64,000 nt of DNA from Haloarchaeobius amylolyticus (GCF_026616195.1 NZ_JANHDH010000001.1:62001-126000); one strand, 5' to 3'; positions 1 to 64,000 are shown, counted from the stretch's first letter. Numbers and translations are program-made. The notes: generated by a model not told the origin, from the letters alone.

Positions 1-672
1 ATCGGCGACATCGAGGCGCCCGAGGTGACGTGGGAGGAGATGCTCGAACACACCGAGGAGAACGAGGTGCGGTGTGCCCACCCGGAGACGGCCGCGGAGA
101 TGCGCGACCGCATCAGTGAGTACCAGAAGGAGGGCGACTCCATCGGCGGCAGCATCTACTTCGAGGTCCGTGGCGTCCCCCGTGGCCTCGGGGCGCCCCG
201 GTTCGACTCGCTGTCGGCCCGCCTCGGCCAGGCGATGATGGCGGTGCCGGCAGCGACCGCCTTCGAGTTCGGCCTCGGCCGCGAGGCCCGCCGCTACACC
301 GGGAGCGAGCGCAACGACGACTGGGAGTTCGGGCCCGACGGCGACCCGAAGCCGGTCGAGAACGACCACGGCGGCATCCAGGGCGGCATCAGCACCGGCG
401 AACCAATCTACGGTGAGGTGACGCTGCACGCGCCGACGTCCATCCCGAAGAAGCAGAAGACGGTCGACTGGGAGACCGGCGAGGAGGTCGAGGCGCAGGT
501 CATCGGCCGGCACGACCCGGTCCTCCCACCGCGTGGCGTCCCGGTCGTCGAGTCGATGCTTGCGCTGACGCTCGTCGACTTCATGCTCCTGGGCGGGCGC
601 ATCAACCCGGACCGCGTCGATGGCAAGGTCGGCGAGTACGACACCGACTACCACCCGTCGAAGCCGGAGTGA
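1..672 (+). CDS. aroC: Chorismate synthase, C-terminal part (5' end outside window)
   Basis: The reading frame is open from the first base and ends at a TGA at 670-672, so the N-terminus lies upstream of the window. The visible ~223 residues carry family hallmarks: GVPRGLGAPRFDSLSARLGQ, then AMMAVPAATAFEFG, then NDHGGIQGGISTGEPI, matching the FMN- and substrate-binding C-terminal half of chorismate synthase. The enzyme converts 5-enolpyruvylshikimate-3-phosphate to chorismate in aromatic amino acid synthesis, using reduced FMN. The C-terminus (YDTDYHPSKPE) looks complete. No partner shikimate gene is visible downstream; the next genes are on the other strand. The family call is secure; the start cannot be judged. 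Confidence 0.95.
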   Translation: MGDIEAPEVTWEEMLEHTEENEVRCAHPETAAEMRDRISEYQKEGDSIGGSIYFEVRGVPRGLGAPRFDSLSARLGQAMMAVPAATAFEFGLGREARRYTGSERNDDWEFGPDGDPKPVENDHGGIQGGISTGEPIYGEVTLHAPTSIPKKQKTVDWETGEEVEAQVIGRHDPVLPPRGVPVVESMLALTLVDFMLLGGRINPDRVDGKVGEYDTDYHPSKPE

Positions 673-702
673 GTCGGTCGGCTCGGGCGCTGTCGAGCAC
701 CC

Positions 703-1209
703 TCAGTCGTTGTCGAGTACCGTGATGCGGAGCAACACCGTGTTGGCGACCGCCGGCCGCAGTTCGTCGACGGTCGGGAGCCGGTGCCCCTCGATTCTGA
801 GCCCCAGCAGGCGGGCGTTCGCCGGACTCTCCGCCAGCCGTGCCCGGGCGAACCGGGCGACCTCGCGGTCGTCGGGAACCGCGGTCGCGACGCCGTGGAC
901 CGTCGCGCCACGGAGCCGGAGTCGAACCTCGTGGCCGCCCTGGAAGTTCTTCCACCAGTTCGAGCGCGTGACGACCGCCACGTCGTAGTCCTCGTCGGCG
1001 TCGCCCTCCCAGTAGGTGACCGGGATGGAGTACTCGCGACCGGTCCGCCGCCCCGCGAACCTGATGAGACAGAAGTACCTGCTGAGGAAGACGTGGAGCG
1101 GCGAGGCGAGCACCAGCCGGACCACCGGGTTGACCAGCCTGACCAGCGGGCGTGGCGCGGGCTGGACGCGCTCGACCCGGATGGGCGCCTCGGCGGCCGA
1201 CGATGCCAT
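703..1209 (-). CDS. DUF385/F420-type split-barrel family protein
   Basis: A 168-residue protein starting at ATG (1209-1207). The segment SRYFCLIRFAGRRTGREYSIPVTYWEGD, followed by VAVVTRSNWWKNFQGGHEVRLRLRG, is the pattern of the deazaflavin (F420)-dependent nitroreductase-like / pyridoxamine-phosphate-oxidase-like split barrel (DUF385 group). The N-terminal ~40 residues contain a hydrophobic stretch (PLVRLVNPVVRLVLASPLHVFL) that may be an amphipathic membrane anchor. It lies 72 bp downstream of a same-strand relative at 1282-1875, so the pair probably arose by duplication and may be co-transcribed. Cofactor and substrate cannot be read from the sequence. Family assignment is moderate. Confidence 0.7.
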   Translation of the reverse strand: MASSAAEAPIRVERVQPAPRPLVRLVNPVVRLVLASPLHVFLSRYFCLIRFAGRRTGREYSIPVTYWEGDADEDYDVAVVTRSNWWKNFQGGHEVRLRLRGATVHGVATAVPDDREVARFARARLAESPANARLLGLRIEGHRLPTVDELRPAVANTVLLRITVLDND

Positions 1210-1281
1210 GCAGAAGGTAGGAGACGCGTGGTGATAACGCGGGCCTCAGCCCGCAGATAGGTGCTGGAGGAAGGGTACTAC

Positions 1282-1875
1282 TCAGCGCGACGAACTGGCG
1301 GGCATGAACGGGCCACCGTACTCTCGTTCACTCGCCCCACCGTCGCCGTCGTCGTCGATGTCGATGGTCAGGAGGGCCGTCTCCTCGAGTGCCCGCAGGA
1401 AGTGCGCCCGGATGGGCTCTCCGCTGCCCTCGACCAGCACACCGATCCGCTTCCCGGCGTCGCGCCCGTAGGCTGCGACGTAGTCGCGGGCGAACCGGGC
1501 GACAGAGCGCCGACGGTTCGAGACGGTCGCGGCGACCACCTGCCACTCGTCGTCCAGCAGCAGCGAGAGCGTCCCGCCCGCCGTGAGCGGTTCCCACCAG
1601 TCCCCGCGGCCGATGATGTAGAGCCGGTTCTCGTTGTGCGGGAGGTGGTGGACGCCGACCCTGACGGTCCGTGCCGTGCCCGTCTCCGGGTCGACGACCC
1701 GGGCGAGCGTGAGGGCGTCGTCGAACCGACGGCGCAGCGACGTTCGCAACAGGAGGTTCGTCAGTGGCCCGAGCAGCGCGTACCGGAACCGTCGTTCGAG
1801 CGGGCGGGTCCGCGTCACCCGGACCGGCAGGCCCGTCTCCCTGCTCTCCAGTGGGTGTCTGGTCTCCGAACTCAT
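1282..1875 (-). CDS. DUF385-like split-barrel protein, paralogue of downstream gene
   Basis: A 197-residue protein with ATG at 1875-1873. It shares layout with the gene at 703-1209: a hydrophobic N-terminal part (RYALLGPLTNLLLRTSLRRR), a central strand region (NRLYIIGRGDWWEPLTAGG), then LSLLLDDEWQVVAATVSNRR and a helical segment ending in LLTIDIDDD. The WW in a G/N-x-W-W context and the following Gly-rich turn match the DUF385 split-barrel pattern, but the sequence is more divergent. The C-terminus is an acidic/Gly tail. Flavin or F420 binding is inferred from the family, not visible. Upstream lies a 195-bp AT-richer spacer shared with the divergent korA gene. Confidence 0.6.
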   Translation of the reverse strand: MSSETRHPLESRETGLPVRVTRTRPLERRFRYALLGPLTNLLLRTSLRRRFDDALTLARVVDPETGTARTVRVGVHHLPHNENRLYIIGRGDWWEPLTAGGTLSLLLDDEWQVVAATVSNRRRSVARFARDYVAAYGRDAGKRIGVLVEGSGEPIRAHFLRALEETALLTIDIDDDGDGGASEREYGGPFMPASSSR

Positions 1876-2032
1876 GGGTGACCTACGCGGTTCGAGCGGA
1901 TTAGTGAACGCTAACCATCAGGTGAGTACTGCTAGCAAGCCTCGCAAAATTTGCAACGAGTTCCGGTGTTTATCACAATTAATCCGTGCTAATGTATAGC
2001 AAAGGCTTTAGTCGCACTCATTCGAACTTTAG

Positions 2033-2040
2033 GATACAAA
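2033..2040 (+). promoter_or_regulatory. Possible TATA element for korAB
   Basis: GATACAAA is centred about 34 bp before the korA ATG, in an AT-richer spacer (1876-2070) between divergent genes. The spacing fits a leaderless or short-leader archaeal transcript. The match to a TATA consensus is weak, and CTTTAG at about 2028-2033 is an alternative. No clear operator is visible. Confidence 0.35.
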
Positions 2041-2070
2041 GGTCTCAACGAGGGGCCGTGATTACCGAGC

Positions 2071-3981
2071 ATGACTGATGATGAACTTATCTGGCGAATC
2101 GCAGGTGGTTCCGGTGACGGGATCGACTCGACGAGCCAGAACTTCGCGAAAGCCCTGATGCGTGCCGGGCTGCATATCTTCACACACCGACACTATCCGT
2201 CGCGCATTCGCGGCGGCCACACCTACGTGGAGATCCGCGCATCTGGGGACGACGTACAGTCTCGGGGAGACGGGTACAACTGCTTGCTCGCCCTTGGCGA
2301 CTCGTTCGCCCGTAACCCGAAGGAAGAAGCCGTCTACGGTGACGAAGAGATCAAGCCGCTCTCGGAGAACCTCGACGAGCTCCGTGAGGGTGGCATCATC
2401 GTCTACGACACCGGCCTCTTCGACGAGGAGGACATCGAGGAGCTGAACCTCGAGGAACGCGCCGAGGAGAACGGCTGGCACCTCTACCCGTTCGACCTTC
2501 GCGGCCTCGCGAAGGAGCACGGTCGCGAGGTCATGCGCAACACCGCGGGTGTCGGCGTCACCGCCGCACTGCTGGGCATGGACCTCCAGCACATCGAGGA
2601 CCTCATGACGGACGCCATGTCCGGCGACATCCTCGAGAACAACCTCGCCATCCTCGAGGAGGCCTACGAGATGGCCGAGGAGCAGTTCGACTTCGAGCAC
2701 GACCTGCGCGTCCCCACCGGGGAGCACGACGAGGAGCAGGTCCTCGTCTCCGGGTCGAACGCCATCGCCTACGGTGCCATCGACGCCGGCTGCCGCTTCA
2801 TCGCCGGCTACCCGATGACCCCGTGGACCGACGTGTTCACCATCATGTCCCAGAACCTGCCCCAGATGGGCGGCATCTCCGAGCAGGTCGAGGACGAGAT
2901 CGCCGCGGCCGCCCTGGCCGTCGGCGCCAGCCACGCCGGCGCGAAGGCCATGTCCGGGTCGTCCGGCGGTGGCTTCGCGCTCATGTCCGAGCCGCTCGGT
3001 CTCGCCGAGATGACCGAGACGCCGCTCGTCCTCATCGAGTCCATGCGTGCCGGTCCCTCGACCGGGATGCCGACCAAGCCCGAGCAGGGTGACCTCGAAC
3101 ACGTCCTGTACACCAGCCAGGGCGACTCCCAGCGCGTCGTCTTCGCGCCGGGCAACATCGAGGAGGCGTACGAGCAGACCCGCATGGCGTTCCACATCGC
3201 CTACGAGTACCAGATTCCGACCATCCTCATCTACGACCAGAAGCTCTCCGGCGAGAACCAGAACCTCGACGAGAGCTTCTTCGACCGCGAGCCCGACGCG
3301 AGCCTGGGCTCGACGCTCACCGAGGAGGAACTGTCCGAGGCGGCCCACGACGTCGCCGGCAAGTTCAAGCGCTTCCAGTCGGACCCCGACGAGACCGAGA
3401 ACGGCGTCAGCCCGCGCTCCCTGCCGGGACAGAAGGGCGGTCGCTACCTCGCGTCGGGTAACGAGCACTGGCCGTCGGGCCACATCGCCGAGGACCCGGA
3501 CAACCGCGTCCTCCAGATGGACCGCCGCAAGCGCAAGCTCGAGTCCATCCGCGAGGAGCTGAACGAGGAACACGAGACCCAGCAGACCTACTTCGGCCCC
3601 GACGAGGCCGACTACGGTATCATCACCTGGGGCTCCTCCCAGGGTAGCGTGAAGGAGGCCGTCGACCGCCTCAACGACGACGGCCACTCCGTCAGGGCCA
3701 TCAGCGTCTCCGACATGATGCCGTTCCCGGAGACCGAGGTCACCGAGTTCCTCGAGAGCGTCGAGGAGGCCATGGTCGTCGAGATGAACGCCACGGCCCA
3801 GTTCCGTGGCCTGCTCCAGAAGGAGCTCGGCGCCTACGGCGAGAAGCTCTCCTCGCTGCTGAAGTACAACGGCAACCCGTTCGAGCCCGCCGAGATCGTC
3901 GAGGGCTACGAGATCAACCTCGACGGCGGCTCCGAGGAACCGGCCTCTCAGGTCCGTATCGAGCCCGCAGCAGGTGATTAG
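2071..3981 (+). CDS. korA: 2-oxoacid:ferredoxin oxidoreductase, alpha subunit
   Basis: A 636-residue fused gamma-alpha subunit of a CoA-dependent 2-oxoacid:ferredoxin oxidoreductase. The N-terminal third (about residues 8-190) is the gamma-type domain (WRIAGGSGDGIDSTSQNFAK, then THRHYPSRIRGGHTYVEIR). After an acidic linker comes the alpha domain from about residue 228, with SGSNAIAYGAIDAGCRFIAG, YPMTPWTDV and the SGSSGGGFALMSE loop of the pyrimidine-binding side of the TPP site. It forms a complex with the beta subunit 3 bp downstream and feeds low-potential electrons to halophilic ferredoxin, with no NAD step. Haloarchaea have pyruvate (Por) and 2-oxoglutarate (Kor) versions; the kor symbol is my best reading, and substrate specificity is not proven by sequence. 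Confidence 0.9.
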   Translation: MTDDELIWRIAGGSGDGIDSTSQNFAKALMRAGLHIFTHRHYPSRIRGGHTYVEIRASGDDVQSRGDGYNCLLALGDSFARNPKEEAVYGDEEIKPLSENLDELREGGIIVYDTGLFDEEDIEELNLEERAEENGWHLYPFDLRGLAKEHGREVMRNTAGVGVTAALLGMDLQHIEDLMTDAMSGDILENNLAILEEAYEMAEEQFDFEHDLRVPTGEHDEEQVLVSGSNAIAYGAIDAGCRFIAGYPMTPWTDVFTIMSQNLPQMGGISEQVEDEIAAAALAVGASHAGAKAMSGSSGGGFALMSEPLGLAEMTETPLVLIESMRAGPSTGMPTKPEQGDLEHVLYTSQGDSQRVVFAPGNIEEAYEQTRMAFHIAYEYQIPTILIYDQKLSGENQNLDESFFDREPDASLGSTLTEEELSEAAHDVAGKFKRFQSDPDETENGVSPRSLPGQKGGRYLASGNEHWPSGHIAEDPDNRVLQMDRRKRKLESIREELNEEHETQQTYFGPDEADYGIITWGSSQGSVKEAVDRLNDDGHSVRAISVSDMMPFPETEVTEFLESVEEAMVVEMNATAQFRGLLQKELGAYGEKLSSLLKYNGNPFEPAEIVEGYEINLDGGSEEPASQVRIEPAAGD

Positions 3982-3984
3982 ATC

Positions 3985-4920
3985 ATGAGTGCATTCAACG
4001 CAATCGGAGAAGACCGCGAGATCGACCGCGACGAGTTCACACCGACGAACGAACCCCAGCCGACCTGGTGTCCGGGGTGCGGTGACTTCGGTGTCCTCAA
4101 GGCGCTGAAGCAGGCGCTCCCGGAGGTCGGCCTGAACCCCGAGGAGGTCCTGACCGTCACGGGTATCGGGTGTTCCGGCAAACTGAACAGCTACCTCGAC
4201 AGCTACGGCTTCCACACCATCCACGGCCGCTCCCTGCCCGTCGCGCGTGCCGCGAAGCTCGCCAACGACGGCCTGGAGGTCATCGCCGCCGGCGGTGACG
4301 GTGACGGCTACGGTATCGGCGGGAACCACTTCATGCACACCGCCCGGGAGAACCACGACATGACCTACATCGTGTTCAACAACGAGGTCTTCGGCCTGAC
4401 GAAGGGCCAGACCTCGCCCACCTCGCCCAAGGGCCACAAGTCGAAGACGACGCCCCACGGGAACACGAAGACCCCCATCCGGCCGCTCTCGCTGGCCCTG
4501 ACCTCGGGTGCGACGTACATCGCCCGCACCGCCGCGGTCAACCCGAACCAGGCCAAGGAGATCATCAAGGAGGCCATCGAGCACGACGGCTTCGCGCACG
4601 TCGACTTCCTCACCCAGTGCCCGACCTGGAACAAGGACGCCCGCCAGTACGTCCCCTACATCGACATCCAGGATTCGGACGACTACGAGCACGACATCCA
4701 CGACCGCGAGGAGGCCTCGCGCATGATGTACGAGACCGAGACCCAGCTCTACGAGGGGACGGTCCTCACCGGTCGCTACTACGTCGACGAGGACGCCGAG
4801 TCCTACCAGGCACAGAAGAAGGACGTCGGTGAGATGCCCGAGGAGCCGCTCGCCGAGCGCTACTTCGACGACGACTACGACTGGGAGCGTAGCTACGACC
4901 TGCTCGACCGCCACAAGTAA
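3985..4920 (+). CDS. korB: 2-oxoacid:ferredoxin oxidoreductase, beta subunit
   Basis: A 311-residue beta subunit that binds thiamine diphosphate and the [4Fe-4S] cluster. Visible elements are WCPGCGDFGVL (cluster cysteines), GIGCSGKLNSY, the TPP/Mg motif GGDGDGYGIGGNHFMH running into YIVFNNEVFGLTKGQ, and a fourth conserved Cys in FLTQCPTWN. The start ATG lies 3 bp after the korA stop, so the two are translated from one mRNA. Length and order match the two-subunit haloarchaeal enzymes, which lack a separate ferredoxin-like delta subunit. An Lrp-type regulator gene follows 86 bp later and is a candidate regulator of the pair. Confidence 0.92.
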   Translation: MSAFNAIGEDREIDRDEFTPTNEPQPTWCPGCGDFGVLKALKQALPEVGLNPEEVLTVTGIGCSGKLNSYLDSYGFHTIHGRSLPVARAAKLANDGLEVIAAGGDGDGYGIGGNHFMHTARENHDMTYIVFNNEVFGLTKGQTSPTSPKGHKSKTTPHGNTKTPIRPLSLALTSGATYIARTAAVNPNQAKEIIKEAIEHDGFAHVDFLTQCPTWNKDARQYVPYIDIQDSDDYEHDIHDREEASRMMYETETQLYEGTVLTGRYYVDEDAESYQAQKKDVGEMPEEPLAERYFDDDYDWERSYDLLDRHK

Positions 4921-4979
4921 TCGCGGCCCCGACCGGCTGCCTCGCCCCGCGAGGTCCGGTTCACGGATTCAAAAGATAT

Positions 4980-4996
4980 TTTTCCGCGTGGGAAAA
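4980..4996. promoter_or_regulatory. Perfect inverted repeat in lrp-type promoter
   Basis: TTTTCC (4980-4985), five bases, then GGAAAA (4991-4996). The element sits just after an AT-rich TATA-like run (AAAGATATT, 4972-4980) and just before the ATG at 5007 of an Lrp/AsnC regulator. A dyad in this place would block the pre-initiation complex, so an autoregulatory operator is a plausible inference. Confidence 0.5.
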
Positions 4997-5006
4997 TCTG
5001 TCTACT

Positions 5007-5435
5007 ATGAGTACGCAGTCGACGGCCGACCGCATCCTGTCGGTTCTCGAAGAGGATGCCCAGGCCTCCTACGCCGAGATCGCGGACCGGGCGGACGTCT
5101 CGAAACCGACGGTCAGGAAGTACATCCGCAAACTGGAGGACGAGGGTGTCATCGTCGGCTACTCCGCCGACGTGGACCCGAAGAAGCTCTCCAGCCAGTC
5201 CATCGCCATGGTCGGCATCGACGTGGACAGTGGGAGCTACGTCGAGACCACCCGGACCCTGAAGGAGCTGGACTCGGTCGAGTCGCTGTACACCTCCAGC
5301 GGGGACCACATGCTGATGGCCGAGGTGCGGGCGGCCGACGGTGACGCGCTCGGGGACGTCATCCACGACGAGATCCTCGCCATCGAGGGCGTGACCGCCG
5401 CCCACCCGTCGTTCCTGCAGGAGCGACTGAAGTAG
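5007..5435 (+). CDS. Lrp/AsnC family transcriptional regulator
   Basis: A 142-residue regulator. Residues ~7-55 form the winged helix-turn-helix (ADRILSVLEEDAQASYAEIA, then DVSKPTVRKYIRKLEDEGVI), followed by the linker GYSADVDPKKL. A RAM-type ligand-binding/oligomerisation domain occupies ~65-140, with DVDSGSYVETTRTLKELDSV and the turn SLYTSSGDHMLMAEVRA. Such proteins form dimers to octamers and sense amino acids or small metabolites. It lies just downstream of korAB, which suggests it may adjust 2-oxoacid metabolism, though the target is an inference. A perfect dyad overlaps its own promoter and suggests autoregulation. The start at MSTQSTADR is well supported by TATA spacing. Confidence 0.88.
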   Translation: MSTQSTADRILSVLEEDAQASYAEIADRADVSKPTVRKYIRKLEDEGVIVGYSADVDPKKLSSQSIAMVGIDVDSGSYVETTRTLKELDSVESLYTSSGDHMLMAEVRAADGDALGDVIHDEILAIEGVTAAHPSFLQERLK

Positions 5436-5513
5436 CCGTCGACTGCGCGGGCCACCGCGACGCCCGGTTCCGCATCCCGCGTTCTTTTCCCGGCGCTGGC
5501 CCTACCCTCGTCC

Positions 5514-5996
5514 ATGCCTACCTACCGCCGCGAGACCGTCGTCCGCGCGCCCTTCGAGGACGTCTGGGAGTTCCACTCGAAGGTCTCCGGCCTCGAAGCC
5601 CTCACGCCCGACTGGATGCACCTCCGCGTCGAATCGGTCACCGGCCCCGACGGCGACCCGGACCCCGGCATCCTCGAACCCGGCGCCGAGATCGACATGT
5701 CGATGCGCCCCCTGAACGTCGGCCCGCGCCAGCGCTGGACCTCCGTCATCACCGAGCGCGAGGAGGACGACGGCGCGGCGTTCTTCCGCGACGAGATGCG
5801 CGGCGGCCCCTTCCGGAAGTGGGTCCACACCCATAGCTTCTACGCGACCGACGGCGGCACCAAGGTCGAGGACCGGGTGGAGTACCGCCTGCCACTGGGC
5901 GGCCTCGGCGACATCGCGGGGCCGCTGGCCTGGGTCGGCTTCGAGCCCATGTTCCGGGCGCGCCACAGGGCGACGAAGAAACTGCTCGAGTCCTGA
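5514..5996 (+). CDS. SRPBCC (START/polyketide-cyclase-like) family protein
   Basis: A 160-residue single-domain protein. It begins with the typical SRPBCC first strand and helix (YRRETVVRAPFEDVWEFHSK) and the segment VSGLEALTPDWMHLRV. It ends with the paired strands (GGTKVEDRVEYRLPLGGLGD) and the long C-terminal helix RHRATKKLLE. This fold encloses a hydrophobic pocket for lipids or aromatic ligands. Haloarchaeal genomes carry several copies of unknown ligand. There is no signal peptide, so it is cytosolic. The gene is short and lone, 78 bp after the regulator gene. The exact role is unknown. Confidence 0.8.
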   Translation: MPTYRRETVVRAPFEDVWEFHSKVSGLEALTPDWMHLRVESVTGPDGDPDPGILEPGAEIDMSMRPLNVGPRQRWTSVITEREEDDGAAFFRDEMRGGPFRKWVHTHSFYATDGGTKVEDRVEYRLPLGGLGDIAGPLAWVGFEPMFRARHRATKKLLES

Positions 5997-6062
5997 CCCA
6001 GGTACCGGCACTGGCGTCGGGGTAGCACGACCCTTTTCTGCCGTGGCGTGCTATCACTGCGC

Positions 6063-6617
6063 ATGGCTCACGTAGTCGTCGTCGGTGGCGGACCGGCAGG
6101 ACTGTCCGCCGCCCTGTTCACCGCGAAGAACGGCCTCGAGACGACCGTCTTCGACACCGACGGGACCTGGATGCACAAAGCTCATCTATTCAACTACCTC
6201 GGCATCGAGTCCGAGGACGGCTCGGCGTTCATGGACGACGCCCGCGAGCAGGTCGACGACTTCGGCGTCGACCGCCACCAGGGCGAGGAGGTCACCGGCG
6301 TCGAGGCCGCCGGCGACGGCTTCACCGTCACCACAGCGGACGACGAGTACGAGGCGGACTACGTCGTGCTCGCGACCGGCGCGAACCGTGACCTCGCCGA
6401 GGGCCTCGGCTGTGACTTCGACGGCGACGTGGTCGACGTGGGCGTCTCCATGGAGACGAGCGTCGCGGACGCCTACGCGACCGGCGCGATGGTCCGCGAC
6501 CAGGAGTGGCAGGCCATCATCTCCGCCGGGGACGGTGCGGCCGCCGCCCTGAACATCCTCTCGAAGGAGGAGGGCGAGCACTTCCACGACTTCGACACGC
6601 CCGAAGACGCGGAGTGA
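6063..6617 (+). CDS. Small FAD/NAD(P)-binding oxidoreductase, thioredoxin-reductase-like
   Basis: A protein of 184 residues counted from the ATG at 6063; an in-frame upstream start adds only MLSLR. The dinucleotide-binding signature VVVVGGGPAGLSAALF is at the N-terminus. ATG motif VVLATGANRDLAEG lies in the middle, and the C-terminal FAD-site signature AYATGAMVRD-x-EWQAIISAGDG near the end. The protein is little more than one FAD domain; the separate NADPH domain and the CxxC redox pair of true thioredoxin reductases (about 300 residues) are missing. A role as a short flavoprotein reductase is inferred. Upstream, a 7-bp dyad (TAGCACG at 6023, CGTGCTA at 6047) flanks the promoter region. Confidence 0.82.
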   Translation: MAHVVVVGGGPAGLSAALFTAKNGLETTVFDTDGTWMHKAHLFNYLGIESEDGSAFMDDAREQVDDFGVDRHQGEEVTGVEAAGDGFTVTTADDEYEADYVVLATGANRDLAEGLGCDFDGDVVDVGVSMETSVADAYATGAMVRDQEWQAIISAGDGAAAALNILSKEEGEHFHDFDTPEDAE

Positions 6618-6668
6618 CCCCGGCGGGTTCCACACAAAGTACTTACATTTTTGCGGGGAAGGTCGACT

Positions 6669-7208
6669 GTGCAGGACACGACCAGGTACGGCCTCGCGAC
6701 GCTCTCGGGGCTTGCGATTCTCGGAGGACCGTCACTCCCGGGCGGCGGTCTCTGGACGAACCTCGACTGGCTGTTCTCGACCGGTGTCGTGCTGGTCGTC
6801 TTCGGGGTCACTGGAACGCTCTGGCGGTCGGTTGACTGGCTGCCAGACCGTAATTTCACTCGTCTTCTGGCCGTGTCGTCCGTCTCGATACTCGCCGCAG
6901 CCGCGGGCGGCCACCTGCTCCTCTCCGGGGAACCCTGGCTCAAGGCATCGTTCGGACTCGTCGGTCTCGGCGTCCCGTTGCTCATCGCGTCGGACTCGAC
7001 ACGTGAGGCTGCCCTGATACTGGGTGGTTTCTACGTCTTGTTGCCAGTCATGATGGTCGCGAAAACGCTGGCAGACGGCTGGAGTGCACCGTGGGCCGCG
7101 GCCTACGTCTCCGCCGTCGTCGTGAGCGCGGTCGCATGGAGTTTCGTCGCGGGGCCGCTGTTCTACGTCTTCCGGCCGACCGCGACGAAGGACGGGCCCG
7201 GGACGTAG
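6669..7208 (+). CDS. Haloarchaeal multi-pass membrane protein, unknown function
   Basis: A hydrophobic protein of 179 residues from GTG at 6669; a TTG at 6651 would add six residues. The GTG is preferred because a TATA-like TACTTACA is centred about 26 bp before it. Five to six membrane segments are visible, including WLFSTGVVLVVFGVTGTLW, LLAVSSVSILAAAAGGHLL, LILGGFYVLLPVMMVA and AAYVSAVVVSAVAWSFVAG. No recognised catalytic or transport motif is seen. It lies 51 bp after the FAD protein gene on the same strand but appears to have its own promoter. I do not recognise a family; it may be lineage-restricted. Confidence 0.65.
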   Translation: MQDTTRYGLATLSGLAILGGPSLPGGGLWTNLDWLFSTGVVLVVFGVTGTLWRSVDWLPDRNFTRLLAVSSVSILAAAAGGHLLLSGEPWLKASFGLVGLGVPLLIASDSTREAALILGGFYVLLPVMMVAKTLADGWSAPWAAAYVSAVVVSAVAWSFVAGPLFYVFRPTATKDGPGT

Positions 7209-7220
7209 AACCAGTCTCCG

Positions 7221-8090
7221 CTACGACTGCGCCAGCACCACACCGGCGAGCACCAGCACCCCACCTACGACGGTCGTCACCGTCACGGGTTCCGAGAGAT
7301 AGACCGCCCCCAGCGCGACCGTCACGGCCGGCTCGACCGTGCTCAGGACGCTGGCGCGGCTCGCGCCGACGCGCTGGATGCCCGCGAAGAAGGCGAAGAT
7401 GGGGACGATGGTCGCGACGAGCGAGATGCCGACCACCACGCTCCACTGGGCCGGGCCCGCAGGGACCGACAGCGTCCCGGTCAGGCTCCCGACCGCGAGA
7501 AAGGCGCCGCCGGCTGCGGGCAGGACGTGCGCCGTCAGCGTCCGGGGCCGGACCGAGTCCAGTGCCATCCCGCTGGCGGTGATGTAGCCGGCGTAGACGA
7601 CCGCGGCGGCGAGCACGATGGTCACGCCGAGTGGGTCCGCACCTGCCGGGTCGACGCCGAGGACCAGCGCCACCCCGGCGAGACAGAGCACGAGCGCGGC
7701 GACGAGCCGGGGCGTGACGGTCTCGCGCCCGCTCAGGAGCGCGAGGCAGACGACGAACGCCGGGTAGGTGTAGAGGACGATGCCCGCCAGTCCGGCCGTG
7801 AGGTAGCCCAGCCCGACGAAGTAGAGACCACTCATCAGGGCGTAGCCGAGAGTCCCGAGGCCGAGAGCGACCGCGAGCCCGCGCCCCGTGAGGACGCTGG
7901 CGTTGCCACGCATACTCAGGACTCCCCAGACGAGCAGGCTGGCGATGACGAATCGGGCGGCGAGCAGCGTCGGGACTGTCAGGCCGGCGGCCTCGGCGAG
8001 CTTGCCGAAGATACCGAGAGTCCCGAAGCCGACCGCGGAGACGACGACGAGCAACGCACCGGTGGTCTCTTCGTCCACGTGGGGTCGCAC
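7221..8090 (-). CDS. EamA/DMT-superfamily transporter
   Basis: About 289 residues from a GTG at 8090-8088; a second in-frame GTG is at 8078, and the open frame extends further upstream without typical sequence. The protein has ten likely membrane segments in two EamA repeats. Repeat one starts with ETTGALLVVVSAVGFGTLGI and contains GLYFVGLGYLTAGLAGIVLY. Repeat two has LGVTIVLAAAVVYAGYITAS and ends in the typical GVLVLAGVVLAQS. DMT transporters of this type move metabolites or amino acids, often outward; the substrate cannot be deduced. It is divergent from a second EamA gene 58 bp away, so the two may share a control region. Confidence 0.82.
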   Translation of the reverse strand: MRPHVDEETTGALLVVVSAVGFGTLGIFGKLAEAAGLTVPTLLAARFVIASLLVWGVLSMRGNASVLTGRGLAVALGLGTLGYALMSGLYFVGLGYLTAGLAGIVLYTYPAFVVCLALLSGRETVTPRLVAALVLCLAGVALVLGVDPAGADPLGVTIVLAAAVVYAGYITASGMALDSVRPRTLTAHVLPAAGGAFLAVGSLTGTLSVPAGPAQWSVVVGISLVATIVPIFAFFAGIQRVGASRASVLSTVEPAVTVALGAVYLSEPVTVTTVVGGVLVLAGVVLAQS

Positions 8091-8148
8091 TCGGTGGAGG
8101 GGGTAAACCCCCGCGATTCGCCGCCGGCGTGCCGGTTCCGCAAGCAGT

Positions 8149-9126
8149 ATGGTGGGCGGTTGCATCGATGGCTCTGTGTTCGCCGGACTCGCCGCCAGAA
8201 CCGACGACGTGCCGCCGTGGGTCGCCCTCGTCGTGGCCGTCCTCGCGGTCAGCACGAGCGCCCCGCTCGTCCGCCTCTCGGAGGCCCCGAGCACCGTGAA
8301 GGCGCTCTACCGCGTCGCGTTCATGACGGCCATCGTCGCCCCCATCGCCCTGCGGCGGGGCTCCGGCGACTTCGAACGCATCGGCCGCAAGGACCTCGGC
8401 GTCGCCCTGGTCGCGGGTGTCGCGCTCGCGGCGCACTTCGCGCTCTGGTTCGTGAGCCTCGATTTGACCACTATCGCAGCCAGTGCGACGCTCGTCCAGA
8501 CGCAACCCCTCTTCGTCGCGCTTGGCGGGTGGGCGCTGCTGGACGAGCGCGTGACGACGAAGACCGTCGTCGGCATCCTCATCGCGGTCCTCGGCGCGTC
8601 GCTGATGGGCCTCGACGCCGCCTCGAACTCGGGGGCCAGTGCGCCCCTGCTCGGGAACGTGCTGGCGGTGCTGGCGGCCGCGATGGCCTCCGGCTACGTG
8701 CTGGCGGGTCGGTCGCTCCGCCAGCGGATTCGCGTGTTCCCGTACGTCACCGTCGTCTACGCGGCCTGTACCGTGGTGCTGCTCGGGGTGGTGCTCGTGC
8801 AGGGCCACGACCTCCTCGGCTACCCGCCCCGGGAGTGGGCCCTGTTCCTCGCGATGGCGGTCGGCCCCGGTATCTTCGGCCACACCGTCGTCAACTGGGT
8901 GCTGGAGCGCGTGGAGTCCTGGGTCGTGAGCGTCTCGCTCCTTGGCGAGCCGGTCGGGAGCGCCCTCCTCGCGCTGGCGCTGTTCGCGGAGGTCCCCGGC
9001 CTGCTCACCATCGGCGGTGGCGCCGTGGTACTCGTCGGTATCGGCCTGACCGTGTTCTCTCGGGAGAAGGGCGACACGGACGACGAGGACGTCGACTCTG
9101 CGAGGGCCGACGTTCCCGCCGAGTGA
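8149..9126 (+). CDS. EamA/DMT-superfamily transporter
   Basis: A 325-residue protein with ten predicted membrane helices in two EamA repeats. Visible elements are PPWVALVVAVLAVSTSAPLV, ALWFVSLDLTTIAASATLVQ, the second-repeat start NVLAVLAAAMASGYVLAGRS, and LLGEPVGSALLALALFAEVP near the end. The C-terminus is an acidic cytosolic tail (DTDDEDVDSARADVPAE) typical of halophiles. The ATG at 8149 gives a somewhat long N-terminus; a GTG at V11 is an alternative. It is divergent from another EamA gene, but the two proteins are not close copies. The substrate is unknown. Confidence 0.85.
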   Translation: MVGGCIDGSVFAGLAARTDDVPPWVALVVAVLAVSTSAPLVRLSEAPSTVKALYRVAFMTAIVAPIALRRGSGDFERIGRKDLGVALVAGVALAAHFALWFVSLDLTTIAASATLVQTQPLFVALGGWALLDERVTTKTVVGILIAVLGASLMGLDAASNSGASAPLLGNVLAVLAAAMASGYVLAGRSLRQRIRVFPYVTVVYAACTVVLLGVVLVQGHDLLGYPPREWALFLAMAVGPGIFGHTVVNWVLERVESWVVSVSLLGEPVGSALLALALFAEVPGLLTIGGGAVVLVGIGLTVFSREKGDTDDEDVDSARADVPAE

Positions 9127-9173
9127 AAACGACTGTTCGCTGTCAAGTGCTGCCGGGACCAACTCTCACGCGT

Positions 9174-9344
9174 ATGCGACTCGAACTCTGGCGACTGGGC
9201 GCGCTCGGGACGTTCGGCGTGTTCGGCGTCCTGACGGACGAGCCGGCCCTGTACGCACTGTTCGCGCTGTTCGCGTTCTTCGGGAGCGACCGGACCGTCG
9301 AGGTGCCGGTCCCGGGGCTGTCGGAAGAAGGGTCGGCGGAGTAG
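9174..9344 (+). CDS. Small hydrophobic protein (56 aa)
   Basis: A 56-residue ORF 47 bp after the EamA gene. It has two short hydrophobic stretches (LGALGTFGVFGVL and ALYALFALFAFFGSD) joined by an acidic turn, and an acidic tail. The G-x-F-G-x-F-G pattern recalls small DUF3796-like membrane proteins. Codon usage matches neighbouring genes. It may be read through from the transporter mRNA. Its function is unknown, and the coding call rests on composition and pattern. Confidence 0.55.
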   Translation: MRLELWRLGALGTFGVFGVLTDEPALYALFALFAFFGSDRTVEVPVPGLSEEGSAE

Positions 9345-9345
9345 G

Positions 9346-10089
9346 TCAGTCGGCGTACTCGGGGCGCTCGGCGTACTCGATGGGGTCGCGCACCCCGACG
9401 TTCTGGAAGGCCTCCAGTCGGAAGGCACAGGAGTCACAGGTGCCACAGGCGGGTTCGTTCGCCCGGTAGCAGCTCCAGGTGTGCTCGTAGGGCACGTCGA
9501 GGTCGACGCCGCGGCGGGCGATGTCGGTCTTCGACCACTCGACGAAGGGCGCCTCGATGCTGATGTCGGTCTCTGGCTTCGTGCCCACGTCGACCACGTT
9601 CTCGAACGCCTCGAAGAACGCGGGCCGGCAGTCGGGGTAGCCCGCGAAGTCCTCGGAGTGCGCGCCGATGAACACCGCGTCACAGTCGTTGGCCTCGGCG
9701 TAGGAGACCGCCATCGAGAGCAGGTTCGCGTTCCGGAACGGGACGTAGGTGTCCGGAATCTCGTCGTCTTCGGCGTCGGGGTCGGCGTCTTCGACCGCCA
9801 TCTCGTCGTCGGTGAGCGACGACGCGCCGATCTTCTTCAGGTGACCCGTCTCGATGTGGAGGAAGTCGGCGGCGTCGACCTCGGCTGCGAGCTGGCGGGC
9901 GCACTCGTACTCGCGGTCCTCGGTGTTCTGGCCGTAGGACGTGTGGAGCAGGTAGAGGTCGTACCCGCGGGACTTCGCCTCGTAGGCGGCGGTCGCGGAG
10001 TCCATCCCGCCGGAGGCGAGGACGACGGCGCGCCTGTCGGACTGGTCGGTGGACGATTCGTCGGTCGTGGTGTCGGTGTCTGCTGGCAT
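9346..10089 (-). CDS. queC: 7-cyano-7-deazaguanine (preQ0) synthase
   Basis: A 247-residue enzyme making preQ0 from 7-carboxy-7-deazaguanine with ATP and ammonia. The N-terminal ATP-PP-loop SGGMDS is at residues 26-31. Substrate-site segments VPFRNANLLSMAVSYAEA and IGAHSEDFAGYPDCRP follow, and the zinc-binding cluster CYRANEPACGTCDSC lies at about 205-219. It is the last gene of the minus-strand cluster queD-queE-ligase-like-queC. In archaea preQ0 is the precursor of archaeosine, put into tRNA position 15 by the archaeal transglycosylase, which is not in this window. The first 20 residues are a Thr/Asp/Ser-rich halophilic extension. Confidence 0.95.
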   Translation of the reverse strand: MPADTDTTTDESSTDQSDRRAVVLASGGMDSATAAYEAKSRGYDLYLLHTSYGQNTEDREYECARQLAAEVDAADFLHIETGHLKKIGASSLTDDEMAVEDADPDAEDDEIPDTYVPFRNANLLSMAVSYAEANDCDAVFIGAHSEDFAGYPDCRPAFFEAFENVVDVGTKPETDISIEAPFVEWSKTDIARRGVDLDVPYEHTWSCYRANEPACGTCDSCAFRLEAFQNVGVRDPIEYAERPEYAD

Positions 10090-10101
10090 GGTCGTGGAAT
10101 A

Positions 10102-10959
10102 TCAGGCTGTCTCGGTGTCGATGCGGTGCAGGAGCGTCTGGACCCGGCCGGCGACGGCGGACCGGACGCTGGCCGGGTCGACCGAACTCTCGTGGTGGGT
10201 GAGGCGGCCGTACTCGGCGCGGAAGACGCGGTCGAGGACGTGCTGGTGGACCGTCTCGGCCTTCGGCGGGGAGCCACCGGCGCGGTCGGTCAGGTCCCGG
10301 ACGACTCGCCGGACCAGCCCCTCGGAGACGACGCGCTCGGTGAACGCTTCTGGAGAGGTGTCGACCGGCTCGGGCCCAGCGGTCGCGTCGAGCCGGTCCG
10401 AGGCGATGCTGGCCCGGAGCCCGCGCTTGTTCTTGACGACGACGCCCGCGGCGGGGCCGTCGTACCACTCCGAGTCGGGGACCTCGTAGCTCTCGGGCTG
10501 GAAGTGCTTCGCCGGGACCTCCCGGTCGAAGGTGTTCACGGACGCGAGGCCGATGCCCTCGACCACCTTCTCGGCGAGGTCCGGCGGGAGGAAGGCGTCG
10601 CGGTCGGCGGCCCAGACGTCGAACCCGACGAAGCTCGGGACGCGGTCCCAGTCGTAGTCGATTGTCCGGCGGTGCATCGCCGCCCCGAAGACGACGAGGT
10701 CGCCCGCGCTGTCGACCGCCTCCTGCAGGGCGTCGCGGTCGACCGTCTCGCGGACGTGCCTGACCGCGTGGCGGTACTGTTCCGGAATCTCACCCTCGGT
10801 CCAGACACGCGTCCGGTCGCCGAAGGCGAGGACGCCCGTCTCCTGCGTGGTGAACCGGAGGTGGGCCCCGTCGAGCTGCTCGGTCAGCCAGAGGTGGCCC
10901 TGCTCGAACAGCTCGGCGGGGGCGTCCGCGGCGTCGGGGATGGGCGGGTACTGGTGCAT
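10102..10959 (-). CDS. RNA-ligase-like nucleotidyltransferase-fold protein lacking motif I lysine
   Basis: A 285-residue protein from ATG at 10959-10957, between queE (11 bp gap) and queC (12 bp gap), so clearly part of the que operon. The N-terminus has LTEQLDGAHLRF, which fits motif I of the covalent nucleotidyltransferase (RNA/DNA ligase, capping enzyme) fold, but the attacking Lys of K-x-D-G is Gln28. Later segments are consistent with that fold: FVGFDVW (about 110-116, motif III-like) and GVVVKNK (172-178, motif IV/V-like, with the K-x-K intact). The C-terminal ~90 residues are helical. Without the lysine a normal AMP-lysine intermediate is not expected. It may be an RNA-binding pseudo-ligase or use another mechanism. 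The fold call is by motif only. Confidence 0.7.
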   Translation of the reverse strand: MHQYPPIPDAADAPAELFEQGHLWLTEQLDGAHLRFTTQETGVLAFGDRTRVWTEGEIPEQYRHAVRHVRETVDRDALQEAVDSAGDLVVFGAAMHRRTIDYDWDRVPSFVGFDVWAADRDAFLPPDLAEKVVEGIGLASVNTFDREVPAKHFQPESYEVPDSEWYDGPAAGVVVKNKRGLRASIASDRLDATAGPEPVDTSPEAFTERVVSEGLVRRVVRDLTDRAGGSPPKAETVHQHVLDRVFRAEYGRLTHHESSVDPASVRSAVAGRVQTLLHRIDTETA

Positions 10960-10970
10960 CGTGATGCCTG

Positions 10971-11753
10971 TCAGGTCTCGGGGGCGTCGTTCCAGAGGTC
11001 CACGTGCAAGCGTGGTGTGTACCGGTAGCCGTACTCCATCGCGAGTTCGGCGACGGGCTGGCGCGTCTCCGCGAGCCGGTCGCGGGTCGCCCCCTCCGGC
11101 ATGAGCAGTATCTCGTCGTCGCGGATGGTGGCGCTGGTGGCCTGCCGGACGTCGGCGACGAGCGACTCGATCTCGGGCATGTCGTCGGGGCCCGTGACCA
11201 CGAACTTCAGCTGGCGGTCGTACTCGTCGACGAGCCGGGCGAGGGCGTCGACGTCGATGCGGTTCGCCTCGTGGCGCTCCGCCCAGTCGTCGCTCTCGAC
11301 CGGCTCGCCGTCGTCGCGGGCGGTCTCCGGCGTCGGCGTGCTGTTCGCCAACTTCGGCGAGATGGAGGCGAGGTCGATGGGCGCGTCGCGGTAGATGGTC
11401 CCGTTCGTCTCGACGGTGGTGTGATAGCCACGGTCGTCGAGTTCGTGCAGCAGGTCGACGACGTCGTCGTGGATGAGCGGTTCGCCGCCGGTGACGACGA
11501 CGTGGTCGGCCTGCTCGTGGGACTCGACCTCCGCGACGATGTCCTCGATGGCCATCCACGCGTGGGTCGGCTCCCACGAGGTGTGGTAGGAGTCACAGAA
11601 CCAGCACCGGAGGTTGCAGCCGCTCGTCCGGACGAAGACGCTGGGGACGCCCGCGAGGACGCCCTCGCCCTGGACCGAGTAGAACAGCTCGTTGATGGGG
11701 AGGTCGCCCGCCTCGCCGGCGTTCTCGTGCGGTGCCTCGCTCGTGACGGGCAT
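10971..11753 (-). CDS. queE: 7-carboxy-7-deazaguanine synthase (radical SAM)
   Basis: A 260-residue radical-SAM enzyme converting 6-carboxy-tetrahydropterin to 7-carboxy-7-deazaguanine. The sequence has NELFYSVQGEGVLAGVPSVF, then the cluster motif C46-x3-C50-x2-C53 in SGCNLRCWFCDSYHTSWE, then VVVTGGEPLIH and VETNGTI, all diagnostic of QueE. It starts 1 bp after the queD stop, showing tight translational coupling. A charged Asp/Glu-rich insertion (about residues 145-170) is of the kind seen in halophiles. It works between QueD and QueC in the same operon. Confidence 0.95.
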   Translation of the reverse strand: MPVTSEAPHENAGEAGDLPINELFYSVQGEGVLAGVPSVFVRTSGCNLRCWFCDSYHTSWEPTHAWMAIEDIVAEVESHEQADHVVVTGGEPLIHDDVVDLLHELDDRGYHTTVETNGTIYRDAPIDLASISPKLANSTPTPETARDDGEPVESDDWAERHEANRIDVDALARLVDEYDRQLKFVVTGPDDMPEIESLVADVRQATSATIRDDEILLMPEGATRDRLAETRQPVAELAMEYGYRYTPRLHVDLWNDAPET

Positions 11754-11754
11754 C

Positions 11755-12222
11755 TCAGAGCTCGCTCCCGCCGCAGAGTTCGGCCGTCTCGGCCACCTGG
11801 ACGGCGACGTCGGTGACGTTGTCCGGCAGGCGCTCCATGAACTTCTCCTCGAGGAGGACGGACATCACCTCGGCCGTCGGCGGGTGGTCGATGACGACGA
11901 GGCCGTCCTCGTCCCCGGCGGCCTCGAAGGCGTCGACGAGCGGGTCGCCGGCTTCGAGGAGGAACCGGTGGTCCCACTCGTCGATGATGGATGTCACGTC
12001 GCCCTTGTCGACCACCCAGCCCTCCTCGCTGAGGGTCCCGGTGATGCTGACGGTTATCTCGTAGTTGTGGCCGTGGGGGCGCGAGCACTTGCCCTCGTGG
12101 TGGAGGATTCGATGGCCTGTACTGATTCGGATCGGGCGGTCGCGGCCGACGTGGAGCGTCCGCTCGTGGCTGGAGAGGTCGCGGAGGGGCGGCTCGCTCT
12201 CGTCGAGTGCGCCTGGAGTCAT
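11755..12222 (-). CDS. queD: 6-pyruvoyl-tetrahydropterin synthase-like, 6-carboxy-tetrahydropterin synthase
   Basis: A 155-residue protein and first gene of the preQ0 operon. Zinc ligands are in ISTGHRIL (H37) and HGH (H50, H52) within KCSRPHGHNYEI, with catalytic C46 just before; the later WDHRFLLEAGDP and PPTAEVMSVLL segments complete the tunnelling fold. It makes 6-carboxy-5,6,7,8-tetrahydropterin from dihydroneopterin triphosphate. The N-terminal ~30 residues are a charged extension. A short dyad, CCTCG/CGAGG around ATATTAT (12224-12241), directly abuts the ATG, so either the control site overlaps the start or translation begins slightly downstream. Confidence 0.93.
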   Translation of the reverse strand: MTPGALDESEPPLRDLSSHERTLHVGRDRPIRISTGHRILHHEGKCSRPHGHNYEITVSITGTLSEEGWVVDKGDVTSIIDEWDHRFLLEAGDPLVDAFEAAGDEDGLVVIDHPPTAEVMSVLLEEKFMERLPDNVTDVAVQVAETAELCGGSEL

Positions 12223-12353
12223 ACCTCGATATTATCCGAGGAGCACTTGAGTCTGCTGATGCGAAGACAGGACCGGGAGTCGCCACGGCGAGAACGGCGT
12301 CGGCTTCGATACTGGCCAGTATGCGGCACCGGCAGCGAGAGAACGTCGCGTGG

Positions 12354-12725
12354 TCAGTCGTCCATCTTGTCCTGTAACCTGTTCTTCGCCTCCGATCGTT
12401 CCTTCCGGGAGAACGACGGGTCCGGGTCCGAGAAGTCGACCGCGAGTTCGTCGAGCGTCCGTCGGTAGACGTTCGTCCGTCGGCCCTCGTCCGAGAGCTG
12501 TCGCCCCTCGCACTGGAGCAGCCCCGTCTCGACCAGTTCCTCGATACGTCGGTAGCAGGTCGCGATCGGGATGCCCACCTCCTCGCTGAGTTCCTGTGCC
12601 GACGTGGGTGTCTGTGCCGCACAGAGTATCTCCGCACTGTACTTGTTACCGAGCGTGGCGAGGACCTCCGTCGCGTGGTCCTCGCTTTTGCCCTGCCAGC
12701 TAGTCGAAGCCATCCGATGACCCAT
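12354..12725 (-). CDS. Winged helix-turn-helix transcriptional regulator
   Basis: A 123-residue regulator (119 if the second ATG at 12713-12711 is used). The HTH is plain: HATEVLATLGNKYSAEILCA, then TPTSAQELSEEVGIPIATCY-RRIEELVETGLL and a wing ending in SDEGRRTNVYRR. This is the ArsR-like/HTH_20 style of small haloarchaeal DNA-binding proteins. The C-terminal part (DELAVDFSDPDPSFSRKERS) is charged and possibly coiled. A perfect dyad, ATTCTC/GAGAAT, overlaps the first ATG, which argues for the second ATG as the true start and for self-repression. The target genes are unknown; it is not obviously in the que operon, being 131 bp upstream of queD. Confidence 0.82.
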   Translation of the reverse strand: MGHRMASTSWQGKSEDHATEVLATLGNKYSAEILCAAQTPTSAQELSEEVGIPIATCYRRIEELVETGLLQCEGRQLSDEGRRTNVYRRTLDELAVDFSDPDPSFSRKERSEAKNRLQDKMDD

Positions 12726-12741
12726 TCTCGATTATGAGAAT
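12724..12741. promoter_or_regulatory. Perfect inverted repeat at wHTH regulator start
   Basis: ATTCTC (12724-12729), six AT-rich bases, then GAGAAT (12736-12741). It covers the first possible start codon of the regulator and lies about 11 bp before the second. The central GATTAT/ATAATC is TATA-like. This is a likely operator for autoregulation, inferred from position and symmetry. Confidence 0.5.
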
Positions 12742-12820
12742 TGAATCTTATGGTAGCCTGAAAAAGTAAGCACAGTAACAGAAGCGCGGTGTTAGGTAGC
12801 TCCAATCGCTACCCACTGGC

Positions 12821-13720
12821 ATGTCACGGGCCCGGTTACAGAAGGTGTCCGCACTCTGGGAGATGGCCCGACCTTCCCAGCTCGCGCTCATCGTGCTGGT
12901 CTACGGGCTGGGGGTGGCCATGGCCGCGGCCCGCGGCGTGGCAGTCGCTCCGGCGGCGGTGTTGGCAGCCGGTCTCGCACTCCTGCCGACGGCCGCGAGC
13001 GTCCACCACGTCAACGAGTACGTGGACCACGAGACCGACGCGCTGACCGACCCGACCCCGTTCTCCGGCGGCAGCGGGGCGCTCCCCCGGACGGGGCTTC
13101 CACCGCGGTTCGCCCTGCGGGCGGCGCTGGGCAGCCTCGCCGTCGGGACCGTCGCGACCGTCGCCGGGGTGGCTGTCGGATTGCTCTCCGGGGTCGCCGT
13201 CGCCATCCTGGTCGTCATCACGGTCCTCGGCTGGGCGTACTCGGTCGGGCCGGCGCTCGCCTGGCGCGGGCTGGGCGAGGTGACGAACGCGCTCCTCGGC
13301 GGTATCTGCCTGCCACTGTACGGGTTCGTCGTGGTCGGCGGGCGGGTCGACGCCCCGGCGGTCCTCGCCGTTGTCCCGTTCGCCGTCTACGTGTTCACGA
13401 ACCTGCTGGCGACGCAGTGGCCCGACCGCGAGGCCGACGCGACGGTGGGCAAACGGACGCTCCCGACGCGGTGGTCCCCGGCACGGCTCCGCCGGGCCCA
13501 TCTGGCCAGTGCCACCCTCTCGCTCGGCCTGCTGGCGGTGCTTCCGCTGCTGGAGCTGCTCCCGCCCGCCGTCGGCTGGTCGAGCCTGCTCGTCCTCCCG
13601 GGTGCCGTCGTCGCCGCCCGGCGGTTCACGGTCGTCCGGTCGCCCTTCCCCACGGTCGCCGTGATGGTCACCATGGCCGCCATCCAGTTCCTGGCCTGGA
13701 CGGCGCTCGCCGTCCTCTGA
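12821..13720 (+). CDS. UbiA-family prenyltransferase, MenA-like
   Basis: A 299-residue integral membrane prenyltransferase with about eight hydrophobic helices. The first Asp-rich motif is NEYVDHETD (residues 65-73) and the second is DREADATVGKRTL from about residue 202; both bind Mg-prenyl diphosphate. The arrangement and the Arg-rich start (MARPSQLALIVLVYGLG) recall MenA-type 1,4-dihydroxy-2-naphthoate prenyltransferases used for menaquinone, but the acceptor is not readable from the sequence. It is distinct from the second UbiA gene at 34002. It stands alone between the small regulator and the chemotaxis block. Confidence 0.82.
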   Translation: MSRARLQKVSALWEMARPSQLALIVLVYGLGVAMAAARGVAVAPAAVLAAGLALLPTAASVHHVNEYVDHETDALTDPTPFSGGSGALPRTGLPPRFALRAALGSLAVGTVATVAGVAVGLLSGVAVAILVVITVLGWAYSVGPALAWRGLGEVTNALLGGICLPLYGFVVVGGRVDAPAVLAVVPFAVYVFTNLLATQWPDREADATVGKRTLPTRWSPARLRRAHLASATLSLGLLAVLPLLELLPPAVGWSSLLVLPGAVVAARRFTVVRSPFPTVAVMVTMAAIQFLAWTALAVL

Positions 13721-13792
13721 CCGGCTGTCCGGGACAGCGTGGCCGGGTCGGGGGTCAACGTTTTTACCTAGCGGGGGAGATACCCGATAACG

Positions 13793-14374
13793 ATGTCAAC
13801 GGACCTGCCCGACGAGTTGCTGGATATCGACGTCGAGAACCCCGAGGAGGGGGAGGACGAACCCGAAACGGAGATTCAAAGCGACCGGTCGCCCGATGAC
13901 GAGGACGAGGAGATCGAACGGTTCGTCGTGTTCCGCCTCGGCGAGCACCGGTTCGCCATCAGCGTCGACGCCGTCAAGAGCATCGTGAAGGTCAAGGAGT
14001 GGACCCGCGTCCCCCGGACCTCGCCGGCCATCGACGGCATCATGGACCTGCGCGGTGAGATCACCGCGGTCATCGAACCCCGCGTCCACTTCCACGTCGA
14101 GGAGGAACCGGCCGACCTGAACCGCCAGCGCATCATCGTCTTCGACCGTGCCGCCGACAAGCAGGGTGTCGGCATCCGTGTCGACGACGTGGAGGGGGTC
14201 GACCTGATTCCGCTCCGGTCCATCGTCCCCAGCGAGCACGCCGAGGACGAGACCGGCGACCACCCGCTCGTGACCGCGGTCATCTACCGGGAAGACGATG
14301 GTCAGGTCGTCGACACGATGGGGTTGCTCGACATCAAAGGACTCATCCAGGCGTCCGGGCAAGCAGCCGAGTGA
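13793..14374 (+). CDS. cheW: Chemotaxis adaptor protein CheW
   Basis: A 193-residue adaptor linking transducers to CheA. The first ~40 residues are an acidic disordered leader (IDVENPEEGEDEPETEIQ). The CheW domain runs from about 43 to 188: RFVVFRLGEHRFAISVDAVK, VPRTSPAIDGIMDLRGEITA, IIVFDRAADKQGVGIRVDDV and IKGLIQ. The NLRG signature appears here as MDLRG, with the conserved Arg present. It is the first gene of the chemotaxis block and is separated from cheY by 127 bp, so it may be transcribed on its own. CheA in this block also carries its own CheW-like C-terminal domain. Confidence 0.94.
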   Translation: MSTDLPDELLDIDVENPEEGEDEPETEIQSDRSPDDEDEEIERFVVFRLGEHRFAISVDAVKSIVKVKEWTRVPRTSPAIDGIMDLRGEITAVIEPRVHFHVEEEPADLNRQRIIVFDRAADKQGVGIRVDDVEGVDLIPLRSIVPSEHAEDETGDHPLVTAVIYREDDGQVVDTMGLLDIKGLIQASGQAAE

Positions 14375-14455
14375 ACCGTTCGGTCCGAATCCGCCGGTAA
14401 GCAACCCGTCACCGGTCCGTTCTACCGATTATCGCCACTGATAACGGGGCAACAG

Positions 14456-14463
14456 CATTTATG
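14456..14463 (+). promoter_or_regulatory. Possible TATA box for the cheY-cheR operon
   Basis: CATTTATG is centred about 42 bp before the cheY ATG in the 127-bp cheW-cheY spacer. The spacing would give a short leader of about 15 bases. Downstream genes to cheR overlap or nearly touch, so this could serve the whole operon. Confidence 0.4.
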
Positions 14464-14501
14464 TCCACGCTTGGTCTACCGTGGCTTGGTGTATTAACTG
14501 A

Positions 14502-14864
14502 ATGTCGACAGGGGTGCTCATCGTGGACGACTCTCATTTTATGCGGAACCTCCTCAGGCAGATTCTGGAGGACGAGTACGAGATCGTAGGAGAGGCGTCC
14601 AACGGGGCCGAAGCGGTCAAACTGTACAAAGAAGAGAACCCGGACATCGTGATGATGGACATCGTGATGCCGAAGTGTAATGGAATCAAGGCGACAGCTG
14701 CCATCAAGAAGCTCGACCCGAGTTCACGTGTCATCATGTGCACATCGGTTGGCCAGCGCGAGAAGATGAAGCTCGCGGTCAAAGCCGGTGCGGATGGCTA
14801 CGTGACCAAACCGTTCGAGGAACCCAGCGTCCGCAAAGCGCTGAAAGACGTCGTCCCTGCATGA
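14502..14864 (+). CDS. cheY: Chemotaxis response regulator CheY
   Basis: A 120-residue single-domain receiver. Acidic pocket residues D9 and D10 are in VLIVDDSHFM, phosphoacceptor D53 in VMMDIVMPKCNG, the switch Thr/Ser at 81-82 in MCTSVGQ, and the invariant K103 in GYVTKPF. In haloarchaea CheY-P signals to the archaellum motor through CheF and the ArlCDE complex, none of which is in this window. The stop codon overlaps the cheB ATG (ATGA at 14861-14864), giving translational coupling. Confidence 0.96.
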   Translation: MSTGVLIVDDSHFMRNLLRQILEDEYEIVGEASNGAEAVKLYKEENPDIVMMDIVMPKCNGIKATAAIKKLDPSSRVIMCTSVGQREKMKLAVKAGADGYVTKPFEEPSVRKALKDVVPA

Positions 14865-15961
14865 CGAGCGTGCTGGTTGTCGACGATTCGCAGTTCATGC
14901 GGACGGTCATCGGCAACATCCTCGCCGACGACGGGTACGAGGTCTACAGCGCCAGCAACGGCAAGAAGGCAGTCGAAGCGGTCGCCGAACACGACCCCGA
15001 TATCGTCACGATGGACGTCCAGATGCCCGGCATGAACGGCATCGACGCCGTCACCGAGATCATGGCGACGAACCCCACCCCCATCCTGATGCTCAGCGCA
15101 CACACGAGCAAGGGGGCCGACGAGACGTTCGAAGCCCTGGACCGGGGCGCGGTGGACTTCCTCGCCAAACCGAGCGGCGAGGTCTCACCGAACATCGCCA
15201 GCCTGGCGGACAGGCTGGTCGAGAAGGTCCAGGCCGTCGCCAGCGTCGACGCGTCGTCGATGAAGTCGCGTTCGAAGGCGCGGGCGGCAGCCGGCGGCGG
15301 CCAGACCGGGGACCGCACCGGAACGGACGAATCGAGCGACGGAGCGACGACCAGCCGGTCGTACGTCAAGCACCCGACCGTCGTCATCGGCGCGTCCACG
15401 GGCGGCCCGAAGGTCGTCGAGCAGATCGTGACGAACCTGCCGGTCGCACTCGGCGCGAAGGTACTGGTCGTCCAGCACATGCCGGCCTCGTTCACCGACC
15501 GCCTCGCCGCCCGCCTCGACAGGCTGTCGAACTACGACGTCCACGAGGCGACCGACGGGCTCCGCCTGCGCGACGGCGACATCGCCATCGCGCGCGGGGA
15601 CTACCACATGGAGGTGGTCTCGAACGTGGCCGGGAACGTCCGCGTCCGGCTCACCCAGGACGAGCGCCGCCACGGCGTCCGCCCCGCCATCGACGTGACC
15701 ATGGAGACGGCGGCCGAGCGCGTCTCGGACCCGCTCTGTGGCGTCACGCTCACCGGCATGGGCAAGGACGGCGCGGCCGGCATGGTCGCCATCAAGGAGG
15801 CCGGCGGCGCGACCATCGCGCAGGACGAAGCATCGAGCCCCGTCTTCGGTATCCCGCAGAAGGCTATCGAGACCGGGTGTGTCGACCAGGTGCTCTCGGC
15901 GACCGACATCCCCGAGGGCATCTGTTCGGTCTTCACGCAGGAGGCACAGAGCCATGGATGA
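14861..15961 (+). CDS. cheB: Chemotaxis response regulator/protein-glutamate methylesterase CheB
   Basis: 366 residues from the ATG at 14861. An N-terminal receiver (D8, D9, phosphoacceptor D52) is joined by a Gly/Ser/Thr-rich linker (about 130-165) to the methylesterase domain. The catalytic triad is S179 in GASTGGPK, H206 in VVQHMPASFTDRLA, and D303 in LTGMGKDGAAGM. It demethylates transducer glutamates and can deamidate glutamines, so it acts on the nearby transducer with CheR as opposing enzyme. The gene overlaps cheY by 4 bp and cheA by 8 bp. A longer open frame exists upstream but would overlap cheY; the coupled ATG is preferred. Confidence 0.95.
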   Translation: MTSVLVVDDSQFMRTVIGNILADDGYEVYSASNGKKAVEAVAEHDPDIVTMDVQMPGMNGIDAVTEIMATNPTPILMLSAHTSKGADETFEALDRGAVDFLAKPSGEVSPNIASLADRLVEKVQAVASVDASSMKSRSKARAAAGGGQTGDRTGTDESSDGATTSRSYVKHPTVVIGASTGGPKVVEQIVTNLPVALGAKVLVVQHMPASFTDRLAARLDRLSNYDVHEATDGLRLRDGDIAIARGDYHMEVVSNVAGNVRVRLTQDERRHGVRPAIDVTMETAAERVSDPLCGVTLTGMGKDGAAGMVAIKEAGGATIAQDEASSPVFGIPQKAIETGCVDQVLSATDIPEGICSVFTQEAQSHG

Positions 15962-18900
15962 GTACCTCAGGGACTTCGTGCAGGAGTCCGAAGAGAACAT
16001 CACGGAGCTGAACAACGCGCTCCTCGAACTCGAGCGCGACCCCGACGACGACGAGGCGATGGGCCGCATCTTCCGGATGGCCCACACCCTCAAGGGCAAC
16101 GCGGGTGCGATGGGGTTCGAGGAAGCATCGAACCTCGCACACGCCATCGAGGACCTCCTCGAGGCGGTGCGCTCCGGGGAGGTCGACGTCACGCCGGAAC
16201 TGATGGACGAGGTCTTCGCGGGCGTCGACGAGCTGGAGACGATGCTCGACGACCTCCGGACCTACGGCGAGATCCGCACCGACGCCTCGGACACCATCGA
16301 GCGCCTCCGCGAGGTCAAGGAGGCCGAGACGGGCGTCCCGACCATCACGGACCCGGACGGCCCGGCCCTCGACGAGGCCGTCGAGGCCGCCGGCGAACTC
16401 ACCGACGAGTCCCACGACGTCTACCACGTCCGCCTCGCCATCGAGGAGAACGAGGAGCGCCAGAACGGCCGGCTGGTCGTGAAGGCGCTCGCGGACGCGT
16501 TCGACCTCCTCGGGACGGTCCCGGACGAGGACGCCCTCGCCTCGGGCGACTACGACGGCACCGTCGACGCGGTGTTCGGCAGCGCCGTCGGCGAGGCGGC
16601 CATCTCCGCTGCACTCGACCCTGTCGACGCGGTCGCGGACGACCGCATCACGGAGGTGACCGACCGCTACGAGGACGCCAACGTCGAACAGACCGTCGTC
16701 GAGGACGAGTTCGACGACCTCTTCGAGGAGGACCCCGGCGCGGACATCGACGCCGAGACCGCACAGGACATGTCCGTCGACGACCTCCTCTCGGAGTTCG
16801 ACGAGTACGACGACCTCGACGCGATGGTCGAGGAGATGGACGACGTCTCCGGGTTCGACGACCTCGGCGACGCCGGCTCCTTCGACGACATCGACTTCGG
16901 TGACGAACTCGAGGAGGGGCCCGCAGGCACGGGCGAACCCGCCGCCGAGGCCGACCTCGGGTTCGACGAGGCCGACTCGGACGAGGGCGAACCCGCCGCC
17001 GATTCCGAACCGGAACCGGCACCCGCCGAGGACCCCGACGAGGAGGTCGACGACGCGGCGGCGACCTTCGCGGAACTCAAACAGGAGGTCGACCCCGTCG
17101 GCTTCGACGAACTCCAGGACGAACTCGCCGAACTCGAGTTCGACGAGTACTCCGACGAGGAGGAGGTCGGCTTCGACGAACTCCTCGGCGACGACTTCGA
17201 GGAGCGAGACGACGACTTCTTCGCCCAGGGCGAGTCCGCCGTCAGCAGTGGCCAGGACGAGGTCACGATGGACGAACTCGTCGGCGACGACGTCGCCGGG
17301 TTCGAGGACGCGGACGAACCGACCGCCGAGGAGTCCGACGACCTCGACTTCGGTGACGGCTTCGCCGACGACGGCGAGTCGGCACTGGCCGACGCGGACT
17401 CCGGCCTCGACGTCGACGAGGCGTTCGACACCGGCGACGAACCGGCCGACGCTGTGGAGACGGACCCGGCCGATGCTGATACGGCCGACCCCATCGAGGC
17501 GGACCCGGCAGCGGCCGACGCGGCCGACGCCGAGTCTGCCGACGCAGCGGCCGAGGCCGACGAGGCGGACATCGGGTTCGAAGATGCTGACGAGCCGACC
17601 GACACCGGGTTCGAGGACGCCGACGAGGCGGACGACTTCGGCGAGGTCGCCGAGTTCGACGAACCCGAGGAGTCGGCCACCGCCGAGTTCGGCGACGACC
17701 TCGCCGACGAGGAACCGGTCGAACTCACGGAGGCCGACGACGCCGTCGAGACCGAGGCAGCCGCGGCGGCCGAGGAATCCACCGACGAGGACGACCTCGA
17801 CCTCGAGGCGGCCGACGAGACTCCCGCACCCGAGGAAGTCGATGAAATCGACCTCGACGAGCCCGACGACGCGGACGTCTCCGACGAGAGTCCCCCGGCG
17901 GACACCGTCGAGGCCGAGGCACCCATCGAGGCCGACGAGCCGGCCGGGCCGGAAGCGGCCGACGACTCGGACGACTTCGGGGCCGGGAGCTTCGACGAGC
18001 CGACCGGGTTCGACGCCGACTCGACCGAGGGCGATGCCTTCGGCGACGACCTCGGCGACGACTTCGAACTCGACGCGGCGGACCCGTCCGAGACGGCCGC
18101 CGCGGCCGCCGACGCGAGCATCACGGACGGCGAGTCCGACGATGCCGCGGCGGCAGACGCCGACATCGAGTCCGCAGAACAGGCCGAGGCAGCGTCGCTC
18201 GAAGACGTCGACGCGGCCGACGCGGACGGCGAGTCCGCCGACGCCGCCGGCGATGACGAGGAACTCACGCCACTGGAGCGGGCCCGCGCTCGCTCCGACC
18301 CGGACCTCGACGACGTCGAGGTCGGCGAGTTCGAACTCGACGAGCCGGAGGAGGCCGACACCGCGGCGGCGTCGGTCGACACCGGCGACTTCGGCGACGA
18401 CCTCGGGGACGGCGACTTCGATGCCGGCCCCGACACCGCGGCCGACGCCAGCAGTTACGGCGGCGGCTTCGACGACCCCGGCCTCGACTACGGCGACTTC
18501 GACGAACCGGAAGCGCCGTCGGCAGACGAGGGTGACGACGCCGAGACGGCCGACGCCGGCCCGACCGGCCCGGTCGTCGACGCCTCGGAGTACGAGGTCG
18601 ACATCCAGACCCTCGGCGACGAGGAGAGCGAGAGCGACACGGAGAGCGAGATACAGTCCATCCGTGTCGACGTCGAACAGGTCGACAAACTGCTCAACCT
18701 CGTCGAGGGACTGGTCACCAGCCGCGTCCGGCTCCGCCGGACCGTCGAGGAGGGCGCCGACCCCGGCGAACTCGACGACGAACTGGACGAGTTGGAGGAC
18801 CTGACGGGTGAACTCCAGGACACCGTCATGGACGTCCGACTGGTCCCGGTGAAGATGGTCGCGAACAAGCTCCCGCGCGTCGTGCGGGACATCTCCCGCG

Positions 18901-19784
18901 AACAGGACAAGCAGGTCGCCTTCGAGATGCAGGGCGAGTCGGTCGAACTCGACCGGTCCATCCTCGACCAGATCTCGGACCCGCTGGTCCACATCGTGCG
19001 CAACGCGGTCGACCACGGCATCGAATCCCCCGAGGAACGCGCAGAGCTGGACAAGCCCGACGAAGGGCACATCACCCTCAGCGTCGAGCGCGCCCGCGAC
19101 CAGGTCGTCATCGAGGTCGAAGACGACGGCCGCGGGCTCGACCCCGACCGCCTCCGCGAGGAGGCTGTCGAGGAAGGTATCCTCACGGCCGAGGAGGCCG
19201 AGGACCTCTCGGACTCGGAGGCGTTCGAACTCGTCTTCCACCCCGGGCTGTCGACGGCGTCGGAGGTCACCGACGTCTCCGGCCGCGGTGTGGGGATGGA
19301 CGTGGTCAAGAGTACCGTCAACGACCTCGACGGCTCGGTCAGCATCGAATCCGAACCGGGCGAGGGCACCACCATCCGGCTGCTGCTCCCCGTCACCGTG
19401 GCTATCGCGGACGTGCTGTTCGTGGAGTCCGGCGACGAGGAGTTCGGCGTGCCGGTGAAGGTCGTGCGCGACATCGGCCCCGCGGTCGACGTGCGCGAAG
19501 AGGACGGACAGGAGGTCATCGTCGACGGCGACGAGACGCTCCCGCTGGTCCGCCTGAACGAGGCCCTCGAGACACCGGGTACCCCGCGCAACGGCGACGG
19601 GATGTACCTGCGCATCCGCGGTGAGGTCCGCCCCATCGCGGTCCACTGCGACGAGGTCCGCGGCCAGCAAGAGGTCGTCGTGAAGCCGTTCGAGGGCGTC
19701 CTCGGCGGCATCCCCGGCCTGAGCGGGGCGACGGTGCTCGGCGAAGGTGAGGTCGTGAACATCCTGGACGTGAAGACACTATGA
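15954..19784 (+). CDS. cheA: Chemotaxis histidine kinase CheA with giant acidic linker
   Basis: 1276 residues, roughly twice the usual haloarchaeal size. The P1 (HPt) domain (1-120) has the phosphorylated H44 in RMAHTLKGNAGAMGFEEA. A P2-like domain follows at about 140-225 (DVYHVRLAIEENEERQNGRL). Residues ~245-900 are an Asp/Glu/Ala-rich low-complexity linker dotted with short aromatic motifs such as DDIDFGDE, DDFGAGSFDE and DDFFAQGES. Then come P3 (VDKLLNLVEGLVTSRVRL, about 907), P4 ATPase (N-box HIVRNAVDHGIES near 1012, VEVEDDGRGLDP, GRGVGMDVVKS) and a CheW-like P5 domain to the end. The start overlaps the cheB stop. All catalytic elements are intact; only the linker is unusual. Confidence 0.95.
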   Translation: MDEYLRDFVQESEENITELNNALLELERDPDDDEAMGRIFRMAHTLKGNAGAMGFEEASNLAHAIEDLLEAVRSGEVDVTPELMDEVFAGVDELETMLDDLRTYGEIRTDASDTIERLREVKEAETGVPTITDPDGPALDEAVEAAGELTDESHDVYHVRLAIEENEERQNGRLVVKALADAFDLLGTVPDEDALASGDYDGTVDAVFGSAVGEAAISAALDPVDAVADDRITEVTDRYEDANVEQTVVEDEFDDLFEEDPGADIDAETAQDMSVDDLLSEFDEYDDLDAMVEEMDDVSGFDDLGDAGSFDDIDFGDELEEGPAGTGEPAAEADLGFDEADSDEGEPAADSEPEPAPAEDPDEEVDDAAATFAELKQEVDPVGFDELQDELAELEFDEYSDEEEVGFDELLGDDFEERDDDFFAQGESAVSSGQDEVTMDELVGDDVAGFEDADEPTAEESDDLDFGDGFADDGESALADADSGLDVDEAFDTGDEPADAVETDPADADTADPIEADPAAADAADAESADAAAEADEADIGFEDADEPTDTGFEDADEADDFGEVAEFDEPEESATAEFGDDLADEEPVELTEADDAVETEAAAAAEESTDEDDLDLEAADETPAPEEVDEIDLDEPDDADVSDESPPADTVEAEAPIEADEPAGPEAADDSDDFGAGSFDEPTGFDADSTEGDAFGDDLGDDFELDAADPSETAAAAADASITDGESDDAAAADADIESAEQAEAASLEDVDAADADGESADAAGDDEELTPLERARARSDPDLDDVEVGEFELDEPEEADTAAASVDTGDFGDDLGDGDFDAGPDTAADASSYGGGFDDPGLDYGDFDEPEAPSADEGDDAETADAGPTGPVVDASEYEVDIQTLGDEESESDTESEIQSIRVDVEQVDKLLNLVEGLVTSRVRLRRTVEEGADPGELDDELDELEDLTGELQDTVMDVRLVPVKMVANKLPRVVRDISREQDKQVAFEMQGESVELDRSILDQISDPLVHIVRNAVDHGIESPEERAELDKPDEGHITLSVERARDQVVIEVEDDGRGLDPDRLREEAVEEGILTAEEAEDLSDSEAFELVFHPGLSTASEVTDVSGRGVGMDVVKSTVNDLDGSVSIESEPGEGTTIRLLLPVTVAIADVLFVESGDEEFGVPVKVVRDIGPAVDVREEDGQEVIVDGDETLPLVRLNEALETPGTPRNGDGMYLRIRGEVRPIAVHCDEVRGQQEVVVKPFEGVLGGIPGLSGATVLGEGEVVNILDVKTL

Positions 19785-19809
19785 ACGGACGAAATCACAG
19801 GAGGCAATC

Positions 19810-20415
19810 ATGAGTCTGATGGTCGACATTCGGAAGTTGAGTTTCATCAACGAGATGGCGAAGGTCGGGACCAACGGGGTCGCCGACAACATGAGTAAAC
19901 TGACAGGCGAGGACGCCCGGATGGAGGTGACGAAGACGAACTTCATCGACATCCAGGACATCAAGAAGCAACTGGACGCCGGCAAGCGCGTCGGCGTCCG
20001 GGTGCGGCTGATGGAGCCCCCCCATGGGCACATCCTCATCCTGTTCCCGGAGTCGAGCGCGAAGAAGATCACCGCGCTCATGCTCTCGGACATGGTCGAC
20101 GACATGTCGCAGGTGTCGGGCGAGATGGCTCGCTCGGCCGTCGAGGAGCTCGGCAACATGATGGCGTCGGGCTTCATCGACGGCTGGGCGGACGTGCTCG
20201 GCCGCACCATCGACATCGCGACCCCGCAACTGGTGTACGCACCGGCGGGCGAGATCGTCGAACGGACCGCGGGCCTCGGCGGCGAGGACCTCGCGCTGTT
20301 CTTCGACTCCAACCTGACCGTACCGAGCTACGACATCAACGCGGAGATATACGCATTCCCGAACCTCGAAGAGTTCGTGGAGATGGTGAACAACATCGAA
20401 GCCAGGCCCACATGA
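19810..20415 (+). CDS. cheC: Chemotaxis protein CheC (CheY-P phosphatase family)
   Basis: A 201-residue CheC. The second active-site motif is intact: S-A-V-E-E-L-G-N followed 22 residues later by Pro (ARSAVEELGN, then FIDGWADVLGRTIDIATP), the S/D-x3-E-x2-N-x22-P phosphatase signature. The first, N-terminal motif is degenerate (SFINEMAK, with Lys for Asn). CheC stimulates dephosphorylation of CheY-P and partners CheD. It begins 25 bp after cheA, and its stop overlaps the next start by 4 bp. A second, fused CheC protein follows. Numbering of CheC paralogues among haloarchaea is not assigned here. Confidence 0.92.
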   Translation: MSLMVDIRKLSFINEMAKVGTNGVADNMSKLTGEDARMEVTKTNFIDIQDIKKQLDAGKRVGVRVRLMEPPHGHILILFPESSAKKITALMLSDMVDDMSQVSGEMARSAVEELGNMMASGFIDGWADVLGRTIDIATPQLVYAPAGEIVERTAGLGGEDLALFFDSNLTVPSYDINAEIYAFPNLEEFVEMVNNIEARPT

Positions 20416-21656
20416 AACTGGACATCACCGCACTCGGGACCTTCTACGACATGGCCCGGGAAGGTGCCGGTCTCGCTGCGGGTCGCCTGACGCGCATGAC
20501 CGACGTGGACACCCGCGTCGGCATCACGAAACTGAACTTCATGCGCGGCTCGGAGATCCGCACCGAGTTCGAGGACGACGTGCCCAAGGTCGGCATCCGG
20601 GTCGAACTCTCGGGCGGCCTCGAGGGGCACTCGCTGATCATCTTCGAGCGCGACGCCGCGCTCAGCATCGTCCAGACACTGGTGGGTGAATCGGACGCCG
20701 ACGGCTTCGACGACATGAACCGGTCGGCGATGACCGAGGTCGGCCAGATCATGAACGCCGGGTTCATCGACGGCTGGGCCGACGTGCTCGGTACCGTCAT
20801 CGACGTGTCCACCCCCGAGTTCGTCGAAGGGACGACGGCCGAGCCGTTCATCGGCGACCTCAAGGCGGCACCCGACGAGGGCGACCTCGCGTTGCTGTTC
20901 CAGAGCCAGATCGAGGCGGTCGACACGGAGATCGGGTTCAAGCACTACCTGTTCCCCGAACGCGACTCGATGGCCGACATCCTCGAACAGCACGGGGACC
21001 CCGACAGCCGGGGCATCGAGTACGACAAACTCGCGGGCTTCGACGAGATGGCACAGCAGGGGGCGAAGGAGGTCGCCTCGAACATCACGACGCTCACCGG
21101 TATCGAGACGAGCGTGAAGATCCGGCGGCTGAAGTTCGCCTCGCTTGAGGCCATCCCGCAGGAGATCGACGACGAGATGCTCGTCGGCGTGGCCCACGAA
21201 CTCGACGGGACACCCTCGGGCTACCTGCTGTTCCTGTTCGACGAGCGCTCGGCCCGGGAGGTCGTCGAGGCGACGGTCCCGAACCCGCCCGACGACGAGT
21301 TCGGCGACCTCGGGAAGAGCGCCATCAAGGAACTCGGCAACATCATGGCCTCCGGGTTCATCGACGGGTGGGCGAACGTGCTGGACACGACCATCGACCA
21401 CTCGCCCCCGCAGTACATCCACGACTTCGGCGCGGCGGTCATCGACCCGGTCATCATCCAGCTCGGGGAGAACCAGGACTTCGCGTTCGTCTTCGACACG
21501 GTCATCAAGGCCGACGACCGCGAGTTCGACTGCTCCATCTACGCCATCCCCGACGAGGAGGACCTCGAACGGGCGCTCAACAACCTCGACATCGACCGCA
21601 TCGAAGACGCCGAGACGAAAGCAGACTTCCCCATCGATGAAGTGGAGAACTCATGA
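20412..21656 (+). CDS. cheC: Tandem double-CheC protein
   Basis: 414 residues made of two CheC units. Unit 1 (about 1-195) has a motif with Gln in place of the catalytic Asn (SAMTEVGQIMNAG, with Pro 22 residues later). Unit 2 (about 205-400) has an intact motif (SAIKELGNIMASGFIDGWAN, followed by Pro at the right spacing). The N-terminal half-motifs of both units are degenerate, so only one complete phosphatase site is visible out of four possible. The unit boundary falls near KHYLFPERDSMADILEQ. It overlaps the upstream cheC and the downstream cheD by 4 bp. Non-catalytic units may serve in CheY-P or CheD binding. Confidence 0.9.
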   Translation: MKLDITALGTFYDMAREGAGLAAGRLTRMTDVDTRVGITKLNFMRGSEIRTEFEDDVPKVGIRVELSGGLEGHSLIIFERDAALSIVQTLVGESDADGFDDMNRSAMTEVGQIMNAGFIDGWADVLGTVIDVSTPEFVEGTTAEPFIGDLKAAPDEGDLALLFQSQIEAVDTEIGFKHYLFPERDSMADILEQHGDPDSRGIEYDKLAGFDEMAQQGAKEVASNITTLTGIETSVKIRRLKFASLEAIPQEIDDEMLVGVAHELDGTPSGYLLFLFDERSAREVVEATVPNPPDDEFGDLGKSAIKELGNIMASGFIDGWANVLDTTIDHSPPQYIHDFGAAVIDPVIIQLGENQDFAFVFDTVIKADDREFDCSIYAIPDEEDLERALNNLDIDRIEDAETKADFPIDEVENS

Positions 21657-22174
21657 AGACCTACGGCAGTGAACCCGGCGCGCCGGAGCCGGTCCAGGTC
21701 GGCATCTCGGAGTTCGTCGTCCGGGGAAAGGAGTCAGAGGAGACGCTGAAGTCCTACGGGCTCGGGTCGTGCCTGGCCATCGCGCTGTACGACCCCGACT
21801 CCGGTATCGGCGGGCTGGCCCACGTCATGCTCCCCGACGGCGACGCAGCCGACGGTGCCGACACCCAGCCGGGCAAGTACGCCGACACCGCCATCCGCGC
21901 GATGCTCCGCCGGATGGTCGAGAAGGGCGCGGCGTACACCTCGGTCGAGGCCAAGATCGCGGGCGGCAGCGACATGTTCCAGTTCGAGTCCTTCGGCGAG
22001 GGCGTCGGGAAGCGAAACGTCGCCGCCGCAAAGGACGAACTGGAGAAGCTCGGCGTCCCCATCATCGCAGAGGACGTGGGCGGCCAGCGTGGCCGGACCG
22101 TCGAGTTCGACGTGGAGACCGGCACGCTCCGCATCCGCACCGCGGACAGCGAACACGCTGTGGAGGAACTGTGA
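21653..22174 (+). CDS. cheD: Chemoreceptor glutamine deamidase CheD
   Basis: A 173-residue CheD. The catalytic Cys40 is in GLGSCLAIALYDPDSGIGG and His57 in LAHVMLP; their 17-residue spacing matches that of characterised CheD. The C-terminal half has AKIAGGSDMFQF and AEDVGGQRGRTVEFDVETG, both typical. It deamidates glutamines of transducers and binds CheC, which competes with receptors. The start overlaps the preceding gene by 4 bp, and the stop overlaps the GTG of cheR. The target nearby is presumably the large transducer encoded on the other strand. Confidence 0.95.
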   Translation: MKTYGSEPGAPEPVQVGISEFVVRGKESEETLKSYGLGSCLAIALYDPDSGIGGLAHVMLPDGDAADGADTQPGKYADTAIRAMLRRMVEKGAAYTSVEAKIAGGSDMFQFESFGEGVGKRNVAAAKDELEKLGVPIIAEDVGGQRGRTVEFDVETGTLRIRTADSEHAVEEL

Positions 22175-22974
22175 CGGAGGAGGACGCGTTTCTCCGAGTC
22201 ACCCAGTACGTCGAAGACGAGATCGGGTTCGCGACCAGTCATTACAACGACAGCTACCTCAAGCGGCGGCTCTCCTCGCGCATGCGCCGGACGGGCGCGG
22301 CCGACTACGACGAGTACTTCGACATCCTCCGCGAGGACCCCGACGAACCCAAGGAGCTGCTGGACGCGCTCTCGATCAACGTCACCGGGTTCTTCCGGAA
22401 CCCCGACGTCTGGGAGGGCATCCGGTCGGTGTTGCGGGACCTCTCCGCCGAAGAGGACCGCGTCCACGTCTGGTCTGCGGCCTGTGCGGACGGCCGTGAG
22501 CCCTACTCGCTCGCGATGCTCGCGCTCGACGACCCCCGGGTCGACGCCGAGAAGTTCCACATCTACGGGACCGACATCAACGACGAGGCGCTCCGGACCG
22601 CCCAGCAGGGCGTCTACCACAGCACCCGCACCGTCGACATCGAGGACCAGCTCACCTTCCTCTCGAACTTCCACGCCTACGTCGACAGGCGAGAGAACCG
22701 CTTCGCGGTGACCGACCGGGTCAAACGGAAGGTCACCTTCGCGAAGCACGACCTGATCAACGACGGGTCGAAGTCGGGCTTCGACCTCGTCATCTGCCGG
22801 AACCTGTTCATCTACATCGACAACGAGTACAAACAGCCGGTCCTCGAGACCATCGCCAGGTCGCTCCGCCCCGACGGCTACCTCGTCATCGGGAAGGCAG
22901 AGACCATCCCGCCACAGCTCAAGTCGGCGTTCTCCGTGCTCGACGGTCGCCTCCGTATCTACCAGCGCGAGTAG
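22171..22974 (+). CDS. cheR: Chemotaxis protein methyltransferase CheR
   Basis: 267 residues from GTG at 22171, chosen because it overlaps the cheD stop as GTGA and yields a full-length CheR. The N-terminal helical domain is followed by TGFFRNPDVWEGIRS, the SAM-binding segment VWSAACADGREPYSLAM, IYGTDINDEALRTA, and FDLVICRNLFIYID near the C-terminus. It methylates glutamates of transducers. It has no visible TPR extension. It closes the operon; a 119-bp spacer without an obvious hairpin separates it from the convergent transducer gene. Confidence 0.95.
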   Translation: MTEEDAFLRVTQYVEDEIGFATSHYNDSYLKRRLSSRMRRTGAADYDEYFDILREDPDEPKELLDALSINVTGFFRNPDVWEGIRSVLRDLSAEEDRVHVWSAACADGREPYSLAMLALDDPRVDAEKFHIYGTDINDEALRTAQQGVYHSTRTVDIEDQLTFLSNFHAYVDRRENRFAVTDRVKRKVTFAKHDLINDGSKSGFDLVICRNLFIYIDNEYKQPVLETIARSLRPDGYLVIGKAETIPPQLKSAFSVLDGRLRIYQRE

Positions 22975-23093
22975 CTCGCACCTCTTCCTCGTCCGTATCC
23001 TTCACACCGTCCACGAGCGTCCGCAGCAACGTCTCGGGCCGACAGCCCACGCTACGCGACCGAGCAGCAGAAAAGAGTGACCGCGCCGCGGGA

Positions 23094-26000
23094 TTACTCG
23101 TCGTCGTTCGGCTCGGACTGGGCGAACGAGAACATGTCGTCCTCGCTGCCATCCTCCTCGTCGACGTCCAGGTCCTCCTCGTCGGACTCGTCACCGAAGT
23201 CGATGTCGTCCATCCCGGGGACCTCCTTCGTCTCGGTCTCCTCGGGGCCGTCGTCGGTGGTCTCCGCGAGCGGGTCGTCGTCGAAGTCGAGCGCCTCGCC
23301 GAGCTCGCGGTCGATGTCGTCGGTATCCCGGTCGGCCTCGTCCTCGGTCTCCGCTTCGGCGTCGGCCCCGAAGGAGAGTCCCGTCGTCGACTCCGAGTCG
23401 TCCTCGGCAACCGAGTCGGCCTCGGGAGCCGAGCCGGCCTCGGTGTCGGCCGCGTCCATGGGCTCGGCTTCGATGGACTCCGCCTCGGCCTCGGGTTCGG
23501 CGGCGTCGGCTTCGACGGCGTCGGCTTCGACGGCGTCGGCTTCGACGGCGTCGGCTTCGACGGCGTCGGCTTCGACGGCGTCGTCGCTGTCGACAGCCGC
23601 GTCCGTGTCTGCGGGGTCGGCCTCGACGGCCGTGTCGTCGGTCTCCCAGCCGGGCGGTGCCTCGTCGGTCTCCCAGCTGGCGTCTGCGGGTTCGGTGGCG
23701 GCCCACTCGTCGTCGGCCCCGTACTGGGGCTCGGCGTCCGCGTCGGCGGTTTCGCCGACCTCCCAGTCGGCCTCGGCCGTCTCGTCCGCGGCGAACTCGT
23801 CGTCCGCAGCCCACGAGCCTTCGGCGTCGGCGTCCTCACCGGCTTCCCAGTCTGCGGACTCCGACGCCGCTGCCGCGTCGACCGTCTCCCACTCGTCGCT
23901 GGACTCGTCCGGTTCCATGCCGGCAGCGTCGGATTCGGCGCCGGCGTCGGCGTCGAGGTCGGTCTCTCCCTCGTCGTCGGTACTCGGCTCGGTGTCGACC
24001 CCGGCTTCCGTCTCGGTCTGGGTCTCGGCGTCGGCCGCGTCGACCTCGGCCTCGTCACCTGCCGGCTCGGTCTCCTCGCCGCCCTCGAACGGTTCGAAGC
24101 CCTCGAACTCGTCGTCAGCGTCGGAGCCGAGGTCGATGTCTGCCTCGTAGTCGCCGGGGTCCGCGGAGTCGGCGAGCGGGTCGGCTTCGGCGCCAGATTC
24201 CGCCGCGGCCTCGGCTTCGACCGGCTCGTCGTCGGCGGTCGAATCCGGGTCCTCGACCGCGTCCGCGTCGAGTTCGAGGCCGTCGTCGGCCTCGACCGGT
24301 TCGTCGGTCTCGGTCGCCGTCTCCGCCTCGTCGGGTTCCTCTTCGCCGAAGGCGATGCCGGGCGAGTCGGTGTCCTCGGGTGCGACGGCGTCCGTCGACT
24401 CCGTCTGTGCGTCGGTTTCAGCCTCTGCGTCGACCGCACCGGCCTCCGCTTCGACAGCGTCACCCTCGATTTCGACGTCGGCGGGCTCCGGTGCGGGTTC
24501 TGCACCGAAGGAGTCCGCGGCGGAGTCGTCCTCGGCTGCTGCCCCGGCAGTCGCCGCGGCGTCGAGGTCGTAGTCGTCCGCGTTCACGTCGTCCACGTCG
24601 TCGAGGCCGAGTTCGTCCTCGTCGGATTCTTCACCGAAGCTCGCGTCGTCGACCGGCGCGAAGTCGTCGGCGGCGCCGTCGCCGGCGTCGGGGCTCGGCG
24701 TGGTCTCCTCGCCGAAGGTCGCCGGCGAGCCCAGCCCGCCCTGACCCTCGGCTGGCGCGTCCATCGGCGCTTCCGTCTCCTGCTCCTCGGCCGGTGCCGG
24801 GTCCGCGTCGCCGAGGTCGAGGTCGCTGTCGCCGGCGGTCAGTTCGCCGACGGCTTCGGTCGCTGCCTCGATCTCTTCGGGGTCGCGGGTCTCCACGTCC
24901 TCGAAGAGTTCCTCGCTGGTGCCGAACTCGTACACGTCGTCGACGTCGGTCTCGAAGCGGTCCAGCGCCTCGCTGAGGCGGGACGCCTGGTTCGCGAGGT
25001 CGCTCGCGGACTTGCTGACCTCGGTGAGTGCCGTGGTCTGCTCCTCGGCGGCGGCCGCCACGTTCTCGGCCTCCGCGGTCGTCTCCTCGGAGATGGTCGC
25101 TGCCTCGTCGACCATCGCGACGACCTCCTCGGTCGAGGCCGCCTGTTCCTCGGTCGCCGCGGAGATCTCCTGGACACCCGTGTTGGTCGACGTCGCGTAG
25201 TCGGCAATCTCGTCGAGTGCCGTGACGGTCTCCTCGACCGCCTCGGTCGTCGCGGATATCTGTTCGCTCGCGCCCTCGACGGAGCGCACGGACTGCTGGG
25301 TCTTCGACTGGATGGTCTCGAGGCGCTTCTCGATGTCCTCGGCCGCGTCCTTGGTCTCCTCTGCCAGCTCCTTGACCTCCTGTGCGACGACGGAGAACCC
25401 TTCGCCGGAACTGCCCGAGCGTGCCGCCTCGATGTTGGCGTTCAGCGCGAGCATGTTCGTCTGCTCGGCGATCTCTGAGATGAAGTCGATGAGTTCGTCG
25501 ATCTGCTCCATCTCCTTCTCGAGGTCGCCCATCTGGTCGGTGACGACCTCGCGGTTGTCCTCCAGTGCCTGCATCCGGTCGATCGCCTCCTGTGCGGCCT
25601 CGCGACCGTCGCGGCCGGTCTCTGCGGTCCGTTCTGCCAGGTCCGCCACCTCGTTCGAGGACGACGCGATCTCCTCGATGGTGGTCGACAGGCCGGACAT
25701 CTCCTGACTGACGCGCTGGAGGCTGTCGTTCTGCCGGTCCGCACCGTCGGAGATCTCCTGGATGGACTCGGTCACCTGCTCGGAGGCGGACCGGACCTCC
25801 TCGCTGGAGGCCGTGACCTCCTCGGAGGAGGTGGCGACCTCGTTCGCGAAGTTCTTGAGCTGGGCCGTGGTCTCCTCGATCTCGCCGATCATGTGGTTGA
25901 ACTCCCGGGCGATGTCGGCCATCGCCTCGGACTCGGATTCGGCGTTCATCCGCTGGGTCATGTCCCCGTCGGAGACGCTCTGCATCACGTCGCGGTACTC

Positions 26001-27227
26001 GTCGGCCTTGCGCTCTAGGTGGCGGTTCATCTGCTCCGCCTCGGCGCGAGCGAGTTCCGCCTGCTCGCGAGCGTCACGGGCCTCCTGGATCTGCTCACGG
26101 AGCGCGTCACGCATGGACCCGAACCCGTCGTACAGCCGCCCGATGTTGTCGATGCGGTGGGTCTCGAACTCGACGTTGAGGTTCCCCTCCTCCATCTGGG
26201 TGGTCTTCGAGGTGAGGCGGTCGATGGCGGACGCGGTGTTGCGCCCGATGACCGTCCCGACGAGGACGATGAGGGTCATCCCCGCGAGGGTCGCGTACAG
26301 GCCCCACTGGCTCACGTCGTTCACGAAGCCGTAGACGTTGCCGGTCGGGGCGCTCACGGTGACGACCATGTTCCGACCCGGCACCGCCGCGTAGCTGGTC
26401 ACGTACTCGTCGTCGCCGTAGTCACCGCCGACCGTCTGTGCCACCGGCTCCGGTGCCGACCCGAACTGCTCGACGCCGGTCCCGGACTGCGAGAGCTGAT
26501 AGAAGTTGGCGCCGGTGAACTGGTTGCCGACGACGGTGCCGTCCTCCATGTTCCCGGTGTTCGCGAAGACGATCTCGTTCTGGTCACCGAGAATCATCGT
26601 CGTCTCACCGTCCTCGACGGCCATGGTCTGTGCGTAGTTGGCCACGTCGACGGTGGTCACGATGACCTCGCTCCCACTGCTCGCCTTCACGGGGTAGGCG
26701 TAGGCGACGACGGTCGTCCCCTCGTGGTCGACGTAGGAGCTGTAGATGATACCACTATCGCCGTCGACGGTCGTCTTCTCGGCGAGGGTCGACGCCCACG
26801 GCGTCTGCAACTGGCCGAGTTTGGCGTCCTCCTGGTCGTTGTGCGTGGTCGCGGTGACGGTGTTGGAGGGGAGCTTCACGTAGTACATGTCCCGGACGCC
26901 ACGTTCGAACTGCAACACCTGCGTCCGCCCCTCCAGAGTGGCGTCGATACGCGTCTCGTTGCCGTTCTCTACCTCCTCCCGTAACGCGATGTTCTGTGTG
27001 ATGACGATGTTCCGTTCGTCCCACTGGCGCAAGTTACGGGCTTCCTGTCCTGCACGGTCCTCGAGTCTGTCGTTGACGCTGTTCTCGACCTCCTCTGTGA
27101 TCTGGCCAGTCGCGACGAACCCCACCGCCCCGACAGCCAGGCCCATTATGAGGAGCGCGATACCGAATTTCAGCGCATAACTTCTCCGAATAAAGTTTGG
27201 TATGAGTCGACGAAGCGGGCCCAGCAT
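23094..27227 (-). CDS. Methyl-accepting transducer (dCache-type) with ~610-residue acidic tail
   Basis: 1377 residues from ATG at 27227, supported by a TATA box 29 bp upstream. TM1 is at about 17-38, an extracellular dCache-like sensor at about 40-300, TM2 (WGLYATLAGMTLIVLVGTVI) near 306-326, and two HAMP segments follow. A long methyl-accepting coiled coil has its hairpin tip at about 586-605 (IAEQTNMLALNANIEAARSG). The normal transducer ends near residue 766. The rest is an Ala/Asp/Glu low-complexity tail with FGE/FGD motifs, a VEADA tandem repeat and the terminal DDMFSFAQSEPNDDE. Most haloarchaeal transducers are under about 850 residues. It converges on the che operon and shares motifs with the CheA linker. 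Confidence 0.92.
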   Translation of the reverse strand: MLGPLRRLIPNFIRRSYALKFGIALLIMGLAVGAVGFVATGQITEEVENSVNDRLEDRAGQEARNLRQWDERNIVITQNIALREEVENGNETRIDATLEGRTQVLQFERGVRDMYYVKLPSNTVTATTHNDQEDAKLGQLQTPWASTLAEKTTVDGDSGIIYSSYVDHEGTTVVAYAYPVKASSGSEVIVTTVDVANYAQTMAVEDGETTMILGDQNEIVFANTGNMEDGTVVGNQFTGANFYQLSQSGTGVEQFGSAPEPVAQTVGGDYGDDEYVTSYAAVPGRNMVVTVSAPTGNVYGFVNDVSQWGLYATLAGMTLIVLVGTVIGRNTASAIDRLTSKTTQMEEGNLNVEFETHRIDNIGRLYDGFGSMRDALREQIQEARDAREQAELARAEAEQMNRHLERKADEYRDVMQSVSDGDMTQRMNAESESEAMADIAREFNHMIGEIEETTAQLKNFANEVATSSEEVTASSEEVRSASEQVTESIQEISDGADRQNDSLQRVSQEMSGLSTTIEEIASSSNEVADLAERTAETGRDGREAAQEAIDRMQALEDNREVVTDQMGDLEKEMEQIDELIDFISEIAEQTNMLALNANIEAARSGSSGEGFSVVAQEVKELAEETKDAAEDIEKRLETIQSKTQQSVRSVEGASEQISATTEAVEETVTALDEIADYATSTNTGVQEISAATEEQAASTEEVVAMVDEAATISEETTAEAENVAAAAEEQTTALTEVSKSASDLANQASRLSEALDRFETDVDDVYEFGTSEELFEDVETRDPEEIEAATEAVGELTAGDSDLDLGDADPAPAEEQETEAPMDAPAEGQGGLGSPATFGEETTPSPDAGDGAADDFAPVDDASFGEESDEDELGLDDVDDVNADDYDLDAAATAGAAAEDDSAADSFGAEPAPEPADVEIEGDAVEAEAGAVDAEAETDAQTESTDAVAPEDTDSPGIAFGEEEPDEAETATETDEPVEADDGLELDADAVEDPDSTADDEPVEAEAAAESGAEADPLADSADPGDYEADIDLGSDADDEFEGFEPFEGGEETEPAGDEAEVDAADAETQTETEAGVDTEPSTDDEGETDLDADAGAESDAAGMEPDESSDEWETVDAAAASESADWEAGEDADAEGSWAADDEFAADETAEADWEVGETADADAEPQYGADDEWAATEPADASWETDEAPPGWETDDTAVEADPADTDAAVDSDDAVEADAVEADAVEADAVEADAVEADAAEPEAEAESIEAEPMDAADTEAGSAPEADSVAEDDSESTTGLSFGADAEAETEDEADRDTDDIDRELGEALDFDDDPLAETTDDGPEETETKEVPGMDDIDFGDESDEEDLDVDEEDGSEDDMFSFAQSEPNDDE
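23502..23576 (-). repeat. Five perfect 15-bp tandem repeats inside the transducer gene
   Basis: The unit GGCGTCGGCTTCGAC is repeated five times without mismatch (75 bp). On the coding strand it encodes repeated V-E-A-D-A in the acidic tail. Being an in-frame multiple of three, copy changes would alter tail length without a frameshift. Perfect identity suggests recent expansion or slippage. Confidence 0.9.
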
Positions 27228-27249
27228 ATGGTCGAAACGGTAGGTACCA

Positions 27250-27260
27250 GAATATAAAAC
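27250..27260 (-). promoter_or_regulatory. TATA box of the transducer gene
   Basis: GTTTTATATTC on the minus strand is centred about 29 bp before the ATG at 27227, the spacing for a leaderless archaeal transcript. This supports the chosen start over the longer open frame upstream. Confidence 0.65.
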
Positions 27261-27408
27261 AACACCGGAGATTATCACCTGTGAAAACCGGAGATACCGG
27301 CGGGCTCGGCACCCCCACATTAACCTGACGGCCGTTTTCGGTCTCGGCAAAACCTTCGTCGGACCCGACCCTGCGTGATAAAGTACAAGCGGGTCACAGA
27401 CGAACGAG

Positions 27409-28605
27409 GTGACGATGGGACCCGCGGACCTGACGGAGTACGTCGAACACGCCACGGAGGTCGTCGCTACCTCGCCGGAGCTAGGCCTGCGGAACACCCA
27501 GCTCAGGCTCGTCGAACCGTTCCTCGAGGCCCTCGGCTGGAACGTCAGGGCCCCCGAGGTCGAGGCCGCGTTCCACGTCCCCGGTGCCGAGGCCACCGTG
27601 GACTACGCGCTCCTCGCGGACGGCAGACCGACCGTGTTCGTCTTCACGCGCCCGGCCGAGGAATCGCTCGGCACAGACGACACCGACCAGCTCTCCGAGG
27701 CCATGCGAGCAGCCGGGGTATCGTGGGGCGTGCTCACGAACGGTCGGCAGTTCGCCTTCGCCGGCTCGAAGGACGGGGAGACGGAGTGGGCAGAGTGCGA
27801 CCTGCAGGGACTACCGGAGCGGTCGACGGTCCTCGAACACTACACGCGAGCGCGGGCCATCGAGCGAGCACGCACCCGTACCCGGGCCGAGCGCGAGACT
27901 GCCGCAGAACGTCTCGAAGACGCGGGCGACGAACTGGTCGAGGCGCTCACCACGGAGTTGCAGGCGGCGACCGACGGGGCTGCCGCTGCCGACCTCGAGA
28001 CCGCGACACGCGAGTTCGTGCAGCGACTGGTCCAGTCGTTCCGGTCGGATGACGGCACAGGGAGTCGTCCGACCGGGACTCCGCGAGACGGCACAGAAGC
28101 GGGTCCAGCCGGTGTCTCCGACGCTGCGGAAGTCGAGGCAGAAACAGAGGACACCGAGACCTCGGTCGAGCCCGCACAGGAGTCGGTCGACGACGCTGCC
28201 TCGGCCTCCGACAGACAGGACGGTGTCCAGACGGTCGCGGCCGCCTCGGCCGGCGGGGACGGCGAGTTCGTCGCCCGGTTCTTCAGGGACCGGACCTCCG
28301 TCGGAGCGGTCGGTTGCTCCACGGTCGAAGGGGCGATGGGGCAGATCGTCGACTACCTCGTCGAACAGCACCACCTCGCCGGGTCCATCTCCCTCCCGTA
28401 CTGTCCCGACGAGGACGAGACCGCCGTCCTCCACCGGGAGCCCGTCCATCCCGATGGACGACCGATGCGACCGGCTGTCGAACTGGAGAGCGGACCGTTC
28501 CTCTGGACGGGTGGCGACCTCGAGACCCAGCGGGCACGACTGGAGGACCTCGCCTCGCGGGCGGGACTCCGGGTGATGTTCCAGGGCGACTGGCGCACGA
28601 GATAG
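27409..28605 (+). CDS. HsdR-N-like (type I restriction R-subunit N-terminal-like) protein, nuclease residues unclear
   Basis: A 398-residue acidic protein from GTG at 27409; an ATG lies six bases on. A TATA-like GATAAAGTA sits about 28 bp upstream. Residues ~20-130 resemble the N-terminal domain of type I restriction R subunits: RNTQLRLVEPFLEALGWNV, VDYALLADGRPTVFVF, WGVLTNGRQFAFAGSKD. The PD-(D/E)xK core is incomplete: D is present in VDYAL, but the E/Q-x-K strand reads VFVFT. The middle is a coiled-coil/low-complexity stretch (ERARTRTRAERETAAERLED, then an Asp/Glu/Ser region); the C-terminal ~100 residues form a second domain (FVARFFRDRTSVGAVGCSTV). No methylase or specificity gene is near. 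Similar stand-alone proteins occur in haloarchaea, but their role is unknown to me. Confidence 0.65.
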   Translation: MTMGPADLTEYVEHATEVVATSPELGLRNTQLRLVEPFLEALGWNVRAPEVEAAFHVPGAEATVDYALLADGRPTVFVFTRPAEESLGTDDTDQLSEAMRAAGVSWGVLTNGRQFAFAGSKDGETEWAECDLQGLPERSTVLEHYTRARAIERARTRTRAERETAAERLEDAGDELVEALTTELQAATDGAAAADLETATREFVQRLVQSFRSDDGTGSRPTGTPRDGTEAGPAGVSDAAEVEAETEDTETSVEPAQESVDDAASASDRQDGVQTVAAASAGGDGEFVARFFRDRTSVGAVGCSTVEGAMGQIVDYLVEQHHLAGSISLPYCPDEDETAVLHREPVHPDGRPMRPAVELESGPFLWTGGDLETQRARLEDLASRAGLRVMFQGDWRTR

Positions 28606-28813
28606 GGCAGTCCGCGGGACGAACCGCAGGTAGAGGCTGGGCCCGCGGGCTGGTAGGTGCTTCAGGTGGCGAGGAGGGCGGCCCGGACATCGGGACGACG
28701 AACAGCAGTAACTCCTCAGGTGTCATCGAACCCGCCCATGTCGATGTCGTCGATACCGGAAGGTCGCTGGGGGGTGCGGAGGGGTTAATCCTCCTGATTG
28801 GGTACGGTCGGGC

Positions 28814-29806
28814 ATGCACATGCTCGTCGACGGCGAGTGGCGGGAAGGCGCGTACCAGACCACGAACGAGGACGGAGAGTTCGACAGGCAGGAGACCAGT
28901 TTCCGTGACTGTATCTCGAACGAGGAGGACGCCCGGTTCCAGCCCGAGGCCGACCGATACCATCTGTACGTCTCGCGGGCGTGTCCCTGGGCACACCGAG
29001 CGATGGTCGTCCGCCGGCTCCTCGGTCTGGAGGACGTGGTCTCCATGGACGTCGTCGACCCGTACCGCGACACCGACGGCTGGCAGTTCACGCCCGAGAA
29101 GGACGACTGCACGACCGACTCCATCATGGACGCCGACTACCTGCGTGAGGTGTACACCGCGGCCGACGACTCCTTCACCGGGCGCGTGACCGTGCCCGTG
29201 CTGTGGGACCGGGAGGAGGAGACCATCGTCAACAACGAGTCCGAGGAGGTGATCAAGATGTTCGCGGACGCGATGGCCGGCCTCGGGACCACCGGCGTCG
29301 ACCTCTACCCAGACGCGCTCCGCGACGAGATCGACGCGGTCATCGAGGACATCTACGAACCGATCAACAACGGTGTCTACCGCGCCGGTTTCGCCGACTC
29401 GCAGGCCGCCCACGAACGGGCGGTGGCCGACCTCTTCGGGGCGCTCGACCACTGGAACGAGGTGCTCGCCGACCAGCGCTACCTCGTCGGCGAGCGCCTC
29501 ACGCTCGCGGACGTCTGCCTGTTCACGACGCTCGTCCGGTTCGACGAGGTCTACCACACCCACTTCAAGTGCAACGTCCGCCACGTCACCGACTACGACC
29601 ACCTGTGGGGTCACACCCGCGAGCTGTTCCAGCTGCCGGGCGTCGCCGAGACGGTGAACATGGCCCACATCAAGGAGCACTACTACACGACCCACGGTGA
29701 CGTCAACCCGAAGAAGCTCGTCCCGGTCGGACCCGCCCCCGACTTCGCTGGGTCACACGACCGGGACTCCCTCGCGGGTGGGCCACCCGAGGGGCTCCTC
29801 GACTGA
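28814..29806 (+). CDS. Glutathionyl-hydroquinone reductase-like (Xi-class GST) protein
   Basis: A 330-residue protein of the ECM4/YqjG family. The catalytic motif is CPWAHR with Cys57 in YVSRACPWAHRAMVVRRLLG; VPVLWDREEETIVNNESEEV is the thioredoxin-fold thiol-binding loop, and the all-helical C-terminal domain (LVGERLTLADVCLFTTLVRF, then NVRHVTDYDHLWGHTRELFQ) is complete. Bacterial and fungal members reduce glutathionyl-hydroquinones. Haloarchaea are known to use gamma-glutamylcysteine in place of glutathione, so that thiol is the likely partner; this is inference. A second ATG at residue 3 is possible. It is monocistronic. Confidence 0.88.
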   Translation: MHMLVDGEWREGAYQTTNEDGEFDRQETSFRDCISNEEDARFQPEADRYHLYVSRACPWAHRAMVVRRLLGLEDVVSMDVVDPYRDTDGWQFTPEKDDCTTDSIMDADYLREVYTAADDSFTGRVTVPVLWDREEETIVNNESEEVIKMFADAMAGLGTTGVDLYPDALRDEIDAVIEDIYEPINNGVYRAGFADSQAAHERAVADLFGALDHWNEVLADQRYLVGERLTLADVCLFTTLVRFDEVYHTHFKCNVRHVTDYDHLWGHTRELFQLPGVAETVNMAHIKEHYYTTHGDVNPKKLVPVGPAPDFAGSHDRDSLAGGPPEGLLD

Positions 29807-29874
29807 CGACCCGTCTCGTTTATAACTGAACCGGTGTGACCGAGTGGGTGCGGACTGTTCATTCCGTTCACAGT

Positions 29875-29899
29875 AACAGAAACAATCCGTTTTTCTGTT
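29875..29899. promoter_or_regulatory. 8-bp inverted repeat, operator or terminator hairpin
   Basis: AACAGAAA (29875-29882), nine bases, then TTTCTGTT (29892-29899), in a T-rich context. It lies 66 bp past the GST-like gene stop and over 230 bp before the next gene. The T-rich 3' arm would fit an archaeal terminator; the symmetry would also fit a regulator site. Confidence 0.4.
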
Positions 29900-30083
29900 T
29901 ATTCGATTCACAGCACGAATGAATTCGCTCTCGATTGTATCGAATCCTGTACAGTATAGCCAACTTATATCTTGTGGCCGAGGTTTCGAGGGGGTCGGTC
30001 CCCTGCCTAGGTTACGGCCCAGATAGAAAAGTAAATAACTCGTTTCACCACGGGGTATGTCTTTTGTTAATGCCCCAGTAGAG

Positions 30084-30089
30084 TTATAT
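30084..30089 (+). promoter_or_regulatory. TATA box of the pilin-like vWA gene
   Basis: TTATAT is centred about 43 bp before the ATG at 30130, implying a leader of about 15 bases. It is the closest AT-rich TATA-like hexamer to that start. Confidence 0.5.
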
Positions 30090-30129
30090 CCAAGGTCGAG
30101 ATGTATTAACACAGCAACTACCGAGAGAC

Positions 30130-33100
30130 ATGACCTCACCACCATCACCCACACGCGAGCGCCGAGGGGTCTCCCCCATCGTCGGCCTCGTCGTCCTCAT
30201 GGCCCTCGTCGCGATCGCGTCGGGGCTCATCCTGCTCAATGCCACGACTGTCACCGACTCGGTCCAGCAGGGTACGGAGATGCGGAGCGCCGAGTTGACG
30301 CTGGCGGAGGCCAGCGCCAAGTTGCGAACGCTCTCCTACCAGGACGTCGGCGACGTCAGCTCGCTCGACCTCACCGGAAAGGACACACAGGACGCGAAGA
30401 TACGGGACGACGGACGGATATCGTTCCAGCTCAACGGGCACGACGCCTGCCGGGCGTCGATGGACCTCGGGTCCGTCATCTACGAGAACGAGAACGGCGA
30501 GTCCGTCGCCTACCAGGCCGGTGGTGTCTGGAAGAACACGACCGCTGGCTCGGTGATGGTCTCTGCACCGAGCCTCCAGTACCGCGTCAGTTCGGACGAG
30601 AAGCGGCCGATCCACACCCTCGACTTCCCGGTGGTGGACGTCGAGGGTCGCATCGACGACTCGGGTGAGGTCACCGCGCGCAAGACGACGAACCGGAGCC
30701 AGCGGGAGGCGTTCGAACGCGGCCTCTGTCTCCCCGTCTCCGAGAACAGCACGCTCGACCGCGTCCGGACGATCACGATAACGGTCGAGAACTCGACCTA
30801 CAGCGAGGCCTGGAACCGGTACCTGCAGGACGAACTCGCGGGCAACATCCTCGAGAGCGACTACTACCCCTCGAACGGCACGATGTCCTACACGGTTCCG
30901 CTCGGCCAGAGCATCCACCCTGACGAGTTCGTCGTCGGTGATGCGCAGGTTCGAGCCGCGCTCTGGGGGACCGGAACGACCGAAATCAAACTGAACGGCG
31001 ATAACTCTCCCCACAAGGGGACAACCATCGACAGTTACAATTCCACGGTGAATCCCTACCCCGTCCAGAACGGAGAGGAATCGATGATCGTGAACAACGG
31101 GCCGGTCACGCTCCTCCCTCATGCGGTCGTCGAGGGCGACATCGCGGCTGATGGGCCAGTCGATTCCCAGCCGAACTCGGAGGTCTACGGGAACATCTCC
31201 TACAACGGAACGGCAGAGAAGGACGGGACCGTCACTGGAAAGTGGTACAGTGGCTTCGAGTATGCCGACAACGTCATCCCGGCGATCGACGACGAGGTCA
31301 CCTTCACCGTCGACTCGGCAGTGCTCTCGAACCACAACCGGGAGACGCCGGTGTTCGATGCGAATTACTCCGATTCGGTCCGCCAGTCGGGGACCGTCGA
31401 GTCCGGCGTCTACCTGACCGAGAACTTCGACGTCGACAGTGGCGAATCGGTCACCTTCGACACCAGTGACGGCAGCGTTGTCGTCGCGGTGAACCGGTCG
31501 GCGGACATCCAGGGCCGCATCGAGGTCGAAGGTGACGGGCAGGTTCGCCTGTTCGTGATGGACGACGTGACGGTCGGCGGGGAGGTGAAGTCCCTGGACG
31601 GCGGGAATCTAACCAACGATTCGACGAGCTTCTGGACCTTCGCACGCGCCGGTGCGGACGTCACCTTCCAGCAGGATGCTGAGTACACCGGTGTCGTCTA
31701 CGCACCCGGACCGTCTGGTGAGACGGTGCTCGAAGGGCAAGGCGCCACTGGAGGCACCGAGGTCTACGGCGCGGTCGTCGGTGGACAGGTCGAGATCGAG
31801 AAGGGAGCACTCCTCCACTTCGACGAGGCGGTCCGAACCGGGAACCTCGACTCCGACGGCGACGGGATTCCGGACTCCGCCGACCCGAACAACAACGTCT
31901 CCGACGGTGACCTCGACGGTGTCCCGGACTACTACGACGACTGTCCGGACGGTGCCTCGGGCGCCACCGGTGAGAACGGCTGTGCCGGCGTCGACGAGGA
32001 CGAGTCGAAGAACGCGCTCGTCGTCAACCAGTCGAAGGCGCGCGTGAACGTCGCCGGCTCGGTCGTCGCCGACGTCGAGGAGACGACGAAGCAGGTCGGC
32101 GAACGCGAACCCCTCGACGTCGTGTTCGTCATCGACGACTCCGGCTCGATGGGGAGTCCCGAGGTCAACAAGCTCCACAACGGGTACTACGAGGCGACCG
32201 GCACCTACGGGAACTGGAGCGAGTGGCAGTCTCCGGAGAACGCGTCGTACGTCCATCCGGGAGACCACAAGTGGGGCTTCGACGTCGTTCCTTCCGGTCA
32301 GCAGTGGGAGGTCCAGTACCTGCAACCACAGTACATGGACCCCGACCAGGAGGTGCTCGGTCCGGGTCGGCAGGCTGACTTCAGGAAAGACAACGGTGGC
32401 GACAGGGACGCCGTCGAGCAGGTCCGTCGGCGGGTCGAGAACAGCAGCAAGACCTACCAGGTCCCCAGCGGCGAGGTCTGGCTCGTCTCGACCGACCCCG
32501 ACCCGGACGAGTGGGAGATCGGCGACCCGAGTTACCAGACCGAGTGGTTCTTCCCCGGGGAGACGTTCGAATCCGCGAACTGGAACTACTACGAGCGCTA
32601 CAGCCTCGGTAACGACCCCGACGACGAGCGTGAGGACGCCATGCAGACGTTCATCGGGATGCTGAACGCGTCCCGGGGTGACCGGGTCGGTGTCGTGTCG
32701 TTCACCACGAGCAACTCCCCCAACGCGGAGGTCCGCCACGACATCCAGACCGCCGGGTCGTACTTCGACGGGGCGAACACCAGCCTGAACCTCCAGTCCG
32801 GCGGCGGGACCCCGATGGAGGACGCGATCGAACGTGCAGAGCAGGAACTGGAACAGGGCGACAACGACAAGAAGGTCATGGTGTTCCTCACCGACGGCCA
32901 GCCCGACGGTGACAAGGACGACGTCCTCGACGCGGCCGAGGACCTGCCCGAAGACATCCAGATACAGTCGATCGGACTCGGTGGCAACACCGACGAGGAC
33001 CTCCTGCAGGACATGGCCGACGCGACCGAGGGGAACTTCTCGCAGGTCGGTGACTCCGCGGACCTCAACGAGACGTTCCGGAAGATCGCGGGTGAGGTGA

Positions 33101-33912
33101 CCAAGGAGAAGGTCAAGGTCATCCAGCACAAGAACACCAGCCTCTCGCTGAACTTCGGCGGCCAGTCCGTCGAACTCGAGAACGTCAGCGTGGAACCGGA
33201 CGGGACCGACACCATCGAGTCCGCCGACATCTCCGCCATCGACGTCGGGGATTACTTCTCGGTCTCGGCGACCTCGCACAACTGCGAGGACATGACCGAC
33301 CCGTGGGAGAACACGTCCCACGACGGCGAGGAGTACGGGCACGTCACCTGCGACGGCATCAACAGCTCGAACCCGACCTACCAGTCGCAGTCGAACGCCT
33401 CCGACACGTACCACGAGACGTACGTCGACGGCGAGACGGTCCCGCCGTCTTCGGAGTTCACCGCGGGCTGGTACAAGGACAGTTCGACGCCGTTCCGTGA
33501 CGTCATCAGCAACTACGAGAGCCAGACCGGCCTCGACCTCATCGACGAGTCGTCGGGGACGTTCGACCTCGGGGAGAACGACGCCATCATCGTCGTCAGG
33601 CTCAACCACGGCTCCGAGGACACGGACTTCGTGGTGTTGCACTTCGACGCCTACGACACCTCGGTCTCGTATCCCGTTCCGCCCGGTGGGTCGAACAACT
33701 CGAACGACGCGGCCAGCAACTCCAGTAGCGACAACAGCTACGTCGTCGACGTCGACAAGGACACCATCGAGATCGGCGACAACGAATCGAACCGCATCGC
33801 CGTCGTTCCCGACGCGACGATGCCACCGGCTGACGCCACGCTGTCGGCCAGCCAGCCGGCCGGTCCCTCGCTGACGCTCCACGCGGCCTCCCGGGCACGA
33901 CCCGCGGTCTGA
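30130..33912 (+). CDS. Surface protein with type IV pilin-like N-terminus, TSP3-like repeats and vWA domain
   Basis: A 1260-residue protein. Residues 9-36 (RERRGVSPIVGLVVLMALVA, then hydrophobic) match an archaeal class III (type IV pilin) signal, with cleavage expected after Gly13. The following ~550 residues are a beta-rich, Asn/Ser-rich ectodomain with many N-x-S/T sites. Residues ~574-610 carry calcium-binding thrombospondin-3-like repeats (DSDGDGIPDSADP, DGDLDGVPDYYDDCPD). A vWA domain begins at about 660, with MIDAS D669-x-S671-x-S673 (VVFVIDDSGSMG), GGGTPMEDAI and FLTDGQPDGD. An insertion of about 160 residues splits the MIDAS loop from the next helix. The C-terminus shows no PGF-CTERM or LPXTG-like signal. 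It is probably an envelope-anchored adhesin. Confidence 0.82.
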   Translation: MTSPPSPTRERRGVSPIVGLVVLMALVAIASGLILLNATTVTDSVQQGTEMRSAELTLAEASAKLRTLSYQDVGDVSSLDLTGKDTQDAKIRDDGRISFQLNGHDACRASMDLGSVIYENENGESVAYQAGGVWKNTTAGSVMVSAPSLQYRVSSDEKRPIHTLDFPVVDVEGRIDDSGEVTARKTTNRSQREAFERGLCLPVSENSTLDRVRTITITVENSTYSEAWNRYLQDELAGNILESDYYPSNGTMSYTVPLGQSIHPDEFVVGDAQVRAALWGTGTTEIKLNGDNSPHKGTTIDSYNSTVNPYPVQNGEESMIVNNGPVTLLPHAVVEGDIAADGPVDSQPNSEVYGNISYNGTAEKDGTVTGKWYSGFEYADNVIPAIDDEVTFTVDSAVLSNHNRETPVFDANYSDSVRQSGTVESGVYLTENFDVDSGESVTFDTSDGSVVVAVNRSADIQGRIEVEGDGQVRLFVMDDVTVGGEVKSLDGGNLTNDSTSFWTFARAGADVTFQQDAEYTGVVYAPGPSGETVLEGQGATGGTEVYGAVVGGQVEIEKGALLHFDEAVRTGNLDSDGDGIPDSADPNNNVSDGDLDGVPDYYDDCPDGASGATGENGCAGVDEDESKNALVVNQSKARVNVAGSVVADVEETTKQVGEREPLDVVFVIDDSGSMGSPEVNKLHNGYYEATGTYGNWSEWQSPENASYVHPGDHKWGFDVVPSGQQWEVQYLQPQYMDPDQEVLGPGRQADFRKDNGGDRDAVEQVRRRVENSSKTYQVPSGEVWLVSTDPDPDEWEIGDPSYQTEWFFPGETFESANWNYYERYSLGNDPDDEREDAMQTFIGMLNASRGDRVGVVSFTTSNSPNAEVRHDIQTAGSYFDGANTSLNLQSGGGTPMEDAIERAEQELEQGDNDKKVMVFLTDGQPDGDKDDVLDAAEDLPEDIQIQSIGLGGNTDEDLLQDMADATEGNFSQVGDSADLNETFRKIAGEVTKEKVKVIQHKNTSLSLNFGGQSVELENVSVEPDGTDTIESADISAIDVGDYFSVSATSHNCEDMTDPWENTSHDGEEYGHVTCDGINSSNPTYQSQSNASDTYHETYVDGETVPPSSEFTAGWYKDSSTPFRDVISNYESQTGLDLIDESSGTFDLGENDAIIVVRLNHGSEDTDFVVLHFDAYDTSVSYPVPPGGSNNSNDAASNSSSDNSYVVDVDKDTIEIGDNESNRIAVVPDATMPPADATLSASQPAGPSLTLHAASRARPAV

Positions 33913-34001
33913 CGGGACCGGTGGCCGCAGCCTGCGACCCTACACCCGTCACGCCGCGACCAATCACGCCTTTTTTGCTGTGCCACTGGCCACTGGGGAG
34001 T

Positions 34002-34874
34002 ATGAGTGTGCACGACCGGGTCTCCGGACTGGTCGAGTTGACCCGGCCGGTGAACGCCGTCGTCGCCGGTGTCCTCACCTTCATCGGGGCGTTCGTGGCC
34101 GTCGGTGGCGACGTGACGACGACCGCGGGTGGGCTGACCGCGCCGGCCGTCAGGACCGCGGCGGCGGCCGTCACCACCGTCCTGGCCGCGGGTGGTGGCA
34201 ACGTCATCAACGACTACTTCGACCGGGACATCGACCGGATCAACGCGCCGGACCGCCCGATTCCGCGGGGGGCAGTCAGCCCTCGCGGGGCGCTGGTGTT
34301 CAGCGTCGTACTGTTCGGGGTCGCGGCGGCGTTCGCGCTCGTCCTCCCGCCGCTGGCCATCGGTATCGCGGTGTTCAACCTCGTCGCACTGTGGGTCTAC
34401 ACGGAGTGGTTCAAGGGGACACCCGGCTTCGGGAACCTGCTGGTGGCGTACCTCGGCGGGAGCACCTTCCTGTTCGGCGGGGCGGCGGTCGGGAACCCGG
34501 CTGCCTCGGCGACGCTGTTCGCCCTCGCCGCGCTCTCGACCGTGAGCCGCGAGATAATCAAGGACGTCGAGGACATCGAGGGCGACCGCGAGGAGGGTCT
34601 CCGGACGCTCCCGCTGGCCATCGGCGAGCGACGGGCGCTGGTCCTCGCGACGGGGGCGCTCGTGGTGGCCGTACTCGCGAGTCCGATCCCGTTCCTGCGG
34701 GAGACCCTCGGGGTCGCCTACCTCGTCGCCGTCGCCCCGGCCGACGCGTTGATGCTGTATGCGGCGTACGAGAGCTTCTCGGACCCGACCGCGAGCCAGA
34801 ACCACCTCAAGTACGGGATGTTCGTCGCGGCCGCCGCGTTCATCGTCGGCCGGGTCGCCGTCCTGCTCGGCTAA
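34002..34874 (+). CDS. Digeranylgeranylglyceryl phosphate synthase-like UbiA prenyltransferase
   Basis: 290 residues from the ATG at 34002. It is an integral membrane protein of 8-9 helices with the first Asp motif in GGNVINDYFDRDIDRINAPD and the second in SREIIKDVEDIEGDREEG. These forms match (S)-2,3-di-O-geranylgeranylglyceryl phosphate synthase, which attaches the second geranylgeranyl chain in archaeal ether lipids. The sequence between (RPIPRGAVSPRGALVF) is also typical. It follows the surface-protein gene by 89 bp with its own start context. I am fairly confident it is the ether-lipid enzyme rather than the quinone enzyme, because of the NDYFDRDID form. Confidence 0.87.
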   Translation: MSVHDRVSGLVELTRPVNAVVAGVLTFIGAFVAVGGDVTTTAGGLTAPAVRTAAAAVTTVLAAGGGNVINDYFDRDIDRINAPDRPIPRGAVSPRGALVFSVVLFGVAAAFALVLPPLAIGIAVFNLVALWVYTEWFKGTPGFGNLLVAYLGGSTFLFGGAAVGNPAASATLFALAALSTVSREIIKDVEDIEGDREEGLRTLPLAIGERRALVLATGALVVAVLASPIPFLRETLGVAYLVAVAPADALMLYAAYESFSDPTASQNHLKYGMFVAAAAFIVGRVAVLLG

Positions 34875-35023
34875 CTGCTGAAAATCACCGACGGCGACGC
34901 GTCCTGATGGGGGTCTGAGGCTTCTAATCAAAAGTACTATAAGCCGGATACTGTATTCTCATACCATACGAGGGACCGGGGCTCGACACCGTGTGACGCC
35001 CGACCCGAGGATGTAGACACGCC

Positions 35024-35656
35024 ATGTATGACCTGGCCGACGTTCTTCCGGACGCGGAACTCTCTCCCGGCACGAACCTGCTCATCGCCGGACCGCCGCT
35101 GACGGGGAAACGACAGATCGCGTTGGACCTCCTCGCGAGTGGTTCCAAGCAGGGCGAGGGAACCATCATAGTCACCACCAAGGACAGCGCACAGAAGATC
35201 TTCGACCAGTACGAGGGGCTCGTCGACGACGTCGATGCGGTCGACATCGGCATCGTCGACTGCGTGACCAAACAGCGCGGCGTGAACAACGTCACCGACG
35301 ACGCCCGTATCAAGTACGCGTCCTCGCCGGTCGACATGACCGGTATCGGTATCAAACTCTCCGAGTTCTTGGAGGAGTTCTACGAGGTACGCGGCCACCG
35401 GAAGAACCGGATCCTCCTCCACTCCGTCTCGACGCTGCTGATGTACTCAGACCTCCAGACCGTCTTCCGCTTCCTCCACGTCTTCACCGGACGCGTCCAG
35501 TCCGCGGACGCACTCGGCGTCTACATCATCGACTCCACCGCCCACGACGACCAGACGATGAACACGCTCAAGCAGCTGTTCGACGCCGTCATCGAGGTCG
35601 AGGAGAGCGACGACGGTGAACCGACGCTCCACACGGCCGGCATCCCGACGCAGTAG
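35024..35656 (+). CDS. RecA-superfamily (KaiC/RAD55-like) ATPase
   Basis: A 210-residue single-domain ATPase. The Walker A motif is GPPLTGKRQIALDLL near residues 23-36, and a Walker B-like segment follows in RKNRILLHSVSTLLMYSDLQ. Further features are TIIVTTKDSAQKIFDQYEGL and the KaiC-style ending GVYIIDSTAHDDQTMNTLKQ. Haloarchaea have many such short RecA-fold proteins, some annotated as HTR-like or RAD55-family ATPases and related to ArlH. The role is unknown; signalling or switch functions are suggested for the family. An AT-rich GTACTATAAG lies about 85 bp upstream and may be the promoter. Confidence 0.8.
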   Translation: MYDLADVLPDAELSPGTNLLIAGPPLTGKRQIALDLLASGSKQGEGTIIVTTKDSAQKIFDQYEGLVDDVDAVDIGIVDCVTKQRGVNNVTDDARIKYASSPVDMTGIGIKLSEFLEEFYEVRGHRKNRILLHSVSTLLMYSDLQTVFRFLHVFTGRVQSADALGVYIIDSTAHDDQTMNTLKQLFDAVIEVEESDDGEPTLHTAGIPTQ

Positions 35657-35726
35657 GCCCATTCGAGACCGTCCGCCGGTTCCTCCCACCAGCACCCTTT
35701 TCGGCCACGCTCCCGTCTTCTCACCC

Positions 35727-36134
35727 ATGCCAGTCGAGAGCGACGCGGAACTCCGTGACATCCTCGAGTACGACACCATCGCGGTCGTCGGCTGCTCGAG
35801 TTCGCCCGGGAAAGCGGCACACGACATCCCGAAGTACATGCAGTCGAACGGGTACCGCATCGTGCCAGTGAACCCGTTCGCCGACGAGATACTGGGCGAG
35901 AAGGCCTACGATTCCCTGAGCGAGGTCGAGGAGGAAGTCGACGTCGTCGACGTGTTCCGGCCGTCCGAGGAGGTCGCCGACATCGTGGACGAGGCGCTGG
36001 CGCGTGACGACGTGGAGGTCATCTGGACGCAACTGGGCATCCGCGACGACGACGCGGCGAAGAAGGCGGAGGACGCCGGAAAGCGGGTCGTCCAGGACAG
36101 GTGCCTCAAGGTCGAGCACTCGCGGCTCGCCTGA
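35727..36134 (+). CDS. CoA-binding protein (Rossmann fold, DUF-type YccU-like)
   Basis: 135 residues from ATG at 35727. It has the CoA_binding pattern: IAVVGCSSSPGKAAHDIPKY, then GYRIVPVNPFADEILGEKAY, VDVVDVFRPSEEVADIVDEA, and VIWTQLGIRDDDAAKKAEDA ending with the conserved VVQDRCLKVEH. Single-domain members resemble the CoA-binding part of succinyl-CoA synthetase and are widespread, with uncertain roles. It is 70 bp after the RecA-like ATPase, and a cysteine synthase gene converges on it. Confidence 0.88.
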   Translation: MPVESDAELRDILEYDTIAVVGCSSSPGKAAHDIPKYMQSNGYRIVPVNPFADEILGEKAYDSLSEVEEEVDVVDVFRPSEEVADIVDEALARDDVEVIWTQLGIRDDDAAKKAEDAGKRVVQDRCLKVEHSRLA

Positions 36135-36161
36135 GCCGACGGCGCGGCGACGACGGGCCGG

Positions 36162-37142
36162 TCAGCCCTCCCACTCCTCGTAGGACCGGTAGAGCCCCTT
36201 CGAGAGGTATCGCTCCGAGGAGTCGGGGAAGACGGTGACGACCGAGTCGTAGGGCGCATCTATCTCGCCGCTGGCGATGCGTTCGGCGACGCCGACGGCG
36301 GCGACGCTCGCGGCGGCTGCCGAGGACGCCACGAGGTGGCCCTCCTCGGCGGCGAGGCGCTGGACCTCCTCGTGGGCCGCCCGGTCCGAGACCTGGATGA
36401 CGTCGTCGACGAGGTCGGGCTCGAACAGCTGGTTGGTCTCGATGTCGTGGGTGCCGATGCCCTCTATCTTGTAGGCGTCGGCCTCCGGGTGGTCGCCTTT
36501 GAACTCGCTGTAGAGCGAGCCCTCCGGTTCGACGGCGCCGACGTAGGTGTCGGGGTGTTGCTCGCGATGGTACTTCGCGATACCCATGAGCGTCCCGGCG
36601 GTGCCACAGCCGGCGACGACCGCCCCGACCTCCCCGTCGAGGGCGTCGTAGATCTCCGGGCCGGTGGTCGCGTAGTGGGCCTCCGTGTTGAGGGGGTTCT
36701 CGAACTGCTGGGGGACGACCGCGTTGTCGAGCTCCTCGGCGAGTTCGTGGGCGCGCTGGATGGCGCCGCCCATGTCGTCCTCGGTCGGCGTGTTGATGAC
36801 CTCGGCGCCGAGGGCGCGCATGAGCTGTTGCTTCTCGAGTGAGAAGCGTTCGGGGACGACGAAGATGGCGTCGAGCCCGAGCTGGCCGGCGGCGACCGCC
36901 AGCCCGATGCCGGTGTTGCCGGCGGTCGGCTCGATGACGGTGCCGCCGGGGTCGAGCTGGCCGTCCTCGAGCATGCGTTCGAGCATGTACTTCCCGATGC
37001 GGTCTTTCACGCTGGCACCGGGGTTGAACGATTCGAGCTTCGCGTACACGGGGACCTCGTCGGGGGCGGTGTGCACTCGCACGAGCGGCGTCTCACCGAC
37101 CGTCTCCAGCACCGAGTCCAGCGGTTCCTCGTGGGTCGTCAT
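36162..37142 (-). CDS. Cysteine synthase-family PLP enzyme
   Basis: A 326-residue fold-type II PLP enzyme. Lys46 in FNPGASVKDRIGKYMLERM is the PLP Schiff-base residue. The phosphate/substrate loop is TAGNTGIGLA at about 73-82, with Ala where CysK usually has Ser. The glycine-rich GCGTAGTLMG binds the PLP phosphate, and VVTVFPDSSERYLSKGLY closes the site. It makes cysteine from O-acetyl- or O-phospho-serine and sulfide, or could act in transsulfuration as a cystathionine beta-synthase without the regulatory domain. The exact substrate is not decided by sequence. Confidence 0.88.
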   Translation of the reverse strand: MTTHEEPLDSVLETVGETPLVRVHTAPDEVPVYAKLESFNPGASVKDRIGKYMLERMLEDGQLDPGGTVIEPTAGNTGIGLAVAAGQLGLDAIFVVPERFSLEKQQLMRALGAEVINTPTEDDMGGAIQRAHELAEELDNAVVPQQFENPLNTEAHYATTGPEIYDALDGEVGAVVAGCGTAGTLMGIAKYHREQHPDTYVGAVEPEGSLYSEFKGDHPEADAYKIEGIGTHDIETNQLFEPDLVDDVIQVSDRAAHEEVQRLAAEEGHLVASSAAAASVAAVGVAERIASGEIDAPYDSVVTVFPDSSERYLSKGLYRSYEEWEG

Positions 37143-37179
37143 GTAGCGGGCAATTGTTGCCGCCGCCCGATAGGTGTTA

Positions 37180-37539
37180 TTACTCGCTGCTGCTGGAGCC
37201 GACCGAGCCCTGGTCGCCGGTCGACGAACCCTGGTCTGTCGGCTGCTGCTCCGCCGCGGCTTGCGCGTCGGTCGCCTCGTCGCCCTTCGCTTCGGCCTCC
37301 GTGATGAGGCCGTCGGCGAGGAGTTCGTCCACGTCGATGCCCTCCTTCTCGGCGAGGGCTTCGAGGAGCATCCGGTGTTCGGCGAGTTCCGTCTCGAGGC
37401 CCTGCACGGTGTTCGACGTCTCGTCGACGTCCTGCTCTATCTGGGTGAGCCGTTCCCGGACGTCCTTGAGCTGGGCGTAGAGCTGTTCTGCACGTTCTGC
37501 GAGCGTCTGGAGTTTCTTCGCGGTCGAACCGAGTCCCAT
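37180..37539 (-). CDS. Haloarchaeal coiled-coil protein (DUF5798-like)
   Basis: 119 residues from ATG at 37539. The first ~85 are a heptad-rich helix (STAKKLQTLAERAEQLYAQL and IEQDVDETSNTVQGLETELA) followed by GIDVDELLADGLI. The last ~35 are a Ser/Gln/Gly-rich disordered tail (TDQGSSTGDQGSVGSSSSE). No signal or membrane segment is seen. The start MGLGSTAKKLQ is favoured because the longer upstream frame lacks coding character. It lies 37 bp upstream of the cysteine synthase start, on the same strand, but the relation is unclear. Function unknown. Confidence 0.75.
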   Translation of the reverse strand: MGLGSTAKKLQTLAERAEQLYAQLKDVRERLTQIEQDVDETSNTVQGLETELAEHRMLLEALAEKEGIDVDELLADGLITEAEAKGDEATDAQAAAEQQPTDQGSSTGDQGSVGSSSSE

Positions 37540-37611
37540 GCTGAGATAATCGACCCCCGGGATGTTGTGCGTTCCGCCTCGGAGACACGTGTTTCCCGGC
37601 CGAAGCACTGC

Positions 37612-39162
37612 TCACTCGTACTCGGACTCCAGCGTCTCGAGGTCGCTGGCGAGGGAGCCCATCGCCGCCGCCGGGTCCGAATCTCCCCGGAGTGCGGCGT
37701 GGACGCGCTCTGCGACCCGCTGGGATTCCGGGGGCCAGACCGGCGTCACGGGCCGCGGCATCGTGTTCTCGACGGCGTAGGCGAGTTGCGGGAGATACGG
37801 CCCGAGCCGGTTCGCGTCGGTCGGGAGCGACCCGTAGCGGCTCGTCTCCGGGGGGAGCCACCCCAGTTCGGTGAAGAGGAACCGTCGGACCTGCTCGCTC
37901 GCGAAGGCTTCCAGTACCGCGTACGCCTGCTCTTTGATGTTCGACGGGGCGTAGGGGTTCACCAGGAAGTGCCACCCGCCGAGGGCCGCGACCGACCCGC
38001 CGGTCCCCGGGTAGCGGGCCTCGGACCGCGGGACGCCCGCCGGCAGGGGCATGACGCCGAGGTCCTGCCCGAAGTGCTCCTCCTTCGCGTTGATCTCGAT
38101 GGCGTACGGCCAGTTCTTGTGCATCACGACCTCGCCGGCGGTGAACGGTTCGCGCGACGGTTCCTCGCTGTACTGGATGACCTCGGGCGGGGCGATGTCC
38201 CCGGCGACCCGGTCGAGGGTGTGTGGCGCGTCGGTTCCGTGGACGAACGACCGGAGCAGCCGGATGGCGTCCAGTACCGGCTGTTCCTCGACGGTGATGG
38301 GGCGCTCCCCCACCGGCCCGAACAGGTGCTCCCGTGGCGAACCGAAGTACGCGCCGCCCAGCGACGACATGACCTCGTTGAAGGTACAGCACGGGAGCCC
38401 GATGTACTGCTTCGCCTGGAACGTGTAGCCCGTCTTGCCGGTCTGGGTCATGGTGTCCTTCGTGACCTGCGAGAACAGCTCCCAGTCGGGCGGGTCGGTG
38501 GCCCAGTTCGCGCCCTCGGGGTCGTAGCCTGCCTTCTCGACCAGGTCCTTCCGGTACTGGATGGTCGGCGCCTGCACGAACATCGGGAGCCCGTAGAGGT
38601 TCCCGGCTCCGTCGCTCACGGTCGCGAGCAGCTGGTCGACGGCCTCGCCCTCGACCCGCGAGGCGACCGGGTCGGCGAGCCGTTCCGAGAGGTTCGGGAA
38701 GGGGAACCGGCGGACGAACGGCATGGCCCAGCCCGAATCCATCATGAGGATGGTCGGCTCGGGTTCCTCGGCGTTCAGCAACTGCCGGTACCGGCTCTTT
38801 CGCGTGACGGTGGTCTGGGGCGGCTCGAGGACCTCTACCTCGACCTCGGCCGGCAGCCCTGCTGCGCGAAGTTCGTCCAGCAGTTCGGCGCTCGCCTCCG
38901 CCAGTCTGCTGTCCGCGGCGATGGTGACTTTCGTGGGCTGGTCCTCGTCGGTGCGCGTCTCCCGCGTCGTCGTGGTCGTCTCCGTCACCCCGAACGCGGA
39001 CCGGTCGCCGTCGTCCCCGTCATCGTCGCCCGCGAGTTCGACCCCTGCGAGCGTCCCGAGTCCGAAGCCCACGCCCAGGCCGGCCGCGACCTGCAGGAGC
39101 GACCGTCTGTCGGCGAGCGCGCGAGACCGCCCGGACGCCCCGCGTTTCGAGTCGTCTCGCAT
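37612..39162 (-). CDS. Tat-exported extracellular solute-binding protein
   Basis: 516 residues from ATG at 39162; a GTG further upstream adds nine residues. The N-terminus is a twin-arginine signal (LADRRSLLQVAAGLGVGFGL). It is followed by a Thr/Asp-rich linker (VTETTTTTRETRTDED) typical of haloarchaeal surface proteins. The rest is a periplasmic-binding-protein fold of the sugar type: TILMMDSGWAMPFVRRFPFP, YGLPMFVQAPTIQYRKDLVE, FTAGEVVMHKNWPYAIEINA and ALGGWHFLVNPYAPSNIKEQ. No ABC permease or ATPase gene is nearby, so it is an orphan. A Cys-anchored lipobox is not visible right after the signal. Confidence 0.83.
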   Translation of the reverse strand: MRDDSKRGASGRSRALADRRSLLQVAAGLGVGFGLGTLAGVELAGDDDGDDGDRSAFGVTETTTTTRETRTDEDQPTKVTIAADSRLAEASAELLDELRAAGLPAEVEVEVLEPPQTTVTRKSRYRQLLNAEEPEPTILMMDSGWAMPFVRRFPFPNLSERLADPVASRVEGEAVDQLLATVSDGAGNLYGLPMFVQAPTIQYRKDLVEKAGYDPEGANWATDPPDWELFSQVTKDTMTQTGKTGYTFQAKQYIGLPCCTFNEVMSSLGGAYFGSPREHLFGPVGERPITVEEQPVLDAIRLLRSFVHGTDAPHTLDRVAGDIAPPEVIQYSEEPSREPFTAGEVVMHKNWPYAIEINAKEEHFGQDLGVMPLPAGVPRSEARYPGTGGSVAALGGWHFLVNPYAPSNIKEQAYAVLEAFASEQVRRFLFTELGWLPPETSRYGSLPTDANRLGPYLPQLAYAVENTMPRPVTPVWPPESQRVAERVHAALRGDSDPAAAMGSLASDLETLESEYE

Positions 39163-39303
39163 CCTTTGGCGGTTGTACACGTGCGACACACTTCAAACCC
39201 GGAACCGAGGGCCGGACCCGGGACGAACTCGTGCCCGGGGCAGCCGCGCTGTTGCGCTGCTGCCTTCGCGGCGTTTATGTCCCGCCCGCAACGAGTCTCG
39301 GCC

Positions 39304-39726
39304 ATGAACCGGTTCCGGACCCCGCCGACGGTCGGCATCGCCGCCGCCATCGCGTTCCTGGTCGCCGTCTTCGTCCCGTACGTCACCCTCTCCGAGACCG
39401 CCATCTCCGGGCTCGGGACGTACTACGGCGTCGGTGTCGTCGCCCCGACGTACCTCACACTGTTCGCGCTCGTCGCGGCCATCGTCTTCGCGGCCGGCCG
39501 CGAGGGCCGGACCGAACCGGACCTCGCCGCCGGCGTCACCCTCGTCCTCGGCGTCGTGATGGCCGCGCTGACGCTGTTCTGGGCGCTCGACGCGGGCGCC
39601 GTCGTCAGCAGCCTCGGCACCGAGGACTGGATGGAGTACCACCCGTGGGCCGTCTTCCTCTGTAGCACCCTCATCGCGCTCTGTAGCCTCTGGTACGCCC
39701 GTGTGCTCGGGCTGCTGTCGGCCTGA
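39304..39726 (+). CDS. Small multi-pass membrane protein (DUF7548-like)
   Basis: 140 residues from ATG at 39304 with four likely helices: TVGIAAAIAFLVAVFVPYVT, VAPTYLTLFALVAAIVFAAG, LAAGVTLVLGVVMAALTLFW and WAVFLCSTLIALCSLWYARV. Between helices are short charged loops (REGRTEPD). The layout is that of small haloarchaeal membrane proteins of unknown function. It is divergent from the solute-binding protein gene across a 141-bp spacer with a TATA-like GTTTATG about 30 bp upstream of the ATG. Confidence 0.72.
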   Translation: MNRFRTPPTVGIAAAIAFLVAVFVPYVTLSETAISGLGTYYGVGVVAPTYLTLFALVAAIVFAAGREGRTEPDLAAGVTLVLGVVMAALTLFWALDAGAVVSSLGTEDWMEYHPWAVFLCSTLIALCSLWYARVLGLLSA

Positions 39727-39781
39727 GTCTCGCCCGCGTCGGTCGATTTCTCGCCACCGTGGACGACCCGAGTCGAAAGGT

Positions 39782-39789
39782 CCTTAAGA
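39782..39789 (+). promoter_or_regulatory. TATA box of the SRP RNA gene
   Basis: CCTTAAGA lies about 25 bp before the inferred 5' end of the 7S RNA at 39811, standard spacing for archaeal transcription. Confidence 0.6.
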
Positions 39790-39810
39790 GGCAAGCAGCT
39801 ACGATGGGAT

Positions 39811-40118
39811 GGACTAGGTCGGGCAGTTAGGCCCTGCTCGCTACCCGCGATATGGTCTTCAGCGGGGACCGAATCCTGAGGGCGTCCGGTCAGACCCGGA
39901 CGGGCCTCGGGAGTCGACGTAGAAGCCTCGTCCGTCGGGGACGGCGGTCGACGGGGCCCATCCGCAGGGATGGTCCTCCGTCGTTGGTCGGCGGTAATGA
40001 GTCAGGCACGGAAGTGAGCAGCTCACCGTCGGACACCCGTCGCTCGATGGGTCGCGGGGTGGAGGAGACGACCGAGATTCCCCGTCCGGGAACGCCGGGC
40101 AATCTCAGGCGTCCACCA
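39811..40118 (+). ncRNA. ffs: Archaeal signal recognition particle (7S/SRP) RNA
   Basis: The region is non-coding and GC-rich, with strong local complementarity. The S-domain helix 8 core is present: GTCAGGCACGGAAG at 40001-40014 followed by GAGCAG, in which CAC-GGAA-GTG makes the GGAA tetraloop and GTCAGG/AGCAG the symmetric loop bound by SRP54. The 5' portion (GGGCAGTTAGGCCCTGCTCG, then ACCCGCGATATGG) matches the 5' domain of haloarchaeal 7S RNA. The ends are set by pairing of TGGAC (39810-39814) with GTCCA (40111-40115). Length is about 308 nt, normal for Archaea. The ends may be off by a few bases. Confidence 0.9.
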
Positions 40119-40247
40119 TTCATACCGCATTCACGTTCGATAGCGGCGGCACCGTCGGTCGCTCTGCCGGTCGGCCAGACCGAGGAACGCCGTCGCTATC
40201 CGGTGATATCCACGATACCCGAGAGAGAAAGAGGACCGTCTCGCCCG

Positions 40248-41162
40248 TCAGTCGTCCGCGGTGGCGACCTGTGCGAGCTGTTCGACGTCCAGCGAGCCGC
40301 CGATGGTGCGGTTCGGGTAGGGGATGTCGATGCCCTCCTCGTCGAAGCGCTCCTTGACGGCCTGGACGTACTCGCCGCGCGTCCGGACGAAGTCGGCGCG
40401 GGACGGCTCCTCGATCCAGATGCGCGACTTGAGCCCGACCGAGGAGTCACCCAGCTCGGTGAGGCGGACGGTCGGCTCGGGGTCGTCCATGATGTCCTCG
40501 TGCTTCTCGGCCTCCTCGACGATGATCTCGGTCGCCTGGTCGATGTCGTCGTCGTAGCCGATGCCGAAGAGGAACTGCATGCGGAGCTGGTCCTTCGCGA
40601 CGGGGTTCTTGATGACGCCGTTGGTCAGCTGCGAGTTCGGGACCGTCAGCAGCTCGTTGTCGAAGGTGCGGACCCGGGTGACCCGCAGGCTGATGTCCTC
40701 GACGATGCCGGAGTGGCCGTCCCACTCGATCCAGTCGCCGATGCGGAAGGGTTTGTCCGTGAAGATGAACACGCCAGCGACGAAGTTCGCGATGACGTCC
40801 TGCATCGCGAAACCGATGGCGAGCGTGGCTGCCGCGCCGATGGTCGCGATGGCGGTCAGGATGTTGCCGAAGCCGGCCGCCGCGAACGCGATACCGATGG
40901 CGGCGAAGAACAGCGCGAAGTTGGTGAGCTTGCGCAGCGGGACTCTGGCGTGCCTGTCGAGCCCTCGTCGGTCCATCAACCGCTCCACGACCGGCGTGAC
41001 GAGGATGCGACCGATGGCGTAGATGGCGACGAACGCGACGACGAACAGCAGGATGTCCGCGACGACCTCCGCGTAGCTGGCCGGGACGCCGAGTTGCCAG
41101 AGCGTGCGCGCGAGCCCTGTGAGGCCCTCGCCGCTCGGCTGGAGGACGATTCCCCCGAACAT
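40248..41162 (-). CDS. mscS: Mechanosensitive channel, MscS family
   Basis: 304 residues from ATG at 41162. Three membrane segments are seen: VVADILLFVVAFVAIYAIGR, LTNFALFFAAIGIAFAAAGF and the pore helix GAAATLAIGFAMQDVIANFV. The beta domain follows (DKPFRIGDWIEWDGHSGIVE, then ISLRVTRVRTFDNELLTVPN) and then the alpha/beta C-terminal domain. It releases solutes upon osmotic downshift. The ATG overlaps by one base the stop of the upstream YhbY-like gene, so translation is coupled within an rnp4-yhbY-mscS operon. Confidence 0.93.
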   Translation of the reverse strand: MFGGIVLQPSGEGLTGLARTLWQLGVPASYAEVVADILLFVVAFVAIYAIGRILVTPVVERLMDRRGLDRHARVPLRKLTNFALFFAAIGIAFAAAGFGNILTAIATIGAAATLAIGFAMQDVIANFVAGVFIFTDKPFRIGDWIEWDGHSGIVEDISLRVTRVRTFDNELLTVPNSQLTNGVIKNPVAKDQLRMQFLFGIGYDDDIDQATEIIVEEAEKHEDIMDDPEPTVRLTELGDSSVGLKSRIWIEEPSRADFVRTRGEYVQAVKERFDEEGIDIPYPNRTIGGSLDVEQLAQVATADD

Positions 41163-41407
41163 CACCGGTACACCGCGGTGTTCCCGCGCACGTCGAAGAG
41201 GTCGGCGTTCGTGAGGTCCGCCAGCTCCTCGGCGAGCTCCTCCGTGGAGGTGCCGCCGCGGGCCGCCCGCAGGAACTTCACCTTCACGAGGTCGTTCCCC
41301 TGCAACTGGTCTTTCAACTCGTCGACGACCGCGTCGATTCCGCCCTTGCCGACCCAGACCGTCACGTCGAGTTCGTGGGCCTGTCGACGGAGCTCTTCGT
41401 TACTCAT
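41162..41407 (-). CDS. YhbY/CRM-domain RNA-binding protein
   Basis: 81 residues from ATG at 41407. The entire protein is one CRM domain: NEELRRQAHELDVTVWVGKG, GGIDAVVDELKDQLQGNDLV, KVKFLRAARGG, ending in the strand ADLFDVRGNTAVYR. The GxxG loop seen in most CRM domains is here GKGG. CRM proteins bind RNA and are linked with ribosome assembly in bacteria and archaea. It lies between rnp4 and mscS with coupled overlap to the latter. Confidence 0.9.
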   Translation of the reverse strand: MSNEELRRQAHELDVTVWVGKGGIDAVVDELKDQLQGNDLVKVKFLRAARGGTSTEELAEELADLTNADLFDVRGNTAVYR

Positions 41408-41481
41408 ACCCCCGGCTTTCGGGGCCAACGGTTTCAATGTTTCACCAAACGACGGGCGTTGCCCCGTCGTGCGACCCGTCC

Positions 41482-41757
41482 TCAGCGGTACGGGTATCGC
41501 GTGTGGTGCCCGCAGTCGCAGGTGACGACGACGTGGCCGTCCTGCAGGCGGGTCCGGGCGTTCGTGCCCGGGAGAAGGTAGGCGTCGCAGGCATCGCAGG
41601 TGAAGCGCTTGAACCGGTAGGGGAGCCGGATGCGGTTCCGTTCGGCGATGCGTCTCGCGAGACGGACGTACTCGCGAGCCCGGTCGTACTCGCCGGCGCG
41701 GGTCGCCTCGCGGGCGAGGGCGTCCAGCCGGTCGATGCGCTCCTCCGCGATGGTCAT
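41482..41757 (-). CDS. rnp4: RNase P protein component 4 (Rpp21 homologue)
   Basis: 91 residues. An N-terminal helical pair (ERIDRLDALAREATRAGEYD, then YVRLARRIAERNRIRLP) is followed by a zinc ribbon with C54-x2-C57 (FTCDACDAYLLPG) and C80-x-C82 (VVTCDCGHHTRYPY). That matches archaeal Rnp4/Rpp21, which pairs with Rnp1 to stabilise RNase P RNA. The second zinc pair is C-x-C in place of C-x2-C, as is usual in haloarchaeal members. It heads the operon with yhbY and mscS, 74 bp upstream of yhbY. Confidence 0.92.
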   Translation of the reverse strand: MTIAEERIDRLDALAREATRAGEYDRAREYVRLARRIAERNRIRLPYRFKRFTCDACDAYLLPGTNARTRLQDGHVVVTCDCGHHTRYPYR

Positions 41758-41861
41758 CTGTCCGCACCTTTCCGTCGGACGGGAAAAGGGGTTCCGTTGT
41801 CGGGTCGGCCGGCACCGCGAGTCGCAAGCTATTTTTCTGTCGTCCGAGGACCGACACGACA

Positions 41862-42923
41862 GTGCGCGTCCTCAATCACCTCGAACTCGAGTCGCAGTTG
41901 GAGCGAAGCGGCATCGGTACGGCTGCCGACCAGCAGCGCGCGGCGCTGGCGAAGGCCGCCCCGGAGATAGACGTCGTCGAGTCGCCGTGGACCGACGGCT
42001 CCATCCCGGACGCCGCCTTCGCCCACCTCGCGTTCGACGAGGACCTCTTCGCCGACTACGACCTCGCCCACTGCAACATGATCGGGCCGACGTCGCTGGC
42101 GGTGGCCCGGCACGCGAAGCGCAACGACATCCCGCTCGTGTTGCACGCCCACGTGACGAAGGAGGACTTCCGTGGCTCCTTCCGGTTCTCGAACGCGGTC
42201 GCACCCGCCCTCGGCGCCTACCTGAAGCGGTTCTACTCGCAGGCCGACCTCGTGCTCTGTCCCTCCGAGTACACGAAGGGCGTCCTCGAGGACTATCCAC
42301 TCGACGCCCCCATCGAGCCCATCTCGAACGGTATCGACCTCGACTCGATGGCCGGCCACGAACCCTTCCGCGACGAGACCCGCGAGGAGTACGACCTCGA
42401 CGGGATGGTCGTCTTCGCGGTCGGCAGCGTCTTCGAGCGCAAGGGCCTGACGACCTTCTGCGAACTGGCGCAGGCGACCGACTACGACTTCGCCTGGTTC
42501 GGCACCTACGACGAGGGGCCACACGCCTCGAAGACCGTCCGACGGTGGACCCAGAACCCGCCCGAGAACCTCACCTTCACGGGCTGGGTCGACGACAAGC
42601 GCGCCGCCTTCGCCGCCGGCGACGTGTTCTGCTTCCCCTCGAAGGTCGAGAACCAGGGCCTCGTCGTGCTGGAGGCGATGGCCTGCGAGAAGGCGGTCGT
42701 CCTCCGGGACATCCCCGTCTTCCGCGAGTACTTCGAGGACGGTCACGACTGCCTGCTCTGTGAGACCAGCGCGGAGTTCGAGGCGGCGCTCGACCGCCTC
42801 GCCGAGGACCCGGACCTGCGACGGAGACTCGGCGAGAACGCTCGCGAGACCGCAGAGGAACACAGCCTCGAGACCGTGGGCGAGGAGCTGGCCGCGACGT
42901 ACCGGGACCTCCTTTCCGAGTGA
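41862..42923 (+). CDS. GT4-family glycosyltransferase
   Basis: 353 residues from GTG at 41862; TATA-like CTATTTTTC lies about 30 bp upstream. GT-B fold: an N-terminal acceptor domain (IGPTSLAVARHAKRNDIPLV and VLHAHVTKEDFRGSF), then PISNGIDLDSM at the domain boundary, and a C-terminal donor domain with VVFAVGSVFERKGLTTFCEL, FTGWVDDKRAAFAAGDVFCF and the E-x7-E motif in ENQGLVVLEAMACEKAVVL. It transfers a nucleotide-activated sugar to a lipid or glycan; the acceptor is not known. It is followed 41 bp later by a second GT4 gene; the two may act in one glycolipid or glycan pathway. Confidence 0.88.
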   Translation: MRVLNHLELESQLERSGIGTAADQQRAALAKAAPEIDVVESPWTDGSIPDAAFAHLAFDEDLFADYDLAHCNMIGPTSLAVARHAKRNDIPLVLHAHVTKEDFRGSFRFSNAVAPALGAYLKRFYSQADLVLCPSEYTKGVLEDYPLDAPIEPISNGIDLDSMAGHEPFRDETREEYDLDGMVVFAVGSVFERKGLTTFCELAQATDYDFAWFGTYDEGPHASKTVRRWTQNPPENLTFTGWVDDKRAAFAAGDVFCFPSKVENQGLVVLEAMACEKAVVLRDIPVFREYFEDGHDCLLCETSAEFEAALDRLAEDPDLRRRLGENARETAEEHSLETVGEELAATYRDLLSE

Positions 42924-42930
42924 AGTCACG

Positions 42931-42939
42931 TCTTTTAAG
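42931..42939 (+). promoter_or_regulatory. TATA box of the second glycosyltransferase gene
   Basis: TCTTTTAAG is centred about 29 bp before the ATG at 42965, so the second GT gene likely has its own leaderless transcript in spite of the short gap from the first. This argues for the MTEQVAAFTD start and against the in-frame ATG at 42920. Confidence 0.6.
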
Positions 42940-42964
42940 TGTTCGTCGGGGTATTACGGCCATA

Positions 42965-44065
42965 ATGACAGAACAGGTTGCGGCCTTTACCGATACCTAT
43001 CTCCCCACGGTAAACGGCGTGACCTACACCATCAAGTCCTGGCGGGACCGGTGGAACCGCGAGGACGGGTGGATGGACGTGGTCTACCCCGACTCCGAGG
43101 GCCACTCTCCTGATGCCGGAGAGTACCCGGTCCGGTCGGTCCCCTTCCCGTTCTACGAGGGCTTCCGCGTCGGCGCCCCCCAGATCCCCGACGCGGTCGA
43201 GAACGCCGACGTCATCCACGCCCACACCGCGTTCGCGCTCGGCCTCGCCAGCCTGCGACTGGCCCGCGCCGAGGACAAACCGCTCGTCGCCTCCTACCAC
43301 ACGCCGACCGCCGAGTACGCCGAGTACATCTCCCCCTCCCAGACGCTCGCGGGCGGCCTCCAGAAGCTCAGCAAGCGCTACGAGCGCTGGTTCTACGACC
43401 GGGCCGACCTCGTCATCACGCCGTCGGAGCCGACCCGCCGACACCTCACCGATGTCGTCGGCGTCGACACCCCGGTCCGGGTCGTCTCGAACGGTATCGA
43501 CATCGAGCAGTTCCGGCCCGTCGACCCGACCGACTTCCGGGACCGCTACGACCTCTCGGGGACGCTGGTCGGCTACACCGGCCGCCACGGCTACGAGAAG
43601 GAACTCGACCAGATCCTCGCCGCCGCCGAAGGGCTGGACGCGACCGTCGTCTTCGGTGGCGACGGCCCCGCCCGCTCGGACCTCGAACGCGAGGCGCGAC
43701 GACGCGACGTCGACGCCCGGTTCCTCGGCTTCCTCGACCGCGAGGAGATGCCCGCCTTCTACTCCGCACTCGACGTGTTCACCTTCCCCTCGCCGGTCGA
43801 GACGCAGGGCCTCGTCGCGCTGGAGGCCAACGCCTGCGGGACCCCCGTCGTCGGCGTGAACGACGGTGCACTCGCCGAGACCGTCGACGACGGCGTCACC
43901 GGCTACCACTTCGAACGCGGCGACGTGACCGGCTTCCGGGAGGGTATCCAGCAGGCCCTCGCCGACCACGAGCGGCTCTCGGAGAACTGTCTGGCCCGTC
44001 GTGACCGCGTCAGCATCGACAACGCGGTCGACCGCCTCGCCTCGCTCTACGACAACGTGTCGTAA
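42965..44065 (+). CDS. GT4-family glycosyltransferase, glycolipid-type
   Basis: 366 residues. The N-terminus FTDTYLPTVNGVTYTIKSWR is typical of GT4 enzymes acting on lipid acceptors (mannosyl- or glucosyl-diacylglycerol type). It continues with ADVIHAHTAFALGLASLRLA, SYHTPTAEYAEYISPSQTLA, VVSNGIDIEQFRPVD, VGYTGRHGYEKELDQILAAA, and the E-x7-E donor motif in VETQGLVALEANACGTPVVG. The family call is firm, while a role in archaeal glycolipid synthesis is inference. The 3' end overlaps the convergent small membrane gene by 19 bp. Confidence 0.9.
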   Translation: MTEQVAAFTDTYLPTVNGVTYTIKSWRDRWNREDGWMDVVYPDSEGHSPDAGEYPVRSVPFPFYEGFRVGAPQIPDAVENADVIHAHTAFALGLASLRLARAEDKPLVASYHTPTAEYAEYISPSQTLAGGLQKLSKRYERWFYDRADLVITPSEPTRRHLTDVVGVDTPVRVVSNGIDIEQFRPVDPTDFRDRYDLSGTLVGYTGRHGYEKELDQILAAAEGLDATVVFGGDGPARSDLEREARRRDVDARFLGFLDREEMPAFYSALDVFTFPSPVETQGLVALEANACGTPVVGVNDGALAETVDDGVTGYHFERGDVTGFREGIQQALADHERLSENCLARRDRVSIDNAVDRLASLYDNVS

Positions 44066-44298
44066 GGGTCGGGGCTGACCGACCACGTCCGTCTGAGCCC
44101 GTCGCAGACCGTCACGAGAAGCAGCGCCACGGCGATGACCGCGAGTCCCAGCCCGAGTCGCTCACTGGCCGGGGACGATTGGGCGACCCTGACGACCGTC
44201 CCGAGCAGCGCGACCGGGAGGAGCGACAGGGCGACTCTCGTATGCAGCGCTGGCAGGTCGTCGAGCACCGCGTAGAGCAGCACTGCCGAGAGTGACAT
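44047..44298 (-). CDS. Small two-helix membrane protein
   Basis: 83 residues from ATG at 44298; a TTG four codons upstream is less likely. Two or three hydrophobic segments: SLSAVLLYAVLDDL, VALSLLPVALLGTVVRVAQS and LGLGLAVIAVALLLVTVCDG, ending in a polar tail DPYDTLS. It converges on and overlaps the glycosyltransferase gene. Coding status rests on hydrophobic patterning and codon use; the function is unknown. Confidence 0.55.
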   Translation of the reverse strand: MSLSAVLLYAVLDDLPALHTRVALSLLPVALLGTVVRVAQSSPASERLGLGLAVIAVALLLVTVCDGLRRTWSVSPDPYDTLS

Positions 44299-44346
44299 GT
44301 CGGCACACAAGTTGTGCCGGACTGCGGCAAAAAAGTGGCGGTACGC

Positions 44347-44751
44347 TTACCGGTCCTCGAGCGCGTCGGCGATGCGCTTGAGGGCGCGGGTCTGGTCGCG
44401 CAGTTCGTCGCGGACCTGGCGGACCTCGCGGACGAGTTCCTCGTTGTCGGAGCCGGACTCCTGTTCACGACCCATGCCGCCGGGGCCGCCGGGGCCGCCA
44501 CCCATCATGCCGCCCATCATCTGGGCGAAGGGGTTGCCACCGCCCATGCCGCCGGGGCCACCGGGGCCGCCCTGACCGCCCGGGCCGCCGCCCATCATCT
44601 CTTCCATGCGCTCGCGTCGGTCCTCGTCGGACTCCTCCTCGCGGCGCTGTCGGATCTCCTCGACGCGCTCGCGGAACGACTTGGACTCGCCGTCGTCCTC
44701 GCTGGCTTCTCCGCCCTGGGCCTCTTCGCTGTGGTCTTCGTCGTCTGCCAT
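44347..44751 (-). CDS. Gly/Met-rich low-complexity coiled-coil protein
   Basis: 134 residues from ATG at 44751; an ATG five codons upstream is possible. Three parts are visible. The first is an acidic charged helix (SKSFRERVEEIRQRREEESD, then EDRRERMEEMM). The second is a Met/Gly/Pro repeat region of about 40 residues (GGGPGGQGGPGGPGGMGGG, then PFAQMMGGMMGGGPGG). The third is a C-terminal coiled coil (NEELVREVRQVRDELRDQTR, ALKRIADALEDR) that could oligomerise. The sequence suggests a scaffold or condensate-type protein. No known family is recognised. Confidence 0.72.
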   Translation of the reverse strand: MADDEDHSEEAQGGEASEDDGESKSFRERVEEIRQRREEESDEDRRERMEEMMGGGPGGQGGPGGPGGMGGGNPFAQMMGGMMGGGPGGPGGMGREQESGSDNEELVREVRQVRDELRDQTRALKRIADALEDR

Positions 44752-44910
44752 ACCCTCGGGTTCCATCTCCGGACCGAAAAGGGTTTTTCTCGCGCGTTGT
44801 CCGGACGGTTCGGACGAGCAACGGCCGGGAATCCGAGGCGCTCTCGGATTCGTTCCGGGTATCGCCCCGGTCGCCCACGTTTTTCCGCCGGGTCCGACTA
44901 GGGGCGGGCG

Positions 44911-45462
44911 ATGGTCGCGTTCTACCTCCTCGCTCGTCTCGCTATCGTCGTCGGGTTCTATCTCCTCCGGCTGATACCCATCGCCGGGCACTGGGCGGCC
45001 CGGTCGTACGACGAACGGCTGTTCGGCCCGGTGGAGGACCGCCTCTCGGTGGTCGACGTCGCGGCGACCCGCGAGGACGGGTCCGTCACGGTCGACCTCA
45101 CGGTCGAGAACGCCACGTGGCTGGACCTCTCGGTGGCGGGCTGTAACCTCCAGTTGCGCCGGGGCGAGGACGGGCGGACCCTCTCGGCGGTGACGTGGCC
45201 GCCGGCGTTCGACCACCAGCCGTCGGGGCTCTCGACCGAGGTCGTCCCCGGCGAGGGCGAGGGGACCGTCGAGGTGTCCGGGCCGGCACCCCCCGGTGAG
45301 AAGAGTGCCGAAGCGGAGGAGGGCGGGGGCGAAGCGGACAGGGAGTCGACGCTGGCCGTCGACGGGAGCCTGCTCCTCGAACCGTCGTTCTCGGTCGGCG
45401 ACCAGACATTCACCGTGGGGCAGCGCGAGTTCGCGGTCGACACCGGCGAGGTCGCGGTCTAG
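44911..45462 (+). CDS. Membrane-anchored protein with LEA/Ig-like beta domain
   Basis: 183 residues with an N-terminal hydrophobic segment (MVAFYLLARLAIVVGFYLLR) then a soluble part. The strand pattern DVAATREDGSVTVDLTVENA, TWLDLSVAGCNLQLRRGEDG and STEVVPGEGEGTVEVSGPAP suggests a beta-sandwich of the LEA-2/WHy or similar type. An acidic insertion (SAEAEEGGGEADREST) precedes the last strands. The C-terminus overlaps the end of the convergent DUF2797 gene by 4 bp. No specific function is recognised. Confidence 0.68.
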   Translation: MVAFYLLARLAIVVGFYLLRLIPIAGHWAARSYDERLFGPVEDRLSVVDVAATREDGSVTVDLTVENATWLDLSVAGCNLQLRRGEDGRTLSAVTWPPAFDHQPSGLSTEVVPGEGEGTVEVSGPAPPGEKSAEAEEGGGEADRESTLAVDGSLLLEPSFSVGDQTFTVGQREFAVDTGEVAV

Positions 45463-46223
45463 ACGAACGCGCCGAGGCTGGACTGCAGGTCCCGGTCGGT
45501 CGCCGTCTCCTCGACGCCGTGGCCGACGAGGTCGCGCATGTCGACGCCGTAGGTCGTCCCGCCGGTCTCCAGGACGACGACCCGGCCCTGTACCCCGACG
45601 ACGGTCCCCGAGAGGAGCGTCTCCGGGATGGGGTTCGCCGCGAGGTCGAGGCCGTAGTCGAACGAGAACGTCTCGATGGGGTCGAACTCCCCGAGCAGGC
45701 GCTCCCAGGCCACCTCGTCGACCTGCTCGGCCAGGCCGGCGATCTTCGTCGGGACCCGGACCCGGTCGGGGAGAGGGACCTCGCGGGCGTGTTCGGCCTC
45801 CAGCTGGCGGGCGATGCGCCCGTCCGAGACGGTGTGGACGTGGGCCGCCCGGTCGGCGCCCTGCTCGCGGAGGCGGGTCTCCAGCCGCCAGGACCGGGTG
45901 ACGCCCACCTTGAACGTGTCCGGGGCGAACGCCGCGAGGTAGACCGCGTGTTCCTCCTCGCAGGTGTCGAGCGGTTTGTCGCAGCCCCCGGTACAGCGCG
46001 CACACGGCCAGCGGCTCTGGTGCTGGTAACAGTACGGCGCGTCGGCCCGGTCGCAGGCCCGGTGTTCCCCGTCGGCGAGGGCACCCGCACACCACCGGTC
46101 GCCGAGGGTGTACGCCAGTTCGGTCCCGGGGTCGAGGGGCTGGCGCGTCGGCTCGCCGTCCGCGGCGAACACGAGCGCCGGCAAGCGCGACTCGCGCTCG
46201 GTCTCGTACCCCACTATCTGCAC
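45459..46223 (-). CDS. DUF2797 family protein
   Basis: 254 residues from GTG at 46223, favoured by a TATA-like ACTTTAC about 27 bp upstream over a TTG at 46268. A Cys-rich N-terminal half (RWCAGALADGEHRACDRAD, YCYQHQSRWPCARCTGGCDK) is likely a zinc site. It is followed by EEHAVYLAAFAPDTFKVGVT-RSWRLETRLREQGA, a GIY-YIG-like segment seen in DUF2797. The C-terminal ~70 residues make a beta barrel (TLLSGTVVGVQGRVVVLE). The family's function is unknown; the fold hints at nucleic-acid binding or cleavage. It is divergent from the RND exporter, with a perfect palindrome in between. Confidence 0.83.
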   Translation of the reverse strand: MQIVGYETERESRLPALVFAADGEPTRQPLDPGTELAYTLGDRWCAGALADGEHRACDRADAPYCYQHQSRWPCARCTGGCDKPLDTCEEEHAVYLAAFAPDTFKVGVTRSWRLETRLREQGADRAAHVHTVSDGRIARQLEAEHAREVPLPDRVRVPTKIAGLAEQVDEVAWERLLGEFDPIETFSFDYGLDLAANPIPETLLSGTVVGVQGRVVVLETGGTTYGVDMRDLVGHGVEETATDRDLQSSLGAFV

Positions 46224-46271
46224 ACGCCGGGGTAGTGCGGACCGGGGTAAAGTCGTGTCGCTCGCCAAATC

Positions 46272-46290
46272 ATAATCCGTTTCGGATTAT
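46272..46290. promoter_or_regulatory. Perfect 19-bp palindrome between DUF2797 and RND exporter genes
   Basis: ATAATCCG (46272-46279), TTT, CGGATTAT (46283-46290). It sits in an AT-rich 170-bp divergent spacer, upstream of a TATA-like TTTATCATA at 46302-46310 pointing at the exporter. A perfect 8+8 dyad is strong evidence for a regulator-binding site; the regulator is not known. Confidence 0.65.
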
Positions 46291-46393
46291 ACACTAACCT
46301 GTTTATCATAACGGTTTTCTATCCATCCGTGGAACCCCGGACCATGATACCGCACCGACCGTCGTCCGGCCCGCCCGGGTGGGTGGTCTCGCC

Positions 46394-49009
46394 GTGAACG
46401 CGGACCGCATCGCCGAGGCCATCGTCGCCCACAGCAAGGTCGTCATCGTCCTGCTGTTCGTGGCGACGCTCGTCGTCGGGAGCGCCGCCTCGCAGGTCGA
46501 CCAGTCGACCTCGACCGACAGTTTCCAGACCGAGACGGAGGCCGCGGACAAGCTCGACTACGTCCGCGAGAACTTCCGGACGGAGGGCCAGAACCGGACC
46601 ACGGTCCAGGTGGTCGTCCGGGGCGACAACGTCCTCTCGAAGGACTCGTTGCTCGCGACCCTGCGCTTCCAGCAGACACTGCGTGAGAACGAGACGGTCG
46701 ACGGGACGCTCGCCGAGGCGCCGGCGGTCGTCGACGTCTCCAACGCGGTCGCCATCGCGGCCATCCAGCGCGAACGCGCCGGGAGTGACGGCGGCGGAGC
46801 AGCCGGCGGTTCGGCAGGTGGCGGTGACGGCCAACCCGCCGCGCCGCCGACCCTCGACGAGCAGATATCCGCCGTCGAGTCCCTGAACGAGTCCGAGGTC
46901 GACGCACTGGTCGGGCGGGTGCTCGGCCCCGACTCGTCGGGACGCACCCCCGGCGGTGACGCCCTGACGCTCATGCCGGTCGACTACGAGCCCGGGTCGA
47001 CCACCGCCGACGCCCGCGTCCTGCTGGTCTTCCAGTCGGTCCCGGCCGACACCAGCGGCACCGACCTGCCCGAGGACGTCGCCGCGGGCCAGCTCGCGGT
47101 GCAGGACATCGCCGCCGAGGACCTCGGCGAGGAGTCGTTCGTCTTCGGCGTCGGCATCGTCGACGACGAGACGGGCCGGTCCATCGGGGACAGTTTCACC
47201 ATCATCGGGCCGCTCGCGCTCCTCCTCGTCATCGTCACGCTGGTCATCGCGTACCGCGACCTCGTCGACATCGTCCTCAGCACCCTCGGTATCGGGCTCG
47301 TGCTGGTCTGGATGCAGGGGTTCATGGGCTGGATGGGCATCGACTTCTCGACGACGCTCATCGCGGTCCCCATCCTGCTCATCGGGCTGGCCATCGACTA
47401 CGCCATCCACGTGTTCATGCGCCACCGCGAGGCCCGGGAGGCCGACCCCGACGCCTCGGTCGGCGCGACGATGAAGCGCGCCCTGGCCGGGGTCGGCGTC
47501 GCGCTGGTCTGGGTGACCGTGACGACCTCCATCGGGTTCCTCTCGAACCTCTCCAGTCCCCTCCCGCCGCTCCAGAACTTCGGGCTGGCGAGCGCCGCGG
47601 GTATCGTCGCCTCCCTCCTCGTCTTCGGGGCGCTCATCCCCGCGCTCAAGGTGGAGGTCGACGGCCTGCTCGAACGGTTCGGCGTCGACCGGCGCAAGAA
47701 GCCCTTCGGCGGCGAGGGCCGCGGCGTCGGCAGGCTGCTCGCGGTCGGGAGCATCGGCGCGAAGCGCGCCCCGGTCGCGGTGCTGCTCGTCGCGCTGCTC
47801 GTCAGCGCCGGCGGGGCCTACGGCGCGACCCAGGTCGACACCAGTTTCGACCGGAGCGACTTCCTCACCGAGGAGCCGCCGGACTGGATGAAAGAGTTAC
47901 CAGAACCGTTCGCGCCCGGCGAGTACAACATCCGGCAGAACGCCGAGTACCTCAACGGGAAGTTCCTCCAGCAGGACCAGTCCTCGCAGGCGGAGTTGCT
48001 CGTCCAGGGGTCGGTCGCGGCCCCGGACACGCTCGAACGCGTCCAGCAGGTCCGCGACCGGGCGAGCGAGAGCGAGACGGTCATCACGCTCGCCGACGGC
48101 GAGCCCCGCATCCTCGGGCCCATCTCGACCATCCAGCGCGTCGCGGCCCAGAACGATTCCTTCGCGTCCACGGTCGCCGAGGCCGACACCGACGGCGACG
48201 GCGTGCCGGACCAGAACCTCGAGGCGGTGTACGACCGGCTCTACGCGGTCGCTCCCGACGACGCTCGTCGGGTCGTGGCCCGCGAGGACGGCGAGTACGT
48301 CGCGTTGCGCATGCAGGTCGCCATCCAGGGCGGCTCACCGGTCCCGCAGGTCCGCGACGAGATGCAGGCCGCGGTCGAACCGGCACAGGGCAACGGCCTG
48401 ACCGCCACCGCGACCGGCCAGCCCGTCCTCACCGCCATCATCCAGGACGGCCTGCTGGAGACGGTCGTCGTCACGCTGGTCGTCACGGTACTGGCGGTCC
48501 TCGCGGTCCTCGTGGTCGGCTACCGGCTGTTCGCCGGGTACGGCTCGCTCGGGGCGGTCACGCTCGTCCCGGTCGTGCTCTCGCTCTCGTGGGTGCTCGG
48601 GGCGATGTGGCTGCTGAAGATCCCCTTCAACGCCCAGACCGCACTCATCACCAGCCTCGGTATCGGCCTCGGCGTCGACTACAGCATCCACATGTCCGAG
48701 CGTTTCACCGACGAACTCGACCGGACCGGCAGCGTCGACCGGGCGGTCTCGGCGACCGTCGGCGGGACCGGCGGCGCGCTGCTCGGGAGTGCGGTGACCA
48801 CCGCGTCCGGGTTCTCCGTGCTCGCGCTCGCCATCGTGCCGTCGCTCCAGCGCTTCGGCATCGTCATCGGCCTCGCCATCGTGTTCGCGTTCGTCGGCGC
48901 GGTGCTGGTGTTCCCGAGCCTGCTGGTGCTCTGGGGACGGCTGGTACCGGAGGACGCTGCGCAGGACCGACCGGAGACGACCGACGCTACTGTGCGACCC
49001 GAATCCTGA
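46394..49009 (+). CDS. RND/MMPL-family exporter
   Basis: 871 residues from GTG at 46394 (an in-frame GTG at 46379 adds five). Typical MMPL/RND layout: TM1 at the N-terminus (SKVVIVLLFVATLVVGSAAS), an extracellular loop with a Gly/Ala-rich insertion, TM2-6 with the sterol-sensing-like core (LALLLVIVTLVIAYRDLVDI, then ILLIGLAIDYAIHVFMRHRE). TM7, a second large loop (DTDGDGVPDQNLEAVYDRLY), and TM8-12 (LVVTVLAVLAVLVVGYRLF, SLGIGLGVDYSIHMSERFTD) follow. The G-x-x-x-D-Y-x-x-H motifs in both halves carry the proton-relay Asp. It exports lipids or hydrophobic compounds. The C-terminus overlaps the convergent next gene. Confidence 0.9.
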   Translation: MNADRIAEAIVAHSKVVIVLLFVATLVVGSAASQVDQSTSTDSFQTETEAADKLDYVRENFRTEGQNRTTVQVVVRGDNVLSKDSLLATLRFQQTLRENETVDGTLAEAPAVVDVSNAVAIAAIQRERAGSDGGGAAGGSAGGGDGQPAAPPTLDEQISAVESLNESEVDALVGRVLGPDSSGRTPGGDALTLMPVDYEPGSTTADARVLLVFQSVPADTSGTDLPEDVAAGQLAVQDIAAEDLGEESFVFGVGIVDDETGRSIGDSFTIIGPLALLLVIVTLVIAYRDLVDIVLSTLGIGLVLVWMQGFMGWMGIDFSTTLIAVPILLIGLAIDYAIHVFMRHREAREADPDASVGATMKRALAGVGVALVWVTVTTSIGFLSNLSSPLPPLQNFGLASAAGIVASLLVFGALIPALKVEVDGLLERFGVDRRKKPFGGEGRGVGRLLAVGSIGAKRAPVAVLLVALLVSAGGAYGATQVDTSFDRSDFLTEEPPDWMKELPEPFAPGEYNIRQNAEYLNGKFLQQDQSSQAELLVQGSVAAPDTLERVQQVRDRASESETVITLADGEPRILGPISTIQRVAAQNDSFASTVAEADTDGDGVPDQNLEAVYDRLYAVAPDDARRVVAREDGEYVALRMQVAIQGGSPVPQVRDEMQAAVEPAQGNGLTATATGQPVLTAIIQDGLLETVVVTLVVTVLAVLAVLVVGYRLFAGYGSLGAVTLVPVVLSLSWVLGAMWLLKIPFNAQTALITSLGIGLGVDYSIHMSERFTDELDRTGSVDRAVSATVGGTGGALLGSAVTTASGFSVLALAIVPSLQRFGIVIGLAIVFAFVGAVLVFPSLLVLWGRLVPEDAAQDRPETTDATVRPES

Positions 49010-49637
49010 CGAGGTCGTCGTCCAGCCACTCGGGGTCGCTCCCGAGGAAGGCCCCGACGCGCTGGACGTACTCCTCGTCGTCCATCCCGAGGGTCCCCTT
49101 CGACATGTCGAGGGTCACCGCGTCGAGGCGGTCGAGGACCGCGTCGTCGCCGGCCATCACGGACATGAACTCGTCCGGGGCGACGGCCTCGCCGGCCTCC
49201 AGGCGGGCCGCGACCGAGTCCAGTTCCTCCCGGCGCTCGACCGTCACGTCGAGGTCCACGTCCACGTCGACGGTCGCGCCGAGGCCCTCGGCGGCGTAGG
49301 CCTCTTCGGCACGGGTGATCGCCGGGCCGAGGACGTGTTCGAAGTCCATCCCGGACTCCTTGAGGCCCATGTAGGTGAACGCCAGCATCCCCGTGAGGCC
49401 GTACTCGAAGGCGGGGTCGTCGAGCCCCTTCTCGAATATCTGGCGGCGGTCCTTGCGTTCCAGGGTCCGGATGAGCAGGTAGAAGTCGACGATGCTGTTG
49501 GTCACCCGCTTCCGGATGCGGGCCTCGGCGTTGCGTTTCGACTGCTCGTGAGCCATCTCGGTCATCCCGAGCAGGTACTCGCGGTCCGCCGGCGACAGCA
49601 TCCCGCGCGGCCGGTCCGGCTCGAACTCCATCTCCAT
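48987..49637 (-). CDS. Conserved haloarchaeal cytosolic protein, unknown function
   Basis: 216 residues from ATG at 49637; ATG at 49631 is also possible. A helical, charged protein: MLSPADREYLLGMTEMAHEQ, SKRNAEARIRKRVTNSIVDF, YLLIRTLERKDRRQIFEKGL, and TGMLAFTYMGLKESGMDFEH. An acidic beta patch (ATVDVDVDLDVTVERREELD) precedes the C-terminal helices. The R-x-R-I-R-K-R-V-x-N segment may be a nucleic-acid contact. No signal or membrane helix is present. It overlaps the end of the exporter gene by 23 bp on the opposite strand. I do not recognise a named family. Confidence 0.72.
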   Translation of the reverse strand: MEMEFEPDRPRGMLSPADREYLLGMTEMAHEQSKRNAEARIRKRVTNSIVDFYLLIRTLERKDRRQIFEKGLDDPAFEYGLTGMLAFTYMGLKESGMDFEHVLGPAITRAEEAYAAEGLGATVDVDVDLDVTVERREELDSVAARLEAGEAVAPDEFMSVMAGDDAVLDRLDAVTLDMSKGTLGMDDEEYVQRVGAFLGSDPEWLDDDLVRIRVAQ

Positions 49638-49724
49638 CGTTGGGTTCCGGGTATGCCGACGGCGGGTTTAGATGTGCCGACTGTACGGAAAAGGCCTATA
49701 GTACCACCACCAGTACCCCGGCGT

Positions 49725-50060
49725 ATGTCACTCACGGGCACACTCGACGCGACGGCGACAGACGACGGCGTCACCTTCACGTTCACCGTCGAGAACACCG
49801 GCACCGACCCCGTCGAGCTCCAGTTCTCCGACGGGCAGACCCACGACGTGATCGTCCTCGAGGACGAGGACACCGAGGTCTGGACCTGGAGCGAGGGCCG
49901 CATGTTCATGCAGATGCTGCAACAGGAGACGGTCGCCCCCGGCGACCACGTCACCTACGAGTGCGCCTGGGAGGACCCGGCCCCCGGGTCCTACGTCGCC
50001 GAGGCGTTCCTCTCGGCCTCGAACGCCGACTGCGAGGCGTCGGCCCAGTTCAGCGTCTGA
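49725..50060 (+). CDS. BsuPI-type intracellular proteinase inhibitor-like protein
   Basis: 111 residues from ATG at 49725, with TATA-like GCCTATAG about 28 bp upstream. The whole protein is a beta-sandwich of the BsuPI type: LDATATDDGVTFTFTVENTG, TDPVELQFSDGQTHDVIVLE, WTWSEGRMFMQMLQQETVAP, and GDHVTYECAWEDPAPGSYVA. The founding BsuPI domain is from a Bacillus intracellular inhibitor of subtilisin-like proteases. Here it lies directly upstream of three subtilases, all on the same strand, 88 bp from the first. There is no signal peptide, so it would act inside the cell, perhaps protecting it from unexported protease. That role is inference; many BsuPI proteins have no known inhibitor activity. 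Confidence 0.8.
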   Translation: MSLTGTLDATATDDGVTFTFTVENTGTDPVELQFSDGQTHDVIVLEDEDTEVWTWSEGRMFMQMLQQETVAPGDHVTYECAWEDPAPGSYVAEAFLSASNADCEASAQFSV

Positions 50061-50116
50061 GGCTGCGTCCCCTCCTTCTCGCCGCGTTCAGTGGGCCGGC
50101 GGTGGTCAATCCCTAG

Positions 50117-50139
50117 TTTAATTACCAATGGCCATTACC
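50117..50139 (+). promoter_or_regulatory. Promoter and repeat element of subtilase 1
   Basis: TTTAAT (50117-50122) is centred 30 bp before the ATG at 50149. ATTACC occurs at 50121-50126 and again at 50134-50139, 13 bp apart, with the 10-bp palindrome AATGGCCATT between and overlapping them. The same spacing of TATA and element is found at the second subtilase gene. Confidence 0.55.
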
Positions 50140-50148
50140 AGAGCTAGT

Positions 50149-51330
50149 ATGGTGCCAGACAACACCAACCACACGCGACGCCAGCTACTGAAGACGACCT
50201 CCGGTGCCCTCGCCGGGGCGGGGCTGACAGGACTCGCGAGTGCAGCCCCGACCGACACGGTGGAGGTCAACGTCGGCGTGAGCGGTCGCCGCGGCCGGGC
50301 CGACGTCCGCCAGCAGGCCGACGAGGTCGTCCGCGAGTTCGCGTTCGACGCCATGACCATCCGGGTCGCCAAGCAGGCACTGGACGGGCTCCGGAAGAAC
50401 CCCGACGTCCGGTACGTCGAGGAGAACGGCGAGATGCACGCCATCGCCCAGACCGAACCCTGGGGCGTCGACCGGGTCGACGCGGACGTGGCACACGCGA
50501 ACGGCGAAACCGGAAGCGGTGCAGACATCGCCATCATCGACACCGGCATCGACTCGGACCACCCCGACCTGCAGGCCAACCTCGGGGAGGGCTACGCGGT
50601 CACCGGCTGCGGTGACGGCGGCTTCGCCTGTTTCTTCTCCGGGAACAGCAACGACTGCTACGAACCGTGGGACGACGACAACGACCACGGGACCCACTGT
50701 GCCGGCATCGCCGGGGCGGACGACAACACCGAGGACGTGGTCGGCGTCACCACCGAGGCGACACTCCACGCCGTCAAGGTCCTCGACTGTGCCGGCTCCG
50801 GGTCGTACTCCGACATCGCGGCCGGCATCGAGTACGTCGCCGACCAGGGCTGGGACGTCGCCAGCATGAGCCTCGGCGGGTCGAGTTCCCAGACCGTCAA
50901 GGACGCCTGCCAGTACGCGGCCGACGCGGGCGTGTTGCTCGTCGCGGCCGCCGGCAACGACGGGTCCTGTACCGACTGCGTCGGCTATCCTGCGGCCTAC
51001 GACACGGTCATCGCGGTCTCCTCGACGAACCAGAACGACGAACTCTCCAGTTTCTCCAGCCAGGGCCCCGAGGTCGAGATCGCCGCGCCCGGCTCCGACA
51101 TCACCTCGACGGTCCCCGGCGGGACCGCCACCTTCTCGGGCACCTCGATGGCCTGCCCACACGTCGCCGGCGCGGGCGGCCACCTGATGGCCAGCGGCCA
51201 GAGCGCGTCGGAGGCCCGCAGTACCCTCGGCTCGACCGCCGAGGACATCGGCCTCGCCGAGAACGAGTCCGGGAACGGCCTGCTGGACGTGGCCGCGTCG
51301 CTCGGGCTCGATTCGAGCGACGACACCTGA
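50149..51330 (+). CDS. Tat-exported subtilisin-like serine protease (S8), copy 1
   Basis: 393 residues from ATG at 50149, the start that fits the TATA spacing; an upstream ATG at 50128 lies inside the promoter repeats. Tat signal HTRRQLLKTTSGALAGAGLT, then an I9-type propeptide (TVEVNVGVSGRRGRADVRQQ ... NPDVRYVEENGEMHAI), then the S8 domain with catalytic D131 (IAIIDTGIDSDHPDL), H180 (NDHGTHCAG) and S333 (SGTSMACPHVAG). The oxyanion Asn is in AAAGNDGSC. Several cysteines (HCAG, SCTDCVGYP) may form disulfides outside the cell. It has no PKD or C-terminal extension, unlike longer halolysins. It is first of three tandem paralogues. Confidence 0.93.
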   Translation: MVPDNTNHTRRQLLKTTSGALAGAGLTGLASAAPTDTVEVNVGVSGRRGRADVRQQADEVVREFAFDAMTIRVAKQALDGLRKNPDVRYVEENGEMHAIAQTEPWGVDRVDADVAHANGETGSGADIAIIDTGIDSDHPDLQANLGEGYAVTGCGDGGFACFFSGNSNDCYEPWDDDNDHGTHCAGIAGADDNTEDVVGVTTEATLHAVKVLDCAGSGSYSDIAAGIEYVADQGWDVASMSLGGSSSQTVKDACQYAADAGVLLVAAAGNDGSCTDCVGYPAAYDTVIAVSSTNQNDELSSFSSQGPEVEIAAPGSDITSTVPGGTATFSGTSMACPHVAGAGGHLMASGQSASEARSTLGSTAEDIGLAENESGNGLLDVAASLGLDSSDDT

Positions 51331-51534
51331 ACCGCCCCCACAGACGCTTCCCCTCCCGTCGTTCCCGCCGCCGGACGTGGTCACCGTCCCGCCGAGAGTC
51401 GGCACGGTCGCGCGGGAAGGAGGCCGTTCGTCTCTGCAACCTCCGTGTGCAACAGTACCAGCCAACCGTTCAAATGCACCAGAGAGGCGTCTGGACCCCG
51501 GTTCTTTGGTATCCGGCCGAAACAGACGAAAGAG

Positions 51535-51562
51535 TTAAATAACCAACGCTGATTACCGTTGG
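51535..51562 (+). promoter_or_regulatory. Promoter and inverted repeat of subtilase 2
   Basis: TTAAAT (51535-51540) is centred about 30 bp before the ATG at 51568. ATAACC (51539-51544) and ATTACC (51552-51557) are again 13 bp apart. CCAACG (51543-51548) and CGTTGG (51557-51562) form a perfect 6-bp dyad. Confidence 0.55.
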
Positions 51563-51567
51563 CTTGC

Positions 51568-52758
51568 ATGTCTGATAAAGACAGCCAACCGTCACGGCGT
51601 ACCATGCTGCAAGCGACCACCGGGGCACTCGCGAGTGCCGGACTCGTGGGTCTCGGTGCGGCCGAGCCGACAGACAAGGTAGAGGTCAACGTCGGCTTCG
51701 ACGGCCCGAGCGGTCGCAGTGCCGCATTCAGCGCGGCCGACGACGTGGTCAGGGAGTTCAACTTCGACGCGGCCACCATCCGGCTCTCGAAGAAGTCCGC
51801 GGAGGCGCTGGAGCGGAACCCGAACATCCGCTACGTCGAGAAGAACGGGACGATGCACGCCCTCGGGCAGACGCTCCCGTGGGGCGTCGACCGCACCGAC
51901 GGTGAGGTCGCCCACGCCAACGGCGAGACGGGCGCGGGCGCCGACATCGCCATCCTCGACACGGGCATCGACTCGGACCACCCCGACCTGCAGGCCAACC
52001 TCGGCGCGGGCAAGTCCTACGTCGCCTGCAGTACCAAGGGCGGCTGCCGCTTCGGCGCGAAGCCGGCAGACAACACGTGTTACGAGTCCTGGGACGACGA
52101 CAACGACCACGGGACACACTGTGCCGGCATCGCCGACGCCGTCAACAACACCGAGGGCGTCGTCGGCGTCTCCACCGAGGCGACACTGCACGCCGTCAAG
52201 GTCCTCGACAAGTGTGGTTCCGGCTCGTTCTCCGACATCGCGGCCGGCGTCGAGTACGTCGCCGACCAGGGCTGGGACGTCGGGAGCATGAGCCTCGGCG
52301 GCTCCTCCGGCTCCTCGACGCTGCGGGACGCCTGCCAGTACGCCGTGAACAAGGGCGTGTTCCTCGTCGCCGCAGCCGGGAACGACGGCCCCTGTTCTGA
52401 CTGTGTGGGCTACCCGGCGGCCTACCCCGAGGTCGTCGCCGTCTCCTCGACGGCCTCCGACGACACCCTGTCGGACTTCTCCTCGACCGGCCCCGAGGTC
52501 GAGATCGCCGCACCCGGGACGGACATCTACTCCTCCATCGCGTCCAACGGCAGCTACGACACCTACTCGGGCACCTCGATGGCCTGCCCGCACGTCGCTG
52601 GCGCCGCCGGTCAGCTGATGGCGAACGGTTACACCAACTCCGAGGCCCGCGACCAGCTGACCTCGACGGCGGAGAACATCGGCCTCGCCAGCAACGAGTC
52701 CGGGGCCGGCCTGCTCGACGTGGCCGCCTCGCTCGGCCTCGACTCCTCGGATAACTAA
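51568..52758 (+). CDS. Tat-exported subtilisin-like serine protease (S8), copy 2
   Basis: 396 residues from ATG at 51568. Tat signal QPSRRTMLQATTGALASAGL, I9-type propeptide ending near NPNIRYVEKNGTMHALGQ, then S8 domain: D131 (IAILDTGIDSDHPDL), H181 (DNDHGTHCAG), S337 (SGTSMACPHVAG), oxyanion AAAGNDGPC. Compared with copy 1 it has an extra Lys/Cys loop (SYVACSTKGGCRFGAKPADN) between the D and H motifs. The C-terminus ends with LLDVAASLGLDSSDN like the other copies. Gap from copy 1 is about 240 bp, much of it G+C-rich with no gene; it has its own promoter. Confidence 0.93.
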   Translation: MSDKDSQPSRRTMLQATTGALASAGLVGLGAAEPTDKVEVNVGFDGPSGRSAAFSAADDVVREFNFDAATIRLSKKSAEALERNPNIRYVEKNGTMHALGQTLPWGVDRTDGEVAHANGETGAGADIAILDTGIDSDHPDLQANLGAGKSYVACSTKGGCRFGAKPADNTCYESWDDDNDHGTHCAGIADAVNNTEGVVGVSTEATLHAVKVLDKCGSGSFSDIAAGVEYVADQGWDVGSMSLGGSSGSSTLRDACQYAVNKGVFLVAAAGNDGPCSDCVGYPAAYPEVVAVSSTASDDTLSDFSSTGPEVEIAAPGTDIYSSIASNGSYDTYSGTSMACPHVAGAAGQLMANGYTNSEARDQLTSTAENIGLASNESGAGLLDVAASLGLDSSDN

Positions 52759-52837
52759 CTGCTTCTGGTCCCCCGCTTCACCGACGTGTCGGTGTGCTAA
52801 CCGCTCAGCGGCGTCTACAGCCTCAGAAATCCGAAGA

Positions 52838-52863
52838 TTTAATCACCAACGGTGAGTGGTAAT
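52838..52863 (+). promoter_or_regulatory. Promoter and inverted repeat of subtilase 3
   Basis: TTTAAT (52838-52843) is centred about 30 bp before the ATG at 52871. TCACC-AAC-GGTGA (52843-52855) is a perfect dyad; the second half-element reads as GGTAAT (52858-52863), the reverse complement of ATTACC. The TATA position and CCAACG match the other two copies. Confidence 0.5.
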
Positions 52864-52870
52864 TGTTGTC

Positions 52871-54100
52871 ATGGCACGAGATGGCAAGCACGTCTCGAGG
52901 CGGCGATTGCTCAAGACCACAGGGGGCACACTCACGGCGGCGGCACTCGCGGGTGTCTCGCAGGCGGCGGGCGACACCGTCGAGGTGAACGTCGGCTTCG
53001 ACGGCCCAGGCGGACGACGCGCGGCCGAGCGCGCCGCGTCGTCGGTCGTCCGGCGCTTCACCTTCGACGCGATGACCATCGAGGTATCCCCGAACGCGGT
53101 GAAGGGCCTGCGCAAGAACCCGAACGTCCGGTACGTCGAGCGCAACGGCCTCATGCACGCCATCCCGACGCGGCCCGGGACGCGGGCGCCGCCGGGGAGC
53201 TGTAGCCCGTGGCCGGACTGCAAGGACGGCGGCGGTGGCGGCGACACGAGCCAGACGCTCCCGTGGGGCGTCGACCGCGTCGACGCCGAGGTCGCCCACG
53301 CCAACGGCGAGACGGGCAACGGGGCCGACGTCGCCATCATCGACACCGGAATCGACTCCGACCACCCGGACCTGGAGGCCAACCTCGGGGCGGGCAAGGC
53401 GTTCGTGAGCTGTCGCGGCGGGGGCTGTAACACGAGCTGGGACGACGACAACGACCACGGCACGCACTGCGCCGGCATCGCCGACGCGGACGACAACTCC
53501 CAGGGTGTCGTCGGCGTCTCCACCGAGGCCACGCTCCACGCGGTCAAGGTCCTCGACAAGAACGGCTCCGGGAGCTTCTCGGACGTGGCAGCCGGCATCG
53601 AGTACACGGCAGACCAGGGCTGGGACGTCGGCAGCCTGAGCCTCGGCGCGTCCTCGGGCTCCCAGACGGTCAAGGACGCCTGCGAGTACGCCTACGGCAA
53701 GGGCGTGTTGCTGGTCGCCGCGGCCGGGAACTCCGGCCCCTGCTCGGACTGCGTCGGCTACCCGGCCGCGTACTCCGAGGTCATCGCGGTGTCGTCGACG
53801 ACCGCCTCGGACGGGCTCTCGTCGTTCTCCTCGACCGGCCCCGAGGTCGAACTCGCCGCACCCGGCTCGGACATCTACTCCACGATACCGGGCGGCTACG
53901 ACACGTTCTCGGGCACCTCGATGGCCTGCCCACACGTCTCCGGCGCCGGCGCGCAACTGATGGCGAACGGGAGTTCGAACACGAACGCCCGGTCGACGCT
54001 GAAGAACTCGGCGGAGGACATCGGCCTGTCCGACAACGAGTCCGGTGCCGGCCTGCTCGACGTCGCAGCCGCGCTCAACCTCGACTCGTCGAACAACTGA
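52871..54100 (+). CDS. Tat-exported subtilisin-like serine protease (S8), copy 3
   Basis: 409 residues from ATG at 52871. Tat signal HVSRRRLLKTTGGTLTAAAL, I9-type propeptide, then S8 domain: D158 (VAIIDTGIDSDHPDL), H196 (DNDHGTHCAG), S350 (SGTSMACPHVSG), oxyanion AAAGNSGPC. It differs from copies 1 and 2 in having a Pro/Cys/Gly-rich insertion of about 25 residues (TRAPPGSCSPWPDCKDGGG) between propeptide and catalytic domain, which may alter maturation. The ending is LLDVAAALNLDSSNN. It lies about 110 bp after copy 2 and has its own promoter. Confidence 0.93.
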   Translation: MARDGKHVSRRRLLKTTGGTLTAAALAGVSQAAGDTVEVNVGFDGPGGRRAAERAASSVVRRFTFDAMTIEVSPNAVKGLRKNPNVRYVERNGLMHAIPTRPGTRAPPGSCSPWPDCKDGGGGGDTSQTLPWGVDRVDAEVAHANGETGNGADVAIIDTGIDSDHPDLEANLGAGKAFVSCRGGGCNTSWDDDNDHGTHCAGIADADDNSQGVVGVSTEATLHAVKVLDKNGSGSFSDVAAGIEYTADQGWDVGSLSLGASSGSQTVKDACEYAYGKGVLLVAAAGNSGPCSDCVGYPAAYSEVIAVSSTTASDGLSSFSSTGPEVELAAPGSDIYSTIPGGYDTFSGTSMACPHVSGAGAQLMANGSSNTNARSTLKNSAEDIGLSDNESGAGLLDVAAALNLDSSNN

Positions 54101-54103
54101 GCC

Positions 54104-54646
54104 TCAACCGTCCCGCCGTGCGCGCCACTCGCGCGCAAGCAGCCCGTAGTAGTGCACGTCGTGGTGCTCGCCGTTGGCGAATCGCTCCTCGCGACGGCGG
54201 CCCTCGTGGGTGAACCCGAGTTTCTCCAGCAGCGCCTGCGACGGCTCGTTGAAGTCGAAGGAGTACGCGCCGACCTTGTGCAGGCCGAGCTGGTCGAACG
54301 CGTAGTCGAGCACGAGCGAACACGCCTCGGTCGCGTACCCCTTGCCCTGCTCGTCGGGGGCGATGTGGACGCCGGCGTCGGCGGTGTCGTGGGGGCGCTG
54401 GATGCGCTTCAGCGTGACCATACCGACGTACTCGCCGTCGATACAGGCGAGCAGGGCCATCGTGTCGTCCTCGCGGAGCCACTCCAGGAAGCCCTCGGTG
54501 TCGGGCTCGTCGAAGGGTTCCGGCGGGCCGCCGGCGAAGACGCGAAGCTCGGGGTCGTTGCGCAGTCGCTGGAGGTGGGGCAGGTCCTCGTCCTCGACGG
54601 TGCGGAGTTCGATGCGGTCGCCGCGTGTGAACACGGGGCCGGGCAT
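54104..54646 (-). CDS. GNAT-family N-acetyltransferase (RimJ/RimL type)
   Basis: 180 residues from ATG at 54646. GNAT layout: GDRIELRTVEDEDLPHLQRL and RNDPELRVFAGGPPEPF at the start, VGMVTLKRIQRPHDTADAGV on the central strands, the acetyl-CoA loop EQGKGYATEACSLVLDYAFD, and the terminal KVGAYSFDFNEPSQALLEKL-GFTHEGRRREE. This is the RimL-like Acetyltransf_3 subgroup; targets may be ribosomal protein N-termini or small amines. It converges on the third subtilase gene with a 3-bp gap, so the two share a terminator region. Confidence 0.9.
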   Translation of the reverse strand: MPGPVFTRGDRIELRTVEDEDLPHLQRLRNDPELRVFAGGPPEPFDEPDTEGFLEWLREDDTMALLACIDGEYVGMVTLKRIQRPHDTADAGVHIAPDEQGKGYATEACSLVLDYAFDQLGLHKVGAYSFDFNEPSQALLEKLGFTHEGRRREERFANGEHHDVHYYGLLAREWRARRDG

Positions 54647-54690
54647 ACGCCGGCCGACTCGACGAGCGACCAAGAAGACTGGGGCGTGCG

Positions 54691-55632
54691 TTACTCGTAC
54701 TCGGCGCGCAGTTCCGAGAGGAGCTGCCTGGTCGCCTGCCGGACCGCCTCGTCGCTGGACTGGGTCGGTTCCCAGCCGAGCGCGGAGAGCTTCTCGATGG
54801 AGAGGCGCATCTTCGGCACGTCGCCGGTCCAGCCGCGGTCGCCGCCGGTGTACTCGTACTCGGGGTCGACGCCCATCTCGTCGGCGACGATGTCGGCGAT
54901 GGTGTTGACCGAGGTGGTGGTCCGGGTGCCGAGGTTGTAGACGTTGTAGTCCTTCTCGGCGTTCTCGACCACGTGGCACATCGCGTCGATGCACTCCTCG
55001 ACGTGCAGGTAGGACTTCTCCTGCAGGCCGTTGCCGAGGATCGTCAGCGTCTCGGGGTCTTCCAGAAGCTTCTCGATGAAGTCCGGGACGACGTTCCCGC
55101 GCTGGTTCGGGCCGACGATGTTGGCGAAGCGGTACACCCACGCCTGGATGCCGTAGGAGTGGGCGTACGTCGAGATGATGCCCTCGTCGGCGAGCTTCGA
55201 GGAGCCGTAGATGGAGATGGGTTCGAGCGGGGCGAAGTCCTCGGGGGTCGGCATCGGGGCCTCGCCGTAGACCGTCGAGGAGGAGGTGAAGGCGAGCCTG
55301 TCACAGCCGACCTCGTCCATGCGTTCGAGGACGTTGTAGGTCATCTCGCCGTTCTCCTCGAACAGGGTGCGGTCGTCGTCGTAGTTCGTGTCGGTGTAGG
55401 CCGCGAAGTGGAACACGATGTCGGTGTCCTCGGTGAGGACCCGGGCCACGTCGTCCGGGTCGCACATGTCGGCCTGCTCGAACGCGACCGTGTCGGGGAC
55501 TCGCTCCCGGGTGCCCTTCGAGAGGTCGTCTGCGACGAGGACGTCGTTGTCCTCGGCGAGGCGTGCCGCGAGGTGCGAGCCGACGAGTCCCGCGCCGCCG
55601 GTGACGAGGACCCGCTTGTCGGAGAGCTGCAT
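54691..55632 (-). CDS. NAD-dependent epimerase/dehydratase (UDP-glucose 4-epimerase type)
   Basis: A 313-residue extended short-chain dehydrogenase. NAD-binding VLVTGGAGLVGSHLAARLAE at the N-terminus, D35 for NAD over NADP in VADDLSKG, active-site S/T in AFTSSSTVYGEAPM and Y142-x3-K146 (IYGSSK), and the sugar-nucleotide region FANIVGPNQRGNVVPDFIEK. It most resembles GalE-like or similar sugar-nucleotide epimerases used for envelope glycans. The substrate is not certain. It lies 44 bp upstream of the GNAT gene, same strand, possibly one transcript. Confidence 0.88.
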   Translation of the reverse strand: MQLSDKRVLVTGGAGLVGSHLAARLAEDNDVLVADDLSKGTRERVPDTVAFEQADMCDPDDVARVLTEDTDIVFHFAAYTDTNYDDDRTLFEENGEMTYNVLERMDEVGCDRLAFTSSSTVYGEAPMPTPEDFAPLEPISIYGSSKLADEGIISTYAHSYGIQAWVYRFANIVGPNQRGNVVPDFIEKLLEDPETLTILGNGLQEKSYLHVEECIDAMCHVVENAEKDYNVYNLGTRTTTSVNTIADIVADEMGVDPEYEYTGGDRGWTGDVPKMRLSIEKLSALGWEPTQSSDEAVRQATRQLLSELRAEYE

Positions 55633-55677
55633 GTGGCAACGGTCGCCACCGCCGAGTAAGTGCGTTCTGGTCCCGGC

Positions 55678-56745
55678 CTACCCCGGCAGCGTTCCCGTGA
55701 CGAGCGTCACGCCGGGTGCGCGCCGGAGGTCGATTCGTTCAACGTCGGCGAAGCCGGCGTCGCGCAACCACGCCTCGACCTGCTCGAACCGGTAGACGCG
55801 CCCGCCGAGGAGGACCCGGTACGTGAACCCGATGAAGTCGTTCATCGCCCGGGCCGTCGCGATGGGACCGGCCCCCTCGAACTGGTCCATGACGACGAGG
55901 GTGCCGCCGGGGTCCATCGCGTCGGCGGCGCGCTCGAAGAGCCGCCGGTTCTCGTCGGGCGTGAACCCGTGGACGACGTTGAACGCGAATCCGAGGTCGT
56001 AGCCCGACCCGATGTCGTCGGCCAGGAGGTCGCCGCCGATAGTGTGGAGCCTGTCCGAGAGCCCGGCCGCGGCCGCGTTCTCCCGGGCCACGTCGAGGGC
56101 GACTGGGGAGTCCACGACCGTCGCCTCGAGGTCCGGGTTCGCCTGGCACGCGCCGATGCTGTACCGGCCGTGTCCCCCGCCGAGGTCGACCAGGTGGGAC
56201 CGCCCCGTCACGTCGACGTTGTCGAGGGTGGGGTCGAGTGCGAGCTTCGCGACCGCCTCGAAGCCGCGCTGGGCGGTCGGCCAGCGGTCGGGGTGGTCGT
56301 CGAGCCACTCGTACACCGACTGGTCGGGTTCGCCGGTCCGGAGGACCGTGGCGGCGTTGGCGTCCCAGAACGGGTAGACCACGCTGTCCCAGAAGGTGAA
56401 CCAGTCGACCAGGCCGGGGTCGCCGACCATCCAGCGGTCGCTCAGGTCCGAGAGCGCGTAGGTGTCGCCGTCGCGGGTGAGATACCCGGCGCGGGCGAGG
56501 AACCGACAGAGCATGGCCAGTGAGTCCTCGTCGGCGTCGAGGCGACCGGCGAGGGCGCCCGCGGTGGCCGGTCCCTCGGCGAGCGCGTCGAACACGCCGA
56601 ACTCGGCCGCGAGCGCGACCGACTTCACGGTACCCCCGCCGAGCAGGTCGTAGATGGCACCGGGCGCACGGTTCGCCCGGAGGATGTAGAGGCGTTCGAG
56701 GAGGTTGGGGACGTGTGGCATCGGTCGTGGTTCGTCGGCTGACAT
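55678..56745 (-). CDS. SAM-dependent methyltransferase, O-methyltransferase (PF00891) type
   Basis: 355 residues from ATG at 56745; an ATG eight codons in (MPHVPNLLERL) is an alternative. The N-terminal winged-helix dimerisation domain has NRAPGAIYDLLGGGTVKSVA and LAEGPATAGALAGRLDADED. The SAM domain starts with RSHLVDLGGGHGRYSIGACQ, then DLGFAFNVVHGFTPDENRRL and MDPGGTLVVMDQFEGAG. This is the plan of plant-type caffeate O-methyltransferases and bacterial polyketide O-methyltransferases. The catalytic His/Glu of O-methylating members is not certain here. The substrate is unknown. It is 45 bp upstream of the epimerase start, same strand. Confidence 0.82.
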   Translation of the reverse strand: MSADEPRPMPHVPNLLERLYILRANRAPGAIYDLLGGGTVKSVALAAEFGVFDALAEGPATAGALAGRLDADEDSLAMLCRFLARAGYLTRDGDTYALSDLSDRWMVGDPGLVDWFTFWDSVVYPFWDANAATVLRTGEPDQSVYEWLDDHPDRWPTAQRGFEAVAKLALDPTLDNVDVTGRSHLVDLGGGHGRYSIGACQANPDLEATVVDSPVALDVARENAAAAGLSDRLHTIGGDLLADDIGSGYDLGFAFNVVHGFTPDENRRLFERAADAMDPGGTLVVMDQFEGAGPIATARAMNDFIGFTYRVLLGGRVYRFEQVEAWLRDAGFADVERIDLRRAPGVTLVTGTLPG

Positions 56746-56820
56746 GAAGAAACTGGTGTCGGGTGTCCGTGGCTGCGACGAAGCGAAACCCCCTAACGGG
56801 TGCTCCCAGTACCGACAGCC

Positions 56821-57390
56821 ATGCAAGGCGAACCCGAGGTCGCCGTGGTCCGGCTGGCACACCGCCCGGGCCGTGACGACCGGATGACGACGCACGTCGG
56901 GCTGACGGCGCGCGCCCTCGGTGCCGACCGGGTCATCTACCCGGACAACGCCGACCAGTCGCGCCAGACCGTCGCGGACATCACCGGCCGGTTCGGCGGC
57001 CCCTTCGACGTCGACCTCGTCGAGTCCACGAAGGCCGTGGTCCGGAACTGGGACGGCAGCGTCGCCCACCTCACGATGTACGGCGAGCGCGTCCAGGACG
57101 TCGAGGCCGAGATCCGCGCCGCCCGCGACGGGGCCGACGAGCCACTGCTCGTGGTCGTCGGCTCCGAGAAGGTCCCATTCGACATCTACGAGGAAGCGGA
57201 CTGGAACGTCGCCGTGACCAACCAGCCCCACTCCGAGGTCGCCGGCCTCGCGGTCTTCCTCGACCGGCTGTTCGAGGGGCGCGAACTCGACCGCGAGTGG
57301 CCCGGCGCCGAGAGCCGCGTCGTCCCGCAGTCGACCGGGAAGAAGGTCGTGCCGGCGGACCGAGAAGACGGCAAGCCTCCCGACGAGTAA
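56821..57390 (+). CDS. trm56: tRNA (cytidine(56)-2'-O)-methyltransferase
   Basis: 189 residues from ATG at 56821. The sequence is plainly archaeal aTrm56: EVAVVRLAHRPGRDDRMTTH, VGLTARALGADRVIYPDNAD, ESTKAVVRNWDGSVAHLTMY, VVVGSEKVPFDIYEEADWNV, and AVTNQPHSEVAGLAVFLDRL. It is a SPOUT-fold (knotted) methylase that modifies C56 of the T loop in tRNA with SAM. Enzymes of this type replace pseudouridine-region stabilisers in Archaea. It is just upstream of tfe with 37 bp between, though tfe has its own TATA box. Confidence 0.93.
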   Translation: MQGEPEVAVVRLAHRPGRDDRMTTHVGLTARALGADRVIYPDNADQSRQTVADITGRFGGPFDVDLVESTKAVVRNWDGSVAHLTMYGERVQDVEAEIRAARDGADEPLLVVVGSEKVPFDIYEEADWNVAVTNQPHSEVAGLAVFLDRLFEGRELDREWPGAESRVVPQSTGKKVVPADREDGKPPDE

Positions 57391-57392
57391 CA

Positions 57393-57400
57393 AGATTTAA
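57393..57400 (+). promoter_or_regulatory. TATA box of tfe
   Basis: AGATTTAA is centred about 31 bp before the tfe ATG at 57428, partly within the trm56-tfe gap. It suggests a leaderless tfe transcript independent of trm56. Confidence 0.6.
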
Positions 57401-57427
57401 CCCGTTTACGGCCCCCACTTCACCATA

Positions 57428-57952
57428 ATGGCTTTTGAGGGACTGCTGGAAGACCCCGTCATCCAAAAATATCTCCACGAACTGGTCGGCCCGAAGGGTA
57501 TGCCGGTCGCCGCTGCACCCCCGGACGGCGAGGTCACCGACGAGGAACTCGCCGAGGAACTCGACCTCGAACTCAACGACGTCCGCCGGGCGCTGTTCAT
57601 CCTCTACGAGAACGACCTGGCGACGTACCGCCGGGTCCGCGACGAGGACTCCGGCTGGCTCACGTACCTCTGGACGTTCCAGTACGAGAACATCCCGGAG
57701 AATCTGGAAGAGGAGATGTATCGACTGCTCGACGCCCTGGAGGAACGGAACGGCTACGAACGCGACCACGAGTTCTACCTCTGTGAGGTCTGTTCCATCC
57801 GGTTCGAGTTCGGCGAGGCGATGGACTTCGGCTTCGAGTGCCCCGAGTGTGGGTCGCCCCTGGAGTCGATGGACAACCAGCGCCTCGTGCAGGCGATGGA
57901 GGACCGCATCGACGCCCTGCGCGACGAACTGAACGTGGAAACCAACGCATAA
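57428..57952 (+). CDS. tfe: Transcription initiation factor TFE, alpha subunit
   Basis: 174 residues. The N-terminal winged helix (about 1-90) has the pattern VTDEELAEELDLELNDVRRA and ALFILYENDLATYRRVRDED, typical of TFE/TFIIE-alpha. A coiled linker leads to a zinc ribbon with C119-x2-C122 (CEVCSIRFEFGEAM) and C138-x2-C141 (CPECGSPL). TFE assists promoter opening with TBP, TFB and RNA polymerase. Its stop overlaps by one base the start of the DUF2110 gene, a common haloarchaeal arrangement. Confidence 0.95.
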   Translation: MAFEGLLEDPVIQKYLHELVGPKGMPVAAAPPDGEVTDEELAEELDLELNDVRRALFILYENDLATYRRVRDEDSGWLTYLWTFQYENIPENLEEEMYRLLDALEERNGYERDHEFYLCEVCSIRFEFGEAMDFGFECPECGSPLESMDNQRLVQAMEDRIDALRDELNVETNA

Positions 57953-58623
57953 TGGTCGTACTCGCGACCAAAGTGTACGTCGAGGGCGACGCCCGCGAAC
58001 GTGCCATGGACGGCCTCCGGTCGCTCGTGGACAACGCGGTCGGCGACCTCGACGTGACCTACGACATCGGCCTTCGCAACGACGAGTTCCCCTCCGTGAC
58101 CCTCTCCGGCGACGACGCGGTCGCCGCCCGGAACGTCCTCCGCGAGGAGTGGGGCGAGATCGTCCCCGACCTGGAGGCGGGCGAGACCTACGTCGGCACC
58201 CTCACGCGCTGGGACGACGACGGGTTCGTCCTCGACGCCGGCCAGGCGGTCCGCATCCCGAGCGACCAGCTCGGCCTCGGCCCCGGCACGCCCGAACAGG
58301 TCCGCGACCGCCTCGGCCTGGTCCAGCACCTCCCCATGGAGTTCGTCTACGGCGGCGACGAGCCCTCCCGGCTCTCCGACGACGAGCGCGACCGGCTGTT
58401 CGACTGGACCCGCGGCACCGGCCGCGTCAACGTCAACAGCGCCACCCGCGGCGAGGTCCGCGCGACGGTCAACCGCGCCGGCCACGCCCAGGACATCGTG
58501 ACGGTCGAACGCCTCGGGCTGCTCGAGCAGTCCATCATCTGCCGCGAGGAGACCGACGCGCCCGGCCTCCTCGCCAGCATCGGGAGCTACCTGCCCGCCG
58601 AACTCAAGGCCGTCGTCCCGTAG
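57952..58623 (+). CDS. DUF2110 family protein
   Basis: 223 residues from ATG at 57952, which overlaps the tfe stop. It has a conserved beginning (MVVLATKVYVEGDARERAMD), then PSVTLSGDDAVAARNVLREE, a strand-rich centre GTLTRWDDDGFVLDAGQAVR, IPSDQLGLGPGTPEQVRDRL and an ending VTVERLGLLEQSIICREETD. It is found next to tfe in haloarchaea, which suggests a role near transcription or RNA; I know of no proven function. There is no signal or membrane segment. Confidence 0.85.
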   Translation: MVVLATKVYVEGDARERAMDGLRSLVDNAVGDLDVTYDIGLRNDEFPSVTLSGDDAVAARNVLREEWGEIVPDLEAGETYVGTLTRWDDDGFVLDAGQAVRIPSDQLGLGPGTPEQVRDRLGLVQHLPMEFVYGGDEPSRLSDDERDRLFDWTRGTGRVNVNSATRGEVRATVNRAGHAQDIVTVERLGLLEQSIICREETDAPGLLASIGSYLPAELKAVVP

Positions 58624-58627
58624 GACC

Positions 58628-59452
58628 ATGAACCGACGACTGCTGCTCGGCGCTGGCCTGCTGGTGCTCCTCGTCGCGAGCGCCGGCTGTACCAGTATCT
58701 TCGGCGGCGGCATCTCCGACGAACAGCTCGACAGCAACGCCACCTACGCCTGGGACGAGGTGCCCAGCTGGGACGACTCGGGCGAGACACCCGAACCGGT
58801 CGAGACCGACGAGACGACCGACGTGTACGTCAACGTGACCGGCGGGCAGTACCACGCCGTCTACCACCTCGACAACGTCTCGAAGAAGGACTTCGAGGTG
58901 TGGACCCGCGGGCTCTCCAACGAGAACCCGGTCGACATCTCGGCGGTCCGGTACCGCTACCCCAACGGGACGACGGTGAAGGGCTCCGAGCTCGAGGTGT
59001 ACAAGACCAACTACAAGACCCACGTCGTGCTGCCCAAGAGCGAGGGCGGGACGACCAACGGGACCCTCGCGTTCACCGCGCCCGCCGAGCCGAAGAACTT
59101 CCGACTCATCAACTACATGGAGGGCTCCTACGAGGTCGCGCTCCCGAAGGGGATGCGGACCTCGTTCTTCCTGTTCGGGCAGGTCGTGCCCTCGGCCGAC
59201 GACCGCTCCATCCAGGACGGCCGACTCCACCTCGAGTGGGAGGAGGTCAGCGGCAACATCACGGTGAAGTACTACCTGGAGCGTGACTTCTACCTCTTCA
59301 CCGGCGCCGTCGGCATCCTCGGGCTGGTCGCCATCGGCGGGCTGGCGTACTACTGGTACCGCATCAAGTCCCTCGCCGAGTTGCGCGAGGAACTCGGCAT
59401 GAACGTCGACGTGAGCGACGACGGCGACGGGCCACCCCCCGGCATGGGCTAG
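58628..59452 (+). CDS. Membrane-anchored lipoprotein-like protein (DUF5803 type)
   Basis: 274 residues starting 4 bp after the DUF2110 stop. The N-terminus is a lipoprotein-type signal with lipobox near C21 (LLVLLVASAGCTSIF). The ectodomain is beta-rich (TTDVYVNVTGGQYHAVYHLD, VRYRYPNGTTVKGSELEVYK) with several N-x-S/T sites. A C-terminal membrane helix (LFTGAVGILGLVAIGGLAYY) is followed by a short cytosolic end (AELREELGMNVDVSDDGD). So it is anchored at both ends. It appears translated with tfe-DUF2110. Its function is unknown. Confidence 0.82.
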   Translation: MNRRLLLGAGLLVLLVASAGCTSIFGGGISDEQLDSNATYAWDEVPSWDDSGETPEPVETDETTDVYVNVTGGQYHAVYHLDNVSKKDFEVWTRGLSNENPVDISAVRYRYPNGTTVKGSELEVYKTNYKTHVVLPKSEGGTTNGTLAFTAPAEPKNFRLINYMEGSYEVALPKGMRTSFFLFGQVVPSADDRSIQDGRLHLEWEEVSGNITVKYYLERDFYLFTGAVGILGLVAIGGLAYYWYRIKSLAELREELGMNVDVSDDGDGPPPGMG

Positions 59453-59536
59453 CCCAGTCCCGCAGACAGCAGGCCGGAACCCGACAGGCCGGCCGCGAGG
59501 GATGCCGTTTTCACCGTCCGCATCGAACGACGAGCC

Positions 59537-60241
59537 ATGCAGGCAGCCGTCGTGACCGTCGGAGACGAACTCCTCAGTGGCGACACCGAGAACACCAACG
59601 CGACGTGGCTCTGTCGCGAGTTGACCGACCGCGGGGTCGACGTCCAGCGCGTCTTCACCATCCCGGACGACGTCGGCGACATCGCCCAGGTCGTCAACGA
59701 GAGCCGCGCGAAGTACGACGCCGTCCTCGTGACCGGCGGCCTCGGGCCGACCCACGACGACCTGACGATGGAGGGCGTCGCGGCCGCCTTCGGCCGGGAC
59801 GTCGAGCAGAACGAGGAGGCGGCCCGGTGGCTGACCGAGCACGGCGGCTACGCCGCGGGCGACCTCGTCGCCGGGACGACCCACCTCCCGGTGGGGGTGC
59901 GGGTGCTGCACAACGAGGCGGGCGTCGCCCCCGGCTGCGTCCTCGAGAGCGTCTACGTCTTCCCGGGCGTCCCGACCGAGATGAAGGCGATGTTCGCGAA
60001 GGTGGCCGACGAGTTCGACGGCGAGGTCCAGCACGTCGAGTTCGTCCACGCGGGCGAGCCCGAGTCGAAACTCGTCGACCGGTTCGCCGAACTGCGCGAG
60101 CGCTTCGACGACGTGCAGGTCGGGAGCTACCCGGGCGAGCACGTCCGGGTGAAGCTCTCCGGGCCGGACGCGTCGGTCGTCGCAGACGCGGCGGACTGGC
60201 TCCGCGAGCGCGTCGACCCACCCGAAGAAGCGTCCGACTGA
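59537..60241 (+). CDS. CinA N-terminal/molybdopterin-binding-fold protein
   Basis: 234 residues. MoaB/MogA-fold domain: MQAAVVTVGDELLSGDTENT, NATWLCRELTDRGVDVQRVF, VNESRAKYDAVLVTGGLGPT-HDDLTMEGVA, then PGCVLESVYVFPGVPTEMKA. This is the COG1058 (CinA N-terminal) family, seen with nicotinamide-nucleotide pyrophosphatase activity in some bacteria; the C-terminal amidase domain of full CinA is absent, as is usual in Archaea. The exact activity here is not known. It is a monocistronic gene, 84 bp past the lipoprotein. Confidence 0.88.
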   Translation: MQAAVVTVGDELLSGDTENTNATWLCRELTDRGVDVQRVFTIPDDVGDIAQVVNESRAKYDAVLVTGGLGPTHDDLTMEGVAAAFGRDVEQNEEAARWLTEHGGYAAGDLVAGTTHLPVGVRVLHNEAGVAPGCVLESVYVFPGVPTEMKAMFAKVADEFDGEVQHVEFVHAGEPESKLVDRFAELRERFDDVQVGSYPGEHVRVKLSGPDASVVADAADWLRERVDPPEEASD

Positions 60242-60244
60242 GCG

Positions 60245-60775
60245 TCAGTCGCCGCTGCGGAGGAACCCCTCGCGGATGTTCTTCCCGAGTGCCCGGAACA
60301 GGTCCCGCGGGCTGCGGTCCCCGAGCCCGAGCTGGTCACCGACGCCGAGGGCGTCCTCCAGCCGCCAGACCTCGGCGATCTTCCCCTTCGCCAGCCGGAA
60401 CCGGAACACGGTCGGCACCTGGAAGAGGCGGCCGGTCGGCGCGTAGGGTCCGCGACCGGGGACCGGCAGCATCCCGGCGTGACGGCCCCGGACGGTACAG
60501 TACGCGATGGCCTCGTCGCCGTCGACCACGAGCGAGTCGATGGTCGCGGCACAGTCGGCGAAAATCTCGTGCTGTCGTTCGACGTGGCGTTGCAGGGCGC
60601 GCCGGCCGGTCACGCCGGTCCCCCAGCAGTCGAGGTGGAGGACGACGTCGGGCGCGAACAGGTCGTCTATCGCGTCGATATCACCGCCGACGAACACGTC
60701 CTCGATGGCTCGCCGGACCCGTATCTTCGTCGCGACGTGCTCCGAGCGCTCCCCCACGCGTAGCTCTGTTGCCAT
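60245..60775 (-). CDS. SnoaL/NTF2-like fold protein
   Basis: 176 residues from ATG at 60775; the longer frame upstream lacks coding character. NTF2-type layout: helix HVATKIRVRRAIEDVFVGGD, DAIDDLFAPDVVLHLDCWG, GRRALQRHVERQHEIFADCA, then strands TIDSLVVDGDEAIAYCTVRG and FRFRLAKGKIAEVWRLEDA. The fold is shared by SnoaL cyclases and many ligand-binding or ester cyclase proteins. The C-terminal ~40 residues (GDRSPRDLFRALGKNIREGF) are an added helix. No specific substrate can be read. It converges on the CinA-like gene with a 3-bp gap. Confidence 0.8.
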   Translation of the reverse strand: MATELRVGERSEHVATKIRVRRAIEDVFVGGDIDAIDDLFAPDVVLHLDCWGTGVTGRRALQRHVERQHEIFADCAATIDSLVVDGDEAIAYCTVRGRHAGMLPVPGRGPYAPTGRLFQVPTVFRFRLAKGKIAEVWRLEDALGVGDQLGLGDRSPRDLFRALGKNIREGFLRSGD

Positions 60776-60816
60776 GCGGTCGGTACGTGACCGAGGAGAA
60801 TAGCGGTGTCGTCGGG

Positions 60817-60927
60817 TCAGTTCGTGTAGATGTGATAGAGCCAGCCCGCCGTGATGAGCAGGCTCGCGACCAGTACCACCCAACCGGTGCCTTCGAAGGG
60901 GACGTGTTCCGCCAGTAGGACGTTCAT
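60817..60927 (-). CDS. 36-residue single-helix membrane protein
   Basis: A short frame from ATG at 60927: MNVLLAEHVPFEGTG, then one membrane helix (WVVLVASLLITAGWLYHIY), ending in TN. Such tiny single-span proteins recur in haloarchaeal genomes. The stop is TGA at 60819-60817. It stands in the 344-bp gap between the SnoaL-like and NAD kinase genes. Coding is supported by the clean helix and start, but not proven. Confidence 0.5.
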   Translation of the reverse strand: MNVLLAEHVPFEGTGWVVLVASLLITAGWLYHIYTN

Positions 60928-61119
60928 ATCGGGGGCGTACCGACTGCGGTGGCTTAAGCGTTCACATCCAGCGTGGGGGCGACGGGCAGGACGGGTCGCC
61001 GGCGAGGTGCCGACCACGCCGACGCGACAACCGCCCATCGGTTGAATGTCGGGGAACTGGCGGCCGACGAGGACGCCGGGAAGCGGGTCCTTTTTCCACC
61101 GCAGGGCGTAAGCGCGAGT

Positions 61120-62196
61120 ATGCGAATCGGGGTCGTCGTCAACCCAATCGCCGGCATGGGTGGCCGGGTCGGCCTGAAGGGCACCGACGGGAAGGTCGAG
61201 GAGGCACGCGCACGCGGCGCCGAGCAGCGCGCACCGGGCCGGGCGGTCGAGGCGCTCGCTGCGCTCCGTGACGCCGCCAGCGACCTGACCGTCCTGACCG
61301 CGGCGGGCGAACTGGGCGAAGCCGAGTGCGCCGAGGCCGGCCTCGACGCCGAGGTCGTGTACACGCCCGCGGGCGAGGGCGCCGACGCGGAGACGACCGC
61401 CGAGGACACCAGGACCGCCGTGGCCGCATTCCTCGACCACGGCGTCGACCTCGTACTGTTCGTGGGCGGCGACGGGACCGCCGTCGACGTGGCCGAGACG
61501 ATCACCGACGCCGACAGCGACGTGCCGATGCTCGGCGTCCCGGCCGGCGTGAAGATCTACTCCTCGGTCTTCGGAGTCACGCCGCGGGACGCCGGGCGCA
61601 TCGCCGCGTCGTTCGACCGCGTCGCCGAGCGCGAGGTCAACGACATCGACGAGGACGCCTACCGCGGCGGCGAGGTCCACACCGAGTTGAAGGCCGTGGT
61701 CCGGGTCCCCGTCGCCGACGCGGTCCAATCCTCGAAGCAGGTCGGCGGCGGCACCGTCGAGTCGCTGGCAGCCGGCTTCGCCGCCGAGGTCGACCCCGAC
61801 GTGACCTACGTGCTGGGGCCGGGCAGCACGGTCGGCGCCATCAAGCGCGAACTCGGCTTCGAGCCCTCGCCCCTCGGGGTGGACGTGTGGCGCGACGGCG
61901 AGGTCGTGGTTCGCGACGCGACCGAGTCCGAGATACTCGCCGCGCTCGGCGACCGGAACGAGGTCGTCGTCTCCCCCATCGGCGGCCAGGGGTTCATCTT
62001 CGGCCGGGGCAACCACCAGATCTCGCCCGCGGTCATCCGGCGCTCGACCGTGACCGTGGTCGCCTCGCGCGAGAAGCTCGACGACGTGGGCGTGCTCCGC
62101 GTCGACACCGACGACGACGAGGTCGACGAATCGTTGCAGGGCTGGCAGAAGGTCCGGGTCGGTCGGTACGAGCATCGCCTGCTGAAGGTCGTCTAG
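61120..62196 (+). CDS. ATP-NAD kinase family protein
   Basis: 358 residues from ATG at 61120. NAD kinase fold: RIGVVVNPIAGMGGRVGLKG at the N-terminus, the catalytic GGDGT at 116-120 (LVLFVGGDGTAVDVAETI), and GVPAGVKIYSSVFGVTP as the second binding strand; the all-beta C-terminal domain has YVLGPGSTVGAIKRELGFEP and EVVVSPIGGQGFIFGRGNHQ. This is the longer COG3199 form common in Archaea, differing from the PpnK type. It makes NADP from NAD, if canonical; some members act on other substrates. A separate TATA is likely near the G+C-poor TTTTTCC about 28 bp upstream. Confidence 0.88.
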   Translation: MRIGVVVNPIAGMGGRVGLKGTDGKVEEARARGAEQRAPGRAVEALAALRDAASDLTVLTAAGELGEAECAEAGLDAEVVYTPAGEGADAETTAEDTRTAVAAFLDHGVDLVLFVGGDGTAVDVAETITDADSDVPMLGVPAGVKIYSSVFGVTPRDAGRIAASFDRVAEREVNDIDEDAYRGGEVHTELKAVVRVPVADAVQSSKQVGGGTVESLAAGFAAEVDPDVTYVLGPGSTVGAIKRELGFEPSPLGVDVWRDGEVVVRDATESEILAALGDRNEVVVSPIGGQGFIFGRGNHQISPAVIRRSTVTVVASREKLDDVGVLRVDTDDDEVDESLQGWQKVRVGRYEHRLLKVV

Positions 62197-62293
62197 AGCC
62201 GTCTCGCCGGAGTCCCGGGTCTGTTCTGCTCGCGTGTCGGTGTGGCACCGTCACGAGAAATGATAAGACAACCAAGTATTATCTCATGGTGCG

Positions 62294-62324
62294 AGATATA
62301 ATGACTGGGTAGTCAGATATAAGG
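62294..62324 (+). promoter_or_regulatory. Twin AGATATAA repeats in the phoU promoter
   Basis: AGATATAATG (62294-62303) and AGATATAAGG (62315-62324) are direct repeats 21 bp apart, two DNA turns. The downstream one is centred about 29 bp before the phoU ATG and is the likely TATA box. The upstream copy may be a second TATA or a regulator half-site. The spacer (62197-62347) is AT-rich. Confidence 0.6.
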
Positions 62325-62347
62325 TCATCCTCGGGTTATGGACCCTC

Positions 62348-63379
62348 ATGGAAACACGGAAGGTGCAACGGCTCGGGCCGTCCACGCTCGCGATGACGCT
62401 GCCCGCCGAGTGGGCCAAGGAACACGGCGTCGAGAAGGGCGACGAGGTCTCCCTCCGCATGGGTGGGAAGGGGACCCTCACCGTCATGCCGGAGTCGGCG
62501 AACACCGAGGAGTCGGAAGCCATCATCCACGCGGACAACCTGGACGCGGACGCGGTCGAGCGCGCCATCGTGGCGCAGTACGTGCTCGGCCGGCGCGTCA
62601 TCCGCGTCGAACACGCGGACGGGACCCTGCCGTCGGACCACATCAACGCGGTCTACCGCGCCGAGACCCAGCTCATGGGCCTCGGCGTCATCGAGGAGAC
62701 CCCCGAGAGCATCTCCATCCGCTGTTCGGTCGACCCCGAGGACTTCACGCTCGACAACCTGCTGGGCCGGCTGGAATCGACCGGGAGCACCATGCGCGGC
62801 GAGGCCATCAAGGCGCTCGCCCACGGCAACCCAGACCTCGCCCAGCGCGCCCTCAACCGGGAGCGCCAGGCGAACAAGATCTTCGTCCTGATGCTGCGAC
62901 TCATCTTCACGGCCTACCAGAACCCGAACCTCGCCCGCGCGGTCGGGCTCGACTCCGGGTTCCCCCTCATCGGGTACCGCTCCATCGCGAAGAACCTCGA
63001 ACTCACCGCCGACAACGCCGAGGACATCGCGGAGATCGTCCTCGAGGCCGAGGGCCACACCCTCGACGTGGAGTCGGGGACGATGCGGCGCATCCGCGAG
63101 TTCACCGAGCAGGTCGACGAGATAACCCAGATGGCCGTCGAGTCCGCCGTGGAGCGGGACTACCGCAAGACCATCGAGGTCCGCAAACTGTTCCACGAGA
63201 TCGGCGACCGCGAACGGGAGATCCTGAACGACCTCCCCGAGATGGACAACGACGACCTCCTGCAGGTCCGCGAGGTGCTCGTCAGCCTCCAGCAGACCGC
63301 GCAGTACGCGATGCGGAACGCGGAGATCGCGGCGAACCTCGCGCTCAACGAGGAGTCCGAACACACGACCATCAACTGA
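62348..63379 (+). CDS. phoU: Phosphate regulator PhoU with AbrB-like DNA-binding domain
   Basis: 343 residues. Residues ~3-48 form a swapped-hairpin AbrB/SpoVT domain (RKVQRLGPSTLAMTLPAEWA, KEHGVEKGDEVSLRMGGKGT). The rest is two PhoU three-helix bundles: EDFTLDNLLGRLESTGSTMR, NLARAVGLDSGFPLIGYRSI, REFTEQVDEITQMAVESAVE, RKLFHEIGDREREILNDLPE. Haloarchaeal PhoU proteins with this fusion are thought to bind DNA directly and regulate phosphate uptake. No pst genes are in the window. Twin AGATATAA repeats in the promoter may be its own or another regulator's site. Confidence 0.92.
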   Translation: METRKVQRLGPSTLAMTLPAEWAKEHGVEKGDEVSLRMGGKGTLTVMPESANTEESEAIIHADNLDADAVERAIVAQYVLGRRVIRVEHADGTLPSDHINAVYRAETQLMGLGVIEETPESISIRCSVDPEDFTLDNLLGRLESTGSTMRGEAIKALAHGNPDLAQRALNRERQANKIFVLMLRLIFTAYQNPNLARAVGLDSGFPLIGYRSIAKNLELTADNAEDIAEIVLEAEGHTLDVESGTMRRIREFTEQVDEITQMAVESAVERDYRKTIEVRKLFHEIGDREREILNDLPEMDNDDLLQVREVLVSLQQTAQYAMRNAEIAANLALNEESEHTTIN

Positions 63380-63456
63380 GTCGTCGGCGGCGACGACTCC
63401 CGCGGATCCTTCTTTCGCGCCGATACCTGCGCAGAGCCGGGCGTGTCGCCCGCCGG

Positions 63457-63924
63457 TCAGTCGGCGGACACCTCCTCGAACTCGCTCGTCGCTGCGGTCG
63501 GCTCCGTGTGCTCCTCCGCTTCCGGCTCGTCCCCTGCCTTCGTCGCGGTCAACGGTCGCCGACAGGTTATCTCGCAGTCGAAGGCGGGATGCTCCGCGAG
63601 GTGTCGCACGAGCAGGTGGCGGCGGGAGCCGGTGATGCCGGTCCGCCCGACCGCCTCCGCCCCGAACTCGTCTGGCAACCGCTCGTAGAGTCGTTCGAGG
63701 GCGGCGAAACTGTCGAAGACCTTCGTGTTCCCCGCCGAATCGGCCGCGCGACGCGTCACCTCGTAGGCGCCGTCGGCCCGGTGGGCGCCGGCGGTCCGGA
63801 AGTACTCGGTGCGGTCGACGATGGCGTCGCCGATGCGTTCCTGCAGGGCGATGGCCTCCTCTCGGGTCAGCTCGCGTCGCTGGTCACCCAGCTCGACGAC
63901 GACCGAACCGCGCTCGGCAGTCAC
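63457..63924 (-). CDS. Haloarchaeal protein of unknown function (DUF7528-like)
   Basis: 155 residues from GTG at 63924. In-frame sequence continues upstream to a stop near 63979 without a better start (the upstream codons encode LLVEFSDGNEIS), so the GTG is tentative; a rare start upstream is possible. Visible: VVVELGDQRRELTREEAIAL, QERIGDAIVDRTEYFRTAGA, VFDSFAALERLYERLPDEFG and TGITGSRRHLLVRHLAEHPA, ending in an acidic tail. This is a small helical haloarchaeal protein with no recognised function. It faces phoU convergently across a 77-bp spacer. Confidence 0.7.
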   Translation of the reverse strand: MTAERGSVVVELGDQRRELTREEAIALQERIGDAIVDRTEYFRTAGAHRADGAYEVTRRAADSAGNTKVFDSFAALERLYERLPDEFGAEAVGRTGITGSRRHLLVRHLAEHPAFDCEITCRRPLTATKAGDEPEAEEHTEPTAATSEFEEVSAD

Positions 63925-64000
63925 TGAAATCTCATTACCGTCGGAAAACTCGACCAGGAGAGTGGGTACTCCGGTTCATACGACTCCGGTCTGTGGCATC

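Follow-up and report, generated by a model that had tools for sequence, protein, structure and literature searches.

The Tar and Tsr chemoreceptors of bacteria end in the pentapeptide NWETF, which binds CheR at about 2 μM and CheB at 130–160 μM and is carried on a linker of roughly 30–35 residues (PMC7390727; PMC7698151; PMC10561060). The bacterial motif has the form xZxxZ at the extreme C-terminus, and was present in 0 of 2730 Halobacteriales receptors in a survey (PMC7390727). On the enzyme side, the pentapeptide contacts in the β-subdomain of Salmonella CheR have been defined as Q182, R187, G188, G190, G194 and R197 (PMC2577667). With the bacterial pentapeptide reported absent in Halobacteriales, the recruitment of adaptation enzymes to archaeal receptors is unsettled. 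An interaction study of Halobacterium (Hbt.) salinarum reported Htr12 as the sole receptor fished with CheR alone, a result that says little about the receptor described below, because the receptors of Hbt. salinarum, where sampled, do not have its tail.

This receptor is encoded in a stretch of 64,000 nucleotides of Haloarchaeobius amylolyticus (GCF_026616195.1, NZ_JANHDH010000001.1:62001–126000), referred to here as the window. The chemoreceptor gene (23094–27227) lies on the minus strand, as do all features of the receptor given below, and runs in one intact frame from an ATG at 27227 to a TAA at 23094, encoding 1377 residues. A preliminary description, made from the DNA sequence alone, had correctly identified the open frame, without its strand. 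Pfam identified a HAMP domain (residues 327–378, 26094–26249; PF00672, E = 1e-8) and the MCP signalling domain (match at residues 553–712, 25092–25571; PF00015, E = 1.4e-40), the latter scoring 139.4 bits against a cut-off of 34.6. The sensor domain (residues 47–291, 26355–27089) matches dCache_1 (PF02743) below the Pfam cut-off, and was recognized as a double Cache domain by its fold: for an AF2 model of residues 1–330 (mean pLDDT 76), the best PDB matches found with Foldseek are dCache chemoreceptor domains, with E down to 1e-11. Based on the Pfam matches and the modelled sensor, the dCache-HAMP-signalling architecture given in the preliminary description is right. The predicted sensor fold is like that of the dCache amino-acid chemoreceptors PctA, Mlp24 and McpB, whereas sequence identity to receptors of this type is ~14% and none of the bacterial relatives retrieved has a long tail.

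A che cluster closes with the receptor gene, and all its other che genes are on the plus strand. These are cheW (13793–14374), cheY (14502–14864), cheB (14861–15961; PF01339 and PF00072), cheA (15954–19784), two cheC genes (19810–21656), cheD (21653–22174; PF03975) and cheR (about 22171–22974; PF01739, E = 1.4e-46), with CheB, CheD and CheR as candidate partners of the receptor. The cheR gene converges with the receptor gene across a gap of 119 bp. The same convergence is present in 6/6 genomes of the genus, in L070, L072, L073 and L076 and, judged by coordinates, in several f5 genomes.

Past the signalling hairpin, the frame continues into an acidic tail of 611 residues (767–1377, 23097–24929), in agreement with the Ala/Asp/Glu low-complexity sequence of ~610 residues past residue 766 that had been proposed. 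The tail consists of 20% D, 20% A and 19% E (59% D/A/E), contains four K or R residues in total and has a net charge of −237. Intrinsic disorder had been suggested as well, with a disorder prediction as the check: the charge-hydropathy relation places the tail far toward the disordered side, and AF2 with an alignment from the genus gave a mean pLDDT of 46, with 482 of 617 residues below 50. The tail is accordingly low in modelled structure and predicted to be disordered, comparable in this respect to the flexible linker that carries NWETF. Three short helices were modelled, two right after the hairpin and one at residues 1299–1312, and a Pfam search of the tail alone returned no domain match.

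The tail is a genuine part of the coding sequence. In 6/6 sampled genomes of the genus, taken to be Haloarchaeobius because paralogue tails in two of them are identical with tails in Haloarchaeobius records, an orthologue is present in which the frame stays open from the hairpin through 316–653 residues of acidic tail; the genus shows next to no variation in the last 15 residues, and most of the remaining tail is gapped in the alignment. Compared with its nearest orthologue, the window gene has a dN/dS (Nei-Gojobori) of 0.05 over the HAMP and signalling regions and 0.23 over the sensor; in the tail the ratio is 0.33, and in its last 47 residues 0.15. The value of 0.33 indicates purifying selection on the frame in which the tail is read. 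A sequencing error, frameshift or run-on, including a join of two frames, was therefore rejected, as the preliminary description had argued for a run-on, and the long tail is confirmed.

Several aromatic motifs had been noted in the tail, and FGEE, FGAD, FGDE and FSFAQ are indeed present. FSFAQ had been placed at the very end of the protein; it is in fact near-terminal, with seven residues after it, as is apparent from the C-terminus FSFAQSEPNDDE. The FG dipeptide is enriched in this tail (7 observed versus 1.1 expected, with 0 of 500 shuffles reaching 7). In an alignment of six orthologues, internal islands of the forms GLG-PATF, FG-x-x-EP, IDR-LDEAL-F and KEVPG-DIDFG are kept within the genus. 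Genus-conserved islands in the window tail are GLGSPATFGEE (residues 831–841, 24705–24737; genus form GLG-x-PATF), GIAFGEEEP (957–965, 24333–24359; genus form [GD]I[AE]FG-x-x-EP), DDIDRELGEALDF (1303–1315, 23283–23321), which overlaps the predicted helix at 1299–1312, and ETKEVPGMDDIDFGDES (1332–1348, 23184–23234). The FG and W motifs inside the tail are for the most part specific to particular lineages, and internal FG is not enriched in most other genera. Only the window species and G005, its nearest relative, have LSFGADAEA (1284–1292, 23352–23378) and a block of Trp motifs, WETV/WEAG/WEVG/WETD/WETD (1113–1197, 23637–23891). Owing to this confinement the Trp motifs are not the conserved element of the tail, and WETV and WETD were rejected as copies of NWETF. 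A tandem 15-bp repeat encoding (AVEAD)n (23486–23583) is a recent expansion, missing in the nearest orthologue, and shows how tails of this kind can grow.

The residues conserved beyond the genus are found at the C-terminus, DDMFSFAQSEPNDDE (1363–1377, 23097–23141), which resembles a docking motif. We compared 41 homologous receptors from the Natrialbaceae (in the GTDB sense) and a sister family, picked by similarity to residues 1–422, so that a few of them may be paralogues. Their tails measure 24–653 residues (median 262) and are mostly unalignable in sequence. In 36/41, counted as sequences and not as independent events, an F-x-F starts 6–17 residues from the C-terminus, nearly always as a single copy per tail, and usually in the context D-[MV]-F-[ST]-F-[AGV]. 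F[STEAVQ]F is present within the last 35 residues of 37/41 tails, versus 0.44 expected when each tail is shuffled. Of a first set of 20 homologues from the family, almost all finish with D-[MV]-F-x-F and a short run of residues, most of them acidic (for example DDVFTFGNTDE, DEVFSFGTPEDDQ and EDVFTFGEDR). Of a second set of 20, from other genera and the sister family, 17/20 have F[STEAVQ]F among their final 35 residues (for example DDMFSFVQDEPNED); the regular expression was composed with sequences already in view, and the fairer test is given by this second set, which was fetched when the motif was already known from the first. In two of the exceptions the tail closes with the near-variant ETFSLD.

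From these comparisons, the terminal D-[MV]-F-x-F is the only element that different genera have in common, and the FG motifs inside the tail are a feature at the level of the genus, so the aromatic motifs are not equals, contrary to what had been implied. Nor is the tail a one-off curiosity: with a median of 262 residues in the receptor group and a widespread end motif, the window tail is an extreme case of a conserved device, in which a variable tether carries a terminal short linear motif. We found no description of the tail or the motif in the literature that was covered, which excludes most subscription journals.

The device is restricted to certain receptors. Among other receptors of membrane size from the family of the window receptor (n = 40), the median tail is 49 residues and 9/40 have F-x-F in the last 40 residues; among receptors of other families (n = 20) the median is 23 and F-x-F is near the end in 2/20. 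These counts do not support a universal haloarchaeal motif, and they also imply that adaptation cannot generally depend on the motif. Paralogues in the window genome and the genus have a like end (EEFVFAEP, DDSFEFGDH, DVEFEFGD) on tethers of 36–56 residues, close to the E. coli linker of roughly 35 residues (PMC7390727). When six genomes of the genus were scanned with a degenerate DNA pattern for [DE]-[MVI]-F-x-F-[AG], which leaves out paralogue ends with other residues, the window receptor was the only one with a match at the C-terminus after an acidic run. The Htr transducers of Hbt. salinarum belong to the same class of archaea, work with common Che proteins and have the HAMP and signalling architecture in common with the window receptor; in contrast to it, those sampled end within ~30 residues of the hairpin, and the motif was not found in them. 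This model organism may thus be without the device. That haloarchaeal transducers typically stop shortly past the coiled coil, as the preliminary description states, is correct for the Halobacterium and Haloarcula receptors sampled, but not for the group of the window receptor.

The window receptor is like the NWETF receptors in having a (predicted) disordered extension past the signalling hairpin and a short aromatic-acidic end peptide, and both types of end peptide are present on only some receptors. They differ in tether length (up to 653 residues in the group of the window receptor, about 30–35 in bacteria) and in the motif itself, Phi-F-x-F located 6–17 residues from the end as opposed to xZxxZ at the very end; the window receptor does not have xZxxZ at its extreme C-terminus. 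The window CheR keeps 0/6 of the Salmonella contact residues, and among 40 haloarchaeal CheRs Q182, G188 and G190 are never kept, with R187, G194 and R197 present in some only. The PDB entry nearest to the window CheR is 5ftw, which we take to be B. subtilis CheR, and in B. subtilis a pentapeptide-independent mechanism has been described. Clade-specific residues of CheR track phylogeny and mark no surface, and co-variation of the CheR β-subdomain with the presence of the motif was rejected. As the spacing differs and the window CheR is without the six contact residues, the motif is placed outside the NWETF family, and the resemblance of the two tethers is one of analogy, not homology.

An end that stays constant while the disordered spacer before it varies is the hallmark of a tethered docking peptide, and of the three roles suggested for the tail (spacing or concentrating receptors, tethering CheR, CheB or CheD, and condensing clusters) it is the tether that fits best. 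We consider it plausible, if tentatively, that the tail is a flexible tether whose end peptide would dock an adaptation enzyme. The receptor core of dCache, HAMP and coiled-coil hairpin would sense and signal as usual, and D-[MV]-F-[ST]-F-[AGV] would bind a soluble chemotaxis protein and keep it near the receptor cluster. We infer both the binding and the nature of the partner: the analogy with NWETF, together with the position of cheR next to the receptor gene, both within the genus and in several others, makes an adaptation enzyme the best guess, with CheR ranked first because its gene adjoins that of the receptor, and CheB or CheD next. Denatured-chain scaling gives an rms end-to-end span of about 22 nm for 611 residues versus 3.6 nm for 30, so that one receptor could serve many neighbours, and the genus-conserved islands may act as additional weak sites or regulators. 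Docking of an adaptation enzyme is weakened by a tether of 610 residues, far beyond the reach needed for methylation sites, by the small share of other receptors with the motif, and by a window CheR that has none of the pentapeptide contacts and is nearest to 5ftw. A wider version of this proposal is possible but rather doubtful: a haloarchaeal docking system independent of the bacterial pentapeptide, in which some Che protein would recognise D-[MV]-F-x-F-[AGV] ends through a novel site and tethers of up to 650 residues would bear further, lineage-specific docking islands, so that one receptor would recruit enzymes and distribute them over the whole cluster.

The conservation of the motif alongside a CheR without the known peptide contacts would also suit docking of another partner. 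In this unlikely alternative, the motif binds a core signalling or positioning protein (CheA, CheW, CheY, CheC, CheF, or a ParA/MinD-type or polar-cap protein) and the tail serves to place the array or to link it with the archaellum. Arrays of Haloferax volcanii are mainly near the poles (PMC6509185), and adaptation and motor proteins are intertwined in Hbt. salinarum, since its CheD contacts CheC, CheB and CheF (PMC3579733). No such protein is specifically tied to the receptor gene, however, and adjacency favours cheR.

Near-neutral expansion of low-complexity sequence, with only the last few residues mattering, seems improbable to us. Acidic chains dissolve in molar salt and would be tolerated, and their composition is one to be expected of a salt-in halophile; the 15-bp tandem array and the wide variation in length between close relatives fit this explanation. 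The dN/dS of the tail and the islands GLG-PATF, EVPG-DIDFG and IDR-LDEAL-F do not, and neither does the persistence of long tails over many genera.

It is very improbable that the tail acts as a polymer of stickers and spacers, in which aromatic motifs (Phi-x-FG, WE) on the acidic chain aid condensation of clusters or set receptor spacing, perhaps with the largely acidic stretch of ~670 residues that separates P2 from the dimerisation domain in the CheA of the cluster, because the FG enrichment and conserved islands that favour it in the window and its genus are set against internal FG motifs that are not enriched in most other genera, the many relatives that have the end motif on tails of < 110 residues, and FG motifs in CheA that are not conserved among its orthologues. 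For the latter reason, an FG motif and partner common to the CheA linker and the receptor tail were rejected.

The preferred reading remains that of a tether with a docking peptide, and the interpretation first given to the tail is partly supported and sharpened by it: noteworthy is a conserved docking-like end on a freely evolving tether, with the window gene near the long extreme. End peptide and tail together look like a docking hook on a fishing line for a partner protein. The motif is common to many genera in two families and absent in the sampled receptors of Hbt. salinarum, which could explain why it was overlooked. The natural tethers with a like end, from 46 to 653 residues long, constitute a ready series for relating tether length to the sharing of enzymes among receptors.

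The haloarchaeal CheR proteins were compared using the product of the plus-strand cheR gene in the window (22171–22974) together with the sampled homologs L238–L267. An N-terminal FATSHYN[DN]SYL signature and a C-terminal GKAET[ILV]P signature are common to the CheR proteins of the haloarchaeal families f1, f5, and f6, and set them apart from those of the other sampled families. Among the CheR proteins differing at both signatures are those of Halobacterium salinarum and one Haloarcula genome. The divergent neighbor of the chemoreceptor gene (27409–28605, plus strand) shows a weak, below cut-off match to HSDR_N_2, a type I restriction domain.

Two family f3 receptors (L106 and L108) carry in their tails several copies of a tandem motif ([DE]EFRPDD, DTFRSDD, or SFQPDD) ahead of the C-terminus, unlike the motif of the window receptor. 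Receptors of other haloarchaeal families (L118, L119, L120, and L122) have aromatic-acidic-aromatic ends of a different type, namely GFEWQGEQ, GFDWEQ, GFEWVEED, and NGFEWTEGDR.

In other family f1 receptors, with shorter tails (L320–L322, L329, L330, L334, and others), the pattern D-[IL]-V-L-[KRG]-[HY]-D or V-L-E-Y-D-E recurs C-terminally, and possibly represents a second docking motif.

The CheA protein encoded in the window (15954–19784, plus strand; 1276 aa) has approximately 670 residues, acidic for the most part, between a weak P2 match (residues 156–229) and the dimerization domain (from residue 901). Conserved islands in CheA, for example DMSVDDLLSEFDEYDDLDAMVEE and GFDELQDELAELEFDEYSDEEEVGFDELLGDD, are found again in orthologs from several genera, and such islands could be docking sites.
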